Below, one piece after another: positions 1-64,000 of a stretch of 64,000 nucleotides of DNA (position 1 is its first letter; the number at the start of each line of letters is the position of its first letter). The position numbers and the translations under genes are program-made. Below the pieces are notes generated by a model. That model saw only the letters and a list, made by a program, of their open reading frames with translations, made no database searches and was not told the origin of the DNA. Location: assembly GCF_031326345.1 (NCBI RefSeq), contig NZ_CP133671.1, positions 3,844,001-3,908,000 of the forward strand, read 5' to 3'. Origin of the DNA: Aureispira sp. CCB-E. GTDB taxonomy: Bacteria > Bacteroidota > Bacteroidia > Chitinophagales > Saprospiraceae.

Positions 1-1946
1 AGGGAAAAAAAATCACTGCCTTGTTTGGAGAAGTTGATGTTATTAAATTGTTGCAACTAAAACCTGGTGTACAATCAGGAGTTGAAGGCGCAGCTGGAAT
101 ATATGTTAGAGGAGGAGGGGCAGATCAAAATCATTTTTTATTAGATGAGGCTTCGATTTATAACCCAAGCCATTTGCTAGGTTTGTTTAGTACATTTAAT
201 GCTGACATTACTAAGAATTTGACCTTATACAAAGCAGGATTCCCTGCACAATTTGGAGGAAAACTATCCTCAGTTATAAATGTAAAAACTAGAGAAGGCA
301 ATCGCAAGAAATGGCAAATTTCAGGAGGGTTAGGTGTAACATCGGCTCGATTGGCAGTAGAAGGTCCTTTAAAGAAAAATAAGGGGGCTTTTGTTGTGGC
401 TGGACGGAGTTCTTATGTAAGCTTACTGACTTCTGCTTTAAACGAAGCAAATAGAGAAAATCCCGATTGGTTTGATATTCCTAATTATTCCTTTTACGAT
501 GTCAATGCAAAATGGAACTATGATATCACGACTCAAGATCGCATTTTCTTTAGCGCTTATATGGGGCGAGACGCTTTTTCTTTCAAAAGAGATCAAATTG
601 ATTTTAACTTAGGATGGGGAAATATTGCTAGTACACTGCGTTGGAATAGAATTGTTTCTTCCAAACTATTTGTAAACACCTCTTTCACTTTTTCAGATTA
701 TGTTTATGCTATAAATAGTAGGTTGGCAGAGGTTAATGTACGAATAGGTTCGGGAATTCGAGATTTTAATCTTAAAACGGATATGACATGGCTGCCGAGC
801 AACCAACACGAAGTTCGATTAGGAGCCAATGCGATTTATCATAGATTTTCAGTAGGTCAATTTGATGCTAAAAATCAAGCGGGGTTAAATTTAAGAGCAG
901 GGGCACTATTTCATGCAGGGGAATTTGCAGTATATGGGTCTGATGATTGGAAGATTAACAATCGTATAAGTGCCTTAATTGGTTTGCGTGTAAGTGGTTT
1001 TTATAATAACAAGGCATTCTACCCAAACATAGAACCTCGACTCGCTATTAACTATAAAATTCACCAACGAGTTGCCTTAAAAGCATCGTATGCTCGAATG
1101 AGCCAGTACTTGCATTTAGTATCTACTTCAGGAGCGACATTACCTACAAGCACTTGGTATCCTTCTAGTGCAAAGGTGAAACCACAGATTTCAGATTTGG
1201 TAGCAGCTAGTGTTTCAGTCGCATTGGGAAAGGATTTCTTTATTAACATAGAAGGGTATTACAAGTGGTTACATCATCAAATTGATTTTAGAGATGGGGC
1301 AAAGTTGTTTGTGAATAATAATTTAGAAAATGAGTTTTTATTTGGAAGGGGATATAGCTATGGTGGAGAAATTTATTTGGAGAAGAAAAATGGAAACTTA
1401 AGAGGTTGGATTGGGTATACATTGTCTTGGACTTGGAGGGTGTTTGATCAAATTAATGGGGGGCAGCCTTACCATCCTCAACAAGATCGGAGACACGATT
1501 TGTCAGCTGTAATAACTTGGGATATTCCATGGACAAAACCTAAATTTCCATTAACATTAAGTGCATCTTGGGTTTATGGTACAGGTACTCCTGTTTCACT
1601 TCCTACCAAACGTTATATTCAAATGGATATAACGGCGACCAATTTATTCCAATTTATACCGATTTATGAAAAACGAGGTGGGTTCCAAATGCCAGCATAT
1701 CACCGCTTGGATTTGGGGTTGGTATTAGAACTATTTCCCTTAAAAAGAAAGCGTTTTCAAAGTGATTTGACTTTGAGTATTTACAATGCATACGATCGAA
1801 GAAATGCTTTTTTTATGTATATAGATGCTGTTTATGAGGACGGTGGTTCAGGGGCAAACAATACACAGATTCCAGAAAAGTTTCAAGCTAAAATGGTTTC
1901 GTTATTTCCAATTATTCCAAGCATTACTTGGAATTTTAAATGGTAA
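1..1946 (+). CDS. TonB-dependent outer-membrane receptor, 3' part (5' end outside window)
   Basis: The frame is open to the first base, so the carboxypeptidase-like or N-terminal domain and plug start lie upstream; a TTG at 21 is only an internal codon. The visible protein begins in the plug domain (LFGEVDVIKLLQLKPGVQSG, then a YVRGGGADQNHFLLDEA stretch), which is typical of Bacteroidota receptors of the CarboxypepD_reg-plug type. The rest is an aromatic-rich beta-barrel with alternating strands, ending in a C-terminal TWNFKW that fits a terminal barrel strand. It would import a ligand across the outer membrane using TonB energy; the ligand is unknown. A DUF4249 lipoprotein begins 6 bp downstream, a pairing commonly seen in this phylum, so the two are probably co-transcribed and act together. 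Confidence 0.9.
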   Translation, partial: GKKITALFGEVDVIKLLQLKPGVQSGVEGAAGIYVRGGGADQNHFLLDEASIYNPSHLLGLFSTFNADITKNLTLYKAGFPAQFGGKLSSVINVKTREGNRKKWQISGGLGVTSARLAVEGPLKKNKGAFVVAGRSSYVSLLTSALNEANRENPDWFDIPNYSFYDVNAKWNYDITTQDRIFFSAYMGRDAFSFKRDQIDFNLGWGNIASTLRWNRIVSSKLFVNTSFTFSDYVYAINSRLAEVNVRIGSGIRDFNLKTDMTWLPSNQHEVRLGANAIYHRFSVGQFDAKNQAGLNLRAGALFHAGEFAVYGSDDWKINNRISALIGLRVSGFYNNKAFYPNIEPRLAINYKIHQRVALKASYARMSQYLHLVSTSGATLPTSTWYPSSAKVKPQISDLVAASVSVALGKDFFINIEGYYKWLHHQIDFRDGAKLFVNNNLENEFLFGRGYSYGGEIYLEKKNGNLRGWIGYTLSWTWRVFDQINGGQPYHPQQDRRHDLSAVITWDIPWTKPKFPLTLSASWVYGTGTPVSLPTKRYIQMDITATNLFQFIPIYEKRGGFQMPAYHRLDLGLVLELFPLKRKRFQSDLTLSIYNAYDRRNAFFMYIDAVYEDGGSGANNTQIPEKFQAKMVSLFPIIPSITWNFKW

Positions 1947-1952
1947 TTTAAG

Positions 1953-2837
1953 ATGAAAAGAATAAGTTATATCTGTTGGGTGTTAATCGTTTTCTCCGCT
2001 TGTCAAAAATTGGAGAATACCATTGATATAGAGTTGGAGACATCTGATAACAGTCTAGTTGTGGAATGTTATTTAGAAGCTGGAAAACCTTATCAACTGA
2101 TGTTAACAGAGACAAAAAGCTATTTTGATATTACCAATATTTGCCCTTTTGTACGACATGCACTAGTTGTTATTACGCAAAATGGGATTAAAGATACGTT
2201 GGTAGAGGCACCTTATAGTGGCAGTGGATGTAGCAGTATCATGCCCTATTGGAATACTGATTCTACTCGGTTTTTTAACTATGGTTCCAACACACGGTGT
2301 CCCTCTAGTGCTAATACAGAGTTTGTCCTAGAAGTTTGGGATACTTTGAATGATCGGTATGTTAAAGCCTCTGCAACAGCCTTACCTGCTGTGCCAATCA
2401 AAACTTTTAAAGCAGAGTTCAATAAAGATTCAGTTGCTTATTGTCTTTTGACTTGTGAGGACGATTTAAATACCTTCAATTATTATAGAATGACTTTACA
2501 CAAGTTTTCTTTATCCAAAAAAGATCCCAATGCGTTGTTTAATCATGTTGCAACCAATCCCTATTTTGATCAAGTTTTGTATGATCAGGCGTTATTTGCT
2601 AATGGAGAGATTGGTCATGCTAGTAATTATGATTTTTATAGAACAGATACAGCTATAGGAACTATATACCACATATCTAAAGCTTATTATGATTATTTAG
2701 AAACAACAAGAGCAGCACAATCTGCAAACTTAAATCCTTTTGTAGAGCCATCTAAAATTGCTACTAATATACAGAATGGCTATGGAATTTTTACGTACTT
2801 GGCATATGATAGAGATACACTTTACATACCTTGGTAA
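1953..2837 (+). CDS. DUF4249-family lipoprotein
   Basis: 294 residues with a short signal peptide and a lipobox ending at Cys17 (VFSAC), so it is a lipoprotein. The N-terminal ETSDNSLVVECYLEAGKPYQLMLTETKSYFD block resembles the start of DUF4249 proteins, which are usually encoded right after a TonB-dependent receptor. It follows the receptor by 6 bp and ends 4 bp from the convergent ggt gene. By analogy with other receptor-lipoprotein pairs it may cap or assist the receptor at the outer membrane; that role is inferred. No enzymatic motif is seen. Confidence 0.8.
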   Translation: MKRISYICWVLIVFSACQKLENTIDIELETSDNSLVVECYLEAGKPYQLMLTETKSYFDITNICPFVRHALVVITQNGIKDTLVEAPYSGSGCSSIMPYWNTDSTRFFNYGSNTRCPSSANTEFVLEVWDTLNDRYVKASATALPAVPIKTFKAEFNKDSVAYCLLTCEDDLNTFNYYRMTLHKFSLSKKDPNALFNHVATNPYFDQVLYDQALFANGEIGHASNYDFYRTDTAIGTIYHISKAYYDYLETTRAAQSANLNPFVEPSKIATNIQNGYGIFTYLAYDRDTLYIPW

Positions 2838-2841
2838 TGTT

Positions 2842-4566
2842 CTAAAAGCCTTGAGCATCATCATCCCCACGAATGTCTGCAACACCTTCTAGCTGCCCAT
2901 TGGGCAATCGCAAAATAGCTTCCACTTGTCCGATGGGAGCCCTGCTTTGAGGCGTATGCCCCAACGCTTTTAATTCGTCCAACAATTGTTCTGAAAAGGC
3001 TCCTTCTTCATGGTAAAGTAAGTCAGGATACCACTGGAAATGAAAACGAGGTTGATGGACAGCGTCTTTCAAGGGCATTTGATAATCAATAACATTTGTG
3101 ACAACTTGAAAGACAGTTGTAATAATTTTAGATCCCCCAGGACTGCCAACAGCCATGAAAAATTGCCCGTCTTTTTCTACAATCGTTGGGGTCATAGAGC
3201 TAAGCATTCGTTTGTGGGGGGCAATGGCATTCGCTTCATTTCCCAACAAACCAAACTGATTGGGTACACCTGGCTTGGCACTAAAGTCGTCCATCTCATT
3301 GTTCATAAAAAAGCCTGCTCCTTCTACAATAACCTTGCTTCCAAAGTTAGAATTAATAGTTGTGGTAACAGAAATAGCATTGCCTTCGGCATCAACGACA
3401 CAATAATGCGTTGTTTGCTCACTTTCGTTGGGGTAAGGGTTCCCATGTCTTATGCTATCGCTAGGAGTTGCCATAGTATCCACATAATCTTGCATGCGTT
3501 TATCGGCATAAGCCTGACTACTTAATACATCCACAGGAACAGGATAAAAATCTATGTCTCCAAGATGTTCGGTACGGTCTGCATAAGCTCGACGAGCGGC
3601 TTCTGTGAATAAGTGAATACTTTTAGCAGATTGAAATCCCCATTCAGACATCGGGAAGGGTTCTACCATGTTAAACAATTCTGCCAAGCAGACACCACCA
3701 CTAGAAGGAGGAGGCATCGAAATGATATTATATCCTTGGTATTCAAACTGGATGGGTGTTCTCCATACTGCATTATAGTTTTTTAGATCTTCATGAGTAA
3801 TAATCCCTTTATTTTTGCCCATTTCTTGAACCAATAAATCAGCTGTTTCCCCTTCATAGAAACCTGCTCGACCTTTTGTTTGGATGCGTTTTAGAACATT
3901 GGCTAAGTCTTTTTGAAGCAGCGTTTCTCCCTTTTTCCAATTGGCATCTTTAACAAAGGCATTCTGATGCAAATTAAACTTCTTAAACAATGCCATATGT
4001 TCGTTGAATGCATCCGCTTCTCTTTGACTGACAGGAATGCCATTGTCGGCTAAATCAATGGCAGGTTGTAACAATGTGCTCCAAGGCAATTTGCCATATT
4101 TTTGATGAGCAGCGTACATCCCCTCAACAGAGCCAGGAACACCAGATGCTAAAGGTCCTGTTAAACTCAAGGAATCAATAATTTGACCAGTACTATCTAA
4201 GTACATATCTCTATGGGCAGAACTAGGCGCTTTTTCTCTAAAGTCTAATGTGTTTGTATTGCCATTCTTATCTCTATAAATCATAAAACCACCACCACCA
4301 ATATTACCTGCACGTGGATAGGTTACGGCCAAAGCAAAGTGAACAGCCACCATGGCATCAATCGCATTTCCTCCTTTTTTTAGTATTTCAATTCCTGCTG
4401 CTGTCGCCAAGGGATGAGCAGATACGACCATTGAAGAATCTTCGATTACTTGTTTGGTAATGTCGAAAATAGGTTGATTGCTTTGTGGTTTTGACTCTTG
4501 GCAAGCACTGAAAATAGCGCCAACAAAAAGCAAAATAACATAGTAAAAACAAGAAGTGGATGGCAT
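2842..4566 (-). CDS. ggt: Gamma-glutamyltransferase (lipoprotein)
   Basis: 574 residues, the normal length for the Ntn-hydrolase gamma-glutamyltranspeptidase family. It cleaves or transfers the gamma-glutamyl group of glutathione and related peptides in the periplasm or at the surface. The precursor is expected to self-cleave before Thr385, in the family motif TTHYCVVD; other family marks are GGGGFMIYRDKNG near residue 90, PPPSSGG near 290 and the late GSPGGS oxyanion-type segment. The N-terminus has a signal peptide with lipobox FSAC (Cys22), so it is probably lipid-anchored. It is read toward the convergent DUF4249 gene. A repeat element (4638-4749) lies between its start and thiG. Confidence 0.93.
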   Translation of the reverse strand: MPSTSCFYYVILLFVGAIFSACQESKPQSNQPIFDITKQVIEDSSMVVSAHPLATAAGIEILKKGGNAIDAMVAVHFALAVTYPRAGNIGGGGFMIYRDKNGNTNTLDFREKAPSSAHRDMYLDSTGQIIDSLSLTGPLASGVPGSVEGMYAAHQKYGKLPWSTLLQPAIDLADNGIPVSQREADAFNEHMALFKKFNLHQNAFVKDANWKKGETLLQKDLANVLKRIQTKGRAGFYEGETADLLVQEMGKNKGIITHEDLKNYNAVWRTPIQFEYQGYNIISMPPPSSGGVCLAELFNMVEPFPMSEWGFQSAKSIHLFTEAARRAYADRTEHLGDIDFYPVPVDVLSSQAYADKRMQDYVDTMATPSDSIRHGNPYPNESEQTTHYCVVDAEGNAISVTTTINSNFGSKVIVEGAGFFMNNEMDDFSAKPGVPNQFGLLGNEANAIAPHKRMLSSMTPTIVEKDGQFFMAVGSPGGSKIITTVFQVVTNVIDYQMPLKDAVHQPRFHFQWYPDLLYHEEGAFSEQLLDELKALGHTPQSRAPIGQVEAILRLPNGQLEGVADIRGDDDAQGF

Positions 4567-4637
4567 GTTCTTATTAGTTAATAAACATTTTCTAATATTT
4601 GATAATGCTTAATGATAAGGAATGATTTTATAAGAGC

Positions 4638-4749
4638 AATAGTTCGTTGAAACCATGAAGTAGCACCGTAGCTAACTACTAAAGAGTAGATATTCTATTT
4701 TTAAGAATACCTACTTCTTGCAAAAAAGTGTGTTATTGAACGAACTAGT
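4638..4749. repeat. MITE-like intergenic element, copy 1 (112 bp)
   Basis: The left end AATAGTTCGTTG and right end GAACGAACTAGT are inverted repeats of each other (10 of 12 positions). Inside are the family motif GAAGTAGCACCGTAGCTAAC and a stem formed by about 10 bp around 4685-4714. The right end overlaps the last codon region of thiG and provides its TAG stop. The same ends recur at 7976-8179, 21091-21312 and 33533-33583. Confidence 0.65.
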
Positions 4750-5512
4750 CCAGAAAAGAAGTCAAAGGACTGCTTGCATTGGCATGGTTGAACGGGCTTG
4801 CCAATCGAGCCTCATAAGCCATTCTACCAGCTTCAACGCCTAGTTTAAACGCTTTGGCCATTTCAATTGGATTATCAGAAACAGCAATAGCCGTATTTAC
4901 CAAAACAGCATCTGCACCCAATTCCATAGCCTTCGCAGCATCTGAGGGGCTTCCAATGCCTGCATCTACAATAACAGGGACATTGGCTTGTTCGATGATA
5001 ATTTCTAAAAAGTCAATTGTTTTTAAACCTTTGTTGCTACCAATTGGAGAGCCTAAAGGCATGACGGCTTGTGTCCCAACTTCTTCTAGTCGTTTGCAAA
5101 GAACAGGGTCGGCGTGCACATAAGGCAATACTACAAACCCTAATTTAACCAATTCTTCTGCTGCAAGTAGTGTCTCAATCGGATCAGGCATTAAGTATTT
5201 AGGATCTGGGTGTATTTCTAACTTTAGCCAGTTTGTTTCCAAGGCCTCGCGCGCCAATTGAGCAGCAAAAACAGCTTCTTTGGCGGTTCGAGCTCCTGAA
5301 GTATTCGGCAACAGATGAATATGAGGATGATTTAGATGAGTTAAAATATCATCTTCTTCATTTTTAATGTCTACTCGCTTTAAGGCAACGGTGACCAATT
5401 CAGATTCAGATGCTAATAAAGCATCTCTCATCATTAAGCTAGAGGCAAACTTGCCAGTGCCTGTAAATAATCTAGACTGAAGCGTTTTGTCTGCGATTGT
5501 TAGTGCTTGCAT
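4745..5512 (-). CDS. thiG: Thiazole synthase ThiG
   Basis: 255 residues, the usual size for ThiG. The (beta/alpha)8 barrel enzyme forms the thiazole phosphate moiety of thiamine from 1-deoxyxylulose 5-phosphate, dehydroglycine or glycine imine, and ThiS-thiocarboxylate. Typical blocks are LFTGTGKF at the start, the VTVALKRV segment, [29 protein letters not shown] and [16 protein letters not shown]. It is isolated: no thiS, thiF, thiH, thiC or thiE is nearby, so the rest of the pathway must be elsewhere. No TPP riboswitch was recognised in the 276 bp upstream. The stop codon TAG comes from the terminal repeat of the adjacent repeat element. Confidence 0.95.
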
Positions 5513-5788
5513 AAGTTTGAATATGTTGACTCAACAACTTTTCTTGATCTAATTTGTATCCACTTAACATGAGTTGGTTAAGGAGTAATAATTCTTCAAC
5601 CTAGAAAGAGTAGTTAAGGGATGACTATTTATAAATTACAAATATCATTACTCCATTGCTTTTTATGTTTTACCCCAAGAGTTTTTTGGTTCATAGAAAA
5701 ACTAAAAAAGCAACGAAGTATTAAAATATAAGGTGGAACGGTTAATCAACCATTAAATAAGTCAAAAGTAACCATGTCAGAGTTTCTC

Positions 5789-6589
5789 TTATTCTTCTTT
5801 AGAAATTTCTTTGTAGAGGACAAAATTAATTTCTTGTGTTGCTGTATTTAAAGTTAATTGATTATCGGTTTTTTGGTACGTAATTCTTCCTTTTAATGCA
5901 TTCATCAAAGCAATACCTTCCTTGCTGTCACAACATTTTCGGGTACATCCCATCCCATCAGGAAGTTCAAATGTAGAAATCTGTGGCAGGTAGTTGATAT
6001 TGGTGTTGCAAGTATTGACATCTAAGTTTAGCATCATTCGTTTTTTATCAAAACTCAAACGATAGGTTTTTTCAAATTTTGTGAGATTATCACTCTTAAA
6101 ATTTTTATAACTCATAGCAGTCCAAGAAGTGCCTATGATACCATCTTTATTGTTGATCAATTTGATATCTCCTTTATCTGTTTTTATCGTCATAAGACTG
6201 CCCTCAATAGAATAGTGTAGGCTTCCTTTAAATTGGCTGGTCAAGAAATTAGCTTCTTTGCTATCGCAACAAGCTTCTGTGCAAGTCATGCCTTCTTGAA
6301 AGGTGAGCATCCCATCTTTGACTTTGTAAGAGGTACCGCAAGTATTGACATCTAACGTCAACCCCATCGAATTATCAGCGTCAAAATGAACAATATAAGA
6401 TTTTTGATTTGGAGTTTCTTGGGTGTTACTTGGAAAACTAATGACAGTCCAAGTACCAACTGGGCTAACGGTTTTTTCAGTTTTTGAGGAAGAAGTAGTT
6501 GCTTTGTCAACAGTTCCTTTTTTGTTGCAAGCATTTAGTAACAACGTGCATAGAAAGAAAAAGAAGATATGTTTTCTTAGTGTTATCAT
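5789..6589 (-). CDS. Lipoprotein with two tandem META-like domains
   Basis: 266 residues with a signal peptide and lipobox LNAC (Cys21). After a low-complexity Ser/Thr linker there are two copies of one roughly 100-residue domain. Each has a WT-start, a DVNTC strand motif, a G-M-x-C-T-x-x-C-C-D-S-K-E block, then a hydrophobic LKG-x-x-x-Y and a final beta strand. This resembles META/HslJ domains, with the extra Cys pair (CCDSKE) conserved in both copies. META proteins are envelope proteins linked in some species to stress or motility; the function here is unknown. It is monocistronic on the minus strand between queA and thiG. Confidence 0.7.
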   Translation of the reverse strand: MITLRKHIFFFFLCTLLLNACNKKGTVDKATTSSSKTEKTVSPVGTWTVISFPSNTQETPNQKSYIVHFDADNSMGLTLDVNTCGTSYKVKDGMLTFQEGMTCTEACCDSKEANFLTSQFKGSLHYSIEGSLMTIKTDKGDIKLINNKDGIIGTSWTAMSYKNFKSDNLTKFEKTYRLSFDKKRMMLNLDVNTCNTNINYLPQISTFELPDGMGCTRKCCDSKEGIALMNALKGRITYQKTDNQLTLNTATQEINFVLYKEISKEE

Positions 6590-6653
6590 AATTTATAGTC
6601 GTTGATGGTTTAAATTTGTGTCTAATGCAAAAATACCGTTGTTGTTTGGGTAT

Positions 6654-6689
6654 AACAAAAAAAGACCGCTTTATTTAAAGCAGTCTTTA
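6654..6689 (-). terminator. Rho-independent terminator of queA
   Basis: On the minus strand a 13-bp stem (AAAGACTGCTTTA with TAAAGCGGTCTTT, one U-G wobble) is followed by a run of seven T, about 35 bp after the queA stop. Confidence 0.85.
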
Positions 6690-6725
6690 ATATATTGTTC
6701 TTATTAGTTCCGAAAAGCTTTCGAA

Positions 6726-7784
6726 TTAGATAATCAACATAGCATCTCCGTAACTAAAGAAGCGATATTCTTCTTTAATAGCTTCTTCGTAAGCTTCCAT
6801 AATTAAGTCATAACCACCAAAAGCACAAACCATAATAGCCAAGCTAGACTTTGGTAAATGGAAATTAGTAATCATAGAATCTGCAATACTAAAATTGTAA
6901 GGAGGGAAGATAAATTTATTTGTCCAACCTTCAGCAGGCTTCAGCATTTCGTGCGCAGAAACAGCCGACTCAATAGAACGCATAGATGTTGTTCCTACAG
7001 CGCAACGCTTACCACCATTTTTGATCGTATTGTTAACTAAATCACAAGTAGCTTGATCAATTTTGAAGTATTCTGCATCCATTTTGTGCTTTGACAAGTC
7101 TTCTACTTCAATGCTGCGAAAAGTACCTAAACCAACATGAAGCGTCAAAGTAGCAAAATTGATTCCTTTGATCTCTAAGCGTTTCATGACTTCTGGACTC
7201 ATGTGCAAACCAGCTGTAGGAGCAGCAACAGCACCTACTTCAGAGGCGTAAATAGTTTGGTAACGCTCTTTGTCCAAGTCCTCGGCAGGTCTATTGATGT
7301 ATTTTGGCAATGGTGTATGACCTAGTTTGTCCAAATGTGCTTTGAATTCTTCGTCACTACCATCGTAAAGGAAACGAATAGTTCTACCTCTTGATGTTGT
7401 GTTGTCAACAACCTCTGCTACCAAAATTTCAGCACCATTTTCATCGTTGAAGTACAATTTATTACCCACACGGATTTTACGAGCAGGATCAACCAATACA
7501 TCCCACAACTTCATTTCTTCGTTCAATTCACGAAGCAAGAAAACCTCAATTCTAGCACCTGTTTTTTCCTTTTGACCATACAAACGAGCAGGGAACACTT
7601 TGGTGTTATTTAAAATAAAGCAATCCCCATCATCAAAAAAGTCAAGAATGTCTCTAAAAATATGATGAGATATTGTTCCTTCAGCTCGATTAACGACCAT
7701 TAATCTAGATTCGTCTCTACGCTCAGCAGGATATTCAGCAATAAGTTTACTCGGAAGGTTAAAGTTAAACTGCGATAGTTTCAT
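6726..7784 (-). CDS. queA: tRNA preQ1 ribosyltransferase-isomerase QueA
   Basis: 352 residues. The enzyme transfers and isomerises the ribosyl part of S-adenosylmethionine onto preQ1 in tRNA to give epoxyqueuosine. Family marks are the start [23 protein letters not shown], the [15 protein letters not shown] block, the [13 protein letters not shown] signature, [16 protein letters not shown] and the C-terminal [18 protein letters not shown]. All are intact and the length is standard. The gene is preceded by a good -7/-33 promoter at 7908-7939 and closed by its own terminator, so it is monocistronic. No preQ1 riboswitch was seen. Confidence 0.96.
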
Positions 7785-7907
7785 GTTTGAATAGTATATT
7801 CTGTTTAATTCTAAAGTTAATATTTTGCCTTTTTAGACTTGAAATATTATAGTAGTATATGCTATTTTTAGAGGGGAGGGAAATTACCTTTTGAATAGCA
7901 ATAGTCG

Positions 7908-7939
7908 CAAATATAAAAATTCTTTGAAGATTAATACAA
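7908..7939 (-). promoter_or_regulatory. Putative Bacteroidota-type promoter of queA
   Basis: On the minus strand TTG, a 21-bp spacer and TATATTTG match the phylum's TTG / TAnnTTTG promoter pattern. It lies about 125 bp upstream of the queA start. Confidence 0.6.
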
Positions 7940-7975
7940 CCTTTGTTGTGAATTTTTGAAGTAGTACTCTAAATC

Positions 7976-8179
7976 AATCATTTGTTGGAAAACTTTACTT
8001 TGTTGCAATTTAGTAAGTTGCAGTTGTGTTGCCTTTTGTGCTAATTTTTTTTGATTGCCAGGTTCGTATGGAGGTTCTTTTTTGTTTTTTTGTTAGCAAG
8101 GCTTGTCGAGTAGGCTTGTGTGAGCAGCGTAGGAGAACTATTTGTGAAGCACTATGGAGTAGTAGTACTACGAACTACT
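7976..8179. repeat. MITE-like intergenic element, copy 2 (204 bp)
   Basis: It starts AATCATTTGTTG and ends CTACGAACTACT, imperfect inverted repeats matching the family ends. The first 90 bp align with the left part of the copy at 21091 (shared TTGGAAAACTTTA, GTAAGTTGCAG and TTGCCTTTTGTG blocks). With the promoter at 7908-7939 and the hairpin at 8189-8223 it explains most of the 493-bp gap between queA and the next gene. Confidence 0.6.
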
Positions 8180-8188
8180 ATAATATAA

Positions 8189-8223
8189 CAAGAGGCAATT
8201 GATATTAAATTCAATGCCTCTTG
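8189..8223 (-). terminator. Hairpin after the T9SS-exported three-repeat protein gene
   Basis: CAAGAGGCA at 8189 pairs with TGCCTCTTG ending at 8223 (9 perfect bp). It starts about 55 bp past the stop codon at 8278. The following minus-strand sequence is AT-rich but lacks a clean T tract, so its strength as a terminator is uncertain. Confidence 0.55.
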
Positions 8224-8277
8224 AAGTTAACCCATAAATTAGAATTTTAAAGTAGTAGTGCTTGCCTTTGCTTAGAG

Positions 8278-9546
8278 TTATTCTATAACTAATTTCAAAC
8301 TTTTAGTAGCACTTGGAGTTTGAATAGAAACAAAGTATACTCCTTTTTCTAGGATTGGCTTAAGGTTTACCTGATTGTTTCCTTCGGTCAAATGAAGCGC
8401 CTGTTTGCCAATCATTTTACCTGAAAGATCAGAAATAAGCAGTATAGCCGAACTTGTTTGATTGACACCAATTGTAATGGTAGATGTTGCGCCTGAAAGT
8501 TGAGGGTTTGGATTAAGTGTAAGTGACTGAATTAGGTCTGTTTTTTTTATGTTCTCTAAATGAGAAGGCTTAGGATTTGTTAGGCGTTTGGTATTGTTGT
8601 CGTCAATTGTGAAAAAATCGCTATAAGTGGCGGACGCAGAGTTGCCTATCTCGTAAATTTGGAGACGGTAAACAGAGGAACTATTTAAGGTATTAGGTAC
8701 CGAATATGCAAAGGATCCTGTATTGGGTATAAAATTAGCTATTTGAGAAACTAAGTTGCCACCTTCGTATAAATTAATTCTCATATTTGCATTAGCTGCA
8801 ATATTGCTTGTCCATTGTATTGTCTGATTTTGCCCTTTTGTCCAGACTGTATTAGAAGTAGGGTTACTTATTGTAATTGTAGGACTAAGTGTGATGGTAA
8901 AGAAATTACTGATACCAAAAACATTTGAGTTAGATACATCTACAATTCGAATTCTATAGTTGTTGGCACTTGGCAAGTTAAAAGGAACAAAATAAATTGC
9001 GGAACCATCACTAGGGGTGCTATTAAATAAGGTTGCTTCTAAATTAGAACCACGAAATAAAAGTATTTTGACATTAGAAGGGATATTGTCTGCCCACTGT
9101 ATTGCTTGAGTTGTCCCTTTTTCCCAAACAGTGCCAGTATTCGGATTCGTGACAGTAATATTGGGAGGATTAGAAATTGTAAAGAAGTCGCTATAATCAA
9201 AAACATTAGTGCCACTAATATTAAAGATTCTAATTCTATAATCATTGGCTGCAACAAAACTATTGGGAACAGTATAACTAAAAGATCCATCGCTAGGTGT
9301 GCCGTTAGAAATGTAAGTAATTGGTGTAGTCCCACGGTAGAGGAGAATTCTAACATCAGAAGAAATATTATCGTCCCATTCGATGTCTATCGTTTGCCCC
9401 TTTACCCAAACAGTACTGGCAGTTGGATTGGTTATATTAATAAATGGTCTTTGCCCAAATTGCGCCTCACCATTATTATTAATGCTAATTATAAAAAAGA
9501 ATATGAATAAATAATTGCTGCAATTGAATTTTAATGTACTTTTCAT
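8278..9546 (-). CDS. Exported protein with three Kre9/Knh1-like repeats and T9SS type A sorting domain
   Basis: 422 residues: a signal peptide (to about residue 28), then three repeats of about 95 residues, each beginning I-x-NPTxxxVWxKGxxxxIxW and ending in S-x-FFTI. This pattern resembles the Ser-Thr-rich/Kre9-Knh1-like beta-sandwich found in many bacterial surface proteins. The C-terminal 75 residues (LNPNPQLSGATSTITIG, then GKMIGKQ and GVYFVSI) form a type A T9SS sorting domain, so the protein should cross the outer membrane and be attached or released. It has no catalytic motif and is probably a structural or adhesive surface protein. It is divergent from the HsdR-N-like gene across a 454-bp gap. 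Confidence 0.75.
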   Translation of the reverse strand: MKSTLKFNCSNYLFIFFFIISINNNGEAQFGQRPFINITNPTASTVWVKGQTIDIEWDDNISSDVRILLYRGTTPITYISNGTPSDGSFSYTVPNSFVAANDYRIRIFNISGTNVFDYSDFFTISNPPNITVTNPNTGTVWEKGTTQAIQWADNIPSNVKILLFRGSNLEATLFNSTPSDGSAIYFVPFNLPSANNYRIRIVDVSNSNVFGISNFFTITLSPTITISNPTSNTVWTKGQNQTIQWTSNIAANANMRINLYEGGNLVSQIANFIPNTGSFAYSVPNTLNSSSVYRLQIYEIGNSASATYSDFFTIDDNNTKRLTNPKPSHLENIKKTDLIQSLTLNPNPQLSGATSTITIGVNQTSSAILLISDLSGKMIGKQALHLTEGNNQVNLKPILEKGVYFVSIQTPSATKSLKLVIE

Positions 9547-10000
9547 TTTTTAATTAAAATGTTAATATGAATTAAATAAAAATTAAGGATGAATACTTAT
9601 AATAAGGATGTTTCAAAAACAATTAAATTAGCTTTTGAAATCAATGTGCGCATCTTTTGATGGATTAAATTAGATTCGTGCTTGGTATAGAATATTTTTG
9701 AGATTAGTTAATAAAGTTTAAGTGATTTTAGAAGAAGTAATAGGTGCAAAGTTGCTAAGGAAGCCTATCAAGTAGCTAAATAGCATTTCTTAGGTATTAC
9801 TATCAAATAAAATAGATGGGAGTCTTTTATTTGCGATTGCACACAGAATCAACAACCAAAATTTGATAAGGCAATGATACTATAATTAAAAAACTTATAT
9901 TGTTTTTTGCGACGAATGACAGCTTTAGCGCTGTATTTAACCTAGAACGTTCTGGATAGGCGCTGTTCATGGGGTAGTAGACTATTAAAAAATAGATTTA
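9547..10000. other. 454-bp divergent intergenic region
   Basis: It separates the divergently read surface-protein gene and the HsdR-N-like gene, and no coding frame is credible here. The one distinct structure is a perfect 10-bp palindrome AGAACGTTCT at 9944-9953, flanked by two direct GCGCTGT copies (about 9929 and 9961). It lies some 50 bp upstream of the plus-strand start and could be an operator; this is unproven. Confidence 0.4.
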
Positions 10001-10462
10001 ATGTTATTAAAAATAGATTTGTTAAAATACCAATCGAGGTTAGAAATCAAATACACAAATAACCAGAAATACATCTTAGGATTGATTCGTAAAAAATACC
10101 TAGTGTTAACTCCTGAAGAGATCGTGCGACAGCTAATCTTGCACTACTTGGTAGAGGAAAAAGGTTATCCTAAGAATAGAATTCGTTCAGAAATGGGACT
10201 AGAAGTTAATACCATGACCAAGCGTTGCGATATTTTGGTTTTTAATAAAGCGTTAGAGCCTGCGTTATTAGTAGAATGTAAATCTGCTAAAGTAAAAGTG
10301 GACAATAAGGTGTTTCACCAAATTGCACAGTATAATATGACGTTAAAGGTGCCTTATTTATTAGTAACTAATGGTCCTGTTAATTACTGTTCACTGATAA
10401 ACCAAGAAGAAAAAACATTTGAATTTTTGGAAGAAGTCCCTCATTATGATTTGATAAAGTAG
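10001..10462 (+). CDS. HsdR N-terminal-like (PD-(D/E)XK nuclease-fold) protein
   Basis: 153 residues; no full type I restriction enzyme is present. It matches the short stand-alone HSDR_N family common in Bacteroidota. The N-terminal TPEEIVRQLILHYLVEEKGYP segment is followed by the nuclease core KRCDILVF...ALLVECKSA, where Asp and the E-x-K pair are the PD-(D/E)XK catalytic residues. The C-terminal YLLVTNG strand is also typical. A nuclease function is inferred from the fold only, and no methylase, specificity or helicase subunit adjoins it. It is transcribed toward glnN from a separate unit. Confidence 0.8.
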   Translation: MLLKIDLLKYQSRLEIKYTNNQKYILGLIRKKYLVLTPEEIVRQLILHYLVEEKGYPKNRIRSEMGLEVNTMTKRCDILVFNKALEPALLVECKSAKVKVDNKVFHQIAQYNMTLKVPYLLVTNGPVNYCSLINQEEKTFEFLEEVPHYDLIK

Positions 10463-10552
10463 ATTGTTGCCGTGTTCTTGGAATAAGAAAATAGACTAAA
10501 AAATAATTTTTAATTAGTTAGCAATAAGCCTCTTTTTAAGTAACAAATTCAT

Positions 10553-10560
10553 TACATTTG
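10553..10560 (+). promoter_or_regulatory. Putative -7 box upstream of glnN
   Basis: TACATTTG matches TAnnTTTG and lies 67 bp before the glutamine synthetase start. No clear -33 TTG is present at the expected spacing. Confidence 0.4.
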
Positions 10561-10627
10561 CGCCAAAATTAAGTAATTTTCACCTAAGTAGGTTTATAGG
10601 CCTATTTTAAAAAAATTCATCAAAATC

Positions 10628-12805
10628 ATGAACAGTAGATTTAAAGCTTTAGATCTGTTATCCAACCGTAAAAAATTCACAACGGCTCCTTTATCTTCCA
10701 ATGTTTCAGAAATGTTTGGTTGCAATGTTTTTAGTGATGTCACTATGAAGCAGTATCTCGCACCTAAACTGTACAAAAAATTTAGAGGAATTATAGATGC
10801 AGGCGATAACTTGGATAGAGATTTGGCAGACCATGTTGCAGAATCCATGAAAAAATGGGCACTAAGTAAAGGCGTTACCCATTATGCGCATTGGTTTCAG
10901 CCATTGACAGGGCGTACTGCTGAAAAGCATGATTCTTTTTTTACGCTAAACTCAGACGGGGAAGCAATTGAGGAGTTTACAGGAAATGAACTGGTACAAC
11001 AAGAACCAGATGGTTCTAGTTTTCCAGGAGGAGGATTGAGAACAACTTTTGAAGCAAGAGGTTATACCGCTTGGGATCCAACTTCACCTGCATTTATCTT
11101 GGATGTTAACAATCAGAAAACACTTTGTATTCCAACTATTTTTGTAACCTATGGTGGGCAGTCTTTAGATTATAAATTGCCTCTATTAAAATCACAGGCA
11201 TTTTTGGAGCGTTCTGCGGTTGATGTTTGTCAATTGTTTGATGCTAACATTACAAAAATTTCGGTAACACTAGGGTGGGAGCAAGAGTATTTCTTGTTGG
11301 ATGAAGCATTGTTTAATGCGCGCCAAGATTTGGTCATGACAGGACGGACATTATTGGGACGTTTGGCTCCTAAAGGGCAACAGTTGGATGATCATTATTT
11401 TGGAACAATTCCAGAGCGTGTATATGCTTATATGACAGATTTGGAACAAGAATGTTACAAGTTGGGAATTCCACTACGCACGCGTCATAATGAGGTAGCT
11501 CCTTGCCAGTATGAGTTTGCACCAATTTATGAAGATGTCAACATTGCTGTAGATCATAATCAGTTGTTGATGGACATTATGGAACGTGTTGCTATTCGTC
11601 ACAAAATGCGTGTCTTGTTCCATGAAAAACCTTATGCTGGGGTAAACGGATCTGGAAAACACAACAACTGGTCGGTAGCAACAAACACTGGAAAGAATTT
11701 ACTTTCTCCAGGAAAAGAACCAGGCAAGAATTTACAGTTTTTGACATTCTTTGTCAATACTATTCAAGCCGTTTATAAGTATGCAGATATTTTGCGTGCA
11801 AGTGTTACTTCTGCTTCTAATGACCATCGTCTGGGAGCCAATGAGGCACCGCCTGCTATCATTTCGGTATTTATCGGAGATGCTTTAACAAAAGTATTGG
11901 ACGAAATTGAAAAAGGAGTTGATGTAACAGATGATGGGGTAAAAACAGTGCTAAATTTATTGAGCAAAATTCCTAATTTGGAGTTAGATAATACGGATAG
12001 AAACCGTACATCGCCTTTTGCTTTTACTGGCAATAAATTTGAAATTCGTATGGCTGGTTCTACGGTCAACTGTGCTGCTCCAATGGCTGTTATGAATATG
12101 ATTGTTGGTAAACAGTTAAAAGAGTTTTATCAAGATGTTCAAATCTTGATGGCTAATAACACGCCTAAAGATCAAGCTGTTTTGTTAGTTTTAAAGAACT
12201 ACATTCACGAATCTAAGAGCATTCGATTCGAAGGAGATGGTTACAGCGACGAATGGAGAGATGAAGCTGCTCGTAGAGGGTTGGGCAACCATGGGGATAC
12301 ACCTAGAGCATTAGAAACATACTCGGCAGAAGCGACTAAAGCGTTATTTGTGGAATCAGGGGTATTGTCAGAAGAAGAATTACACGCACATTATGAAGTT
12401 CGCTTGGAGGAATACGTATTAAAGCTTCAAATTGAGTCGCGTACTATGGCTGAAATGTGTATGAATCAAATTTTGCCGGTAGCAGTACATTATCAAAATA
12501 TACTGATGGAAAATATCCGTGCGTTGAAAGATTTAGGCTTGGGAGAGGAGAGTTATGCTGCGCAATTGGGCTTAGTGAAAGACATTGCTACTTATGTGAA
12601 CACAATTAGAGATTGTGCGTATAAGATGAAGGACGAACGTGAAAAAGCGAGTTTGTTGGATTCTAGAGAAAAAGCTTTTGCTTACTGTGATGAGGTAAAA
12701 CCAATTATGGAAACGTTGCGTAATGCAGCAGACGATTTAGAGCAATTGGTAGACGATGAGCTTTGGCCATTGGTTAAATACCGTGAATTATTATTCTTAA
12801 GATAA
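10628..12805 (+). CDS. glnN: Glutamine synthetase type III
   Basis: 725 residues, the length of the large GSIII class of Bacteroidota and cyanobacteria, against about 470 for GSI. It makes glutamine from glutamate, ammonia and ATP in the cytoplasm. The N-terminal GSIII region (FGCNVFSDVTMKQYL) is followed by catalytic core motifs: GWEQEYFLLD, RHNEVAPCQYEFAPIYED, the HEKPYAGVNGSGKHNNWS ATP/glutamate segment and NRTSPFAFTGNKFEIR. The C-terminus is helical, as in GSIII. A DUF4296 lipoprotein gene follows after 9 bp. A TAnnTTTG box lies 67 bp upstream. No P-II gene is nearby. Confidence 0.96.
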   Translation: MNSRFKALDLLSNRKKFTTAPLSSNVSEMFGCNVFSDVTMKQYLAPKLYKKFRGIIDAGDNLDRDLADHVAESMKKWALSKGVTHYAHWFQPLTGRTAEKHDSFFTLNSDGEAIEEFTGNELVQQEPDGSSFPGGGLRTTFEARGYTAWDPTSPAFILDVNNQKTLCIPTIFVTYGGQSLDYKLPLLKSQAFLERSAVDVCQLFDANITKISVTLGWEQEYFLLDEALFNARQDLVMTGRTLLGRLAPKGQQLDDHYFGTIPERVYAYMTDLEQECYKLGIPLRTRHNEVAPCQYEFAPIYEDVNIAVDHNQLLMDIMERVAIRHKMRVLFHEKPYAGVNGSGKHNNWSVATNTGKNLLSPGKEPGKNLQFLTFFVNTIQAVYKYADILRASVTSASNDHRLGANEAPPAIISVFIGDALTKVLDEIEKGVDVTDDGVKTVLNLLSKIPNLELDNTDRNRTSPFAFTGNKFEIRMAGSTVNCAAPMAVMNMIVGKQLKEFYQDVQILMANNTPKDQAVLLVLKNYIHESKSIRFEGDGYSDEWRDEAARRGLGNHGDTPRALETYSAEATKALFVESGVLSEEELHAHYEVRLEEYVLKLQIESRTMAEMCMNQILPVAVHYQNILMENIRALKDLGLGEESYAAQLGLVKDIATYVNTIRDCAYKMKDEREKASLLDSREKAFAYCDEVKPIMETLRNAADDLEQLVDDELWPLVKYRELLFLR

Positions 12806-12814
12806 AAATAAAAC

Positions 12815-13198
12815 TTGTTAAGAGGAACAACATACAGAAAGTTATGGAGTATGGCTACACTAGTAGTCATACTCTTTTCTGGTTGCTTTCGAGAGGTTCC
12901 CGTAGTAGAACCATTATTGAGTGATGACGAACTTATTCCTATTCTCAAAGATATTCATGTAGCAGAAGCTTTGTTGACAGAAATTGTGGATAGACGAGAG
13001 AAGGATAGTTTAGCTCGATTATATTATGGTGAAATATTTAGAATACATAAGGTAGATACAGCAGTATTCAATCAAAGTATGCATGCTTATTTTACCAACC
13101 CTCCAGCCTTAGATTCTCTATATCAAGCTGTGATGGATACGCTAGCGAAAGAAAAGGCAATTTTGGGAAAAAAGCATTCTTCTGCTTCTAAAAAATAA
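12815..13198 (+). CDS. DUF4296-family small lipoprotein
   Basis: 127 residues from the TTG at 12815. This start gives a charged n-region (R, R, K) before the hydrophobic stretch and lipobox FSGC (Cys24). An ATG at 12851 would leave the signal peptide without positive charges and is less likely. The body (ELIPILKDIHVAEALL, then ARLYYGEIFRIHKVD) matches the DUF4296 pattern of short helical Bacteroidota lipoproteins of unknown function. It begins 9 bp after glnN and is probably co-transcribed with it, though a functional tie to nitrogen metabolism is not evident. The C-terminus is Lys/Ser-rich. Confidence 0.75.
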   Translation: MLRGTTYRKLWSMATLVVILFSGCFREVPVVEPLLSDDELIPILKDIHVAEALLTEIVDRREKDSLARLYYGEIFRIHKVDTAVFNQSMHAYFTNPPALDSLYQAVMDTLAKEKAILGKKHSSASKK

Positions 13199-13236
13199 AT
13201 AAAGGCGTCAATTTACAGTGGTTTGTTGTGTTTGAC

Positions 13237-13635
13237 TTAACGAACGATTGAATCCATACAATTGGGGCAAATCCCAGAAAGTGTGAAATTAACTTCTTGA
13301 ACGGTATAATTAGGAGGTAGGTTATAACTTGGTTGTACATTTTCCAAACAGGTTACAGAATTACATTTTGTACAGCTGAAGTGAACATGATCATGGTTGT
13401 GGTTGTGATGGGATTCGCATTGATGGCAAGCTGCATATTTGATAACGCCATCAGTATTGATGATTTTATGAATTTCTCCTTCTTCTACAAGACGATCTAA
13501 AATTCTATAAATAGTCACCCGATTGCATAATTTACCAATTGCATTCTGAATGTCCTTATGAGATAAAGCAGTATCAGATTGTTGTAATAAGGATTGAATA
13601 GCTGATTTCGCAGCAGTATTTCTAGTTGATTTCAT
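13237..13635 (-). CDS. Fur-family metal-dependent transcriptional repressor
   Basis: 132 residues from the ATG at 13635; a GTG at 13659 would add 8 residues but overlaps the leader less plausibly. The winged-helix half (LSHKDIQNAIGKLCNRVTIYRILDRLVEEGEIHKI) is followed by a dimerisation half rich in metal ligands: CHQCESHHNHNHDHVHF, the CTKC pair and a final CPNC pair for structural zinc. The His-rich stretch would suit a zinc regulator (Zur) or a general Fur protein; which one cannot be decided here. A 7-5-7 inverted repeat overlaps its own promoter (13681-13706), suggesting autoregulation. The nearest genes are not obvious metal-uptake genes. Confidence 0.88.
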   Translation of the reverse strand: MKSTRNTAAKSAIQSLLQQSDTALSHKDIQNAIGKLCNRVTIYRILDRLVEEGEIHKIINTDGVIKYAACHQCESHHNHNHDHVHFSCTKCNSVTCLENVQPSYNLPPNYTVQEVNFTLSGICPNCMDSIVR

Positions 13636-13680
13636 ATAATTTGAAGGCTTTTGAAACACTAAAAGTTAATCTGTTTACTG

Positions 13681-13706
13681 CAAATTTAATGCAATTCAGT
13701 TGCATT
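13681..13706 (-). promoter_or_regulatory. Putative promoter plus operator of the Fur-family gene
   Basis: On the minus strand the -7 box TAAATTTG (13681-13688) directly abuts the inverted repeat AATGCAA-TTCAG-TTGCATT (13688-13706). A repressor bound here would sit between the -33 and -7 regions. This is consistent with self-repression by the Fur-family protein encoded 46 bp downstream. Confidence 0.5.
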
Positions 13707-13724
13707 TCCTAACAAATAGAGTGC

Positions 13725-14306
13725 TTATACTTTTCTATAAGGCGCATGGGTGTAATATTTGGGGCGTTGATCCAAACGAGCATGTAACCAATAAACACCT
13801 AAGCCAGACGTGCTTAACCAAAGTGGCTGTTGATTAATATTTTGTTGTAATTCTTTGCTTACAGTCTGCCAAAAAGTATCAATTTGTTGGTAAGGAGCAT
13901 TTCGAATAAAGGTTCCCAAATGGGTATATACTTCTTTAGAAGAATTGGGGCAAGGCACAACTAATCGAGCATTATTACCCAAATTAGAAAAACAAACAAC
14001 AGATTCTTCTTTAGAAGAAAAGTAGGTGTTAAAAGGTGTCGAATTTGCTTGCTTGCCATCAAAAGCATTGGTTCCAACAATCACGAACTCATAGGTTTGT
14101 TGCAAATTTGTTTTATGAATACCTTTATGCTCCCAAAAGAAAGCAGCAAATGGAACTTCTCTTAAGATTTGAGTATAAAACAATCGAAAGGTTCTAGAAC
14201 ATTCCCATAATTCTAACACTTGTTCAAATGTCATCAAAACATCGTCTTGTGTTATTTGAAACTGAAATGTGTTTTTGGCTAAAACCTTTTCGATATATTG
14301 AAACAT
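13725..14306 (-). CDS. DUF6940-like protein
   Basis: 193 residues, soluble, no signal peptide. The blocks LYTQILREVPFAAFFWEHKG, the central F..L..NA..VVPCP segment, HLGTFIRNAP and the C-terminal WLSTSGLGVYWLHARLDQRPKYY recall the DUF6940 family from memory. No catalytic function is known to me. It begins 20 bp after dnaE on the same strand and may be read through from it. Nothing else in the context points to a role in replication. Confidence 0.6.
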   Translation of the reverse strand: MFQYIEKVLAKNTFQFQITQDDVLMTFEQVLELWECSRTFRLFYTQILREVPFAAFFWEHKGIHKTNLQQTYEFVIVGTNAFDGKQANSTPFNTYFSSKEESVVCFSNLGNNARLVVPCPNSSKEVYTHLGTFIRNAPYQQIDTFWQTVSKELQQNINQQPLWLSTSGLGVYWLHARLDQRPKYYTHAPYRKV

Positions 14307-14326
14307 AGTGTCTTGTATCTTCTTTT

Positions 14327-17300
14327 CTAAAGAATTGTTTTGTGTTTAAGCCCCAAACTATCCAATTCGTTGGTAAACAAACTATCAGCGTTAATGCGGC
14401 GATTGGCAGAATCTAATTGCAAAATAATTTTATTAGCTGCATCAAGCAAATTAACCGAAAATTGTTGCTCTCCCTTGTATTTATCACAAATTCTATCCAA
14501 TTGATCGATCAATTGAGGTGTGAGTTGTTGAATGGGCAAATTGATTGCAATCCCTTTAATTTTACTACTTCCTACCTCATCTAAGAGTTGGATTTCGTTG
14601 ATACGTAATTCGTATTGATTGGGGTCTCGCCAGCTTTTTTGGTATTTTCCTTTGATATAGATAACGGTATCTGTTTCTAATAAATGACGGTGTTTGAGGT
14701 AAGAATCACCAAACAAGCCAAATTCAAAAACGCTTCCTTCATAATCTTCAATACCAACAAAACCAAATAAGCTTCCTTTTTGACTAACACGATGGTTGAC
14801 AGAAGTGATAATACCTGCGATAGCTACTTCTTGGTCTTTGAATTCGTCTAAACGATTGATGGTTTTAGTAAACTTAGAAATTTCTAGACGATAATCATCC
14901 AAAGGATGCCCACTGAGGTAAATTCCTGTTACCTCTTTTTCCTTTTTTAGTTTTTCCATCAAATTCCACTCTGTGACTGTCTCAGGAAGTTTCGGCTCGG
15001 GCATTGTTTGATCGACAGCATCGGCACCAAAAAGGGAGAAGGCTAATTCAGATTTTTGTTTTTGGTAGGCATTTCCATATCGCAATACCAATTCCAAGAA
15101 TGTATGTTTGCCGTCTATTTTTGTAAAATAAACTGCTCTATCCAAACCAAAAGCATCAAAGGCACCACCATAAGCTAGACTTTCAAAGCATTTTTTATTG
15201 GCTACTTTTAGATTGATGCGTCGAACAATATCAAAAATATCTTTGTAAGGCTCTCCAGATTCTTTTTTAGTTTTTAAAATTTCTTCAACAGGTCCTTCAC
15301 CAACGCCTTTTAATGCTGACAAGCCAAAGCGTATTTTTCCTTCTTGGTTAACCGAGAAGTTCATATAACTCTCGTTAATATCTGGACCCAGTACCTCAAC
15401 ATTTTGATTTTTACATTCTTGCAAAAAGAAATTAACCTTGCTAATATCACTTTTGTTGTGCGTGAGGACCGAAGCCATAAATTCAGCAGGGTAATGTGCT
15501 TTTAAGTAGGCTGTTTGGAAAGCAACAAAAGCATAACAAGTAGAATGGGATTTATTAAAAGCATAAGAAGCAAAGGCCTCCCAGTCTTTCCATATTTTTT
15601 TGACAACATCTCCTGTATGACCATTCTTAGCACAACCTTCTTCGAACTTAGGAAACATTTGGTCAATCAATTTCTTTTTCTTCTTTCCCATTGCTTTTCG
15701 TAGCATATCGGCTTCCCCTTTTGTGAAACCAGCCAACTTTTGGGAAAGAAGCATCACTTGCTCTTGATAGACTGTAATACCATAGGTTTCATCAAGGTAC
15801 TCTCGCATATCTTCCAAGTCAAATTCAATCGGCTCTCTACCATGCTTTCTATCAATAAAAAGTGGGATATAAGCAATTGGACCAGGACGATACAAAGCGT
15901 TCATTGCAATTAAATCAGAGAACTCAGAAGGCACCAATTCCCTCATGTATTTTTGCATGCCAGGACTCTCATACTGGAACACCCCAATCGTTTCACCACG
16001 TTGAAAGAGTTCGTATGTTTTTTGATCATCTAGAGGAATTTCATCCGGTTCTATTTCTACGCCATGTTTTGCTTTAATGATTTTACAAGCATCTTTGATA
16101 ATGGTTAGGGTTTTGAGTCCCAAGAAATCCATTTTTAGAAGTCCAGCATCTTCTGCAACAGAGTTATCAAACTGAGAAACCAATAAATCAGAATCTTTGG
16201 CTACAGTTACGGGAACGAAATTTGTAATATCGTCAGGCGTAATAACTACCCCACAGGCATGAATCCCCGTATTTCGAATGGAACCTTCTAATTTTTTAGC
16301 ATTTTGAATCATCGTTCCGATATGCCCCTGATCTTCTGCCAATTTTCTGAATTGATAGGCTAATTCTACCTCTTCAGAATTTAGTTTGCCTTTTAATTTA
16401 GGGTCAATATCGCCATCTGCTAAAACTTTTTTTAGTGTGACAGACAAGTTTTCAGGCAATACTTTTTTGGCGGCAATCACTTCTTGTAAGGGAATGTTCA
16501 TTACTCGTCCCACATCTTGGAGCGAAGAACGGGCGGCCATCGAACCATAGGTGATAATTTGAGCTACTTGGTTACGACCATATTTTTCAATCACATAATC
16601 CATTACTTTAGAACGTCCCACATCATCAAAATCAATATCAATATCGGGCATCGAAATCCGTTCAGGATTTAAGAAACGCTCAAAAAGTAAGTCGTATTTA
16701 ATCGGGTCAATATTGGTAATTCCCAAACAATAAGCCACTGCCGAACCAGCTGCCGAACCACGTCCTGGACCAACCGAGACGCCCATTTTTCGAGCTTCTG
16801 TTGTAAAATCTTGTACAATTAAGAAGTATCCAGGATAACCTGAATTTTTGATAACTCCTAGTTCAAAATCCAATCGTTCCGAAATTTCGGCTGTTATCAT
16901 GCCATACCTTCTTTTGGCTCCTTCATAGGTCAAACCTCTAAGGTATTCATCTTGAGTATTGTATTGAGGAGGCAGAGGGTAGGCTGGCAATAAGATGTCT
17001 CGTGCCAAAGTAAGTTTGTCTACCTTGTCATAAATTTCCATCGTATTGGCGATCGACTCAGGAACGTCGGTGAAAATAGCATTCATTTCTGCTTGAGTCT
17101 TAAAGTAGAAATCAGAACTAGAGAATTTAAAACGATTCGTGTCCTCTACCAAAGAACCCGTATTGATACACAGTAACATATCATGAGCTTCCCAGTCTTC
17201 TTCTTCCACATAATGGGCATCGTTCGTTGCAATAACTTTGATGTTGTATTTTTTGGCAAAACCTAATAGAACTTGGTTGACATCTTCCTGACTAACGCCA

Positions 17301-17893
17301 CTCATGACACGCTTTCCATTCTTGAAAATGTCCAAGTCTTCTAAGCCACGATGTCGTTGAATTTCGATATAATAATCTTCGCCAAAAATGTTCAACCACC
17401 ATTTAAGCAGTTCTTCAGCTTTTTCGATGTCACCTTCTATAATAGCTTGGGGAATTTCTGCCCCTACACAACAACTGGTAACAATCAAACCTTCGTGATA
17501 CTTTTCAATTAATTCTTTGTCAATACGTGGGAATTTGCTGTAAAGCCCTTCCATAAAGCCATAAGAACAAAGCTTACACAGGTTTTGATAACCAACTTGA
17601 TTCTTGGCCAACATCAATTGATGGTAACGTTTGTCTCGTTCTCCTTTTGCTTTGGCAAAAGATTGTTTGTGTCGATCTTCTACCAAATAAAATTCACAAC
17701 CCACGATTGGCTTAATGCCTTGTTTTTCGGCAGCAGCCACAAATTTGAACGCCCCAAACATATTTCCATGATCGGTCAAAGCGACGGCTTTCATATTATC
17801 AGCAGCAGCTTTTTCCATCAAAATATCAATATTGGAAGCTCCATCTAGAAGTGAAAATTGAGTATGAGAGTGTAAGTGTACGAATTCTGGCAT
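14327..17893 (-). CDS. dnaE: DNA polymerase III subunit alpha
   Basis: 1188 residues, full length. This is the replicative polymerase subunit. The N-terminal PHP domain (FVHLHSHTQFSLLDGAS, then LTDHGNMFGAF) is followed by the PolIIIa palm with GRGSAAGSAVAYCLGI and the catalytic-Asp segment PDIDIDFDD near residue 417. After it come the fingers motif YAFNKSHSTCYAFVAFQTAYLKAHYP, a tandem HhH region and a C-terminal OB fold (EVAIAGIITSVNHRVSQKGS). All key motifs are intact. A DUF6940-like gene follows closely. The 361-bp region upstream is divergent to the J-domain gene. Confidence 0.97.
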   Translation of the reverse strand: MPEFVHLHSHTQFSLLDGASNIDILMEKAAADNMKAVALTDHGNMFGAFKFVAAAEKQGIKPIVGCEFYLVEDRHKQSFAKAKGERDKRYHQLMLAKNQVGYQNLCKLCSYGFMEGLYSKFPRIDKELIEKYHEGLIVTSCCVGAEIPQAIIEGDIEKAEELLKWWLNIFGEDYYIEIQRHRGLEDLDIFKNGKRVMSGVSQEDVNQVLLGFAKKYNIKVIATNDAHYVEEEDWEAHDMLLCINTGSLVEDTNRFKFSSSDFYFKTQAEMNAIFTDVPESIANTMEIYDKVDKLTLARDILLPAYPLPPQYNTQDEYLRGLTYEGAKRRYGMITAEISERLDFELGVIKNSGYPGYFLIVQDFTTEARKMGVSVGPGRGSAAGSAVAYCLGITNIDPIKYDLLFERFLNPERISMPDIDIDFDDVGRSKVMDYVIEKYGRNQVAQIITYGSMAARSSLQDVGRVMNIPLQEVIAAKKVLPENLSVTLKKVLADGDIDPKLKGKLNSEEVELAYQFRKLAEDQGHIGTMIQNAKKLEGSIRNTGIHACGVVITPDDITNFVPVTVAKDSDLLVSQFDNSVAEDAGLLKMDFLGLKTLTIIKDACKIIKAKHGVEIEPDEIPLDDQKTYELFQRGETIGVFQYESPGMQKYMRELVPSEFSDLIAMNALYRPGPIAYIPLFIDRKHGREPIEFDLEDMREYLDETYGITVYQEQVMLLSQKLAGFTKGEADMLRKAMGKKKKKLIDQMFPKFEEGCAKNGHTGDVVKKIWKDWEAFASYAFNKSHSTCYAFVAFQTAYLKAHYPAEFMASVLTHNKSDISKVNFFLQECKNQNVEVLGPDINESYMNFSVNQEGKIRFGLSALKGVGEGPVEEILKTKKESGEPYKDIFDIVRRINLKVANKKCFESLAYGGAFDAFGLDRAVYFTKIDGKHTFLELVLRYGNAYQKQKSELAFSLFGADAVDQTMPEPKLPETVTEWNLMEKLKKEKEVTGIYLSGHPLDDYRLEISKFTKTINRLDEFKDQEVAIAGIITSVNHRVSQKGSLFGFVGIEDYEGSVFEFGLFGDSYLKHRHLLETDTVIYIKGKYQKSWRDPNQYELRINEIQLLDEVGSSKIKGIAINLPIQQLTPQLIDQLDRICDKYKGEQQFSVNLLDAANKIILQLDSANRRINADSLFTNELDSLGLKHKTIL

Positions 17894-18254
17894 GACTGTT
17901 TTTTTGCGAACAAAGGTTTGAGAAGGTATGTTATTATCAACTTAAAAAAAACTACTTTAATTCAAACTACTAAGATACGTTTTTTTAGCGAAAAATGCTC
18001 GCTGACTGAATTTGTTTTGAAATAATTTGTTTCTGTTTTTTGATGTTCAAATACACTTAATTGAGTTTGAAGTAGTTTTTAAATGAAACAGCAAATGTTG
18101 TTGATTTAGTGCTGTGGAAATAGTATTATTGGAACAATTTCATTATCAAAAAAAATAATTTCTTACTTTTGAAAACGGAATAGCGATAATCGTTAATAAA
18201 CATTTTTCATTTTGTGAGGCATAAAAAAGGCTTCATAGCGGATCGTGCAAAATT
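17894..18254. other. 361-bp divergent intergenic region between dnaE and the J-domain gene
   Basis: AT-rich, with no credible coding frame. It contains the TAnnTTTG-type box TACTTTTG at 18164-18171 on the plus strand, 83 bp upstream of the J-domain gene. No strong dnaE promoter was recognised; only a weak TATCTTAG on the minus strand at about 17970. Confidence 0.5.
18164..18171 (+). promoter_or_regulatory. Putative -7 box of the DjlA-like gene
   Basis: TACTTTTG matches TAnnTTTG; the gene starts 83 bp downstream. No convincing -33 element. Confidence 0.4.
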
Positions 18255-19013
18255 ATGAAGGAACTAAAATTTTGGTTAGGCAAACTGGTAGGACCAATAG
18301 TAGGAGCAAGTGTAGGTGGTTTTTGGGGCGGATTAATTGGTTTGATTTTGGGGGCTATTTTGGATAAACTGCACCGAGATGGGGGACAGCTTTGGCTGAA
18401 TAAAAATGCGCCAGCTTCGATTGAAGATACCGATCCTAATGATTTTATTGTTGGCTCTATATTATTGGCTGGTGCCGTTGTAAAAGCTGATGGTGAGGTT
18501 GATGATTTAGAACTAAGTTATGTGCGTTCTTTTTTAGTAGAGCAGTTTGGTACCCTTCAGATGGATGATTATTGGCATATTTTAATGGAAGCGATAAACA
18601 ATGACTTTGATTTAAAAAAAACAACTCAACAAATTCGCAGAACAACTAGCTATGAAACTCGTTTGCAATTGATTCATTTTTTGTTTGGGATAGCCAATGC
18701 CGATTATTCAATAGATGAGGCAGAAATCGCGGCCATAAAAGTTATTAGCATTCACCTTGGCGTAGAGGCGGGAGAATTTGACTCTATCAAAGCCATGTTT
18801 TATCAAGCGATGGATGCCTATTATAAAATATTAGAAATTTCACCTTCTGCCCGAGATGAAGACGTTAAAGATGCCTATCATTTTATGCTCAAAAAATATC
18901 ATCCTGATAAGTTAGAGCACTTGGGAGAAGGTGTTAAAAAAGCCGCTACTGCTAAGTTCTTAAAAGTACAAGAAGCCTATGAGAATATAAAGCAAGAGCG
19001 TGGATTTCGTTAA
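18255..19013 (+). CDS. DjlA-like membrane co-chaperone (TerB plus J domain)
   Basis: 252 residues. A glycine-rich N-terminal membrane segment (LVGPIVGASVGGFWGGLIGLILGAILD, residues 10-37) precedes a TerB-like helical domain (residues 60-180; IVGSILLAGAVVKADGEVDDLE and GIANADYSIDEAEIAAIKVI). A C-terminal J domain follows, with YYKILEISPSARDEDVKDAYHF and the HPD tripeptide at 216-218. This is the DjlA architecture, in which the J domain stimulates DnaK at the inner membrane. It is shorter than E. coli DjlA and has no long Q/G linker. It converges on the next minus-strand gene with a 6-bp gap. Confidence 0.88.
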   Translation: MKELKFWLGKLVGPIVGASVGGFWGGLIGLILGAILDKLHRDGGQLWLNKNAPASIEDTDPNDFIVGSILLAGAVVKADGEVDDLELSYVRSFLVEQFGTLQMDDYWHILMEAINNDFDLKKTTQQIRRTTSYETRLQLIHFLFGIANADYSIDEAEIAAIKVISIHLGVEAGEFDSIKAMFYQAMDAYYKILEISPSARDEDVKDAYHFMLKKYHPDKLEHLGEGVKKAATAKFLKVQEAYENIKQERGFR

Positions 19014-19019
19014 CTTTTG

Positions 19020-19964
19020 CTAGTTGTTGCCAATGCCAAGAAGCAACTTTAGTTCTTCTTCTTGCTCTTGAATTGCTTCGTCGATGTCCTTTTGTTTTTG
19101 AATGGCTCTGTAATCCTCTCTTTCTTGATATTTCTTTTTATCGAATTGAAGTTTTGCAATTTTTAATTTTATGTTTGTATAAGGCTCCTTTTTGTGTTCA
19201 GGCATCTTTTCTAAATCAGAATGAAGCGCCTCAATGGCATTGACTAATGCTTCCTTTCGTGCAATTTTTTCGTTCAAGTCAGTAATTTCACGTTGTATTC
19301 TGCCTTTTAAGGCACTGTTGGTTTGTTTTGCTTCTAGTTGACTTCGTTTGTATTTTAATTCCACAATGTTGCGTTTGATATTGGTGTATTTTTCTAAGCT
19401 TTTGGGAGCAAGGTAAGGCAGGTCTTTAGAAGCCTTGTCTTTAATCTGAGCTTGAATGTAATCTTCTTCTTGAGCAGTGCTTTCTTTTGTATTTGGGGTT
19501 GGTGCAGGTCGGTTTTTTCTGTTGATCATTCGGATGGCAAAGAAAGTAAATAGAACAATACCCGCAATAAGAATAGCACTAAACAGGATTCCTATAAAAC
19601 CAAAAAATAAGATTCCTATGGGAGCCAAACACCCCCAAGACGCACTCAAGGCGCCAGAAGCTAATAAGGGGAAAAAGTATATAGACCAAGCAATCAGTGC
19701 TAGTAATAAGATTCCAGCCATGATTAGAAAAAAGGTAGGAATTCCCTTTTTGCTATTAGTAGTTTGCAACTTTGTTGTCTTCTTAAATTTACGTTGAAAC
19801 TTCTTTTTTCGTTTTTTCTTTTTAATTTTTTTTTGAATGGGAGTGCGTTCTTGTAAATATTCTACGCTAGCGATGGAAGTATTGGAAGTTGTATTTTGAG
19901 AAAATGGTTGCAGAGGAAATGCTAAGAGACTTAACAATAAAAACCAATAGAGTGGGAGTTTCAT
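19020..19964 (-). CDS. Unrecognised membrane protein with C-terminal coiled coil
   Basis: 314 residues, family not recognised. In order: a signal peptide (about 1-23); a very basic segment (residues 43-70, KKIKKKKRKKKFQRKFKK); two or three hydrophobic segments at about 75-98 and 105-145, with Gly and Pro; then a charged, mostly helical region from about 180 to the end with coiled-coil character and two related blocks (YTNIKRNIVELKYKRSQLE and YTNIKLKIAKLQFDKKKYQ) that look like an internal duplication. The tail is probably cytoplasmic. Its nearest neighbour is the convergent DjlA-like gene. No function can be assigned. Confidence 0.6.
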   Translation of the reverse strand: MKLPLYWFLLLSLLAFPLQPFSQNTTSNTSIASVEYLQERTPIQKKIKKKKRKKKFQRKFKKTTKLQTTNSKKGIPTFFLIMAGILLLALIAWSIYFFPLLASGALSASWGCLAPIGILFFGFIGILFSAILIAGIVLFTFFAIRMINRKNRPAPTPNTKESTAQEEDYIQAQIKDKASKDLPYLAPKSLEKYTNIKRNIVELKYKRSQLEAKQTNSALKGRIQREITDLNEKIARKEALVNAIEALHSDLEKMPEHKKEPYTNIKLKIAKLQFDKKKYQEREDYRAIQKQKDIDEAIQEQEEELKLLLGIGNN

Positions 19965-19983
19965 CTTGTTTATTATTAAATAA

Positions 19984-20139
19984 TACTCTGTTGATTACCT
20001 GCGGTGCTACTTCGTGGTAGCTCCCTGCGGTCGTGAGAGCGCAAGCTTAGTTTTTAGTCTGATTATCAGCCTTTTAGTGCAAAGATTGAAAGAGGTGCAT
20101 TTTGCTGATAATCAAAATAATACAATATTTAACAGAGTA
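19984..20139. repeat. Intergenic repeat element with TACTCTGTT terminal inverted repeats
   Basis: TACTCTGTT at 19984-19992 is inverted perfectly as AACAGAGTA at 20131-20139. Inside is a second perfect 11-bp inverted pair, TGATTATCAGC (20060-20070) and GCTGATAATCA (20104-20114). The left half (GTGAGAGCGCAAGCTTAGTTTTTAG) resembles, in inverse orientation, the right part of the element at 21091-21312. It therefore seems to be a variant or composite of the same dispersed family. Confidence 0.55.
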
Positions 20140-20261
20140 ATGATTAAATTAACTGAATATTTATTTAATGAAAGTAATCTAATAAATTTATAAATCCAAA
20201 TTTTGAATTGGCAATTGCTGGCTAATTGTTACTAAAAGCAGAGCGGTTCTAGAATAAAAAC

Positions 20262-20300
20262 AGGCACCAATATATGTGAATTTTCACACAAGTGGTGCCC
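20262..20300 (-). terminator. Rho-independent terminator after the 233-aa lipoprotein gene
   Basis: On the minus strand GGCACCA pairs with TGGTGCC around an inner TGTGAA/TTCACA stem, followed by TGTTTTT. It begins about 30 bp past the stop codon at 20331. Confidence 0.75.
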
Positions 20301-20330
20301 AAAGAAACTGCCTGTAAGCTGTGAATTAAG

Positions 20331-21032
20331 TTATTTTTTTTGCCCAAAAGAGATGCTTATTTTCCCATTAGAACTAGAATAAGTTATATGACAACCATCT
20401 TTAATTCGGTTCTTTGCTCTTGGAAAATAGATAATTCCTGAATAACTTTGACCGACATCTAATGTTGCAGGAGTTAAATAAAACTGATTTAATTGTTCTT
20501 TTAATTGGTAAAGTTTGATGATCTCTTCAGAATTGCTATTTTCTTGAACAACATAACTGTTGTATTCCTGCTCACGATCTAAGTCTTTTTGCAATTTAGC
20601 CTCTTTACTTAAGTCTTTATCACTATCAGTAATTGTTGTAACCAAATCCTCAAGGGCATGAGCTAATTGTAGGTAGCCAATCACTTCGTTTGTATTATGC
20701 CCGTGTGCAATGTTTTTATCAATATCTTGAATAAGGTGATGATATTCAACAGCTCTAAATTTGGTAGAACTATTGGATGTTGTATAGTAAAAATCAGTTG
20801 GAAGAATGTCTAGGGGCGCATTAGAAAGGTTATCAATAGATACGTGATAGATAAGATGGTTTCTAGTTTTTCTTTCAAAATTGATCTTTAACTGTAGGTT
20901 TTGATTGCTTTCAATTGCTGTTAATCGACTGTGAATATATTCTGTATTGTCAGACAAAGGAACTAAAGAAGTTTGCCGAGAACAAGAACTTAGAATAAGA
21001 AATAGAAAGGAATAAGTTAGGAATTGTTGCAT
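20331..21032 (-). CDS. Unrecognised lipoprotein, 233 aa
   Basis: A signal peptide with lipobox LSSC (Cys17) is followed by a polar domain with mixed beta strands (LQLKINFERKTRNHLIYHVSIDNLSNAPLDILP, residues 46-78), a middle helical, charged part (residues 110-175) and a C-terminal beta part with GQSYSGIIYFPRAK. The first half resembles envelope proteins that handle unstructured partner segments, but no named family is recognised. It is monocistronic, ended by its own hairpin terminator, and preceded by a 577-bp gap holding a repeat element. The function is unknown. Confidence 0.6.
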   Translation of the reverse strand: MQQFLTYSFLFLILSSCSRQTSLVPLSDNTEYIHSRLTAIESNQNLQLKINFERKTRNHLIYHVSIDNLSNAPLDILPTDFYYTTSNSSTKFRAVEYHHLIQDIDKNIAHGHNTNEVIGYLQLAHALEDLVTTITDSDKDLSKEAKLQKDLDREQEYNSYVVQENSNSEEIIKLYQLKEQLNQFYLTPATLDVGQSYSGIIYFPRAKNRIKDGCHITYSSSNGKISISFGQKK

Positions 21033-21090
21033 ACTTGTCTTTTATTATTTAGAGTGATGAATACAAGTTTGAGGAGTCTTTTTAAGTATC

Positions 21091-21312
21091 AATAGTTTGT
21101 TGAAAAACTTTATTAGTTTGATAGTCAGTAAGTTATGCTTTTGTTGCGTTTTGTGTTAAAATTTTAATTATCAACTGCGCAGCACTCATGCAATACCACG
21201 AAGTAGCAGCGCAGCTAAACTAATATAAATGTGCTTTTTTATCTTTTTGGTAAAAAAGTAAAAAACTAAGCTTGCGCCCTCATGAGCGTAGCGAACTAAT
21301 CAACGAACTACT
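21091..21312. repeat. MITE-like intergenic element, copy 3 (222 bp, best full-length copy)
   Basis: The ends AATAGTTTGTTG (21091) and CAACGAACTACT (to 21312) are inverted repeats (10 of 12). Internal parts are a left arm similar to the copy at 7976, the motif GAAGTAGCAGCGCAGCTAAAC (about 21200), a TATAAATGTGCTTT block also seen near 44800, and an A/T hairpin around 21233-21268. It fills the gap between the lipoprotein and pirin genes. No coding frame lies inside. Confidence 0.7.
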
Positions 21313-21609
21313 AAAGTATTGTATTGGGTGTTTTTTAGCAGAATATACAATTGTAAGGAGGTGACACAAGAATAGCTCCAAAAAGAAAAAATGGATGAGA
21401 TATAAATGTTAAAAGGAATAATAAGATAAAACTTTAACAAGAAGTTGTTGCGGAATACTTGATTCTCAATGAAAAAAACTTTTTAGCTGAATTGTTGACT
21501 GTTGCTTGAAGCAAGAAAATTGTATAATTTGGATTCCGAATGAACAGAGAAAGTACTTGCTTTGTTTAGATGTCGCATCTACTATGGTATACGATTAAAA
21601 GATAAAATT
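21313..21609. other. Intergenic leader of the pirin gene
   Basis: The remaining 297 bp after the repeat element is AT-rich. TATAATTTGG at about 21524 is close to, but not exactly, the TAnnTTTG pattern and could be the pirin promoter. Nothing else is recognised. Confidence 0.3.
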
Positions 21610-22776
21610 ATGAAAAAATCAAGACGAAGTTTCTTAGGAAAATTAGGTGTTGGATTAGCAACAACTTTAGGACTAGCCTATAAAGGGTTGGCAGATGAAT
21701 CTCTCAAAGAAACTCCTATAAACAACGATATTATGAAACACAAAGATTCGCCTCAAGAACATCCTATTATAAAAATTAAACCATTGGGCTTTCAGTGGGA
21801 AACAGCCGATCCATTTTTGTTTTGTGTGCATCATGACGATAAGTTCCCAAAGGGAAACGATCAGATGGGACCAGACCCTGCTTTGTTAAAAGGGCGTGCA
21901 ATTGGACAAGATTTTATCTTGAAAGATGGTTGGCGAATGTATCATGGAGAAACGGTGCCTGGCTTTCCTGGGCATCCTCATCGTGGATTCGAGACCATTA
22001 CGGTAGTCCGAAAGGGGATGGTAGATCATGCCGATTCGTTGGGCGGCTCTGGGCGTTATGGAGATGGAGATATTCAGTGGATGACAGCAGGAAAAGGAAT
22101 TCAGCATTCTGAAATGTTTCCACTAATACACAAGGATAAAGAAAATCATATGGAGTTGTTCCAAATTTGGCTTAATTTGCCTCAAAAAAATAAAATGGTA
22201 GATGCACATTATAAGATGTTGTGGGGCGACACCATTCCAAATTATGAGCATCAGGATACCAATGGGAAGCAAACACAGGTAGAAGTAATGGCTGGAACAT
22301 TGGGCGAGTACAAGGCACCTGCGCCGCCTCCAAATTCTTGGGCAGCTGATGCTGCTAATGAGGTAGCTATTTGGAATATTAGAATTGAAGCGAATGGAAC
22401 TTGGACAATACCTAAAGCAGGAAAGGGGATTAACCGTACCTTGTATTTTTATGAGGGGAATGATTTAGAGCTTCAAGGAACAACGATAGCACCATACCAT
22501 GCTATAGAAGTGCATTCTGATCAGGATTTGGAATTAAAAGTGGGGGCTACAGAGGCAAAAATATTGTTGCTTCAAGGCAAGCCTATCAATGAACCAGTTG
22601 TACAGCATGGACCATTTGTGATGAATACACGACAGGAAATTCAACAAGCTTTTGCTGATTATCAGCAAACTCGTTTTGGAGGATGGCCTTGGCCAAAGTA
22701 CGATCAAGTACATGATAGAAACTTAGGACGTTTTGCCAAGCATGCCGACGGTAGAGAAGAGATTATGAAAGGATAA
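21610..22776 (+). CDS. Tat-exported pirin-family protein
   Basis: 388 residues from the ATG at 21610; an upstream TTG at 21562 would put 16 unlikely residues before the signal. The N-terminus MKKSRRSFLGKLGVGLATTL is a twin-arginine signal (SRRSFLG). The rest is a pirin-type double cupin: HPHRGFETITVVRKGMVDHADSLGGSG, then GDIQWMTAGKGIQHSEMFP and the C-terminal half with VQHGPFVMNTRQEIQQAFADYQ. The His and Glu metal ligands (HPHRG, H near QHSE) are present. Bacterial pirins are often quercetinase-like dioxygenases or redox sensors and are normally cytoplasmic, so export is unusual. It is monocistronic. Confidence 0.85.
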   Translation: MKKSRRSFLGKLGVGLATTLGLAYKGLADESLKETPINNDIMKHKDSPQEHPIIKIKPLGFQWETADPFLFCVHHDDKFPKGNDQMGPDPALLKGRAIGQDFILKDGWRMYHGETVPGFPGHPHRGFETITVVRKGMVDHADSLGGSGRYGDGDIQWMTAGKGIQHSEMFPLIHKDKENHMELFQIWLNLPQKNKMVDAHYKMLWGDTIPNYEHQDTNGKQTQVEVMAGTLGEYKAPAPPPNSWAADAANEVAIWNIRIEANGTWTIPKAGKGINRTLYFYEGNDLELQGTTIAPYHAIEVHSDQDLELKVGATEAKILLLQGKPINEPVVQHGPFVMNTRQEIQQAFADYQQTRFGGWPWPKYDQVHDRNLGRFAKHADGREEIMKG

Positions 22777-22816
22777 ATAGAATCAAGCATAATTAGTCTA
22801 CAATTGTTCTAGGAAC

Positions 22817-22909
22817 TACTCTGTTGAAATCATGTAGTAACAGCACCGCAAACTAAGCCAAGCGATCTCACGAAGTAAATCGTATTTGTATTGTTTTGAT
22901 CAATTTATT
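22817..22909. repeat. Fragment of the dispersed element family
   Basis: TACTCTGTTGAAATCATG is followed by TAGTAACAGCACCGCAAACTAAG and GCGATCTCACGAAGTAAA. The last block is shared with the copy at 44685 (GCGATCTCAAGAGGTAAA). No right end is recognised. It occupies the first part of the 331-bp gap before the LolA-like gene; the rest of that gap shows nothing notable. Confidence 0.5.
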
Positions 22910-23107
22910 GTTTTCTTTTGAAAGCAAGGTAGACTTTTGGCATTGCATTTGAATTACTAGAATTATTCCTACTTAATATTTACAACATTTAATTTTTTAC
23001 AGATACAATAAATTTTTTTTGTAGGAGTTTATATTTTATAAAAAAACACATACTACTGATAGTCCTTTCATAGGCACAATGAAGTAGGCTATTATTAAAT
23101 ATACGTT

Positions 23108-23773
23108 ATGAAATTACTCAAAAATATCACCTTAATTAGTTGTTTACTTTTTACTTTTATTAATACTTATGCACAGCCAGGGCAGGCGTTCAAAGAGAAA
23201 TCTGATCCAGAAGCAACCAAAATTCTTAAAAACCTAAAAAAGGTATATGGAAAATACGATGGATTGGAGATTGATTATGAGCTAAAGTTGGAGTATGGAG
23301 AGGAGGAAGAAATTCAAAAAGGAAGCATCTATCAAAAAGGAGAGAAGTATAAAATTAATAACAATGGGAATATTATTATTAATGATGGGGAAAAGGTCTT
23401 GATGTATATTAAGAAGCAAAATGAATTGCAAGTAAATGATATTATTCCTGAAGAAGAACAACCTTTTACACCTGCTAAGATTTTGAACATAGATGAAAAC
23501 GATAAAGATTTCGTTTATGCTATCACAGGAGAAGATAGTAGAGGGTATAAAATTGAATTCAAACCTTTGGATAGAGATTCCGAAATTATGAAAATTCGTA
23601 TTCGTGTTAACAAAGCACAAACAGAAATTAGTTCTGTAAAAATATTTTCGGACGATGGTAGTCGCATGACGTTTATCGTAAAAGATATTAAAAATATAAA
23701 AGAAACAAGTAATAGTTTCAAATTTGACAAATCGCAGTATCCTGGAGTGACAGAGATTGATTTACGAGATTAA
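23108..23773 (+). CDS. LolA-like outer-membrane lipoprotein carrier family protein
   Basis: 221 residues: a signal peptide (cleavage about after THAQ-like YAQ, residue 22) and a LolA/LppC-type half-barrel. Blocks such as DGLEIDYELKLEYGEEEEIQKGSIYQKGEKYKIN, a central INDGEKVLMYIKKQNELQVND and FTPAKILNI...DKDFVYAITGE, ending in FKFDKSQYPGVTEIDLRD, match the LolA pattern of Bacteroidota. Such proteins ferry lipoproteins or other hydrophobic ligands across the periplasm. A bidirectional-looking terminator follows at 23811-23849. No LolB or LolCDE gene is near. Confidence 0.85.
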   Translation: MKLLKNITLISCLLFTFINTYAQPGQAFKEKSDPEATKILKNLKKVYGKYDGLEIDYELKLEYGEEEEIQKGSIYQKGEKYKINNNGNIIINDGEKVLMYIKKQNELQVNDIIPEEEQPFTPAKILNIDENDKDFVYAITGEDSRGYKIEFKPLDRDSEIMKIRIRVNKAQTEISSVKIFSDDGSRMTFIVKDIKNIKETSNSFKFDKSQYPGVTEIDLRD

Positions 23774-23810
23774 TTGGATATAGAGTACAGCATTGTTGTT
23801 ATTTGCAAAA

Positions 23811-23849
23811 AAAAAACTGCTTCAAATAAATTTTGAAGCAGTTTTTTTT
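23811..23849 (+). terminator. Rho-independent terminator after the LolA-like gene
   Basis: AAAACTGCTTCAAA pairs with TTTGAAGCAGTTTT over about 14 bp and ends in eight T. The A tract on the other side means it could also act on minus-strand transcripts. Confidence 0.85.
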
Positions 23850-23886
23850 GAAAAATGGAACAAATGGAGGGGCAAATAACAAAAAA

Positions 23887-23916
23887 AAAGTGTTTGTCAA
23901 TTAAGACAAACACTTT
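23887..23916 (-). terminator. Terminator of tRNA-His copy 1
   Basis: On the minus strand AAAGTGTTTGTC pairs with GACAAACACTTT (12 bp, 6-base loop) and is followed by a T run. It lies 17 bp past the tRNA 3' end. Confidence 0.9.
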
Positions 23917-23932
23917 GCAATTTAACTTATGA

Positions 23933-24010
23933 TGGGGTGCCTGATGGGGTTCGAACCCACGACCCTCGGTACCACAAACCGATGCTCTAACCAGCTGAGC
24001 TACAGGCACC
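23933..24010 (-). tRNA. tRNA-His (GTG), copy 1
   Basis: On the minus strand the cloverleaf has acceptor GTGCCTG with CAGGCAC, D arm AGCTCAGCTGGTTAGAGC and anticodon stem TCGGT/ACCGA around loop TTGTGGT (anticodon GTG). The T arm is GTGGG TTCGAAC CCCAT. The extra G at -1 faces C73, the identity mark of tRNA-His, and CCA is encoded. It differs from copy 2 at one base in the D loop. Confidence 0.95.
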
Positions 24011-24295
24011 ATATCTTCTAAAGCGATGCGAAGATACGAAGTAAGTTTAAAAGTCCAAATTATTTTGCTTGTTTTTGTAGTTTTTTTTGAATGTTTTTTG
24101 GAAGAATTTAACTCTAAAAATATTGTTTATTGATAATCAAGTGTATAAAAGATTTGTTGTCTGGCAATTTTTTTACCTTCAATTAAAATAATGATTTGAA
24201 ATTTATTTTTCGAAGACAAAATTTTGAGCTGAGATTTGCTCTTTACAATCTTTAAAAGAAATCACTTGTTTAGTTGTATTTTTAATAACTTCAAT

Positions 24296-24329
24296 AAAAA
24301 AAGCGTTTACCAATTAAGATAAACGCTTT
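24296..24329 (-). terminator. Terminator of tRNA-His copy 2
   Basis: On the minus strand AAAGCGTTTATC pairs with GGTAAACGCTTT (with G-U) followed by T-rich sequence. It is homologous to the terminator of copy 1. Confidence 0.88.
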
Positions 24330-24345
24330 GCAGCTTAATTTATGA

Positions 24346-24423
24346 TGGGGTGCCTGATGGGGTTCGAACCCACGACCCTCGGTACCACAAACCGATGCTC
24401 TAACCAACTGAGCTACAGGCACC
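24346..24423 (-). tRNA. tRNA-His (GTG), copy 2
   Basis: The cloverleaf is the same as copy 1, with G-1:C73, anticodon GTG and encoded CCA, and it differs only in the D loop (AGTTGG in place of AGCTGG). The spacing of 413 bp between copies and the shared flanking terminator indicate a tandem duplication. Confidence 0.95.
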
Positions 24424-24875
24424 ATCTTTTCTAAAGCGATGTAAAGATATAAACTTCAATTGGAATAAAAAAGTTCAATCTGAATTTTTTTTCTTTTTAT
24501 TTAAGCATGGATTTGTATCTAGTTAAGAATCAAAAATATAGAGGTGATAAAAAAAATATTTTTTTTTCAAGGCAGTAAAACCACCTCAAATAAGGAGTTT
24601 GACTGGTATTATTATTATTAAAATATTTTTAACTTTGGAACCATACGATAGTTTCATGCACTTTTGAATGAACTATTATTAACGAATGAAGTCTTAGAAT
24701 TTAGTACTTCGTGGCTTTTTTAGCTTTTTTGCAAAAAACTAAAAAAGCATCTTTGCATCAGTTTGATTATCAATTCTTAATAAGGAATTAAGTGGTAAAA
24801 GTTTACTCTGTTGATAATCAATTTAATATGATTTTTTCGAAGTAATAAGAATGTATAATCACCAAAAATAAGAGC
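24424..24875. other. 452-bp intergenic region with repeat-family hairpins
   Basis: No credible gene is present. The right two thirds hold pieces of the dispersed repeats: a long A/T stem GCTTTTTTAG...CTAAAAAAGC at 24714-24747, a perfect 11-bp inverted pair TTGATTATCAA (24763-24773) and TTGATAATCAA (24811-24821), and the element end TACTCTGTT at 24804-24812. A CTTCGTGGC block is shared with the copies at 19984 and 21091. Confidence 0.5.
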
Positions 24876-25757
24876 ATGACAGCGTCAATAATTGTTATCA
24901 CAGGAGCTAATTCAGGAATAGGAAAGGCAACAGCCTTAGCACTGGCTAAGCAAGGCAATCAAGTTGTAATGATTTGTCGTAGCAAAGAAAGAGGACTCGC
25001 CGCACAACAAGAGATTATAAAAGAAAGTGGTAATAACAATGTCACGTTAGAGTTATGCGATTTGGCTTCTCATGAGTCCATTAAGTCCTGTAGCCTTGTC
25101 ATGCACCAAAAATACAGAGCGATAGATGTATTGATTAATAATGCTGGAGGAATATTCGGCAAACATCAATTGACCAAAGATGGTTTGGAGATGACTTTTG
25201 GGCTAAATCATATGGGGTATTTTTTGTTTACACATTATATGCTAGATTTAGTAAAAGCAGGAACAGGAAAGCGAATTGTAAGCGTGGCTTCTCTGGCGCA
25301 CAAAATTCCATCGAGCATTCCATGGGGAGATTTGCAACTGAGAAATGTATCTTACCGTCAATTCAAAGCTTATGGATTGTCTAAACTTTATAATATTTAT
25401 TTTACGAAAGTGTTGGCAAAAAAGCTCCTTGATGAGGGCACTGGAATTACTGTAAATTGTTTGCACCCAGGATCAATCTATACAGGGTTTGGTGCTTCAG
25501 GGAGTAAGGCTTTTGCAAAATTAGTGCAGTTAGGAGGGCGTTTTTTGCCCAAAGCAGATACTGGGGCTAAGACTTCTGTTTATTTAGCAACAGCGGAAGA
25601 AGTAGCTTCTGTAACAGGAACCTATTATGCACACGGCAAGAAGGCACGTATTAGCCGATTGGCAAAGGACAAAAAAGCTGCCCAAAGAATTTGGGATAAG
25701 AGCATGGAGTTGGCAAACATCAAATCTTATGGAGTGACGGAGCAAGAGTATGCCTAA
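24876..25757 (+). CDS. Short-chain dehydrogenase/reductase (retinol dehydrogenase-like)
   Basis: 293 residues, a classical SDR of the RDH/WWOX-like size. The Rossmann cofactor motif ITGANSGIG is at residues 8-16, with CRSKERG after the second strand suggesting NADP use, then the NNAG motif at 88-91 and Asn111. The catalytic Ser139 is followed by Tyr166-GLS-Lys170. LHPGSIYTGFG near 210 is the usual post-active-site loop. The physiological substrate cannot be read from sequence. It converges on the DUF4442 gene and stands alone on the plus strand. Confidence 0.9.
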   Translation: MTASIIVITGANSGIGKATALALAKQGNQVVMICRSKERGLAAQQEIIKESGNNNVTLELCDLASHESIKSCSLVMHQKYRAIDVLINNAGGIFGKHQLTKDGLEMTFGLNHMGYFLFTHYMLDLVKAGTGKRIVSVASLAHKIPSSIPWGDLQLRNVSYRQFKAYGLSKLYNIYFTKVLAKKLLDEGTGITVNCLHPGSIYTGFGASGSKAFAKLVQLGGRFLPKADTGAKTSVYLATAEEVASVTGTYYAHGKKARISRLAKDKKAAQRIWDKSMELANIKSYGVTEQEYA

Positions 25758-25785
25758 TTTTTAGGTATACTCCAGCCGAATTGAT

Positions 25786-26271
25786 TTATTTTCTTTTTTT
25801 GAGAATCCAAGCCCAAAGCATTTCTACTTGAACTACTTCCGTACCTACTGAATCAGTGATTGTAACAGGAATTAATAAATCCCCTTTATCCTCTACTTTT
25901 AGCCGTTCGATCATTTCTGGAGTAATCGTAGCAATAGCTTTTTGAGCACCTTGACTGCGTTTGGTGTAATCTATAGACATATTTTTTAAAAGAGGAATCT
26001 TGTCGTCAGGCAAGTTCATGCCTACCACCATGCCTGTGGCCGTTTCTGCTAACAAAGCAGTGGCGACAGCATGAACTTGACCAATATGGTTTTGTACCTT
26101 CGCTTTGTTTTCTAGCGACAAAATTACTTCATGCTGACTCATTTTTTCAAATCGAAGCCCTGCCGTTCCTACAAATTTTACAACATTACCAATAGAATAG
26201 GAGAGTGCTGTTTTTTGCATAAAAGCAGGTAACTTGTAAATCTTATGTACAATCTTGCTTAGTTTATTCAT
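25786..26271 (-). CDS. DUF4442-like hotdog-fold protein
   Basis: 161 residues from the ATG at 26271, which overlaps the end of the upstream lipoprotein gene by 8 bp; a TTG or GTG farther up (26313) is less likely. The pattern MNKLSKIVHKIYKLPAFMQKTALSYSIGNVVKFVG, HIGQVHAVATALLAETATGMVVG and IPLLKNMSIDYTKRSQG fits the DUF4442 (YiiD C-terminal-like) thioesterase-fold family. It probably acts on an acyl-thioester, but the substrate is unknown. The overlap implies translational coupling with the lipoprotein. Confidence 0.75.
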   Translation of the reverse strand: MNKLSKIVHKIYKLPAFMQKTALSYSIGNVVKFVGTAGLRFEKMSQHEVILSLENKAKVQNHIGQVHAVATALLAETATGMVVGMNLPDDKIPLLKNMSIDYTKRSQGAQKAIATITPEMIERLKVEDKGDLLIPVTITDSVGTEVVQVEMLWAWILKKRK

Positions 26272-26830
26272 GATAAATATATTTTGCTTCGATGCTGTAA
26301 TCGTCTTTGTCAAATAAAGTAACGTCTTGGCTTTTTTTAATACTATACCCTTTACGAGGTATATACGTTAAATGTTGTTGCGACTCGTAGACTTGATTGG
26401 ATATTTTTTTGACAATCAAAATAGAGTGCACCTTGTTTTCTTTTAGCTCAACATCTAAGACTTGTATGCTTAATTTGTCATCAATAGCTTTGTAATGTAA
26501 TAATGTTAAGCCATTGCCTCGGTTGGTAGAGTCCAACAAATATTTGTCTTTCCACGAAGGTTTGTTGATGTCACTTCCCGCAAACATAGAAAGTTCTTTA
26601 TTCCAATCTTTGGGAGTAATGGTTTGTGTTTCCTTTGTTTGATTGTGTTGAATTGTTTTTAGAATTTGAACATCTTGAGCTTTTAAATAAGCGGCTTCTT
26701 TTTCGAAGAAAGCCTTTATGTCAAAAAAATTAGTTTGAAGACGTTTGCTTTCTTTAGCAGCAGGTACGTCACAAGAAAATAGATAGATAATTAAGCAAAA
26801 ACAGAATAGATATTTACTTAAATATTGCAT
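26264..26830 (-). CDS. Unrecognised lipoprotein, 188 aa
   Basis: A signal peptide with lipobox FSC (Cys20) is followed by a single compact domain. It starts with a helical FFDIKAFFEKEAAYLKAQDVQILK stretch and continues with a beta-rich part (LTLLHYKAIDDKLSIQVLDVELKENKVHSILIVKK). No named family is recognised, though the pattern recurs in small Bacteroidota lipoproteins. Its end overlaps the DUF4442 gene start by 8 bp, so the two form an operon. The function is unknown. Confidence 0.6.
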   Translation of the reverse strand: MQYLSKYLFCFCLIIYLFSCDVPAAKESKRLQTNFFDIKAFFEKEAAYLKAQDVQILKTIQHNQTKETQTITPKDWNKELSMFAGSDINKPSWKDKYLLDSTNRGNGLTLLHYKAIDDKLSIQVLDVELKENKVHSILIVKKISNQVYESQQHLTYIPRKGYSIKKSQDVTLFDKDDYSIEAKYIYHE

Positions 26831-26865
26831 ATTAGATGATTTTATAATAAAAAATAGAACTTGCT

Positions 26866-26913
26866 CTATAGCATTACTTCATGGAAAACGTGCAATAGCA
26901 GCAGAGCTAACTA
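26866..26913. repeat. Degenerate fragment of the dispersed element family
   Basis: ATTACTTCATGGAAAACGTG is followed by CAATAGCAGCAGAGCTAACT, matching the family core. It has no clear ends. The remaining 320-bp gap before the 7TM-HD gene shows nothing else. Confidence 0.4.
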
Positions 26914-27150
26914 AAAGTAAAAAGTAACAAATTTAGAAGTATTTTTATAGCTTTTGCAAACATACAAAAGATTAAATAGAAGCAATTCAACTTTTGTTCA
27001 AATGAATGTATTAAATTGCATTTTTTTAGATAGCAATGCTCCATAAGAGTACGCTATTATGACTAGATTGAAGCAGACTAATTATAAGGAGCAATACAGT
27101 CCAATGTCGTGAATTGTTAAAAAATCTCCTTGGCTATTATAACTAAAATT

Positions 27151-29283
27151 ATGAGTTTAAAAATAATACAAAATTCCATTGATACGATACCGCATATTGT
27201 GCGCTTCATTTTGCTAGGAATGTTGGCTTTATTTATTAGTTTATTTTTTCCTACGAACTTGAATTTTGATTATGATTTTGAGCAAGGCAAACGTTGGAAA
27301 CACAATGACTTAAAAGCTCCTTTTGATTTTCCAATAAAGAAAACCCCCCAAGAAATAGAATGGGAACGAGCGCGAATTGCCAAGCAAATAGATCCTTATT
27401 ATCGATGGGATAAGGAAGTTATTACAACGCAAAAGCAAGCTTTTGAAAAGGCATTTCATACAGCTTGGGCGCTTTATGAACCCAATGACTCCAGTCAATT
27501 GTTAGATTCTTTGGAGTATGTTCGTTTTGGATTAGAGGTATTGGATAAAATCTATACCAAGCGTTTGATTGAGTTAGAACCTAAGCACAGAGAACAAAAA
27601 GAAAATTTTGTATTTGATTTGTTGGATGGTAATGTAGATTTGGGAGAGTTTTCGGTGCAAGATGTATATACTAACAAAGCTGCTATTCAGTTTTTGGTCG
27701 ATACGCTGTATAGTGTGGAAGATGAATTGACAGAATCCAAATTTTTGTCAGATTTGTTGGAGCAAATTTTAGTTGTTCCTAATATCACATTCGATAGTAT
27801 AGTGACACAAAAATCTTTAGAAGACGCTTTTAATAGTGTTTCTCCTTATCGGGGTATGGTCAAGGCAGGTGACCCTATTGTTACTAGAGATCGATTGATT
27901 GATTCTATTACTTATTCAAAATTAATTTCATACCAAACAAAGTATAACCAAGAGATTAATCAGCATAAAAATAGTTGGTTGATTTACTTGGGGTATCTTG
28001 CCTTGACAATTGCATTAATTGCCATATTTGCCTTGTTTGTACAGTTTTATACACCAGAGGTTTTTTATAATTTTAGGCACTTGTCCTTGATTTTATTAAT
28101 TATTGCTGGCTATGCTTATTTGGCTTACATTGTGCATGATATTTATATATTAGATTTATATGTTATTCCATTTTGTATCATTCCAATTATTATTATTAAC
28201 TTCTTCAATGCCCAACTAGCTTTATTTACACATGTTATTATTATACTACTAATAAGCATGTTGTTGTCGTTGGATTATCATTTTATTTTGATTCAGATCT
28301 TGGTAGGAATGGTAGCTGTTGTTAATAAATTAAAAACAAGACATTTATCTGATTTTTTTGTTTCCTTGTTGTATATAGGAATCGCTTATGCGGCTGGATT
28401 CATTAGCTTAGAGCTAATTCATACAGGAACCATATTCCCAATTGTTTCGGATAATGGAACAGTTATAGAAGAAGGAGTACGTTGGCACATGTTGGGTTGG
28501 GTGTTGTTTAATGTGTTTTTGACGCTGTTATCTTACCCTTTGATTCCTCTTTTTGAAAAACTATTTGGGTTAACTTCGGATATTACATTGGTGGAATTGG
28601 CAGACATGGACAATTATTTGCTAAAAGAACTTTCGATTAGAGCACCTGGGACGTTACAACATTCTTTGCAAGTAGCAAATTTATCGGAAGCAGCTGCAAA
28701 GGTAATTGGAGCCAACTCTTTGTTGGTAAAAGTAGCGGCTTTGTATCACGACATTGGTAAAATGTCGAACCCTCAATATTATATAGAAAATCAAAATGAT
28801 AGTAGTCCGCACAGTAAATTGACAAATTTAGAAAGTGCTCAAATGATTATTAAGCACGTGACAGAAGGGGTCAAACTGGCTAAGAAAAATCGATTGCCAA
28901 CAGTGCTGATTGATTTCATCTTGACTCATCATGGTACAACTAGAGTCGAGTATTTCTATAGAATGGAGCAAAAAGAACAACCTGACAAAGAGATAGACCC
29001 CACTAATTTTACTTATCCTGGTCCCAAGCCACAAACCAAAGAACAAGCTATTATGATGATGGCAGATTCTTTGGAAGCTGCTTCAAAAAGCTTGAAATCA
29101 CCAACAGAAGAGGATATTAATAATTTGGTAGAGAATATTATTAAAGGAAAAATAACAATGGGGCAACTTGAAAATACAAACCTGTCTTTTCAAGAATTAG
29201 AGGAGGTCAAAAAGGTGTTCAAAAAGTTATTAAAAAGTATGAACCACGTTCGTATTGCTTATCCTGACGAAGAAAAAAAATAA
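27151..29283 (+). CDS. 7TM-HD phosphohydrolase (PgpH-type, probable c-di-AMP phosphodiesterase)
   Basis: 710 residues from the ATG at 27151; a TTG at 27130 would add only 7 residues. There is an N-terminal membrane segment (about 10-35), then a large extracytoplasmic domain (about 36-275, 7TMR-HDED type), then roughly seven membrane segments (about 275-475) and a cytoplasmic HD domain. The HD motif HDIGK is at 533-537, with the later HH (DFILTHHG) and MMADSLEAAS (Asp) metal ligands. This is the architecture of PgpH, which hydrolyses c-di-AMP in Gram-positives and cyanobacteria; c-di-AMP use here is inferred. It is monocistronic. Confidence 0.92.
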   Translation: MSLKIIQNSIDTIPHIVRFILLGMLALFISLFFPTNLNFDYDFEQGKRWKHNDLKAPFDFPIKKTPQEIEWERARIAKQIDPYYRWDKEVITTQKQAFEKAFHTAWALYEPNDSSQLLDSLEYVRFGLEVLDKIYTKRLIELEPKHREQKENFVFDLLDGNVDLGEFSVQDVYTNKAAIQFLVDTLYSVEDELTESKFLSDLLEQILVVPNITFDSIVTQKSLEDAFNSVSPYRGMVKAGDPIVTRDRLIDSITYSKLISYQTKYNQEINQHKNSWLIYLGYLALTIALIAIFALFVQFYTPEVFYNFRHLSLILLIIAGYAYLAYIVHDIYILDLYVIPFCIIPIIIINFFNAQLALFTHVIIILLISMLLSLDYHFILIQILVGMVAVVNKLKTRHLSDFFVSLLYIGIAYAAGFISLELIHTGTIFPIVSDNGTVIEEGVRWHMLGWVLFNVFLTLLSYPLIPLFEKLFGLTSDITLVELADMDNYLLKELSIRAPGTLQHSLQVANLSEAAAKVIGANSLLVKVAALYHDIGKMSNPQYYIENQNDSSPHSKLTNLESAQMIIKHVTEGVKLAKKNRLPTVLIDFILTHHGTTRVEYFYRMEQKEQPDKEIDPTNFTYPGPKPQTKEQAIMMMADSLEAASKSLKSPTEEDINNLVENIIKGKITMGQLENTNLSFQELEEVKKVFKKLLKSMNHVRIAYPDEEKK

Positions 29284-29590
29284 TACTCAAAATAGGCTTT
29301 ATTTTGTTCTAAGTAATATGAAATGGAGGGAATAAAATAAATGAAAAAGCATAAACTGAAATTTGGTGGCTAAACATTTTTTTTAGAAAATAGCCTTTGT
29401 GATGAAATAGTTTTTGTAAGAAATTTTATTTGATTGGCGTTTTAATAGTTTGATTATTATTGTTTTATGATTAAAGGGATGTGTTAATTAAAAAAGTTTG
29501 TTGCAAAACTGTTTTTTGCTCTTGTTGGTAGATGCTGGATATTTGTAGGGTAAATAATAATTACCTAAACACAAATTAATACAATCATTT
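29284..29590. other. 307-bp intergenic region
   Basis: No coding frame, hairpin or repeat is recognised. GGATATTTG at about 29537 is one base off the -7 consensus and could be the promoter of the next gene, 45 bp upstream of its start. Confidence 0.35.
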
Positions 29591-30532
29591 ATGACAATCA
29601 ATGCAATTAAGTCTTTGTTGGTTTTAGTAACTATATCTTCCTTATGTTTTGTGAGCTGTAAAGAAACAGAAATTGAACAGCCTGTTGGAAATGATGTGCT
29701 TTTGCCTTATAATAAAGTTAGTGATCTTTTTGATAATCAAGAACCTAAAAAGCAGAAGTTTACCATTACACCCACATCAGCGCAAACGATTACAGGAGAG
29801 GACGGAACAAAAATTACGTTTTCTGCCAATAGTTTTGTCGATGCACAGGGCAATCTTGTTACAGGGCAAATTGATTTCGAGCTCCAAGAAATTTATTCAA
29901 AAGGAGATATGATTTGGTCAGAGCGTATGACGGTAGCTTCTAACGGTCAGTTGCTAGAATCTGGAGGAGAATTTTTTATGAGTGCAACATCTGGAGGGCA
30001 GGAAGTTTTTTTGAATCAAGATTACTTCATGGAGGTTCCAATTAGCAGTGCTACCTCTAATCCTTCAGCTATGGATTTGTTTACGTCTACAGAATCAGAC
30101 TCTACTTGGACACCTGTTGATTCATCTTGGGTAGGAATAGATTCTTTGAACAGCAACTATCAATTTTATTTTGACAGTTTAACTTGGATCAACTGCGATT
30201 ATTTTGTAGGAGGAGCAAATATGACCAATGCATTTAGTGTTGAACCTCGACTTTCAGCAGGTGTAAATTTGACAGATGTAACAGCGTATGTAGTTTTTAA
30301 CAACCTAAACTCAGTAGCTTCCTTGTATTATAATCCTACAACAGGAACATTTGGCACTTCTTTCCAATTACCAATAGGCGAGTCTGTAACTATCGTAATT
30401 GTTGGAATGGATGCTTCTCAAATTTACTTGGGAACTTTAAATACAACAATATCTGCTGTTACTAGCCCAATACAAGTTCCTATGTCACCTGTAACCCAAA
30501 CTCAATTACAAACAACAATCAACAACCTATAG
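29591..30532 (+). CDS. Unrecognised lipoprotein, 313 aa
   Basis: A signal peptide with lipobox VSC (Cys23) is followed by a beta-rich protein. The region ITPTSAQTITGEDGTKITFSANSFVDAQGNLVTGQIDFELQEIYSKGDMI (about residues 58-108) is a pattern I have seen at the start of several large Bacteroidota surface proteins. The rest resembles a carboxypeptidase-regulatory or fibronectin-like sandwich with many Ser/Thr. No enzyme motif is present. It is followed by a strong hairpin terminator, so it is monocistronic. The function is unknown and it is probably exposed at the outer membrane. Confidence 0.6.
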   Translation: MTINAIKSLLVLVTISSLCFVSCKETEIEQPVGNDVLLPYNKVSDLFDNQEPKKQKFTITPTSAQTITGEDGTKITFSANSFVDAQGNLVTGQIDFELQEIYSKGDMIWSERMTVASNGQLLESGGEFFMSATSGGQEVFLNQDYFMEVPISSATSNPSAMDLFTSTESDSTWTPVDSSWVGIDSLNSNYQFYFDSLTWINCDYFVGGANMTNAFSVEPRLSAGVNLTDVTAYVVFNNLNSVASLYYNPTTGTFGTSFQLPIGESVTIVIVGMDASQIYLGTLNTTISAVTSPIQVPMSPVTQTQLQTTINNL

Positions 30533-30587
30533 GCTTAGGTTGTATTGTAAAAATAAATAGGGTGTTTTTATAGTTAAATTAGTAGTG

Positions 30588-30623
30588 AGAGGTTATCGGA
30601 AAACTTTTTCTGATAGCCTCTTT
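30588..30623 (+). terminator. Terminator after the 313-aa lipoprotein gene
   Basis: AGAGGTTATCGGAAA pairs with TTTCTGATAGCCTCT (about 15 bp with two G-T pairs) and ends TTT. It lies 55 bp past the stop. Confidence 0.75.
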
Positions 30624-31084
30624 AACAAAAAACTATGACTTCTTGTCTTATTGGGACAAAAAATCATCTCTATCTATACGCTTTAGATTCTTTTCTTTCT
30701 ATTAGAAATGAAAGAGTTATCCTAAAATGAAAACTAATAGGATTAATTCCTCGCTTCGATTAATGAGGCACTTTGCTTAGTTATTTGTTGTCTTTGAAAA
30801 ACCATTATTATCCAATTTGACATTCAATGGATGCATCTTATTAAGATAGGGTGGAAGCTTAGTTTTTCTATGAAAAATAGAAAGGCAATCTTTTATTTTT
30901 TTTGATAGTCAGCTTGGTATGTTTTTCAAAGAAGTGATGGGAGATAGCAAAATTATAAAATTTAGTTCCCCAAAATACAATTCTTGTTGCTAAAATAGGC
31001 AACTAAGAAAGGGCAATCCTATGGATATTCTAAATAAGTGATGGCGTTGCAAAAATAAAAAATGTAGGAAAATACCTATTGGAT
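30624..31084. other. Intergenic region, about 460 bp
   Basis: No gene is recognised. An AAGCTTAGTTTTTCTATG block at about 30856 resembles the arm of the repeat family around 20043 and 21268, suggesting another degenerate copy. Otherwise nothing is distinct. Confidence 0.35.
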
Positions 31085-31915
31085 ATGTCAAAGAAAAACA
31101 GGAAACAGAAAAAGTCTAAGAACAAGTCTCCGAAAGAATCGGAAGCCATTAGTGGAAATATTCAAATATCTCAAGACAAAGGTAAGGAAACTACTTTTGT
31201 AAGTGTGTTTTTTCGCTCCTCTATTGTAGCTGCTTTTTTTGCATTGGGTTTTTGGTATGTATTGGTTGTTGACTTTTACGATTTGAATGAAGTGCAACGT
31301 ATTGTTGCCAAAATTAACGCTCAAGATACTAGTGTTACGTCTGATGAACGAACGATGGCAATAAATTCACAGACTTATTTTGCTTCAAAAAACTATGAGT
31401 GGTTTCATAGCTATAAGTGGTTATACAATACGCATCTACTTCAAAATTATAAAAACATAATCGAATTAGACACTTTGTGCCAAGAAGATATTCAAGCGAG
31501 TAAAAGTGGTACAAGTTATCAATACTTGCGCTATTGTATCATAGATAAAACGCCTGAAGATGCAATTATATTAATGCCAGATAAGGAAGATTTAGTGTTG
31601 CCAGAGGGAGCACCTGATAATGCGTTGGAGTTTCCAGACTTGAAGAGAAAGGCATGGTGTTATTATTTTGTTTATCCTAGACAGTTGGTATATGATGAAT
31701 ATGAAGGGCTAGATTCACTAGAAGGGCATAAGAATTATTATCAAAATTGTGATTATGAGGAATTGCGTAAAAAAGTTACTCATGTGGCTATTGTTAATGG
31801 GAGAGGATACGAACATTTGAATTATATCCCTCGGCGTAGAGAAGCCCATGTTGTACTTCCAATTAACGATTCCAATGCACAGCAAAAACCTGTTATCCCT
31901 TCAAATACTAGGTAA
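31085..31915 (+). CDS. Unrecognised single-pass membrane protein, 276 aa
   Basis: From the ATG at 31085 (a TTG at 31079 is in frame). A Lys/Arg-rich cytoplasmic tail (residues 1-20, KKNRKQKKSKNKSPKE) precedes one membrane helix (about residues 43-64, FRSSIVAAFFALGFWYVLVV). A roughly 210-residue extracytoplasmic domain follows, rich in Tyr, Asn and Asp and carrying Cys pairs (CQED, CIID, CYYF, CDYEEL). The topology is type II. No family is recognised. It is followed by the GT-C-like gene after 103 bp and a GT2 gene, so it may belong to the same envelope-glycan unit. The function is unknown. Confidence 0.6.
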   Translation: MSKKNRKQKKSKNKSPKESEAISGNIQISQDKGKETTFVSVFFRSSIVAAFFALGFWYVLVVDFYDLNEVQRIVAKINAQDTSVTSDERTMAINSQTYFASKNYEWFHSYKWLYNTHLLQNYKNIIELDTLCQEDIQASKSGTSYQYLRYCIIDKTPEDAIILMPDKEDLVLPEGAPDNALEFPDLKRKAWCYYFVYPRQLVYDEYEGLDSLEGHKNYYQNCDYEELRKKVTHVAIVNGRGYEHLNYIPRRREAHVVLPINDSNAQQKPVIPSNTR

Positions 31916-32018
31916 TTGCCTAGGAAATCACCCGTCTACTAGTGGTGGCTGGACATACTAAAAACAAGAATTTTTGTCGGCAAAACTTCTGTATCCATTT
32001 ATTGTTAAAAGTTAATTT

Positions 32019-33485
32019 ATGTTATTTATAAGTTTGTTAATCACGTTTTTAGTTGGCTTTTTTATACTAACAACAATAGCATCTAATTTTTCATATTTAG
32101 AGCGTTTAGGTGGTGCAAGTTTGGTGGGGTTGGGAGTGCAAGTGATGCTCATGATTTTTCTCGATTTTGTAGGAATTTCTGTCTCACTAACCAACATCTA
32201 TATTGGTAGTAGTATAGCAGTTATTGGATCTGTTGCTTGTCTGGCAATCCAAAAAACACCCATCCAAAAAATACTCTTACCAAGCAATTTGAGCAGTTAT
32301 AAAAAAGGAATATCAATAAATGTTGTTTGGTGTTTTTTAGCAAGTTTAGCGATTTATCTATGGTGGATGGTCACTCAGAAATGTTTATTTTATCCCCCTT
32401 TTGAATTTGATACCGTAGCAGGATATGATTTAATGGCGAAGGTACTCGCTGCCGAAGGCACTTTTGACAATAGTTTGTTTAATTCAGACGGACGTTCTAT
32501 TTTTAATACGGCTCACCGTTTGGTTTATCCTCCTTTTGTTGCAGGTACTTTTGGCTATGCTTACATGACAGGAGCCATTACATCGAAAATCATAACAAGT
32601 GTTATTTTTACCTCATTTTTAGTCATGATGTATGGCTTATTGCGCCAGTTAGAATTGACACATCTTAATAGCATATTTATAGTAATTTTGATTTTACTAA
32701 TCCCTGAGTTTGTTGCTCATTCTTCATTGTCACAAACTAATATGCCGCAAGGGGTGTATACTTCTTTGGGGTTTATTTCATTTTTTATTTGGTTTAGGGA
32801 CAAAAAAAACAAACAGCCTTATTTCATATTGACTCTGTTATTTCTGGCAATTAACTCTTTGATTCGATTGGAAAACGTCTTGTTTAGTTTTTTGATAGGA
32901 TTGCTTTTGCTAGCGCATACTATTCAACAGTTAAATAAAGAAAATGTGGCTCAATTAATTGGCTACGGAGTAATTGTTTTATTTCCCATACTATTCTGGT
33001 TGTTGTATACTCAAGTCAATAATCTATTGCCTCATACGCCCAAAACAGGCTTGGACTTTAGCTTTAACTACGACAAGTTACTTCAATGGTGGGGATATTT
33101 ATGGGGAGGAGATGCCATAAAAAATGGTGTCTTGTTTAACAAAACTTTCTTTGGATTAACGCCCTATTTATACTTTGCTTTTTTAGTAATTAGCTCGTTG
33201 TATTTGTTTTTTAGATATACAATTAAGCAAGAAAAAAATAAACTAAAGTCTGTAGTATTAGATCATTGGATTATGGTTTACATGACATTATTGACGCTAA
33301 TAGTATATTCTATCTTTTTCTACTTTATTGATTATAATTGGGATAGCTTCTACAATGTAATGGTCTATTCTTACAAAAGAGGGTTGTTTGCTGTCATGAT
33401 TTTATTTTCATTCTTTTTAGGAAATAATGTTTTGGTTAGAGGATTTTTTGATAGGGTCAATGCTTTTATCTATCAAGGACGTTAG
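32019..33485 (+). CDS. Polytopic membrane protein, probable GT-C-type glycosyltransferase
   Basis: 488 residues with about 11 predicted membrane segments. The first extracytoplasmic loop contains PPFEFDTVAGYDLMAKVLAAEG, where the acidic residues lie as in lipid-sugar-dependent GT39/ArnT-type enzymes. The C-terminus is again hydrophobic (FAVMILFSFFLGNNVLV). It is followed by a GT2 enzyme of the polyprenyl-phosphate sugar transferase type, which would supply the lipid-linked sugar donor. The GT-C call rests on topology and context and no diagnostic motif is certain. Confidence 0.6.
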   Translation: MLFISLLITFLVGFFILTTIASNFSYLERLGGASLVGLGVQVMLMIFLDFVGISVSLTNIYIGSSIAVIGSVACLAIQKTPIQKILLPSNLSSYKKGISINVVWCFLASLAIYLWWMVTQKCLFYPPFEFDTVAGYDLMAKVLAAEGTFDNSLFNSDGRSIFNTAHRLVYPPFVAGTFGYAYMTGAITSKIITSVIFTSFLVMMYGLLRQLELTHLNSIFIVILILLIPEFVAHSSLSQTNMPQGVYTSLGFISFFIWFRDKKNKQPYFILTLLFLAINSLIRLENVLFSFLIGLLLLAHTIQQLNKENVAQLIGYGVIVLFPILFWLLYTQVNNLLPHTPKTGLDFSFNYDKLLQWWGYLWGGDAIKNGVLFNKTFFGLTPYLYFAFLVISSLYLFFRYTIKQEKNKLKSVVLDHWIMVYMTLLTLIVYSIFFYFIDYNWDSFYNVMVYSYKRGLFAVMILFSFFLGNNVLVRGFFDRVNAFIYQGR

Positions 33486-33532
33486 GTGCGTTTTAGACGT
33501 TTCATTTTATTATTTTAATCTTTTTATGTAAC

Positions 33533-33583
33533 AATAGTTTGTTGAAACTATGTTGTCAAACTAACGACAACCAACGAACTACT
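33533..33583. repeat. MITE-like intergenic element, copy 4 (51-bp minimal copy)
   Basis: It has the same ends as copy 3, AATAGTTTGTTG (33533-33544) and CAACGAACTACT (33572-33583), with only 27 bp between. It sits entirely in the 109-bp gap between the GT-C-like and GT2 genes, ending 11 bp before the GT2 ATG, so it would form a hairpin in the leader. Confidence 0.65.
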
Positions 33584-33594
33584 AATTGAACATA

Positions 33595-34569
33595 ATGAAT
33601 AAGTATACATTAGAGAATAAAGACAATTTGAATATTGCCGTTCTTATTCCCTGTTTGAACGAAGAAAAAACAATAGGAAATGTTATAGAGCAGTTTCAAA
33701 AGGAGCTACCTGCGGCAACGGTTTATGTTTATGATAACAACTCTAGTGATAAAACGTCTGAAGTCGCAATGAGATTTAATGCTATTGTGCGCAAAGAGTA
33801 CAATAAAGGGAAAGGCAATGTTGTTGTTCGGATGTTTGGCGAAATTGAGGCTGATATATATATACTGATAGACGGAGATGATACTTACCCTATTGATAAG
33901 GTAAATTTAATGATAGATGAATTATTGGTTTACAATGTTGATATGGTTGTAGGAGATCGGCTATCCAATCAATCTTATCAGAAAGAAAACAAAAGAAAAT
34001 TTCATGTTTTTGGGAATTACTTAATCAAAAAGCTAATTAATGTGTTTTTTAATACAGATTTGAAAGACATTTTGAGCGGTTATAGGATTTTCTCATATTC
34101 ATTTGTTAAAAACTATTCGTCATTGGCACAAGGTTTTGAGCTTGAAACAGACTTATCTATTTTTGCCCTACACTATGGCGTAGGGATTAGAGAAGTGCCC
34201 ATTGATTATAGAGACAGACCTGAAGATAGCCATTCTAAGTTGAATACATTTCAGGATGGAATAAAGATCATCATGACATTTTTTAATTTATATCGCTTCT
34301 ATAAACCATTATCTTTTTTTTCTATTCTAGCGTTAATTTTATCTTTGATTGGAGTAGGAATAGGGATGTTTCCTATTTATGAATATATCAAATTTAGTTA
34401 TGTCTATAAAGTTCCCACAGCGATATTGGCATTAGGGTTGATTATTATTGCTTTATTGTTACTATGTTGTGGATTAATTCTCGATTCGATTGTACGCATT
34501 GAGAAAAAAAATACTATGCTGAAAATTAGACAAAAAAATGAAGGGATTTCTACAAAATCTAGCAGGTAG
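33595..34569 (+). CDS. GT2 glycosyltransferase, polyprenyl-phosphate sugar transferase-like (DPM1/ArnC type)
   Basis: 324 residues from the ATG at 33595; a TTG at 33586 sits just after the repeat. The GT-A domain has AVLIPCLNEEKTIGNVI at the N-terminus, an IDGDDTYPID (D-x-D metal site) near residue 90, DMVVGDRLS and the acceptor-loop segment DILSGYRIFS. Two C-terminal membrane helices (about 232-254 and 268-292) follow. The architecture fits enzymes that load a sugar on undecaprenyl phosphate. The preceding GT-C-like protein would use that lipid-sugar. The sugar and target are unknown. The repeat element separates the two genes. Confidence 0.85.
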   Translation: MNKYTLENKDNLNIAVLIPCLNEEKTIGNVIEQFQKELPAATVYVYDNNSSDKTSEVAMRFNAIVRKEYNKGKGNVVVRMFGEIEADIYILIDGDDTYPIDKVNLMIDELLVYNVDMVVGDRLSNQSYQKENKRKFHVFGNYLIKKLINVFFNTDLKDILSGYRIFSYSFVKNYSSLAQGFELETDLSIFALHYGVGIREVPIDYRDRPEDSHSKLNTFQDGIKIIMTFFNLYRFYKPLSFFSILALILSLIGVGIGMFPIYEYIKFSYVYKVPTAILALGLIIIALLLLCCGLILDSIVRIEKKNTMLKIRQKNEGISTKSSR

Positions 34570-34607
34570 GTGCTTAACTTTCTTTGGTCTTTATCCTCTC
34601 CCAATAA

Positions 34608-37600
34608 TTACGTCATTTTTTTTCGTTTAAGAAAGAAACCGAATCCACTCAAAAGAAGCAATGCTAAAACTCCATGGATCCAATAATCCTTTAATAAGCT
34701 GTGTTTTTTGACATAAATTGGGCTATTATCACCCAATGTAATAAAACTAGCCCAAAAGAACGGATGTGCCGTTTTATCACCTGCATGATCAATCCAAGCT
34801 AATTTAGCTTGGCGCAACGCTTGATCTTTTGGTAATCCTTCGGCTAAACCTTGGTATAATTTTTCTATCAAAAAAGGACCAGAACCATCGCTCAAGGGCC
34901 ACAATGTCATCACAATGCTAGGTACTCCTGCATACATAAAACCACGCCCAATACTCATAACTCCTTCGCCTCGTTCATATTTGCCATATCCTGTTTCACA
35001 GGCACTAAGCACCACTAAATTGGCTTGCAAGTCGAGTAAATTAATCTCATAGGCATACAGTAAATCGTCTACTAAGCTATCCTTAGAGCCTTTTGTCAAA
35101 GCCATGCAAGAGTATTCTGGATTTCGTTTGTCTACAATCCCGTGCATAGCCATATGAATAATTGAAAATTCGTTGCTTTGAGCCAAGTGTTTAAAATTGG
35201 TTTCGTTAGCATCTTGGTCAACCAAGAATTTTCCGTGAAAGTGTTCTTCAAGCGCTTTGACTTCTTTTTTAGTTCCAGGAATAGGGTCTAAGCTACTTCT
35301 TAAATCGCCAGCACGAGTATCCCGAGCTTTTATGGTTGCTAGTTCTTGAGACGTCAAATCATAAGAAGCCGCCATCGCCAAAACTTTCCCATTGTTGGAC
35401 AATTCAGGGTGGTAATACAACATCAAAGAAGTAGAGTATTGGTAATTGATTGTATAATCATTGATTAAATAATCTAGGGATTTAAAACTTGTTGTTTCTT
35501 GCTGATTGGGAAGTGTCTGTAGAAAAACTTCAAAGGGTAAATTAGCAAACTTGCCACTTGGGACAACAATAAGTTGTTGTTTGTTGGGAATCAAGACGGG
35601 AGCCAAATATTGTTGGTAAATAGAATGCGAATGACGACTAAATTTTTCTACTAAGCCATCATAATCGCTACTAATTTTGCCAATGTTTTTTAGCGAACGA
35701 TAAAGAGCATTGGTTGTACGATTAAAGTTAGCTTCTTTAGGGATGCGTTTGATAAGAAAGTCTTCTTTTTGAATAGAAAATAGATAAATGCTACTATCAC
35801 CAACAAAGTATTCAACTAACAAAGTACTATCGTTAATATAATCTTGAACCTGTTGAACGGTTGCAATTTGTGGCGCATATTTGAGTGCATAATACTTGGG
35901 ATATTTTTGTTCAAACAAACGCTGAAGTGCTTCTATTTCTTGTCGAATTTGTAATATTTTAGGTCTAGAATGATTAATAATGGACGTATCTTTAGAGCTT
36001 TCAGCCTCAAAAAGCTGCTTTTCATAGGCTACTAAATTCTGAGCTAAAGTTGTTTCTTTTTCAATTAGGCTATCGGGAAGGTTGCCAAATTTTTTGGCCG
36101 TATTATTTTTTAGCGCACTCAAAAGTAAGACGCTTTTGCTTTGTTCAGAATAAAGAAAAGCTGTTGGATTATCCTTGGATTGAATGGCTAATTCAATGGC
36201 TAGTTCATAAGTAGGAATGGTTACTTGTGTGATAAATAACTTAGAATCTTCGCCATTAAAACTATTTTGCAGCTGATTAATAATAACAATAGCATGTTGA
36301 ACAGTTTGATAGGCCCAATCTATTTTTCCTATTTGTTTGAATACTTTAGATTTTAATAAAACCAACTCCCACAATTCTCGCAAAAATGGTGTCTTCTCAG
36401 GATTGGGCAAGGCGTCAATCGCATCAATAGGGTAGTCGGAAATTAGATGTTGAATGGCTATTTGGCAGGCTTCTAGGCTCTTAGCCCAATGCGCCTGAGC
36501 ATAATAATGATCCGCGATGGCATGGTGAATTTTGTATAAGTCATAGGGAATATCGGAGGGAACTTGATGCGCTTGCTCCAAGGCTTTATCAAATGCAAGT
36601 TTTGCCTTTTCAAATGCTCCTTTTTGAGTATAAATTCTTCCCAACCAAAGATTGGTCGTATAGTTATGATAAGGTGCACCATTGGGATGCGCAGGAAATG
36701 GATGGTTGTGCAAATGCTGATTGAACTCTAAATAGTACATAGCAGAATCTGGACGATTTAATTTGTAGTTGACTCTAGCAATGGCATGATTAGTATGTAT
36801 CAGACTTTGAATTTTATTGCCAGTATCATCTCCTCTTTTTTGAAAACTTTTTAATGTTTTTTTATGTGATTTTTGATAGAACTGCAAGGCTAATCGCAAA
36901 TAGTTTTTTTGCTCTTCAATCCAACCTAAATCATGAGGTAAACGCCCTTCTAAAACATCATTTTTTGTCGTTTGAGTGAGTATTTCTAAGTTCTTAAAAT
37001 AAAGAGCAGCATTTTCAAAATCATTTTTTTGCAAATAAAGCATTCCCATACCTTGGTACAAAGCTAACTCCACCTGAGGAGTGAGGGGAGCAGATTCTGT
37101 TTTTTTATAAAATTTGGCAGCTTGTTCCAAATCACCTACCTGTCGATAATATGTTGCTAAAAGGTAATACGTTTGGCTGACTAAATAGGCTTTGTCGTCT
37201 GGAAGTTGATATTGTTCTAGAACGTTTAAAGCTTGTTGCAGTTGTTGTTGCATCGTCTTGTAGTCTTGAATGGAGTAATACCCTTGGCTAAGCATAATGC
37301 TACTATAAATGTAATCTGCCCAACGTTTTTCTTGCTTTAGCAATTCTTTTTCTGCTTCAACATAAGCCCTAGCAGCATTCGATTTGTTAACAATTTCATC
37401 GAGTATGTACGAATGTATTTCTCTACGAGTAGGATGTTCTATAGGCAACCTACGAGCATCTATGGCCGTTTTTATAAGAGCATTAAAGGTGGCTTCCCAG
37501 CCCTTCTTTCTATCCTTAAAGGTGTATTTGAGCTCTCTGGCAATAATAAAATCCGCAGCAAGAATGTCTTCAGGTTTGTTGTGAAATTGTAGGATTTCTT

Positions 37601-38081
37601 TTCCTTTTTGAACCAACTCTATCGCTTTTTTATGATCCCTTTTTTTTCCTTTTGCTCTTTTATAATAAAGACCATTGGCAATATATAAGCGTCCAATCCA
37701 ATAACTAGTATCTGGTAACAAAGGAGTGAGTTGGTTTAAAGAAGCTTCTATAACAGGACCATTAAACTTGCTGGCTACGCCACAATTACACTGCTTGGTT
37801 GCGTAGTAAATGGTCTTTGCAATTTTATTCCAGTTTTTATCTTTTTCATAAAGCGCCAGTGCCTTTTGAAACATAGGAGTAGCTTCCTGAAATTTATCTT
37901 CTTTTTGAAGCGTTAATCCAGTTTTTAGAAAATCATCTGCGGATTGTGGCGGAGCATCTGGAGAAAGCAGTTGGTTGCTGTCTTGTTGGGCATAGTGGGG
38001 AAACGTAAGCCCAATAACTAGAATACTTATACTAAAGCATAGCAATGCCATAGATTTTGAAACGGATTTTAAAATCTGCAT
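34608..38081 (-). CDS. Exported TPR-CHAT protease-like protein with C-terminal membrane anchor
   Basis: 1157 residues. A signal peptide (about 1-32) is followed by many tetratricopeptide repeats (about 45-640), a helical linker (about 690-720) and a CHAT (caspase HetF-associated with TPR) domain to about residue 1115. The His-Cys pair of the caspase-like fold is His980 (MAMHGIVD) and Cys1028 (VVLSACETGYG), followed by GEGVMSIGRGFMYAG and WPLSDG. A single membrane helix (about 1136-1152) and a KRKKM tail end the protein, so the CHAT domain should face the periplasm. Most bacterial CHAT proteins are cytoplasmic. It is monocistronic. It stands alone, with no CRISPR, gasdermin or HetF partner nearby. 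Confidence 0.9.
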   Translation of the reverse strand: MQILKSVSKSMALLCFSISILVIGLTFPHYAQQDSNQLLSPDAPPQSADDFLKTGLTLQKEDKFQEATPMFQKALALYEKDKNWNKIAKTIYYATKQCNCGVASKFNGPVIEASLNQLTPLLPDTSYWIGRLYIANGLYYKRAKGKKRDHKKAIELVQKGKEILQFHNKPEDILAADFIIARELKYTFKDRKKGWEATFNALIKTAIDARRLPIEHPTRREIHSYILDEIVNKSNAARAYVEAEKELLKQEKRWADYIYSSIMLSQGYYSIQDYKTMQQQLQQALNVLEQYQLPDDKAYLVSQTYYLLATYYRQVGDLEQAAKFYKKTESAPLTPQVELALYQGMGMLYLQKNDFENAALYFKNLEILTQTTKNDVLEGRLPHDLGWIEEQKNYLRLALQFYQKSHKKTLKSFQKRGDDTGNKIQSLIHTNHAIARVNYKLNRPDSAMYYLEFNQHLHNHPFPAHPNGAPYHNYTTNLWLGRIYTQKGAFEKAKLAFDKALEQAHQVPSDIPYDLYKIHHAIADHYYAQAHWAKSLEACQIAIQHLISDYPIDAIDALPNPEKTPFLRELWELVLLKSKVFKQIGKIDWAYQTVQHAIVIINQLQNSFNGEDSKLFITQVTIPTYELAIELAIQSKDNPTAFLYSEQSKSVLLLSALKNNTAKKFGNLPDSLIEKETTLAQNLVAYEKQLFEAESSKDTSIINHSRPKILQIRQEIEALQRLFEQKYPKYYALKYAPQIATVQQVQDYINDSTLLVEYFVGDSSIYLFSIQKEDFLIKRIPKEANFNRTTNALYRSLKNIGKISSDYDGLVEKFSRHSHSIYQQYLAPVLIPNKQQLIVVPSGKFANLPFEVFLQTLPNQQETTSFKSLDYLINDYTINYQYSTSLMLYYHPELSNNGKVLAMAASYDLTSQELATIKARDTRAGDLRSSLDPIPGTKKEVKALEEHFHGKFLVDQDANETNFKHLAQSNEFSIIHMAMHGIVDKRNPEYSCMALTKGSKDSLVDDLLYAYEINLLDLQANLVVLSACETGYGKYERGEGVMSIGRGFMYAGVPSIVMTLWPLSDGSGPFLIEKLYQGLAEGLPKDQALRQAKLAWIDHAGDKTAHPFFWASFITLGDNSPIYVKKHSLLKDYWIHGVLALLLLSGFGFFLKRKKMT

Positions 38082-38257
38082 GATAAGAACGGTTGGTTTA
38101 TAAAAAAAAGGGGAGAGGATAAACCTTCTAGTTTTGTTGCCTTTTAAAGATAGAAAAATTACTTGATTCTCTTGGATTTAGAAGATTAAAATACACATTT
38201 AATTGTTTGTTATAATTGCTCCAAGATTTTACACAGCGATTAGGGGGAACTAGGCAT

Positions 38258-38288
38258 AAAAAAAACGCTGACTCCGAAGAATCAGCGT
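38258..38288 (-). terminator. Rho-independent terminator of lpdA
   Basis: On the minus strand ACGCTGATTC pairs with GAGTCAGCGT around a TTCG tetraloop, followed by eight T. It lies about 30 bp past the stop codon. Confidence 0.93.
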
Positions 38289-38318
38289 AAGTATATTATT
38301 AAGTTAGCTTATTAGCCT

Positions 38319-39716
38319 TTACAAATGAATGACTTCATCATAAGCAGCAGCAGCAGCTTCCATAACTGCTTCACTCATTGTTGGATGAGGATGTACCGAT
38401 TTGATGATCTCCATTCCTGTCGTTTCTAGCTTGCGAGCAACAACAATTTCTGCCACCATTTCGGTAACATTAGCACCAACCATATGACAACCTAAAAACT
38501 CGCCATACTTTTTGTCAAAAATTACTTTTACAAAACCGTGGTTAGAGCCTGCTGCACTAGCTTTTCCTGATGCAGAGAAAGGAAACTTACCTACTCGTAG
38601 TTCGTAACCAGCTTCTTTAGCTTGTGCTTCGGTCATACCAACAGAAGCAATTTCAGGACTACAATAAGTACAACCAGGAATGTTGTTGTAGTCTATTTTT
38701 TCAGGATGGTGTCCAGCAATTTTTTCAACACAAGTGATGGCCTCTGCACTAGCAACGTGAGCTAGAGCTTGTGTTGCCAAAACGTCACCAATAGCATAAA
38801 TCCCATCTACATTGGTTTTGTAAAAATCATCTACTTCAATGAAACCATGTTTGTTGGTTTTGACGCCCACTGTTTCCAAGCCAATGTTTTCTGTGTTAGG
38901 AACAACACCAACAGCAGAAAGAACCACATCACAATCTAAGACTTCTTCTTTTCCTGTTTTGTTGTGTTTAACAGTAACTTTACAACCTTTTCCTTTGGTA
39001 TCAACATTAGTTACAGCAGAGCTAGTTTTTAATTGCATACCAGCTTTCTTGAAGATTTTTTTCATCTCCTTTGAGACATCGGCATCTTCTCTAGGCAAAA
39101 TATTGTCCATGTATTCAACAATAGTAACTTCTGTTCCTAGCGTGTTGTAAAAGTAAGCGAATTCTACACCAATCGCACCAGATCCCATAACAACCATTTT
39201 CTTAGGAAGTTCTTCTAAGACCATTGCCTCACGGTAACCAATAACTTTCTTTTTGTCAATGTCAATACCAGGTAATTGGCGAGCACGACCACCTGTAGCA
39301 ACAATAATATGCTTGGCACCATATTGTTTTGTGTTACCTTTATCATCAGTTACGGCTACCTTTTTGCCAGCCACTAATTTACCAGTACCCATCAAAACAT
39401 CAATTTTGTTTTTACCCATCAAAAACTTGATCCCTTTACTCATTTTGTCCGCTACGCCACGAGAACGTTTTACAATAGCGCCAAAATCTGCTTTAGGATC
39501 AGCAGTTTCAATACCATAATCAGATGCATGATTGATGTATTCAAATACTTGCGCACTTTTAAGAAGTGCCTTGGTTGGAATACATCCCCAGTTTAAACAA
39601 ATACCTCCCAACGACTCACGTTCAACAACAGCTGTTTTTAGTCCTAGTTGAGCTGCGCGAATAGCCGCAACATAACCACCTGGTCCAGATCCGATTACAA
39701 TTACATCGTAGTTCAT
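38319..39716 (-). CDS. lpdA: Dihydrolipoyl dehydrogenase
   Basis: 465 residues. The flavoenzyme reoxidises lipoamide of the pyruvate, 2-oxoglutarate and branched-chain dehydrogenase complexes or the glycine cleavage system. The FAD-binding GSGPGGYVAA is at residues 9-18 and the redox disulfide is in GGICLNWGCIPTKA (Cys40-Cys45). The NAD-binding GSGAIGVEFAYFYNTLG, a second FAD segment (IYAIGDV) and the dimer-interface HPHPTMSEAVMEA with catalytic His-Glu are all present. It stands alone, with no E1 or E2 gene beside it. A possible -7 box TACCTTTG lies far upstream at 40038-40045. Confidence 0.96.
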   Translation of the reverse strand: MNYDVIVIGSGPGGYVAAIRAAQLGLKTAVVERESLGGICLNWGCIPTKALLKSAQVFEYINHASDYGIETADPKADFGAIVKRSRGVADKMSKGIKFLMGKNKIDVLMGTGKLVAGKKVAVTDDKGNTKQYGAKHIIVATGGRARQLPGIDIDKKKVIGYREAMVLEELPKKMVVMGSGAIGVEFAYFYNTLGTEVTIVEYMDNILPREDADVSKEMKKIFKKAGMQLKTSSAVTNVDTKGKGCKVTVKHNKTGKEEVLDCDVVLSAVGVVPNTENIGLETVGVKTNKHGFIEVDDFYKTNVDGIYAIGDVLATQALAHVASAEAITCVEKIAGHHPEKIDYNNIPGCTYCSPEIASVGMTEAQAKEAGYELRVGKFPFSASGKASAAGSNHGFVKVIFDKKYGEFLGCHMVGANVTEMVAEIVVARKLETTGMEIIKSVHPHPTMSEAVMEAAAAAYDEVIHL

Positions 39717-40212
39717 AATTTGAGTAAGTTTTATGTGTGAATAGTAGCGTAGTTTTAATTATTACAAAACCTGACGATAACTAAAACTACTGTCTCCATT
39801 TTTTTTGATTACTTTTATAGTATATTACTTTGTGAGAACCATATAGTAACAGCGTAGCTAACTTGCATCAATTTATTGTATGAATGCTGCGTAGCTGATT
39901 GAAAATATTTAAAGAGCTGGCAGCGAGTTTAATACAAAGGTGTTTTTTTGATTTTTTTTATAAAAAACAAAGGAAAGCTACACCATATTAATATTAGTAC
40001 ATCGCTAATATAATGTCAATAAGTCTCTATCTTGCCACAAAGGTACATTTTCTATTAATTAGTCGATTATTTGTAGCCTTATTTTTTTTAGAATCTCTTT
40101 TTTTTGTGCTAAAACGTAGATAAAAGGTTTGCTTAAATAATCGTTCAGAAAAAATATTAGATAAATACTTTGCAGGGCACTTAGCTACTTTAAGCCTTAA
40201 AACATCTGTTTA
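39717..40212. other. 496-bp divergent intergenic region
   Basis: It separates lpdA and the kinase gene. It holds a degenerate repeat-family stretch (39825-39965, with ATAGTAACAGCGTAGCTAACT) including the GGTGTTTTTTTGATT hairpin arm, and a minus-strand TAnnTTTG box TACCTTTG at 40038-40045. No gene is recognised. Confidence 0.5.
40038..40045 (-). promoter_or_regulatory. Putative -7 box of lpdA
   Basis: The minus strand has TACCTTTG, matching TAnnTTTG. It is about 320 bp from the start, so it would imply a long leader. No matching -33 element is evident. Confidence 0.3.
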
Positions 40213-42252
40213 GTGAAAGTTTGGAATGCAACTAACCATGTTATTTTAATACTGAATGCTACTCCTTTTGCACAAGGAGGAGAAGGGTGTTTGTACAAAG
40301 TCCTTCAGCCTCAAGAATACGTTCACTTAGTCGCCAAGATTTATCATTCTAATAAGAGAACCAAGCAACGGCAACATAAGTTGCGATACTTGATAGAAAA
40401 CCCACCTATTTTTGATAATAATACCCAAGGGCAATTAATTAGTTGGCCCGTTGCCATATTGGAAATGCAGCAACGTTTTGTTGGGTTTTTGATGCCAAAA
40501 GTCGAAGGCGAGTTGTTAGAGATTTTAGTAACACCCAAATTGCCAAGGCATCTCCCTACAAAATGGCAACGTTTTGAATTAGGAACAGAAGGAGCTTTAG
40601 CTTTGAGACAAAAAGTATGTTTTAACATTGCTGTTGCCTTGTATCATATTCATCAAACGGGAAAGTATGTAATGGTTGATTTGAAGCCTGATAATATTTT
40701 GATCCAATCCAATGGGCTGGTTGCTTTGGTAGATATGGATTCTATTGAAGTTATAAGAGGGGAGCAAATACTTTTTCCAGCAGCGATGGCAACCCCAGAA
40801 TTTGCACCGCCAGAGTTCCATGCTTTGCAGCGTAGTTCTAAAGCATTGCCTATTAGTTGGGATGCCTTTAGTATGGCGGTTGTTTTTTATAAAATTTTAT
40901 TGGGTATCCATCCATTTGCTGCTACGACCAAGGGACAATTTAAAGACGCTAATGGCTTGGGAGAAAAACTAAAACATGGTCTGTATGTACATAATCCCAA
41001 TCAACAGACCTATTTTTCGGCAATACCTTCATTGCACAGAGCATTTGATCATTTTCCAATTGCTTTGCAATATTTATTTAATCTTTGTTTTATACAAGGG
41101 GTTAAAAATGAGCGTATGCGTCCTAGTGCTGAAGATTGGTGCTTGGTTTTTGGAAATGAACAAGGACAAGATGAAGAGTTAATGACTCCGTTAGGAGATG
41201 ATGTTTTAAAAATATATGCCCCTATATTAAAAATTGAAAACATAGATTGGCTTACGAATTCTTTTGAATGCTTGTTTCATCCGTTGATTCAAGCTGCATT
41301 GCCTACGCTGTTGGATAAATTCAAGAAAGAACGGTATAACTGGTGGAAATCTATTAAACGATTTTGGAAACTAAGGTCAAATAAAGATTTCTTGAAAGTT
41401 GACAAGGACTTGGAATTTTTGACCAACTTATTTACTGAGACAGCTATTCCTGATCAGTGGAAAGTATTGCTTTTTCAAAAGATTCAAAAGGTTTTTGACG
41501 TATATCAATGCGAGCAACAGCGTTACAAAGTATTCAACGAATCTTACAAAAAAGAGTTTACTAGCCATCAAGAAGCTTGGAAAGCTTGCCAAATACTTTA
41601 TCAAGAACAGTATCATCAATTGTCTAAAGCGTATCGAAAAAAGTGCGTAGAAATTCGGCAAAATCAAAATATACAACCTTTGTGGAAGGCTTTTATAGGA
41701 AAAACGGCAAGTCGTAAACAACGCTTTCTAGAGAATAAATATTTACCCACGCAGCAACAGGATTTAGAAGAAGGATATTTGCAACAAATTGCAACAATAG
41801 ATGCTTGTTATCAGCCTAGATGGGAAGCACTAGAGAATACACACTATGAGATATTAAATCGAATAGACAATCTAATAAAACCGACTCGAAAAGTAGAAGA
41901 AAAGGCAAAAGAAGAAATTCGCTTTATAAGGGAACGCCAAGTCATTATTGATGCTATTAAAAATCAGAAAAACGTAGCAAAGAATACTTACGAACATCAA
42001 AAAAAAATACTTCATACCTCTGTCAAGCATTATATTGAGCAGTTGTATGAAATTGAAAATAGTGCTAATAATCAGATAAAGGTGCTACGGCAAAGTATTC
42101 GTCTTCGATTGTCAAAAATGGAAGATGACTTGTTAGCAAAGAAGGAGAGATACAATAAAACTTTATTAAATTTAGAAATGTCTTTTGTTAAAAACTGCTC
42201 TAGATCTATTGATTTGATCAAAAAGGAGGCAAAAAAACAGGATATTTTATAA
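40213..42252 (+). CDS. YegI-like serine/threonine kinase with long coiled coil
   Basis: 679 residues from a GTG at 40213 (in-frame stop just upstream, no earlier start). The N-terminal kinase domain has a glycine loop at about 19-28 (FAQGGEGCLYKV), Lys42 in VAKIY, the catalytic loop MVDLKPDNILI with Asp156 and Asn161, and a metal-site VDMDS (Asp174) in place of DFG. The APE-like FAPPEF follows. From about residue 390 there is a long Gln/Lys-rich, coiled-coil-like helical region. This resembles kinases of the YegI/TerY-P group, but no VWA or PP2C gene is adjacent. A flavin-oxidase-fold protein follows by 22 bp. Confidence 0.78.
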   Translation: MKVWNATNHVILILNATPFAQGGEGCLYKVLQPQEYVHLVAKIYHSNKRTKQRQHKLRYLIENPPIFDNNTQGQLISWPVAILEMQQRFVGFLMPKVEGELLEILVTPKLPRHLPTKWQRFELGTEGALALRQKVCFNIAVALYHIHQTGKYVMVDLKPDNILIQSNGLVALVDMDSIEVIRGEQILFPAAMATPEFAPPEFHALQRSSKALPISWDAFSMAVVFYKILLGIHPFAATTKGQFKDANGLGEKLKHGLYVHNPNQQTYFSAIPSLHRAFDHFPIALQYLFNLCFIQGVKNERMRPSAEDWCLVFGNEQGQDEELMTPLGDDVLKIYAPILKIENIDWLTNSFECLFHPLIQAALPTLLDKFKKERYNWWKSIKRFWKLRSNKDFLKVDKDLEFLTNLFTETAIPDQWKVLLFQKIQKVFDVYQCEQQRYKVFNESYKKEFTSHQEAWKACQILYQEQYHQLSKAYRKKCVEIRQNQNIQPLWKAFIGKTASRKQRFLENKYLPTQQQDLEEGYLQQIATIDACYQPRWEALENTHYEILNRIDNLIKPTRKVEEKAKEEIRFIRERQVIIDAIKNQKNVAKNTYEHQKKILHTSVKHYIEQLYEIENSANNQIKVLRQSIRLRLSKMEDDLLAKKERYNKTLLNLEMSFVKNCSRSIDLIKKEAKKQDIL

Positions 42253-42274
42253 TTTCTAATGTAAATCGTTGAAA

Positions 42275-42823
42275 ATGGCAACATTACTAAAAGAATTGAA
42301 CCAAGAGCTCATAGAATTTATTAAAAAACAAAAACTATTTTTTGTAGGAACAGCAAGAAAAGAAGGACATGTCAATGTATCCCCAAAAGGGATGGATACG
42401 TTTCGAGTAATTGATGGGAAGCGTATTGTGTGGCTGAACTTGACGGGAAGTGGCAATGAAACGGCTGCGCATTTATTAGAAAATAGCCGAATGACTATTA
42501 TGTTTTGTGCCTTTGAAGGCAAACCTCTTATCTTGCGCTTGTATGGTCAAGCAAAGGCTTATCATGAACGAGACGAAGTTTTTCATCAGTACATTGATTG
42601 TTTTCCCTCCGATGTAGGAACGCGTCAAATTATTGTGCTGGACCTAGATTTGGTGCAAACATCCTGTGGGTATGCGGTACCTTTGATGGATTTCAAAGAA
42701 GAAAGGAGCATTTTAAGAAATTGGGCAGAAAAAAAGGGAAGGGCAAAAATTAAAAGTTATTGGAAAGAAAAAAATACAACGAGTTTGGATGGTTTTGATA
42801 CAGGTATATTTGAAGAAGAATAA
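42275..42823 (+). CDS. Pyridoxamine 5'-phosphate oxidase-family (FMN-binding split-barrel) protein
   Basis: 182 residues from the ATG at 42275; a TTG at 42269 is in frame. The pattern KQKLFFVGTARKEGHVNVSPKGMDTFRVIDGKRIVWLNLTGSGNETAAHL, then MTIMFCAFEGKPLILRLYGQAKAY, is the common PNPOx-like split-barrel of flavin- or F420-dependent enzymes. It is not a classical PdxH: the family-specific C-terminal R-x-x-R...H region is missing. The substrate is unknown. It follows the kinase gene closely and is likely co-transcribed; why these two would be together is not evident. Confidence 0.8.
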   Translation: MATLLKELNQELIEFIKKQKLFFVGTARKEGHVNVSPKGMDTFRVIDGKRIVWLNLTGSGNETAAHLLENSRMTIMFCAFEGKPLILRLYGQAKAYHERDEVFHQYIDCFPSDVGTRQIIVLDLDLVQTSCGYAVPLMDFKEERSILRNWAEKKGRAKIKSYWKEKNTTSLDGFDTGIFEEE

Positions 42824-42876
42824 CGGTCATTATTTGGTAGATCGTTGTTACGATTTGAAGTTTGTTTCCTGCAAGC

Positions 42877-42910
42877 AAAAAAGCATTTTAGTAGTACTCT
42901 ACTAAAATGC
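42877..42910 (-). terminator. Rho-independent terminator of cmk
   Basis: On the minus strand GCATTTTAGTAG pairs perfectly with CTACTAAAATGC (12 bp, 4-base loop) and ends in six T. It lies about 90 bp past the cmk stop, beyond a repeat fragment. It also sits downstream of the PNPOx gene but lacks a T tract in that direction. Confidence 0.8.
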
Positions 42911-42923
42911 CGATTCTATTTAA

Positions 42924-42992
42924 TACTGACTCGTTGAAACTACACTACAATGCAGCCAATTACAATAATAAAATAAATGGTTGATAAACTAG
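42924..42992. repeat. Fragment of the dispersed element family
   Basis: GACTCGTTGAAACTACACTACAATGCAGCC followed later by GGTTGATAAACTAG matches the family core and, loosely, its two ends. It separates the cmk stop from its terminator. Confidence 0.45.
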
Positions 42993-42997
42993 AAGGA

Positions 42998-43705
42998 TTA
43001 GTTAGTCACTAATCCCATAGCCTTTTTTTCGATGATGTCTTTTGAAAGTTGAAGTGCAAATTCCAATTGTTCGGTAGGAGTGAGCAAGCTATTGTCAATC
43101 TCGATGGCATCTTCTGCTTGACAAAGAGGGCTATCTGCTCTAGTAGAGTCAATGTGATCACGTGTGCGTAGGTTTTTTTCTACTTCTTCAGGAGAAATAT
43201 CTGTTATTCCCTTACTTTGCCATTCTGCTAACCTTCTGCGTGTCCGTTCTTCGATGGAAGCTGTTAGAAAGAGTTTTAGTTCGGCATCCTTAAAAACAAC
43301 CGTTCCGATATCACGACCATCCATTGCGATCCCACCTTTGGCACCCATAGCTTGTTGAAGCTTAACCATAGCTTTGCGTACCGCAGAGATCGTGGCAACG
43401 GGGCTTACAAAGTTAGAAACGCGCATGGTTCTAATGGCATCTTCTACGTCTTCGCCATTTAAAAAAGTATGATTTTTACCTTCAATGTTTTCAAAGTGAA
43501 TGTTAATATTTTGCAACGCTTCTTCTACCGAAGCTGGATTTTCAATGTCTATATTGTGATCTAAAAAATAAAGCGTAACAGCACGATACATAGCGCCAGA
43601 ATCGACGTAAACATATCCTAATTTTTTGGCAAGTGCTTTAGCTAGTGTACTTTTGCCGCAGGCTGCGAAGCCGTCAACAGCAATCGTAATTTTAGAAGTT
43701 TCCAT
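42998..43705 (-). CDS. cmk: Cytidylate kinase
   Basis: 235 residues from the ATG at 43705 (METSKITIAVDG); an upstream ATG at 43741 would add 12 odd residues. It phosphorylates CMP and dCMP. The P-loop DGFAACGKSTLAKALAKKLG is at residues 9-28, with Ala-Ala-Cys where many homologues have Ser residues. Other marks are YVDSGAMYRAVTLYFL, the GRDIGTVVF motif, ERTRRRLAE and a C-terminal DNS...TPTEQ segment. The length is standard. It is preceded by the possible -7 box TATTTTTG at 43773-43780. Confidence 0.95.
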   Translation of the reverse strand: METSKITIAVDGFAACGKSTLAKALAKKLGYVYVDSGAMYRAVTLYFLDHNIDIENPASVEEALQNINIHFENIEGKNHTFLNGEDVEDAIRTMRVSNFVSPVATISAVRKAMVKLQQAMGAKGGIAMDGRDIGTVVFKDAELKLFLTASIEERTRRRLAEWQSKGITDISPEEVEKNLRTRDHIDSTRADSPLCQAEDAIEIDNSLLTPTEQLEFALQLSKDIIEKKAMGLVTN

Positions 43706-43772
43706 GAAAAGAGCTTTGTGATTTTTTGAGAAATGAAGCATTTCCTTAAACGATTATTCTTAATATCGTACA

Positions 43773-43780
43773 CAAAAATA
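43773..43780 (-). promoter_or_regulatory. Putative -7 box of cmk
   Basis: The minus strand has TATTTTTG, matching TAnnTTTG, 68 bp upstream of the ATG. No matching -33 TTG. Confidence 0.35.
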
Positions 43781-43827
43781 GCAATATTAGTTCGTTTTGT
43801 AGTGTAAGAGTTCGTTTTTTTTAAGAT

Positions 43828-44220
43828 TTACTTTAGCAACGCCAACTGTTTTTCCAACCATTGAATACCTTTTTCTTTGCTTGTAAATAGTTTGGTAGGA
43901 ACTTGTCTGGTGTTGAAACGAGATACAATGCTTAAGAAAATATTCCCAATCAATTTAGAAGGGTAAGAGTTGACCAAGAGAACTGTAGCAACGATAAATT
44001 CTACATCAGCATAATGTCGCAAGACTTCTTTTTTGATATAAGTATTTGAAACATGAATTAGAGTAGCTACAGTGTTGCCGTTGGCTGCTTTGTGGAGCGT
44101 ATTTAAGTTATTCTCTACTTCCTCCAATGTCAAAACTCCCTGAACTTCTTTATTTATGGATATTTCCAAGATGGCATTAGGGTACGAGATAATAGTTATT
44201 TCTTTAGTTTTGTACCGCAT
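43828..44220 (-). CDS. STAS-like (DUF7793-type) small protein, paralogue 1
   Basis: 130 residues, no signal peptide. It is homologous to the next two genes: each starts M-x-Y-x-T-K-E, has an LxxEEVxxNLxxL helix near residue 34, an I(Y)VKKEVL(K/R)xY segment near 63, an A-x-(A/V)-L-(L/I)-x-(N/D/Q)-S-(Y/F)-x-S-(K/R)-L-(I/V)-GN stretch near 85, and a C-terminal PTK(L/I)F...(I/V)xWLEKQL. This resembles STAS/SpoIIAA-like bacterial proteins of the DUF7793 type. Such proteins often act as small regulatory partners; no partner is identified here. It starts 6 bp after paralogue 2 and is probably co-transcribed with it. Confidence 0.6.
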   Translation of the reverse strand: MRYKTKEITIISYPNAILEISINKEVQGVLTLEEVENNLNTLHKAANGNTVATLIHVSNTYIKKEVLRHYADVEFIVATVLLVNSYPSKLIGNIFLSIVSRFNTRQVPTKLFTSKEKGIQWLEKQLALLK

Positions 44221-44226
44221 ATTGCT

Positions 44227-44625
44227 TTATTTTTTGGCTAACGAAAGTTGTTTTTCCAACCATTTAATAGCTTCTGAACGCTCTGCAAAAATCTTGGTAG
44301 GACGTTGGCTAGCATCCATCCGTTTTCTAAGTGTCAGAAATAAATTTCCTACCAACCTAGAGGCAAATGAATCTGCTATCAGAGCTGTAGCAACAATAGG
44401 AAGCCCTGTGTCGGTATATCGTTTTAGGACATCTTTTTTGACGTACATACCCGAAGAGTAAATTAAAGTAGCGCCAGGTTGATTGTTCAATGCTTTTTTC
44501 AACGCAGCTATATTATTATCAACTTCTTCCATAGTCAAGGTTCCATTATAACCTGGAGCAGGACGTAACTCTAGAATTCCGTTTGAATGCACTGCAACAT
44601 GCATCTCTTTGGTGTTGTATTCCAT
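44227..44625 (-). CDS. STAS-like (DUF7793-type) small protein, paralogue 2
   Basis: 132 residues from the ATG at 44625, chosen because it aligns with the MEYNTKE start of the paralogues; the longer frame to 44655 would add residues with no homology. It shares the family blocks: TMEEVDNNIAALKKAL, YVKKDVLKRYTD, IVATALIADSFASRLVGNLFLTLR, PTKIFAERSEAIKWLEKQLS. It is the middle one of three tandem copies, 6 bp from paralogue 1. A 249-bp gap with an element copy separates it from paralogue 3. The function is unknown. Confidence 0.6.
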   Translation of the reverse strand: MEYNTKEMHVAVHSNGILELRPAPGYNGTLTMEEVDNNIAALKKALNNQPGATLIYSSGMYVKKDVLKRYTDTGLPIVATALIADSFASRLVGNLFLTLRKRMDASQRPTKIFAERSEAIKWLEKQLSLAKK

Positions 44626-44684
44626 CATATTTATATTTATTTGCCAACTTAGCAAAAGTTTACAAAAAGGGATATTCGTCTAGT

Positions 44685-44807
44685 AATAGTTTGTTGAAAC
44701 CGCGTAATAGTAATACAATCAATTACATTGGCGATCTCAAGAGGTAAACTTTTTATTGTTTATCAATCATGCCACACTTATAAAGTTAAATAGTATAAAT
44801 GTGCTTT
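44685..44807. repeat. Truncated copy of the dispersed element family
   Basis: It begins with the canonical end AATAGTTTGTTG (44685-44696), contains GCGATCTCAAGAGGTAAA shared with the copy at 22817, and runs to GTATAAATGTGCTTT, a block also in the copy at 21091. No right end is recognised. It sits between STAS-like paralogues 2 and 3. Confidence 0.55.
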
Positions 44808-44873
44808 GGGGGGTGAAAACAAAAGTAAGGAGTTAAATAATTGTTTTAAATACTTGCTACAAAAATTGCGCTG

Positions 44874-45263
44874 CTAATTGTTGAGTTCTTTTGTCAACCA
44901 TTCTATAGCTTCTTGCTTTTTGCTAAAAATTTTAGAAGGTATATTTTCTTTTATGAAACGTTGTATTAGAGTTAGGTAAAGATTGCCAATCAATTTGGAT
45001 GCAAAGGATTGAGTTAAAAAGGCTCGTGCTACAACATGTTTAGGAGGTTCTGTATATTGTTTTAGAACTTCTTTTTTGACATATTTTTCAGGAAAATGCA
45101 ATATAATTCCTTTGGGTTTGCCTCCAATAACCTCATCTAAAATACGCAAATTTTCCTCCACTTCCTCTAAAACTAAATTGCCTTCAAAATCTTTTCGCAT
45201 GGAAATTTCTATAATGTCATCGGGTCGGAGCTTGTATGTAAATTCTTTTGTATGATAATCCAT
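44874..45263 (-). CDS. STAS-like (DUF7793-type) small protein, paralogue 3
   Basis: 129 residues, homologous to paralogues 1 and 2 (LEEVEENLRILDEVI, YVKKEVLKQYTEPP, VARAFLTQSFASKLIGNLYLTLIQRF, IPSKIFSKKQEAIEWLTKEL). It is separated from the other two by a 249-bp gap that holds a repeat copy, which may mark a recombination point or an independent promoter. It has no visible partner gene. Confidence 0.6.
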   Translation of the reverse strand: MDYHTKEFTYKLRPDDIIEISMRKDFEGNLVLEEVEENLRILDEVIGGKPKGIILHFPEKYVKKEVLKQYTEPPKHVVARAFLTQSFASKLIGNLYLTLIQRFIKENIPSKIFSKKQEAIEWLTKELNN

Positions 45264-45477
45264 CTATTTGTGAGGATTTCGAGTAGTTAATAATATTCTT
45301 TACACAAAATAAAAGGATGACTAAAAGATAAAATACGATTTTAAGAACGATATTTTATAAATTTAGCAGTCTTTTTATGATTTGTGCTGTATTAAAATTT
45401 GTTTTCTAAAACGAAGATAGACAAACTCTAAGGAAAATTTTAATGCTATTAGGCTTTAATTGAATAAATCGTTGTCT

Positions 45478-46485
45478 TTATGCAAAGAAAAAGAAATCAT
45501 CTTTAATTTTTAGGTGCTGCTCTTTTAATATTGTTCGAATAGAGAATTGTGCATCAGGTTGAGCAATAGCGATGATCACTTGGGGTTGCTTTAAGTTGGA
45601 GAGCTCCTGCACGGGATACAACCGTTGGCCATAAATATCTTTGCCTATTTTATTACTGTTATTACAAATCCAAGTAAAAGAAACACGTTGGTCGATAAGC
45701 TTGTGGGCAATGGATTTTCCTTTTTTGCCAGCACCCCAGACTATCAATGGGCGGGTGCGATCATAGTCTAATGCTAAGAAATAGTCTAGCTTGATATCCA
45801 AAAAATTATTATCAGCATAATTAGGGTCATGTCTAGATGTGCGACCTTCTGAATCGCGCCAATAGTGCAATATATGATTAGAAGCCAAACAGGTTAAGCC
45901 TTGTTGATAAAATCGAAAACATAAATCGTAATCTTCGGGATATCGATCTGGCGCAAATGCTCCAGCAGCATCTAAATCTGTTTTGAATACCATCCAACAA
46001 GGAGAAGGAATGACACATTCTTTATAAATTTCTTGAAAATTACTTCCTTCCCGAGTAAGTTTGTTTAACCATTCGGCATAGCGTAAATAGCCATTTCCTA
46101 AAGCTTGTTCACTAAAATACTCTACTAAGCCAGTTGCCAAATGCCCAGGTCCTGCTTGATGGAGTTGAGCCTGTAATATTTCTATTTTTTTAGGAGGCAT
46201 TTTGTCATCAGAGTCCATTCGAGTAACAAAAAAACCTTTGGAATATTGGTAAGCCATTCTCAGAGCAGCAATGATACCCTTGCCTTTATTTTGATAAACT
46301 TTTATTCGATGGTCTAATGATGCATACTTTTGTAAAATATACCAACTCTTGTCTATAGAATGGTCTTCAATGGCAATTAATTCCCAATTTTTATACGTTT
46401 GCTCTCGAATAGAATCCAAACATTCTTCCAAAAAAGGAGCTGTGTTGCGAACGGGCATTAAAATACTAACAAGGGATTCGTTCAT
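45478..46485 (-). CDS. GT2 glycosyltransferase with C-terminal Rossmann-like domain
   Basis: 335 residues. The GT-A domain (1-230) starts SLVSILMPVRNTAPFLEECLDSI, has the metal-binding MDSDD near residue 93 and the YPEDYDLCFRF catalytic-acid region near 180. The C-terminal 90 residues (PLIVWGAGKKGKSIAHKLI onward) look like a small nucleotide-binding Rossmann-like domain, seen as a tail on some sugar transferases. A soluble cytoplasmic transferase is expected. It starts 2 bp after the 179-residue gene and is the last gene of a three-gene unit. The sugar and acceptor are unknown. Confidence 0.85.
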   Translation of the reverse strand: MNESLVSILMPVRNTAPFLEECLDSIREQTYKNWELIAIEDHSIDKSWYILQKYASLDHRIKVYQNKGKGIIAALRMAYQYSKGFFVTRMDSDDKMPPKKIEILQAQLHQAGPGHLATGLVEYFSEQALGNGYLRYAEWLNKLTREGSNFQEIYKECVIPSPCWMVFKTDLDAAGAFAPDRYPEDYDLCFRFYQQGLTCLASNHILHYWRDSEGRTSRHDPNYADNNFLDIKLDYFLALDYDRTRPLIVWGAGKKGKSIAHKLIDQRVSFTWICNNSNKIGKDIYGQRLYPVQELSNLKQPQVIIAIAQPDAQFSIRTILKEQHLKIKDDFFFFA

Positions 46486-46487
46486 GT

Positions 46488-47027
46488 CTATTGGTCGAAT
46501 TTTAACAAACGAAGGTATTTAGAAGTTCGCCACAAGCCATCAACTGGATGGATATACAGGTAAAGCTTAAAAGGAGTTGCTTCTGCACTATATTCCAAAG
46601 CGCCATCTTTTAAGGGACCGTGTTTTTTGAACGTTCGCTGTGTAAAATGACCAATTAGTAAGTCATGAGCAATCTTATCACAAGCAGCAGTTGTTAAACG
46701 CTGTGGAGTTTGATAAATATTGTAAATATATTGAAAATTAACAAACCATAAAACCAACCACTGGGTATTTAAAAAAGGCTTTATTTCTTGTAGCTTTTCG
46801 TTGATCTCTTTTAGAACCTCTGTCTTTCGTTTTAAAAAACTCTCTTGGATATAAGATTCTAGTATAGATTGAATTCGTTCCTGTTTGGGGCAATCCTTTT
46901 TCCCTGCTAGTTCAACTAATGTCGGAATATATGTTGGATTATAGAAAGAAGAAGCTTCATCTTGATTCTTAAAATGTAGATTTTCATCATAAGCCCATTG
47001 ATGTATGTTTTCAATTGTCACTTCCAT
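46488..47027 (-). CDS. Unrecognised protein, 179 aa
   Basis: Soluble and mostly helical, with a middle LVLWFVNFQYIYNIYQTPQRLTTAACDKIAHDLLIGHF stretch. No family is recognised and no signal peptide or membrane segment is evident. It lies 6 bp after the 505-residue gene and 2 bp before the glycosyltransferase gene, so it is translated as part of the same unit. The function is unknown. Confidence 0.55.
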   Translation of the reverse strand: MEVTIENIHQWAYDENLHFKNQDEASSFYNPTYIPTLVELAGKKDCPKQERIQSILESYIQESFLKRKTEVLKEINEKLQEIKPFLNTQWLVLWFVNFQYIYNIYQTPQRLTTAACDKIAHDLLIGHFTQRTFKKHGPLKDGALEYSAEATPFKLYLYIHPVDGLWRTSKYLRLLKFDQ

Positions 47028-47033
47028 AAATTC

Positions 47034-48551
47034 TTAACTATTTTCGTAATTGGTAATATCTAAAATCATCTCCCACAAATGTGTATAAGGGATAATTTCC
47101 AATTCATTGGGGGAGTTTCTATATTTGATGGAAGACTCTTTTAGACGATCTACGTATTTTTGGTGGACTCCAATTTTCTTGTAATCAAAATGTGCCTTTG
47201 CTAATTGTTGCAACAAACGGACAAACTGAGTAATTCTATAGTGCTCCTCTTGCTTTAATAAACGCGTAGAATACCCTTTTAGGCGCTCCACTCGTTCAAA
47301 AGCTTCTCCCAAGCGTTCTTCTTGTAGGAGAAATAGCACTTGAGCAATGACTAAAATTACAGTGAAAATACGTTGGTTTTTAGGGAAAATAATAGGCTCT
47401 TCCAAGAACCGTTTCACTTTAAATTGTTTGTAACGTTTGGGTTTCTCATTTTTGCTATCTGTTTGTATCCACAACAAGACACAAAGATAGACCTCAAATG
47501 CATTCCATTTATCTTGGTCTTCATTCGATATTTTTTTGAAACGTTTATCTTCATAAGCTCGCTCAAAAACATCGTGTGCGACAGAATATTCTTGACAGTG
47601 TATGGCTAGCAAGAGATAGTACTCGTAAAGCTGTAGCCAAATTTCGTTTTTTTCAAAAATTTTTAAATACGCTTCAGCTTGAATTTGTCCCTTTTCAAAA
47701 TCTTTTAGATGAACTAAAGCCAATAACTTTTTCAACGCGATTTTAGCTAATTTGTCTTCTCGGTATAAATGGGGATGCTCCAAAACATATTGTTCTGCCG
47801 TCTCACAAGTTGAGTAAACATTGTGATAATCTTCTTGAACTTCATGAAAAGTAGCAAAGATCATGAATTGATTGTACAGAATAACAGGTGAAGGGTGGCT
47901 TTGCGACAATTCTAAAGATCGATCACAATAAGATTGTAATAATTCAATTTTATTAGGCGCTTTAGAGTTTGACTTTTTGCTATTGAGAATGGTTCGTTCG
48001 TATAACTCATCTGATTCTATTTCAGCTTGCAATATAGCTTGGTACTTTTGGCACAACGCATTGTATTCGTTGTATGATTTTTCGTCTTCTTGCTGCATTG
48101 CATGTGTACGAAGAATTCTAGATGCACTAACGATGATGTCTGAAAATTCAAATTTTAAAGCCGTACCAACGATACTTTTAGCCAACTGAGCAGCAGTGTC
48201 TTGTGCTTTGTTGGATAGCAATATCTTGACTAACGTCCAATCTTTATGACAACTATAATAAGCTCTGTTGTAGTTTGAACTAGATGCCTGATTAACATCT
48301 AAAAAAAACAATGTATTTAATAGACGTTTTTTGAATCTAGATTTTAATTGACGGTATTTGTCGTCAGTCGGCGTGCTCTTATAAAGGGCATGAGCGGCCT
48401 CTTGGTCACTTTTTAAATCCCCTTTCATTAAGAGTTCATAGAACTCATTAAACTTTGAATTTTTCTGTTTTAAAGAGTGGTCGTCAAATATTTCAATTTT
48501 TTTGACCTTTTTCTTTGTTACAATTTTTGAAATTTCGATTAGATGCTTCAT
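47034..48551 (-). CDS. Unrecognised helical-repeat protein, 505 aa
   Basis: A basic start MKHLIEISKIVTKKKVKKIEIFDD and a conserved-looking N-terminal block (SKFNEFYELLMKGDLKSDQEAAHALY...DDKYRQLKSRFKKRLLNTLFFLD) are followed by an all-helical body with TPR-like spacing to the end. The N-terminal block recalls hypothetical proteins of the Saprospira-like lineage, but I cannot name a family. There is no signal peptide or catalytic motif. It is the first gene of the unit with the 179-residue protein and the GT2 glycosyltransferase. A scaffold role is possible and unproven. Confidence 0.55.
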   Translation of the reverse strand: MKHLIEISKIVTKKKVKKIEIFDDHSLKQKNSKFNEFYELLMKGDLKSDQEAAHALYKSTPTDDKYRQLKSRFKKRLLNTLFFLDVNQASSSNYNRAYYSCHKDWTLVKILLSNKAQDTAAQLAKSIVGTALKFEFSDIIVSASRILRTHAMQQEDEKSYNEYNALCQKYQAILQAEIESDELYERTILNSKKSNSKAPNKIELLQSYCDRSLELSQSHPSPVILYNQFMIFATFHEVQEDYHNVYSTCETAEQYVLEHPHLYREDKLAKIALKKLLALVHLKDFEKGQIQAEAYLKIFEKNEIWLQLYEYYLLLAIHCQEYSVAHDVFERAYEDKRFKKISNEDQDKWNAFEVYLCVLLWIQTDSKNEKPKRYKQFKVKRFLEEPIIFPKNQRIFTVILVIAQVLFLLQEERLGEAFERVERLKGYSTRLLKQEEHYRITQFVRLLQQLAKAHFDYKKIGVHQKYVDRLKESSIKYRNSPNELEIIPYTHLWEMILDITNYENS

Positions 48552-48907
48552 CTGTTATTTTATTATCCCCAATAATAATAGTTCGCTAAAAGAATGCAGC
48601 AATAATGAATGCAGTTTTGTCCTTTCCCAAAGTAAAAAATGAATTTTGGATTCCCTTTTTAAACTGTTCAAATGAGCTGTAGCGAATGAAAAATTAGTAA
48701 ACTATTACAATAAATATGCAGAAGAGTATTCCTTGATAAAACGTTGAGGGTGATGCAACCTTTGATTGTTTTTAGGATGCAATTCTACAACAGGTGATAG
48801 TAATATTGTATTATCATATTATCAATAAACGTAACTTTTCTTCTTGCTGTATGTCACATTTTGGCATAAATGTACTAATTAAAAAGATAAAAAAAAACAT
48901 ACGTGCA
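48552..48907. other. Intergenic region of about 356 bp
   Basis: No gene is recognised. AATAGTTCGCT at 48577 followed by GAATGCAGCAATAATGAATGC looks like a degenerate left piece of the dispersed family (to about 48613). Nothing else is distinct before the porP terminator. Confidence 0.4.
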
Positions 48908-48940
48908 TAAAAAAGCCCAATACCATTGATAGTATTGGGC
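48908..48940 (-). terminator. Rho-independent terminator of the adhesin-porP operon
   Basis: On the minus strand GCCCAATAC pairs with GTATTGGGC (9-10 bp) followed by six T, 23 bp past the porP stop. Confidence 0.93.
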
Positions 48941-48962
48941 AATATTAAATCTAAATTATTTC

Positions 48963-49940
48963 TTACAGAGAACCATCAGGAGTTTCTTCAACCTCTGGCA
49001 TTTCAAATACATCTGTACCTGGAAATTCGTAGCCAATCATCAATTCAGTAGAGCCTAAGCTATGCTGCTGAAATGTGTTTAGAGCAACATCGAATCCCAA
49101 CAAGACTGGAACACGCTTGTCGAATAAGACTTTGCACTGGAAGGATAAGAATGCGGGGTAGCGGTAGTATAGTCCTAAGGCTACTTGTTCGTTTAAAACA
49201 TGCACCGTAACGCCTCCTTCAAATTGAGGAACGGCACCTTGAATGTATCTAAGCATAATAGAAGGCTCAATAATGATTTTTTTCTCAGGAAGCCTAATTT
49301 TGTATGCAGCAGATAGGTAGTAGTGGCGATAATATCTTCCAATTGGTTCACTATTGTTGGGGCGGAAGCTAAAATTGAGCACTCGTTGTCCTAGATTAGG
49401 GGCAGCAAAACCAACGGTTAAATTTTTTGTATATAAATACAAACCTACCTCTAAATCAATGCTCCAATTTCCTGGATCAGCATTCGCAACCGCTTGGTCA
49501 TTGGGATCAATGAGTTGAATCATATCGGTACGGATAATATTGTGCGCTAAACGCCCCGAAAAACCAAGCGACAAAAATGTTTTTTTGCCTAATTTACGAT
49601 GCACTGCCCCTGAAATTTTTCCTCCCCAACGAGAGCTAGGACCTGTAACATCCCCAAATAGCAGCCCCCCTAAACCGACCAACCAATCTCCATTCTTTTT
49701 GTCTCTCCATATGGTTCCTTGATAGGTCAACCCAAATGTTTGAGGCGCTCCAGGGAAGCGAACCCATTGCCAACGGTGAAATAAGTTTAGAGAATGGTTG
49801 CCTTTCGATCCCGCAACAGCAGGGTTGATTAAAAAAGGATTGCTATTGTATTGAGCAAACAGAGGGTCTTGTTGTGCATGAAGTGTATCAGTCGTACAAA
49901 GCAACAATACACCAAGACATATTATGATGAAATTTTTCAT
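48963..49940 (-). CDS. PorP/SprF-family type IX secretion system membrane protein
   Basis: 325 residues: a signal peptide (cleavage after about LHAQ, residue 23), then the hallmark QQDPLFAQYNSNPFLINPAVAGSKGNHSL and the FHRWQWVRFPGAPQTFGLTYQG block of PorP/SprF proteins, followed by an outer-membrane beta-barrel. SprF-type proteins are needed to place large adhesins such as SprB on the cell surface, and each often adjoins its own type B substrate. The gene is preceded by the 1669-residue type B substrate with a 57-bp gap, so the two most likely form an operon. The intervening 15-bp stem-loop may tune their ratio. Confidence 0.93.
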   Translation of the reverse strand: MKNFIIICLGVLLLCTTDTLHAQQDPLFAQYNSNPFLINPAVAGSKGNHSLNLFHRWQWVRFPGAPQTFGLTYQGTIWRDKKNGDWLVGLGGLLFGDVTGPSSRWGGKISGAVHRKLGKKTFLSLGFSGRLAHNIIRTDMIQLIDPNDQAVANADPGNWSIDLEVGLYLYTKNLTVGFAAPNLGQRVLNFSFRPNNSEPIGRYYRHYYLSAAYKIRLPEKKIIIEPSIMLRYIQGAVPQFEGGVTVHVLNEQVALGLYYRYPAFLSFQCKVLFDKRVPVLLGFDVALNTFQQHSLGSTELMIGYEFPGTDVFEMPEVEETPDGSL

Positions 49941-49958
49941 AATTGATATAGTTAAATA

Positions 49959-49991
49959 GTTGCTAATACCTTCATGGAAGGCATTAGCAAC
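49959..49991 (-). promoter_or_regulatory. Intercistronic stem-loop between the adhesin gene and porP
   Basis: GTTGCTAATGCCTTC pairs with GAAGGTATTAGCAAC over 15 bp (one G-U) around a 3-base loop, inside the 57-bp gap. No long T tract follows, so it could stabilise or process the mRNA or act as a partial terminator rather than a full stop. Confidence 0.65.
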
Positions 49992-49997
49992 TTAAAA

Positions 49998-52900
49998 TTA
50001 TCGAATAATAGTGACTGTTCCTTTGTAAATTTTAGGCTCACTTAATTGTGGCTCATCTACAGAGATAACATAATAGTATGTCCCGTCAGGTACGTCTTGT
50101 CCTAGGTTTCTACCATCCCAAGTGCCATCGTAATTAACCGTTTCAAAGACAGGAAGTCCCCATCTATTGAATACTTGAACACGGTTGGTAAATAAATTCA
50201 AACAAGGAATTTCCCAGAAGTCATTAACTCCATCGCCATTAGGGGTAAATCCTGCATGGTGTGGAATACAACGCCCTACTTCGACAAGTACAGAATCCAA
50301 ACTTGTACAGCCCAACGTATCTGCTACCGTCAGTACATAAGTTGTTGTACTCAATGGTTGAATCGTAGTAGTAGCTGCCGAAGGATCGTTTACATTGGCG
50401 GTTGGTGCCCAATTATACGTGTTGATATTTCCTGTACTGGCTGTTCCGTCTAAGGTTGCAAATTGTCCGAGTAACATACCTGGAGGAGTAATGGCATTGG
50501 CAACAGCATTAACAGAAGTAAATGTAGCTGACAGCATAGCCGTATCACATTGTAAGGCATCAAACACCATGACCGACCAAGCATCGCCATTCGTCAAGTT
50601 AAGCGTCAAGGTTCCAAAATTGCCATTCGAGTTGACCAAATAAGCGTTGGTTACTCCATTGATGGTAACATTGGCAATATAATCATCATTACCAGCTGTT
50701 AGAGCAGGCATACCACCTGTAATTTGAAGATTTAGAGTAGCATTGCCAATCGAATCACAAGAATAGTTGTATAAACCAGAACCATTATTAATACTTACCC
50801 CAACATAATTAGGATCGTTACAAATATCACCACAGTTCGTTGCATTCCAAAGGAAGTGGCCACTAATACTATCTACTCCACATTGACTGTTGTCAGTGAC
50901 GACCACTAACCAATTATCTCCATCTTGAACATTGAAGGTATAATCAGTCGTGTCTCCAATTGTTCCTAGTACAGGAATTTGGTAACCAGAAGCACCAGGC
51001 GTAGAAGCACCAATAATAGTTACTAAGTAATTAGAACCATTGGCAGCAGGTTCACCACCACTTAAACGAATGGTTACATCCGCAGTTTTATCTGTAAAAC
51101 AAACATAAGGCTCTACGTTAACAGCCAAATCAAGAGGATTGTAGTTAAAGGTACCTGTTGCTGTGTCTGCACAACCATTCTCATCCGAAACGACAACCGA
51201 CCAAGTATCTCCATCAGCTATGTTAAAGCGATAAATTCCAACATTTTCTTGAGTTGTTCCATTCTGTCCTGCAATACTAGAACCTGTTGTGGTGACGGTA
51301 AATTGACCGCCATTGAAAGAAGGTGCTCCTCCCGTAATAAACAAAGTAACAACAGCATCACCGTTTGAACTACAGGTATAAACGCTGCTGTCAACAGGGT
51401 CTGGTAAAATTTGAACAGGCATCATGGTACAAATTGGACAATTAGACGTATCAAAGGTATAAATGTCTGTTAAGGTATCTGCACACATATTAATGTCAAA
51501 GACATCAAACGTCCAAGTATCACTATCATTTACTAAAAATGAGAAGTTTGCTGCTCCTCCAATGACACCATTTAATTGGGCATTTTGGAAGTTTTGCCCA
51601 AAGACAGTAGAGCCTGAAATATTGACCGTATAATTAGAGCCATCAATGGTAGGTTGACCACCGTTAACTGTAATTTGTACCAAAGCAGTACCATCCATAT
51701 TACAATTATAACTAAAGGTACTAGTAATTGGATTTAAGGCACAATAATCAGGACAATTCATTAAGTTGTAATCAAATGTTCCTGATGTCGTATCTGGACA
51801 ACCATTACTATCCAAAACAATGACCATCCAAGTGTCACCATCCATTACACTAAAGCTGAAAGGAGTAGCTGAAGGTGCTCCTGTGCCAGTTGTGGTATAG
51901 ACACCATTTCCATTAGGAGTAGTTGATCCGCTTACCGTAGCCGTATAAGCCTCGCCAACGGTTGTACTTGGGGCGCCGCCATTTAAGAATATGGTTACCA
52001 AAGCCGAATCGCCACCAGGGTAACAAGTGTAAACGGAGCTGTCAATAGGGTCAGGAGTTACAAAAACAGGATTGTTGACACAAGGATCTAAACAAGGAGT
52101 AGCATCAACAATAGCTGTTTGGTTGCATCCCATTCCATCGGTAATAACTATGGTAAAGGTATCGGCAACTGGAATAGCGTATTGGTTGGTTAGCCCAGCT
52201 GCGGTTTGTCCCATAAGCACGGTATCGCCTGCTGTATTGGTAATCCAATAATCAAATAAACTTCCGTTATAACTAGGGAAACCACCTGTTGCACTAAAAT
52301 CAATAATACAATTATTGGAATTATAATTCGTGGTTAAAATAATTTCGCTTAGGAAAACAAATGGAGCACCATTCTCAGAACTTGCACTAGGACAAGTTAA
52401 AGAACCCCAGGTTGCTGTTTCATCAGCCATAGGACCAACATAATGAACTGCATTTTGAGAAAATGGATGCGTACCATCATTCACCCAATAGTGTGGGCGA
52501 GCATAAACAGAGTCAATAAAAGTAAAGTTACCATTAATGATTGAATCAGGAATATTGACGCTATCTTGAACGATGTATCCAATATCCAAACAGTTGGCAA
52601 TGTTTGTTGTTGAAACACCATTTCCATCTACCATGACACTAGGGAAAAGTGTATCACCAAAGCAGACAAAACCTGTATCGCTTGCCATAAAGTTAACGGT
52701 ATCGCCCAAGACACTATATTGAGCATCCCCTGCATATACCTCAATTTCATTGATGTATTCAATAATGTATTGTCCTTCATCGCCAGGGTGTCCGCCATCT
52801 AATTGAATGGCATATACCGTCCCTGGAGTCAAGCAACAAAGCCCTACTATATCTCCATTAAAGCCTGTGGTACCACTAAATTCAGCTGTAATTTGTGGTG

Positions 52901-55007
52901 TTGCTTGTGTCCCATCAGTGGTATAGGTGGCTGGTTGCAAACCTCCATAACACAAACTATCTTGGAACAAAGGATAAATAGCATAATTTAGACTATCCAA
53001 ACCGACATAAGCACGCAACTTAATTTCTACCACTCCTGATGGTGGTACGGTGAAATAGTGCCAAACGGTTTGATCAGCACGTGCTGCTGGATTGGGATTA
53101 GAAAAAGGTTCTCCTGCCAAGGTTTCAATACAAGCGTTGGTATTATCACCCGCTACTGCCGAAAATGGAATGGTTTGATTGGCTGGCTTAACAGGAACCT
53201 CAAATAGGGTATCTAGCATACTCAAGCATAAAATGTCGTTTGGTGGAGGGTTGTTGGCAGGGTCGGAAGTACTAGGGTCGTATACCCAAACCTCTGCTTC
53301 ATCTGCTGTGGTAGCACCTTGAGGATCAACCATCCCATAATAGGTATAACCTGGTTCTAGGCATCGTTCCATGATGATAGCAGTTTTAGTGCCGCCTAAA
53401 ATTCCTCCAATACCACCTTCTGCATCTGCAATTTGGGTTATATTAGAACAAAATAAATCAGCAGGAGTTCCTGCCCCAAAACGTGGGTCGGGAGCATACA
53501 AAGCTGTATTTTCATTTTCGTTGACTATGGCATTATCTATATCAGCTTCAAAGTAAATTCGACCACTATTGCCTACTGTAAATTGAACCCACATGCTGCC
53601 ATCTAAGCCATTAGATAGGGTTGGAACATAGTCGTATGCTCTAAATTGTGTAGCATCTGTGCCATTGTATGGCGCTCCAATTTCTTGATCGTCAACAACA
53701 GAACTAGTAAGGTTTCCTCTATACAATTGTGTTGAAAAAGGTTGTCCACCAGCTTCTGTTCGAACAGTCGGAGATTGGGCATCAGCTGTTACGTCTATCC
53801 CTTGACAAGGGATGTCATGTCCTTGGTAAGGTGAGCCTCCCAAATCGTCTATGCGTAAACTAACATAACCTCGTTGATTACTTTGATCGGTTGTTAATTG
53901 AATGTAGTATGTTTCGCCTGCTATTAGGGCATGACCTGTTCTAATAGAAGGAAAGGCGTTACCGACACTTGAAAAATGAGCTGTAACCTTTTCATTGGGA
54001 TTAATTAGGAAAACGTCATCATCATCTTCACCTATAAATGAAAGATAATCAAATTTAGATTTAATAGGATTTGTTCCTGTAAAACCAACCCAGTTGTTGT
54101 TGCCATGAATACAGCCATAGCCATCAGCAGCATGATATACCGCTAACTCATTTCCAAAATCAGTTGTATTTAAATCTGTTTCAATCTCTACCTGTCCACT
54201 AGAAGGAGCAACAAAGGAAAACCATGCAGAACCGTGGGTGGCTATAACATCATCTCCAACTCCTGTTGTCGGTTCACCAGATTCTGTTGTCAAGTTCCCA
54301 CACCAAGCAAATTGTTGCGTTGTACTGTTAACAGGGATTTGTATGGCGTTGCAGATGTTATCCGCTACGGGAGTTACTGTTAATGGGAGGTGCTCAATGG
54401 TGAATGTGATTCGATATTCTTGAGGTGTATTGCAACGGTTTGAGCCAGTAGCAGTGTATGTTTGAGTTGAACTACTACCAATAGGAGGAAGAGTTAAAGA
54501 AACATTTTGCGTGCCTGTATTTCCTTCATTAAGAAAAGTACTATATGAGCCTGGGTCATCATTATCGTAACCAACCCAATCTATATTAAATGTGTTGGGA
54601 ACTCCACAGGGATACTCTAAGTCAAATATAATTCCATTGGTAGGGTTAAATGTTATTCCATTGGGGCTGTTAGAAGTTCCTAAGTATGGTCCATTGTCAT
54701 TATTTTTGTAAAAATGATTGGAACCTCCTCCTAGTTGTCCAGATGGAAGAGGGGCTAAATTTGGAACAGATGGATTATTGTTAGTATTCCCTTGACCATC
54801 ATCAACTTTTGCCTCCCAGACAAAATCACTTGCCCCAATTTCTAGCGGGATGCCTAATATGGTTGTAGTACAGTAACTATTATTGACAACTTCTAGTTCT
54901 GTTACAGTTATCCTCACAGTTCCCTGCCCCCAACTCGTATAGCCAATCGAGCAAAAGAACAGACAACAGAGTAAGAGTTGCAGTTTTTTGTAAGTAGTTT
55001 TTATCAT
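49998..55007 (-). CDS. Giant SprB-like adhesin with type B T9SS sorting domain
   Basis: 1669 residues. A signal peptide (about 1-28) is followed by a beta-rich N-terminal half with pre-peptidase-like blocks (AWFSFVAPSSGQVEIETDL...AVYHAADGYGC near 270 and WHYFTVPPSGVVEIKL further on). From about residue 890 there are six related repeats of about 90-110 residues. Each has a C-x-x-x-G-x-A-x-V-x-(I/L)-x-(I/L)-x-GG-x-P start and ends in DGD-x-W-x-V-x-V-x-D-x-x-x-C-x-D. The final 85 residues (HHAGFTPNGDGVNDFWEIPCL, VFNRWGLPVFE, WDGR, VPDGTYYY) form the gliding-associated type B sorting domain. SprB-like adhesins drive gliding or attachment. It is read before porP. Confidence 0.88.
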   Translation of the reverse strand: MIKTTYKKLQLLLCCLFFCSIGYTSWGQGTVRITVTELEVVNNSYCTTTILGIPLEIGASDFVWEAKVDDGQGNTNNNPSVPNLAPLPSGQLGGGSNHFYKNNDNGPYLGTSNSPNGITFNPTNGIIFDLEYPCGVPNTFNIDWVGYDNDDPGSYSTFLNEGNTGTQNVSLTLPPIGSSSTQTYTATGSNRCNTPQEYRITFTIEHLPLTVTPVADNICNAIQIPVNSTTQQFAWCGNLTTESGEPTTGVGDDVIATHGSAWFSFVAPSSGQVEIETDLNTTDFGNELAVYHAADGYGCIHGNNNWVGFTGTNPIKSKFDYLSFIGEDDDDVFLINPNEKVTAHFSSVGNAFPSIRTGHALIAGETYYIQLTTDQSNQRGYVSLRIDDLGGSPYQGHDIPCQGIDVTADAQSPTVRTEAGGQPFSTQLYRGNLTSSVVDDQEIGAPYNGTDATQFRAYDYVPTLSNGLDGSMWVQFTVGNSGRIYFEADIDNAIVNENENTALYAPDPRFGAGTPADLFCSNITQIADAEGGIGGILGGTKTAIIMERCLEPGYTYYGMVDPQGATTADEAEVWVYDPSTSDPANNPPPNDILCLSMLDTLFEVPVKPANQTIPFSAVAGDNTNACIETLAGEPFSNPNPAARADQTVWHYFTVPPSGVVEIKLRAYVGLDSLNYAIYPLFQDSLCYGGLQPATYTTDGTQATPQITAEFSGTTGFNGDIVGLCCLTPGTVYAIQLDGGHPGDEGQYIIEYINEIEVYAGDAQYSVLGDTVNFMASDTGFVCFGDTLFPSVMVDGNGVSTTNIANCLDIGYIVQDSVNIPDSIINGNFTFIDSVYARPHYWVNDGTHPFSQNAVHYVGPMADETATWGSLTCPSASSENGAPFVFLSEIILTTNYNSNNCIIDFSATGGFPSYNGSLFDYWITNTAGDTVLMGQTAAGLTNQYAIPVADTFTIVITDGMGCNQTAIVDATPCLDPCVNNPVFVTPDPIDSSVYTCYPGGDSALVTIFLNGGAPSTTVGEAYTATVSGSTTPNGNGVYTTTGTGAPSATPFSFSVMDGDTWMVIVLDSNGCPDTTSGTFDYNLMNCPDYCALNPITSTFSYNCNMDGTALVQITVNGGQPTIDGSNYTVNISGSTVFGQNFQNAQLNGVIGGAANFSFLVNDSDTWTFDVFDINMCADTLTDIYTFDTSNCPICTMMPVQILPDPVDSSVYTCSSNGDAVVTLFITGGAPSFNGGQFTVTTTGSSIAGQNGTTQENVGIYRFNIADGDTWSVVVSDENGCADTATGTFNYNPLDLAVNVEPYVCFTDKTADVTIRLSGGEPAANGSNYLVTIIGASTPGASGYQIPVLGTIGDTTDYTFNVQDGDNWLVVVTDNSQCGVDSISGHFLWNATNCGDICNDPNYVGVSINNGSGLYNYSCDSIGNATLNLQITGGMPALTAGNDDYIANVTINGVTNAYLVNSNGNFGTLTLNLTNGDAWSVMVFDALQCDTAMLSATFTSVNAVANAITPPGMLLGQFATLDGTASTGNINTYNWAPTANVNDPSAATTTIQPLSTTTYVLTVADTLGCTSLDSVLVEVGRCIPHHAGFTPNGDGVNDFWEIPCLNLFTNRVQVFNRWGLPVFETVNYDGTWDGRNLGQDVPDGTYYYVISVDEPQLSEPKIYKGTVTIIR

Positions 55008-55202
55008 ACTTAAAATAAGTTTGTATTAAAAAAGGTTATTTTTTTAAGGATTGTATGCAATTTTAAGTTTTGTTCATCGAACCTCTAAAATTAGGAAATT
55101 TTTAACGCTTTGAAAATATTTAATAATAATTCTTTTCTCTACTGCTAGGTTAAAATAAGTTTTAAAAGCACTAAATGTTTGGTTCTGTGTGGTCAAAAAC
55201 CT

Positions 55203-55236
55203 AAAAAGCCCTTAAACAGGTAAGTGCTTAAGGGCT
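55203..55236 (-). terminator. Terminator after the 1979-aa T9SS protein gene
   Basis: On the minus strand AGCCCTTAAGCACTTACCTGTTTAAGGGCT folds as a 9-bp stem with a T tail. The same hairpin, base for base, recurs at 61361-61395. Confidence 0.85.
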
Positions 55237-55257
55237 CCATTTTTTGAAAAAGAAATT

Positions 55258-58200
55258 TTATTTCATTAAAACAATTCGTTTGGTAATCAATTCTTGATTA
55301 ATCATCATTTCGACAAAATAGACACCAGTTTGTTGGCTGCTCAAGTTGATGTCAAAACTATTTTGAGAGGTTTGGGTATTAATTTCTTGCACTTTTCTAC
55401 CCGTTACATCATAAATAGTAATGTACTCTATTTGATTGTTTGCTAGGTCGCTCTTGATTTCTAAGGTTACCTTTCCTGTGGTTGGATTGGGGTGTAGCTT
55501 AGTTGACAAGTTTGAGTTAGTAATAATCTCAGTTGTAGCCAAAGTTTGATGATTACCTATGGTAGTGACATCATTTTGTCCATTTATGCTATTACTAGAA
55601 ACATTAGAACGTAAATAACTGCCTGTTGTACCATCTATTTTACTGATGAATCCATCTACTACATCTTGATTTCCACCAATACCACCTATGAGGTTATTAG
55701 AATTGATTGTTGTCATACCTTGAAGATAGAATGGACTATAAATATTTCCAAAATTATCTGTTTCTATATCTAAGTGACGAAGCGCAAATTCTGTGCTTGT
55801 AGAAGGAGTAGAAACTGTAAGAGAAGTATTAGGAAGAACCCATTGCATAGTGCCTGTATTGTTGAAATTTAAAAGGAATGTTCCCTGATATTTATCATAG
55901 ACAGGATAGGCACTCATAGAAGTATAATTTATAGTTGTACCATGAAAATCAATATTAGGGGAATATTGTGGATTAGCAGAATTAGGATTCCCAAGGTAGA
56001 AACTACCACTAATTAAATAATTACTATTATTAATTTTTAGTTGACAAGCATGGGGTATATTTCCTATGGAGCTACTTGTAGTAGATGGTAGTGCAATAGG
56101 TCTTACCCAGTTTAAACTCCCATCAAATGTATTGATTCTTAATAAATGCGTACCAAAATTTTGCATGTAGGGTTGTGGACCATTAGAATTGATAGCACCA
56201 CTTGGAAGAAGAATTCCTAGATGTGTACTTCCTTCACATTCTATATCAAATTCAAAATCTGATGCCTCTAAGTAGCCAATGTCTATTTTATCACTACCAT
56301 AAATTTCTGCCCAAATTTCGTTACCCAAATTGTCATATTTTAAGACAAATAAATCAATATCTGCATTTGATGAAGAGGGAGGTCCTTCATTGAGATTAGT
56401 TGTAATATTACCAATTATTGAACTGTTGAAAGAGAAACTTGAATTTGTATAACCTATTATGTATGAATTGCCAAGCATATCAATACTCAATTTTCCCGAA
56501 AAAGTTGCGACATTATTTAGTGTTTTAACCCAAGTGTTAGAACTTAAGTTGCCATAATCAGTATAGGCTGATAGATAAGTAGTTCCACCAGATAAACCTC
56601 CTCCAAAACCCAAACAGGCACTACAAAAAGGACCATTATTATTATAGTTGACAGTAGTAATTGGAGTTGTATTAAATAAAATAGAATTGGGAGCAGAACC
56701 GAATAGTGTTCCAACAATAAATACTTCCTCGTTAGTTCCATTATAATAAGTCTCAATATCTGTTACCCAATCTTCACCAACGCCACCTTCTGTCTTTACC
56801 CATACGGGGGTTCCTGTAGCATCATATTTAATAATAGCAATATCTGCATCTCCTTGGCTAGTGTAAGTTGTTCCATTAATTGTAAAAGAACCTAAAAAAG
56901 AAAAGGCGACATAAATATCTCCATTGTGTCCAACCTCTACATCTGGAACTGTTCTTAAATCTAATAAATTACAAGCAGGAATTTCTACTGCCCATTCGAA
57001 GCCACAGGAACTGTATTTTACTAAGAATGGGCTAAACAGGCTAGAGCAAGTATGGCTCTTAACGAGCGTATTCGTGTTTGTTCCTTCTGTAAAGTCAATA
57101 TCATTACTAAAAATACCGACACTGTAAATTTCATGATTATTACTAATTGCTGTAGCAGTAAAAATAGTAGCATCTGTATGTGCTGCATTTTCGGCTTCTA
57201 TTGGGAAACTAGTCGTACTAGCCCCAATAACAGTTAACAAAGGACTACAAGCGGACGGTAAATTGCAAGTATTATCAGCAGAAATTATCTCAGCACAAAC
57301 CTGCGCATCTCCACAAGGACCAGAGACACTAATAGGAATGGCACTAATGGTATATTGTCCTCCTGCTGGAATGCTAGGAATTGTAGTGGTAGTTAGAACA
57401 TAATTAAGACCTAAAGAGTAAGGTCCCATTGGCAATTCGACAACGACATTTTGAGCAGCATTGTTGCCTGTATTAGAAACAACTATGTCAGCTGTGAAAT
57501 TATTCCCAATACTTACGTTTCCTGATACAGAAGGCACAACAGCAAGAGCTAATGTTGTATTTCCTGTAATGTTGATGTCCATAGTTAGATTGGAAGAAGC
57601 GCTAATACAAGCCGTCCCTCCTGTAGCATCCAAAACAATACGTTGCGTGCTAGGTGTGCTAGCTCCAACAGGAATTTCGACTTCTAATTGAACTAAAGTG
57701 CAAAGTGGATTTCCTCCAGTGCCTAAGTCTAAACCTGTAATTTGACCGTTGTTGAAATCTAAAGTATTGGTGTACAATAATCCACTCCCCAATGGCAACG
57801 GAGCGTTTAAGTTAAGATTAGACACAGGGGCATCAGAACATATATCGTATTCTATGATTACTTTATTACCTGGACAAGGGGTGCCTATGATAGAGGAGTT
57901 GATGGTTAGTTGAGGTTGAGGATCAATTTTTTCAATGACCATTTCGTCCAAGAGTATGTAGGACGAAGCACAAGTTGTTGAACCACCCTGTGGGACGGGA
58001 CTTGTACCTAGAACAGGATGAAATACGGCATGTTGAACATTGGGTGTATTTACATGAAAATCTAAACTGTATTGTTTCCAAGTGTATACTCCAGGAGGAT
58101 TATTAGAAGGGTTGTTTAGAATGATGCCTTTATTTAAAGCAGCAGTATAGGCTGAGCAGTTGGGAGACTGTGCAAAGACATAATAAAAAGAGGGACAAAT

Positions 58201-61197
58201 AGGAGTTGGGGAATATGGTGCATGAACAGGGTCATAGAAATTATTCACTCCGTTAATACACGGTGGGGCATCACTTAATATCATTCTTAGATGCACATCT
58301 ACACAGGAAGTAAATGCCCAAAAAGTAAGTCGATAGTTATCTGTTCCTGCGGTAGAAACATCTAGTGGTGTTGCTAAAGGTAAGTAAATTTGGTCATAGA
58401 TTGGATAAGCCGAAGCTGTAGTATTCATGCCAATATAACTGGTCTTATTGGGGTAGTTAACAGGAAGTGGAGCTTGCAAAGGTCCAGGGGCAGAAGGCGT
58501 AGCACCAATGCATTGGTATATTTTTGGGTTTAAATTAATTCCCCCGATAGGTGCATTGGTGTTTGTATTAAAACGAATGAGTTCCGTTGTAATTGGAAAA
58601 GGAGTAACACTACCAAATAAAGGCGTTCCAGAATCGTTATATGTACTCAAAAAATCATCCCAAATACCAACAGTAGTACCATTTTGTGCCCCAACAATAT
58701 TTTCAAAATCACCAAAACAAAGCAAATTACAACTGTTAGCAGGTAAATCACAAGTGGGGAATGGTGGTGCTGTAACTTGAATAAATATTAAAGCATTAGA
58801 ACCATTGTTTCCATTAGCGCAAGTTGGGTGATATTGAATAATAGCTGTACCCCAAAAGTTAGGATCAGCTGTAAAGTCGAAACTAGAAGTGGTTACATTG
58901 GTAAATGTTCCAAAACTACTTAATAAGGTTGTCAAATTATAAGAACCACCTATGTTGTTATCATTGGCTAAAAAGTCATTTGCATTGATGGTAACTGTTC
59001 CTCCTGGAGCTACAGAAATCGTAGTAGTTAAATCATCATTAATGCCTGCAACAGCACAAGGGAAGCTGCAACTAACATAAGTTTGGTAGGGAATGTTATT
59101 ATTGGGAGTTCCTACACTTGAATTTCCATATACCCCACTTAACTGATACCCAATATCACAGAGCGTACTATATTCTGCTTGACTAGGAGCACGTTGCATT
59201 TCTCCTGCTGGTATACAAGCATTCATAATATATCCATTATTGGAAGCACAAGCTAGATAATTACTTGCATTACAATTGAAATGACTTAATATCGAGAAAT
59301 TCCAAGGAGAAGGTAAATATACTTGTTGATTGGTATTTACATTACCATTAAATTTCACATCAGCAGTACAGCTTGTACTCCCAATAAAATTACTTGTTGG
59401 ATTTAATATACCTGTAGATGGGTCAATATAAGGATTGCCAGCAGCATCTTCTAAGTAAGTATCATATCTATTGTATACTTGTGTACCATTAATTATACTT
59501 AAATTATTTGTAGCATCTATTAAAGAATAGAAACCTAAAAGATGTAAGGATTCGTGTAACAAAGTAGAATATAAATCAGTTTGATTGTTAGGAGCTATAC
59601 TAGTCCAGTTATTGTTGTTAAGAAAAAAGTTTGGTAACTCAAAATCAACACGCATTGAACCATGAAAAGAGTTGGTATTCCAGCCTGGTGTATTGGCAAG
59701 AGCATTAGTTCCAGAAGTAATGGTTTTATAAACTAAACCATCGATTGTCCCTACGTTATAAGTCGTAACTAAATAAGGACCTGCTACAGCAAGAATACCC
59801 GAGTCTAGTTCATCAATAGGAGCCCTTTCTAAAGGAGCTTTACCTTCGGATTTTTTTACTTGAATTTTAACTAAATTGTTTGTTAATGTTCCTGATGGAT
59901 TTACTAAAACAGATAAGTCTTCAAAAACTCGACAAGCAACAGCTCGTCTATCTGCCCCTAAAGTTGGATCGTCAAAGCCATAGTCTCTGTTATAAAATAC
60001 ATCTTCAAAGTAAAGTTCAAAAATTCCACAACCACAAGAGGAATTAGTGCTTCCTGTAGATCTTAGTTGGCTAGGAATTGTAACGTCATTGGGGAGATAT
60101 CGATTTCCAAAACGATCATACATTTTTATGGTTGGAAATGGACTAGGAATCAATTCCGAATTTTCCCAGTCTTCTAGTGCTTGAATTTGCGGAGATGTAA
60201 ATTTTTCTTCTCCACAATAAGAAAAATTATTATCTGTTACTTCGATGACTGTACTATAATAAGCAGAACAACCACTTTTATTCGTAGCTTTTAAACCAAC
60301 AATATAAACGCCGATAGCAAAGGAATATTGTAAATCTTGATTAGAAGTAATTACTTGGTTATCTATGCTCCATTCGTATGAAATAGCATTGGTTGATGTA
60401 TTAGTGAAGTTTACCCATTGAGCTGCAAGAGGATTAGAATTAGAGACATTAAAATCGGCTTTTGTTCCACAACAAGATTCCAAACACTCATTAGAACTCC
60501 AAAGAGGATCTTGATTATCACTCCTAAAACCGTTCCCTAAATAAGCATGATGTTTAATACTAGCGACATCATGAAAAAACTGCCCTGCGTTTTCCTCGAT
60601 ATTCCACAAAGCTAGCAAATCACTACTTGAGGAAGGAATACATTTATGATTCCAGTCAAAAATTTCTTCATCTATTCGAGCATTTTTCCAAAAGCGAATT
60701 TCTTCAATGTAACCATTAAAAGGTTGGTGTGTACTAGAACCATCATCACCAATAATTAGGTTTTCAGTTGTATTGATATCACTAGTGTTTTTTCCTAGTG
60801 GATACGCTTTGTCATCTATAAACAAAGTGATGTTATTTTCTAAACGCCGTAGACCAACTGAATGACATCCTTTATCTTCAAAAACTGAGGTGTTAACCTC
60901 GTATTTGTTTTTGCCAATTTCTGCAATTACTTTCATGCCGTCATGTGTGTTAATCATTAAGGCAAAGCCATTAGTGGCTAAATTTCTTTTGGAAATAATA
61001 GTTAACATCGGTTTTTCTAAAGCAACATCTCTAACTATCGCTTCTATCGTGAAATCGTGGGTTGAAAGGTTAAAATCACTGTGGTGATAAACAGTTGCTT
61101 TGTCATCTACACCATCAAAATTAGCTGCTGCTTGAGCAACAACTAAGTGGGAAGATAATAGTAACAGCAGTAAAGTCAAAATTAAAGCTTTAAACAT
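55258..61197 (-). CDS. Giant exported protein: LamG, PKD, metzincin-like and propeller-like parts, type A T9SS sorting domain
   Basis: 1979 residues from the ATG at 61197 (MFKALILTLLLLLLSSHLVVAQ signal peptide); an ATG at 61239 would add an unlikely hydrophobic prefix. In order: LamG/concanavalin-like domain (about 25-225, NFDGVDDKATVYHHSDFNLSTHDFTIEAIV), a PKD-like domain (about 245-330), then a zinc-protease-like part with HESLHLLGF (His548, Glu549, His552), a later His639 (LSHF) and an MN met-turn-like NGYIMNACIPAGEM. Then come Ig/DUF11-like domains, a beta-propeller region from about 1430, and a C-terminal type A sorting domain (LHPNPTTGKVTLEIK). No third ligand follows at the usual H-x-x-G-x-x-H position; the M8 leishmanolysin pattern (a distant third His) fits better. 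Confidence 0.78.
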   Translation of the reverse strand: MFKALILTLLLLLLSSHLVVAQAAANFDGVDDKATVYHHSDFNLSTHDFTIEAIVRDVALEKPMLTIISKRNLATNGFALMINTHDGMKVIAEIGKNKYEVNTSVFEDKGCHSVGLRRLENNITLFIDDKAYPLGKNTSDINTTENLIIGDDGSSTHQPFNGYIEEIRFWKNARIDEEIFDWNHKCIPSSSSDLLALWNIEENAGQFFHDVASIKHHAYLGNGFRSDNQDPLWSSNECLESCCGTKADFNVSNSNPLAAQWVNFTNTSTNAISYEWSIDNQVITSNQDLQYSFAIGVYIVGLKATNKSGCSAYYSTVIEVTDNNFSYCGEEKFTSPQIQALEDWENSELIPSPFPTIKMYDRFGNRYLPNDVTIPSQLRSTGSTNSSCGCGIFELYFEDVFYNRDYGFDDPTLGADRRAVACRVFEDLSVLVNPSGTLTNNLVKIQVKKSEGKAPLERAPIDELDSGILAVAGPYLVTTYNVGTIDGLVYKTITSGTNALANTPGWNTNSFHGSMRVDFELPNFFLNNNNWTSIAPNNQTDLYSTLLHESLHLLGFYSLIDATNNLSIINGTQVYNRYDTYLEDAAGNPYIDPSTGILNPTSNFIGSTSCTADVKFNGNVNTNQQVYLPSPWNFSILSHFNCNASNYLACASNNGYIMNACIPAGEMQRAPSQAEYSTLCDIGYQLSGVYGNSSVGTPNNNIPYQTYVSCSFPCAVAGINDDLTTTISVAPGGTVTINANDFLANDNNIGGSYNLTTLLSSFGTFTNVTTSSFDFTADPNFWGTAIIQYHPTCANGNNGSNALIFIQVTAPPFPTCDLPANSCNLLCFGDFENIVGAQNGTTVGIWDDFLSTYNDSGTPLFGSVTPFPITTELIRFNTNTNAPIGGINLNPKIYQCIGATPSAPGPLQAPLPVNYPNKTSYIGMNTTASAYPIYDQIYLPLATPLDVSTAGTDNYRLTFWAFTSCVDVHLRMILSDAPPCINGVNNFYDPVHAPYSPTPICPSFYYVFAQSPNCSAYTAALNKGIILNNPSNNPPGVYTWKQYSLDFHVNTPNVQHAVFHPVLGTSPVPQGGSTTCASSYILLDEMVIEKIDPQPQLTINSSIIGTPCPGNKVIIEYDICSDAPVSNLNLNAPLPLGSGLLYTNTLDFNNGQITGLDLGTGGNPLCTLVQLEVEIPVGASTPSTQRIVLDATGGTACISASSNLTMDINITGNTTLALAVVPSVSGNVSIGNNFTADIVVSNTGNNAAQNVVVELPMGPYSLGLNYVLTTTTIPSIPAGGQYTISAIPISVSGPCGDAQVCAEIISADNTCNLPSACSPLLTVIGASTTSFPIEAENAAHTDATIFTATAISNNHEIYSVGIFSNDIDFTEGTNTNTLVKSHTCSSLFSPFLVKYSSCGFEWAVEIPACNLLDLRTVPDVEVGHNGDIYVAFSFLGSFTINGTTYTSQGDADIAIIKYDATGTPVWVKTEGGVGEDWVTDIETYYNGTNEEVFIVGTLFGSAPNSILFNTTPITTVNYNNNGPFCSACLGFGGGLSGGTTYLSAYTDYGNLSSNTWVKTLNNVATFSGKLSIDMLGNSYIIGYTNSSFSFNSSIIGNITTNLNEGPPSSSNADIDLFVLKYDNLGNEIWAEIYGSDKIDIGYLEASDFEFDIECEGSTHLGILLPSGAINSNGPQPYMQNFGTHLLRINTFDGSLNWVRPIALPSTTSSSIGNIPHACQLKINNSNYLISGSFYLGNPNSANPQYSPNIDFHGTTINYTSMSAYPVYDKYQGTFLLNFNNTGTMQWVLPNTSLTVSTPSTSTEFALRHLDIETDNFGNIYSPFYLQGMTTINSNNLIGGIGGNQDVVDGFISKIDGTTGSYLRSNVSSNSINGQNDVTTIGNHQTLATTEIITNSNLSTKLHPNPTTGKVTLEIKSDLANNQIEYITIYDVTGRKVQEINTQTSQNSFDINLSSQQTGVYFVEMMINQELITKRIVLMK

Positions 61198-61236
61198 AAT
61201 TGGCTTTTTAATGAATAGGTAAAATATATTAAAGGA

Positions 61237-61244
61237 CAAATATA
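61237..61244 (-). promoter_or_regulatory. Putative -7 box of the 1979-aa T9SS protein gene
   Basis: The minus strand has TATATTTG, an exact TAnnTTTG match, 40 bp before the ATG at 61197. No -33 TTG at the usual spacing. The tandem repeat at 61279-61353 lies directly upstream. Confidence 0.5.
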
Positions 61245-61278
61245 CGGCTTTAAAAGCATGAAAAAATTAATAATTGTA

Positions 61279-61353
61279 AAAGGAACAAATTACCTAATGA
61301 AGGGTACAAGTTATCTAATGAAAGGTATATATCACTTAACGAAGGGACAATCT
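61279..61353. repeat. 21-bp tandem repeat (about 3.5 copies) upstream of the giant gene
   Basis: Units AAAGGAACAAATTACCTAATG-like, AAGGGTACAAGTTATCTAATG-like and AAAGGTATATATCACTTAACG-like follow each other without gap (61279-61299, 61300-61320, 61321-61341), with a partial fourth to 61353. They lie between the downstream gene's terminator and the -7 box at 61237-61244, so they may carry binding sites for a regulator. Confidence 0.7.
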
Positions 61354-61360
61354 AAAAAAC

Positions 61361-61395
61361 AAAAAAGCCCTTAAACAGGTAAGTGCTTAAGGGCT
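61361..61395 (-). terminator. Terminator after the truncated T9SS paralogue
   Basis: The hairpin is identical to that at 55203-55236 (AGCCCTTAA...TTAAGGGCT with a T tail), 22 bp past the stop at 61417. It belongs to the duplicated 3' block shared with the neighbouring giant gene. Confidence 0.85.
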
Positions 61396-61416
61396 CCATT
61401 TTTTGAAAAAGAAATT

Positions 61417-64000
61417 TTATTTCATTAAAACAATTCGTTTGGTAATCAATTCTTGATTAATCATCATTTCGACAAAATAGACACCAGCTTGTTGGCTGCT
61501 CAAGTTGATGTCAAAACTATTTTGAGAAGTTTGGGTATTAATTTCTTGTACTTTTCTACCCGTTACATCATAAATAGTAATGTACTCTATTTGATTGTTT
61601 GCTAGGTCACTCTTGATTTCTAAAGTTACCTTTCCTGTGGTTGGATTAGGGTATAATCTAGTTGATAAATTTGAGTTAGTAATAGTTTCAGTTGTTGTCA
61701 AAGCTTGATGATTACCTATGGTAGTGACATCATTCAAACTATTTGTGTTGGGTGAATTAACATTAGGGCGAAGATAATTCCCCAAGTTGCCATCTATTTT
61801 GCTAATAAATCCATCTACAACATCTTGATTGCCATTGACACCACCTGTTAAGTTGTCAGAACCTAAAGTTGTTGTGCCCCTAAGGAAGAACGGGCTGTAA
61901 ATATCTCCCGAATTGTCTACTTCCACGCCTAAAATAGCAAGAGACGCATGCATGTCTATGGCAGGGCTAAGAGGAACAATGGTGCTATTTTCATTGACCC
62001 ATTGTATTGCTCCAGTATTATTAAAGCTTAGGGTGAAGGTTCCTTGATACCTATCATAAGCAGGGTGAGCACTCATTGATGTATAACTAAGTGTCGTGCC
62101 ATGAAAATCAATACTGGCAAATCCACTAGGAGATACTCCATTAGGATCACTCAAGAAAAAGCTACCATTTACAATGTAATTAGTGCCATCAATAGCTAAG
62201 TTAGAACGATAAGTTGTGTTTCCAGTTAAAGTAGTATTGGGGGTGGTTGATGGTAAAGCTAGAGGCTGTACCCAATCTAGACTACCATTATTGGCATTTA
62301 GTCGAAGTAAATGAGTTCCATAATTCTGCATATATGGTTGACTACCTGAAGCTATAGTAGCTGCACTAGGAAGTAATATGCCCAAATGGGTTGAGCCCTC
62401 ACATTCGATATCAAATTCCAACCCCATTCCTTCTAGGTATCCAAAATCAAATTTATTACTACCATAGACTTCTGCCCATAGTTCGTTTCCTAAGTTATTG
62501 TATTTTAAAACAAACAAATCAATGTCGTTGTTGGCAAAAGATGGAGCACCCTCATTGACGGCTGTTGTTGTTGCGCCTACAGTCAAACCATTAAATGTAA
62601 AACCAGAGTTTGTTGTTCCAATTGCATAGATATTGCCTGTTGGATCAATATCTAGTTTTCCAGAAAAAGTAGCTGTATTGCTTAAAGAATTCACCCAGTT
62701 GACTGTATTCGTAGTGCCATTGTCTGTGTAGGATGCTACATAAGTAATACCTCCAGGGAGAGAACAGCCAGAGCAAAAATTACCTAGGTTATTATAGTTA
62801 ACACTTAGGGTATTAGAGAAGGTTGCAACATTGGGAGAGCTTCCGATCAGCGTTCCAATAATAGCTACTTGCTCATTGGTGCCGTTGTTATAGGTTTCAA
62901 GATCGGTCACTAAATCATCGCCATTTCCACCCGCAGTTTGTACCCATATAGGATTTCCTGTCGCATCATATTTTATGATTGCAATGTCAGAACCGCCTTG
63001 ACTGGTATAAGTCGTGCCATTAATTGTAAAAGAGCCTATAAATGAAAAAGAAACATAAGCATCACCGTTTTGTCCAAGTTCAACGTCTGGACCTACTTTC
63101 AAGTCAACCAAGTTACAAACAGGTATTTCAACTGCCCATTCAAAACCACAAGCTCCGTATTTTACTAGAAATGGACTGAAGCCGCTAGCACAGCTATGAT
63201 TTTTGGTTAAAGTATTTGTATTGCTGCCATCTGTAAAATCAATATCATTACTAAAAATTCCTACACTATAAACATCATTATTGTTGCTAATTGCTGTTGC
63301 TGTAAAAAGAGTTGGATCTGTATGAGCTGTATTTTCTGCTTCTATTGGAAAATCAATGCTACCACCGCCACCAATAGAAACAGGAGGTGCACAGCCTGAG
63401 ACAGGTAGATTACAAGCAAAACTTGCAGCGTGAATTTCTGCACAAAGAACAGGACACCCAGAAGTAATAGAGAACGTACTATTTAATGTAAATGTTTGTG
63501 TTGCTCCAGGCAAAAGATCGAATAAAGGAGGATTAAATGTAAAGGTTAAGCCATTTACCGTTGGAACCTCTAGATCAATATTGTAGATACCGTCGGGACC
63601 ATTGTTGGTAACACTAATTTCATATTGTGCACTAGTTGGAGTACTGTTCAATATGCTGGTATTGATGGCTAATTGGCTAGCAGTATTGGTGACAATAATA
63701 TTGGTAGACTGATTAGAAAATGCTGAAACACAAGCTCCTGCAATGGTGGGCTCAATAAGAACTTGGTTAGAAGAACCAACTAGAGCATTGGCGCTGATAT
63801 TAAGTGGTAAATCTAAGGTGACAATATCACCTTGTGCCAAGGATGGAATTGTGTGTTGTCCATTAACAAAGTCGCCACCTGTTGCCCAACTTAAGTTGGC
63901 AGGTATTCCTGTTGGTAGGGTAATGTCTAATTGAACATTGGTTAAAGGAGCATTGACTGGTATGCTAGCATCTCCTTCAATGGTGTAACGGATCATAGGG
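61417..64000 (-). CDS. T9SS type A exported protein, paralogue of the 1979-aa protein (5' end outside window)
   Basis: The frame is open to the window edge; ATG at 63996 is internal and the start lies beyond. The visible 860 residues match the C-terminal part of the neighbouring giant protein block for block. They include DUF11-like domains (DITLPTGIPANLSW), a shared IDFPIEAENTAHTDPTLFTATAISNNNDVYSVGIFSNDIDFT block, propeller-like repeats (TYTSQGGSDIAIIKYDATGNPIWV) and an identical type A sorting domain apart from one T-to-A change. The N-terminal part cannot be seen, so whether it has its own protease or LamG domain is unknown. Confidence 0.85.
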   Translation of the reverse strand, partial: PMIRYTIEGDASIPVNAPLTNVQLDITLPTGIPANLSWATGGDFVNGQHTIPSLAQGDIVTLDLPLNISANALVGSSNQVLIEPTIAGACVSAFSNQSTNIIVTNTASQLAINTSILNSTPTSAQYEISVTNNGPDGIYNIDLEVPTVNGLTFTFNPPLFDLLPGATQTFTLNSTFSITSGCPVLCAEIHAASFACNLPVSGCAPPVSIGGGGSIDFPIEAENTAHTDPTLFTATAISNNNDVYSVGIFSNDIDFTDGSNTNTLTKNHSCASGFSPFLVKYGACGFEWAVEIPVCNLVDLKVGPDVELGQNGDAYVSFSFIGSFTINGTTYTSQGGSDIAIIKYDATGNPIWVQTAGGNGDDLVTDLETYNNGTNEQVAIIGTLIGSSPNVATFSNTLSVNYNNLGNFCSGCSLPGGITYVASYTDNGTTNTVNWVNSLSNTATFSGKLDIDPTGNIYAIGTTNSGFTFNGLTVGATTTAVNEGAPSFANNDIDLFVLKYNNLGNELWAEVYGSNKFDFGYLEGMGLEFDIECEGSTHLGILLPSAATIASGSQPYMQNYGTHLLRLNANNGSLDWVQPLALPSTTPNTTLTGNTTYRSNLAIDGTNYIVNGSFFLSDPNGVSPSGFASIDFHGTTLSYTSMSAHPAYDRYQGTFTLSFNNTGAIQWVNENSTIVPLSPAIDMHASLAILGVEVDNSGDIYSPFFLRGTTTLGSDNLTGGVNGNQDVVDGFISKIDGNLGNYLRPNVNSPNTNSLNDVTTIGNHQALTTTETITNSNLSTRLYPNPTTGKVTLEIKSDLANNQIEYITIYDVTGRKVQEINTQTSQNSFDINLSSQQAGVYFVEMMINQELITKRIVLMK

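Follow-up and report, generated by a model that had tools for sequence, protein, structure and literature searches.

Members of the family in the window

The window is the whole stretch of 64,000 nucleotides that was analysed, and it covers positions 3844001–3908000 of the genome of a marine Aureispira bacterium (7.39 Mb in two contigs). The best match of a protein from the window was found in Aureispira sp. CCB-QB1 and was 100% identical. An intact element of 224 bp lies at 21090–21313 of the window, with AAGTAT on both sides. The preliminary description had recognised a complete copy here but had placed it at 21091–21312 (222 bp). It had seen no coding frame in the copy, and no ORF of at least 80 aa overlaps the element. 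The members of the family in the window are given below (A, B and C are subfamilies).

21084–21089, no strand: target site duplication AAGTAT, left
21090–21313, plus: MITE-like A-subfamily member, intact at its ends and with an exact 6-bp duplication, 146-bp chassis with modules of 22, 22 and 34 bp
21173–21194, plus: 22-bp M2-type module in reverse orientation at chassis site 83, read against the insert-site table
21195–21216, plus: 22-bp M1 module adjoining the M2-type one and containing the core motif, boundary ambiguous by one A
21264–21297, plus: 34-bp module of type M3c, chassis site 130, with two A that leave its boundary ambiguous
21314–21319, no strand: target site duplication AAGTAT, right
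4637–4681, plus: 45-bp A-subfamily member with a 5-bp duplication, AAGAG (other 45-bp members have an exact 6-bp duplication)
5646–5723, plus: 78-bp B-type member, duplication AAATAT, identical in CCB-QB1
7975–8180 (about), plus: degenerate long A-type copy without a clear duplication
19981–20142, minus: 162-bp B-type member with a composite GC-rich insert, duplication ATTAAA
24702–24847, minus: 146-bp C-type member, duplication alike in 5 of 6 bases, strand taken from inner-arm resemblance
33532–33584, plus: 53-bp A-type member, flanks alike in 4 of 6 bases
44684–44699, plus: solitary A-type left end (truncated copy)
48576–48707, no strand: 132-bp member of another subfamily, exact duplication CAATAA, differing from CCB-QB1 by SNPs only

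The members at 5646, 19981 and 24702 had been missed earlier, and several boundaries had to be corrected. What had been read as one element of 112 bp at 4638–4749 is really the 45-bp element with AAGAG on both sides. Its claimed right end, 4738–4749, enters the 3′ end of a ThiG gene (4745–5512, minus strand) and is taken as a chance match. The copies given as 33533–33583 (51 bp) and 7976–8179 (204 bp) are indeed of A type, but the former is 53 bp long and the latter is degenerate. The sequence near 48577 is not a part of the same element but a different member. Among the partial copies listed near 22817, 26866, 39825, 42924 and 44685, the one at 44684 consists of a left end only, and the others have partial end or module similarity only. 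The window also holds two tRNA-His genes (anticodon gtg) on the minus strand, at 23933–24009 and 24346–24422, 0.4 kb apart.

Abundance and distribution

The ends recur far beyond chance, as had been expected. The sequence AATAGTTYGTTGAAA had 152 exact matches in the window genome (85 forward and 67 reverse), against 1 for the reversed control. In the window, AATAGTTYGTTGAAA with up to 3 mismatches gave 21 matches against a shuffle mean of 10.25, CAACGAACTACT with up to 2 mismatches gave 20 against 4.26, and the core motif gave 3 against 0.00. The copies also align inside the ends, since the 222-bp copy used as a query returned 77 matching pieces when the best 40 of 534 candidates were scored. 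The family is abundant and has probably moved recently, with hundreds of very small mobile DNA pieces, some of them only 24 bp.

The end motif was matched in 5 of 40 genomes, namely in its own genome (152) and 1–2 times in each of four others, where some matches are due to chance. It is nearly lacking outside the species, and the diverged 146-bp forms of other species were detected by the whole-element query only. That 146-bp query found matches in 5 of 9 genus genomes, the two strains included, with the best 40 candidates per genome scored. Among 12 short loci taken from two of these genomes, 7 held a 146-bp element flanked by exact 6-bp duplications: 5 out of 6 in genome G001 and 2 out of 6 in genome G006. 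A search of a plasmid collection with the 146-bp element gave no match.

Target duplications and size classes

A census was carried out for ends [CT]ANTA[CG] combined with an exact 6-bp duplication, and the duplication sought at five shifted places served as the control. Counting orthologues in both strains, 50 candidates of 16–299 bp were obtained in 1.26 Mb of the window genome (mean control 6.4) and 55 in 1.18 Mb of CCB-QB1 (mean control 5.2). For 600–2999 bp the numbers were about those of the control (36 against 42.4 in the window genome and 42 against 38.6 in CCB-QB1). The sizes with a duplication include 24, 26, 28, 32, 45, 47, 53, 78, 112 and 146 bp. Among 76 strict A/B end pairs from both strains, orthologues and alternative right ends included, the exact duplication was 6 bp in 39, 7 bp in 14 and 5 bp in 3, and 20 had none of these. 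We count this as a duplication of constant length, mostly 6 bp, of which AAGTAT around 21090–21313 is an example; target-site duplications had been suggested as a check. The terminal inverted repeats are 14 bp long, both in the strict end pairs and in the fold of the 146-bp copies described below. Stretches that are not orthologous between the strains entered only the censuses (duplications and sizes, inserts, 146-bp copies and strict pairs), and part of one such stretch was reused for the strain comparison after remapping.

Comparison of the two strains

Four collinear stretches of the two strains, with 828,748 ungapped bases, contained 3,996 mismatches (0.48%). In these aligned 829 kb there were 29 indels of 15–300 bp, and by reading 24 of them were put down to these repeats, as whole A/B elements (5), elements of another family with TAAGTAA-like ends (2) or module or compound differences (17). 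The elements, their modules and a second small family therefore make up most of the indel variation of this size in the alignment.

All five whole A/B elements (genome positions 3643427, 3647613, 3800739, 3822525 and 3831476) are present in CCB-QB1 only. At three of these places the window strain has an empty site, and CCB-QB1 has an element with an exact 6-bp duplication: 146 bp (TTACTA), 146 bp (ACATAT) and 45 bp (ATAGGA). A B-type element of 146 bp (AAAAAT) is likewise confined to CCB-QB1, at a place where the surroundings also differ by a few bases, and the 24-bp element at 3647613 has an imperfect duplication. Four elements with an exact duplication thus stand opposite an empty site in a close relative. 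The 17 module or compound differences run in both directions, the window strain having the longer sequence in 9 of them and CCB-QB1 in the other 8. One of the 9, at 3696939, is a complex 43-bp difference with an A-type end, and it may be a whole-element insertion in the window strain. That CCB-QB1 has five whole gains and the window strain no clear one is only suggestive of an insertion bias.

At the level of single elements, 34 loci were compared, leaving aside 9 window-strain elements without an exact flank match and the unmatched ones of CCB-QB1. Eight loci were the same, 12 differed by SNPs only, 12 had larger differences and 2 were empty; in at least two of the 34 (3575899 and 1107166) the inverted ends are poor, and these two may be due to chance. 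The CCB-QB1 orthologue of the element at 21090–21313 is 258 bp long owing to one extra 34-bp module. Over the 23.5-kb locus aligned here there were 114 mismatches, and this 34-bp insert was the sole indel larger than 2 bp.

Other differences between the strains were seen as well. The second small family, with TAAGTAA-like ends, has members of 184 bp (at 4532525) and 160 bp (at 1102414), both of which the window strain carries and CCB-QB1 lacks. The longer of the two apparently duplicates TA and contains an M1-like module. Insertion sequences with ends AGTCATCCCGAATTT lie at 3718246, 1131544 and 1411337 (1440 and 1458 bp in two of them), and CCB-QB1 has a short inverted sequence of 27–33 bp in their places. 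A segment of 22,420 bp at 3578822 occurs in the window strain only; the sequence at its junction resembles a tRNA gene's 3′ end, and it is perhaps an integrated element. Large replaced blocks, apparently in long coding regions, were found at 1346986, 3897277 and 3899497.

The 146-bp chassis and its modules

The common form is a chassis of exactly 146 bp. There are 28 distinct copies of this length, drawn from the two strains and genomes G001 and G006 and selected so that the ends match and no more than one of the six duplication bases differs. They fall into three subfamilies, CAATAGTTCGTTGA, CATTACTCCGTTGA and CATTACTTCGTGGA, and exact 146-bp copies are present in at least three species.

Longer copies carry modules, which are GC-rich and 20–36 bp long and differ between the strains in both directions. 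Forty-four A-type elements (both strains, orthologues counted twice) contain 67 inserts of at least 15 bp, of which 58 sit at a few chassis positions and 9 are odd or compound. The 22-bp modules follow positions 7, 15/16, 28, 83 and 138. Sites 7 and 138 are mirror places in the two inverted arms, and so are sites 28 and 83. At site 83 the insert is 44 bp, that is two modules, in 7 of 8 cases, and at site 15/16 6 of 16 inserts align as 16–21 bp. Inserts of 34 bp follow positions 117 and 130, and those of 36 bp follow 129. All five 22-bp sites lie no more than 2 bases from an AACT or AGTT. Six such places were counted by eye in the typed consensus, and five of the six are used. For the M1 module the window genome gave 193 exact matches and CCB-QB1 198, against 0 for the control in both. 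The module is present in B- and C-type elements too.

The copies overwrite each other by conversion, because orthologues of the same length differ inside and hardly in their flanks. At 1106807 and 1210211 there are 11 and 13 SNPs inside the element and 1 and 0 in 80 bp of flanks, which is the mark of replacement. Swaps with little change of length were seen at 3757279, 3832299, 1134480, 1149730 and 1360780. The one at 3757279 is accompanied by nearby SNPs, and at 1134480 one module is replaced by another at the same site. It is conceivable, with chances that we put slightly below even, that gene conversion between dispersed copies accounts for all of the module differences and that the modules are not mobile themselves. 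Moreover, short conversion tracts at the 34-bp sites would leave no trace, as the surrounding chassis hardly varies. Against so complete an explanation, the strains differ at 3646260 in a 22-bp and a 34-bp module that are separated by about 100 bp of identical chassis, and the elements at 3625318 and 3666651 differ in nothing but one 34-bp module. Also, M1 or M1-like modules occupy non-homologous chassis sites, B- and C-type elements and another family, and homologous conversion does not create such a distribution. Since some module differences leave the chassis unchanged, we keep both conversion and a separate process of insertion or excision in view.

In our view two things probably act together on the modules: ectopic conversion between copies, and a second, putative process of insertion or excision that prefers certain sites. 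A stronger version, in which the modules form a second, independent mobile class, is doubtful in our view. The process behind such a class would be site-specific, would make no target duplication, would place M1 and M2 beside AACT and remove them precisely, and would act on elements of another family too. If it were true, the modules, together with 24-bp transposing elements, would be among the smallest mobile DNAs and would need an undescribed enzyme or copying mechanism. The precise gain and loss of 20–36 bp modules is a question separate from the transposition of the elements.

The shortest forms

A 24-bp form with an exact 6-bp duplication was found at ten distinct sites over both strains, orthologues and reverse complements having been merged by eye. 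The duplications are TTTAAA, ATTAGA, ATTTAT, ATCATT, TAAAAA, AAAAAA, CTAAAA, TCAAGA, TAATAC and CTCACA. A pattern search for the 24-mer gave 44 matches in each strain. Thirty loci were inspected: 7 had the exact 6-bp duplication and 1 a 5-bp duplication, in 18 the motif lay inside a longer element, and 4 (two of them orthologous) were free-standing without a duplication of 5–6 bp.

The preliminary description had explained the variable length with constant ends by internal deletion. This holds for the forms of 45, 78 and 112 bp, which look like deletions, but many of the length steps are modules of 20–36 bp that are present or absent. The 45-bp form reads as if the DNA between modules at sites 15 and 138 of the chassis had been lost. 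The 24-bp sequence is identical to the beginning of an element that carries a module in its left end. This module puts a second end-like CTACTA within 24 bp and would, as the sequence reads, yield the 24-bp form. Internal deletions and end-like sequences in modules would thus give the forms of 45, 28 and 24 bp, which carry the same duplications.

The 24-bp forms may, on the other hand, never have been inserted as such, but have arisen by deletion within longer copies after insertion and inherited the duplication. The identity with the start of a module-bearing element fits this origin, and so does locus 1418862, where the window strain has the 24-bp form (ATTAGA) and CCB-QB1 has 45 bp with the same duplication. 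A 24-bp duplex also seems, in our own judgement, short for the synaptic complex of a DDE transposase, which counts against transposition at this size. Nevertheless, near-identical 24-mers at ten separate sites require that deletion hit the same endpoints repeatedly, and at 3647613 CCB-QB1 has a 24-mer where the window strain has no element, although the duplication of this 24-mer is imperfect. We regard deletion after insertion as less likely than not. With its 24-bp units, a candidate transposase and many differences between two strains 0.48% apart, the family offers a clear test of the minimal size of a transposable element.

A candidate partner insertion sequence

An insertion sequence of 1365 bp was found in CCB-QB1 (contig L354, 932–2296). 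It has the ends CAATACTTCGTTGAAGTATTAA on both sides and a 6-bp duplication, TTATGC. It is thus an autonomous element with near-identical ends and the same duplication length; its ends equal those of the A subfamily in 13 of 14 bases, and at position 6 the A subfamily has G for C. The frame is open over 433 aa, with an ORF of 429 aa from TTG. The transposase matches DDE_Tnp_1 with 30.5 bits (cut-off 23), and its sequence YRLRFQQEFLFRDAK fits Y-(2)-R-(3)-E-(6)-K, the YREK motif of IS4. An A-type element with modules (L354, 681–904) ends 27 bp from this insertion sequence.

The transposase families sought were PF01609, PF00665 and PF01797. PF01609 had 42 matches in the window genome and 3, one of them the candidate partner, in CCB-QB1, which is a draft assembly where a multi-copy insertion sequence has probably been collapsed. 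None of the 42 in the window genome has a 433-aa open frame. The groups of 294, 269, 358, 370, 427, 458 and 468 aa were rejected as partners by their ends, with one locus viewed per group, and so were the four rve genes of the window genome. A transposase or RAYT gene with matching ends had been suggested as a check; such a gene exists as the DDE insertion sequence of CCB-QB1, but neither a partner among the PF01609 and rve genes of the window genome nor a RAYT gene was found there. A search of phages with the partner transposase gave no match.

Two copies of an insertion sequence in Persicobacter encode a transposase 38–39% identical to the partner. They have the ends CAATACTCCGTA and duplications of 6 bp (ATTGGG) and 7 bp (TATTAAA), which agrees with the mixture of 6 and 7 bp in the miniature elements. 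Miniature forms with these ends and an exact 6-bp duplication did not appear in 150 kb of Persicobacter (three stretches, controls 0 to 3).

As to its classification, PMC2266710 gives IS701 the end consensus ---YACT-Y--YR with duplications of 4 bp, and the IS4 subgroups the YREK motif with duplications of 7–13 bp. The partner end CAATACTTCGTTG fits the IS701 consensus. The 6-bp duplication is neither the 4 bp of IS701 nor the about 10 bp of IS4. The best NCBIfam score was obtained with an IS701 model, and every matched family stayed below its curated cut-off (92.3 bits against 170 for NF049999). The insertion sequence mixes IS701 and IS4 traits and duplicates 6 bp, and is best called IS4/IS701-like.

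The preliminary description had proposed a non-autonomous, MITE-like element, and this is borne out by the inverted ends, the mostly 6-bp duplications, the sites that are empty in the sister strain and the insertion sequence with near-identical ends. We prefer the MITE reading because of these ends, the same duplication length, the DDE match with the YREK motif and the filled and empty sites. The elements are very probably MITEs of an IS4/IS701-like insertion sequence, with a candidate transposase that would act in trans and a separate turnover of modules; the 1365-bp insertion sequence is likely their mobiliser, judged from sequence. Its DDE transposase would recognise the ends YANTAST-YCGTKGA and insert the DNA between them, mostly with a 6-bp duplication. 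It would act on the MITEs in trans, recently in CCB-QB1. The 146-bp structured chassis is the common form, and modules at fixed places turn over independently between close strains.

Folding of the elements

The consensus fold of the 28 copies has 36 pairs, with 988 of 1008 cells paired and 9 pairs changed on both sides; its end helix is partly by construction, as the copies had been picked for matching ends. Folded as single strands, the 146-mer (z −7.08), the end of the insertion sequence (−7.39), the 28-bp form (−3.52) and the 32-bp form (−4.73) were more stable than shuffles, the 45-mer (−1.29) and the 24-mer (0.40) had no outstanding fold, and the four modules folded were no better than shuffles (−0.16 to 0.92). 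The value of the 146-mer, and an exact length kept across species with compensatory changes, could suggest structured RNAs or regulatory hairpins kept for function rather than selfish DNA. This is improbable, since inverted DNA repeats would show the same pairing as an RNA fold, the elements are present or absent between close strains, and Rfam at the gathering threshold matched only two tRNAs in the window.

Comparison with known systems

Movement of REPs or REPINs by a RAYT (Y1) transposase, the other type that had been considered, is hardly credible: the elements are likewise small and numerous, and their AGTAGC motif brings GTAG-tagged REPs to mind (PMC3733652), but PF01797 (Y1_Tnp) had no match in the window genome while the same search was positive in 5 of 14 control genomes, the folded modules form no stable hairpin, and whole elements duplicate 6 bp of target. 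For the REP/REPIN–RAYT systems described in PMC3116915 and PMC3733652, the likeness to the MITEs is limited to being small and abundant, and the difference lies in the Y1 transposase, the hairpin and the duplications. BrickBuilt of Porphyromonas gingivalis (PMC4596501), an example of the MITEs of bacterial insertion sequences, is also short and intergenic, with small inverted-repeat ends and a repeated inner unit of about 23 bp, and belongs to Bacteroidota. However, BrickBuilt holds a tandem minisatellite, whereas different modules occupy different fixed sites here, on a constant 146-bp chassis over several species and with forms down to 24 bp that have duplications. The partner insertion sequence shares DDE_Tnp_1, the IS701 end consensus and YREK with the IS701 and IS4 groups, and differs from them in its 6-bp duplication (PMC2266710).

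No report of these elements appeared among the papers listed for small mobile repeats, Aureispira genomes and Bacteroidetes MITEs, nor among those listed for GC clusters, smallest elements and IS4 families. The GC clusters of yeast mitochondrial DNA are GC-rich optional inserts of 30–40 bp in AT-rich DNA. The modules merely resemble them, as the clusters belong to an organelle and have other sequences. The study of Elhai et al. 2008 on small dispersed repeats (SDRs) of cyanobacteria is cited in PMC3116915 and PMC2884548. These SDRs would be the nearest precedent and are reportedly units of 20–30 bp, presumed mobile, that lie inside minitransposons and each other. The 22-bp modules inside a MITE are nested in the same manner. 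The SDRs are not known to have 6-bp duplications or a candidate transposase. The present family, in contrast, belongs to another phylum, and its 24-bp form has both 6-bp duplications and a candidate transposase.
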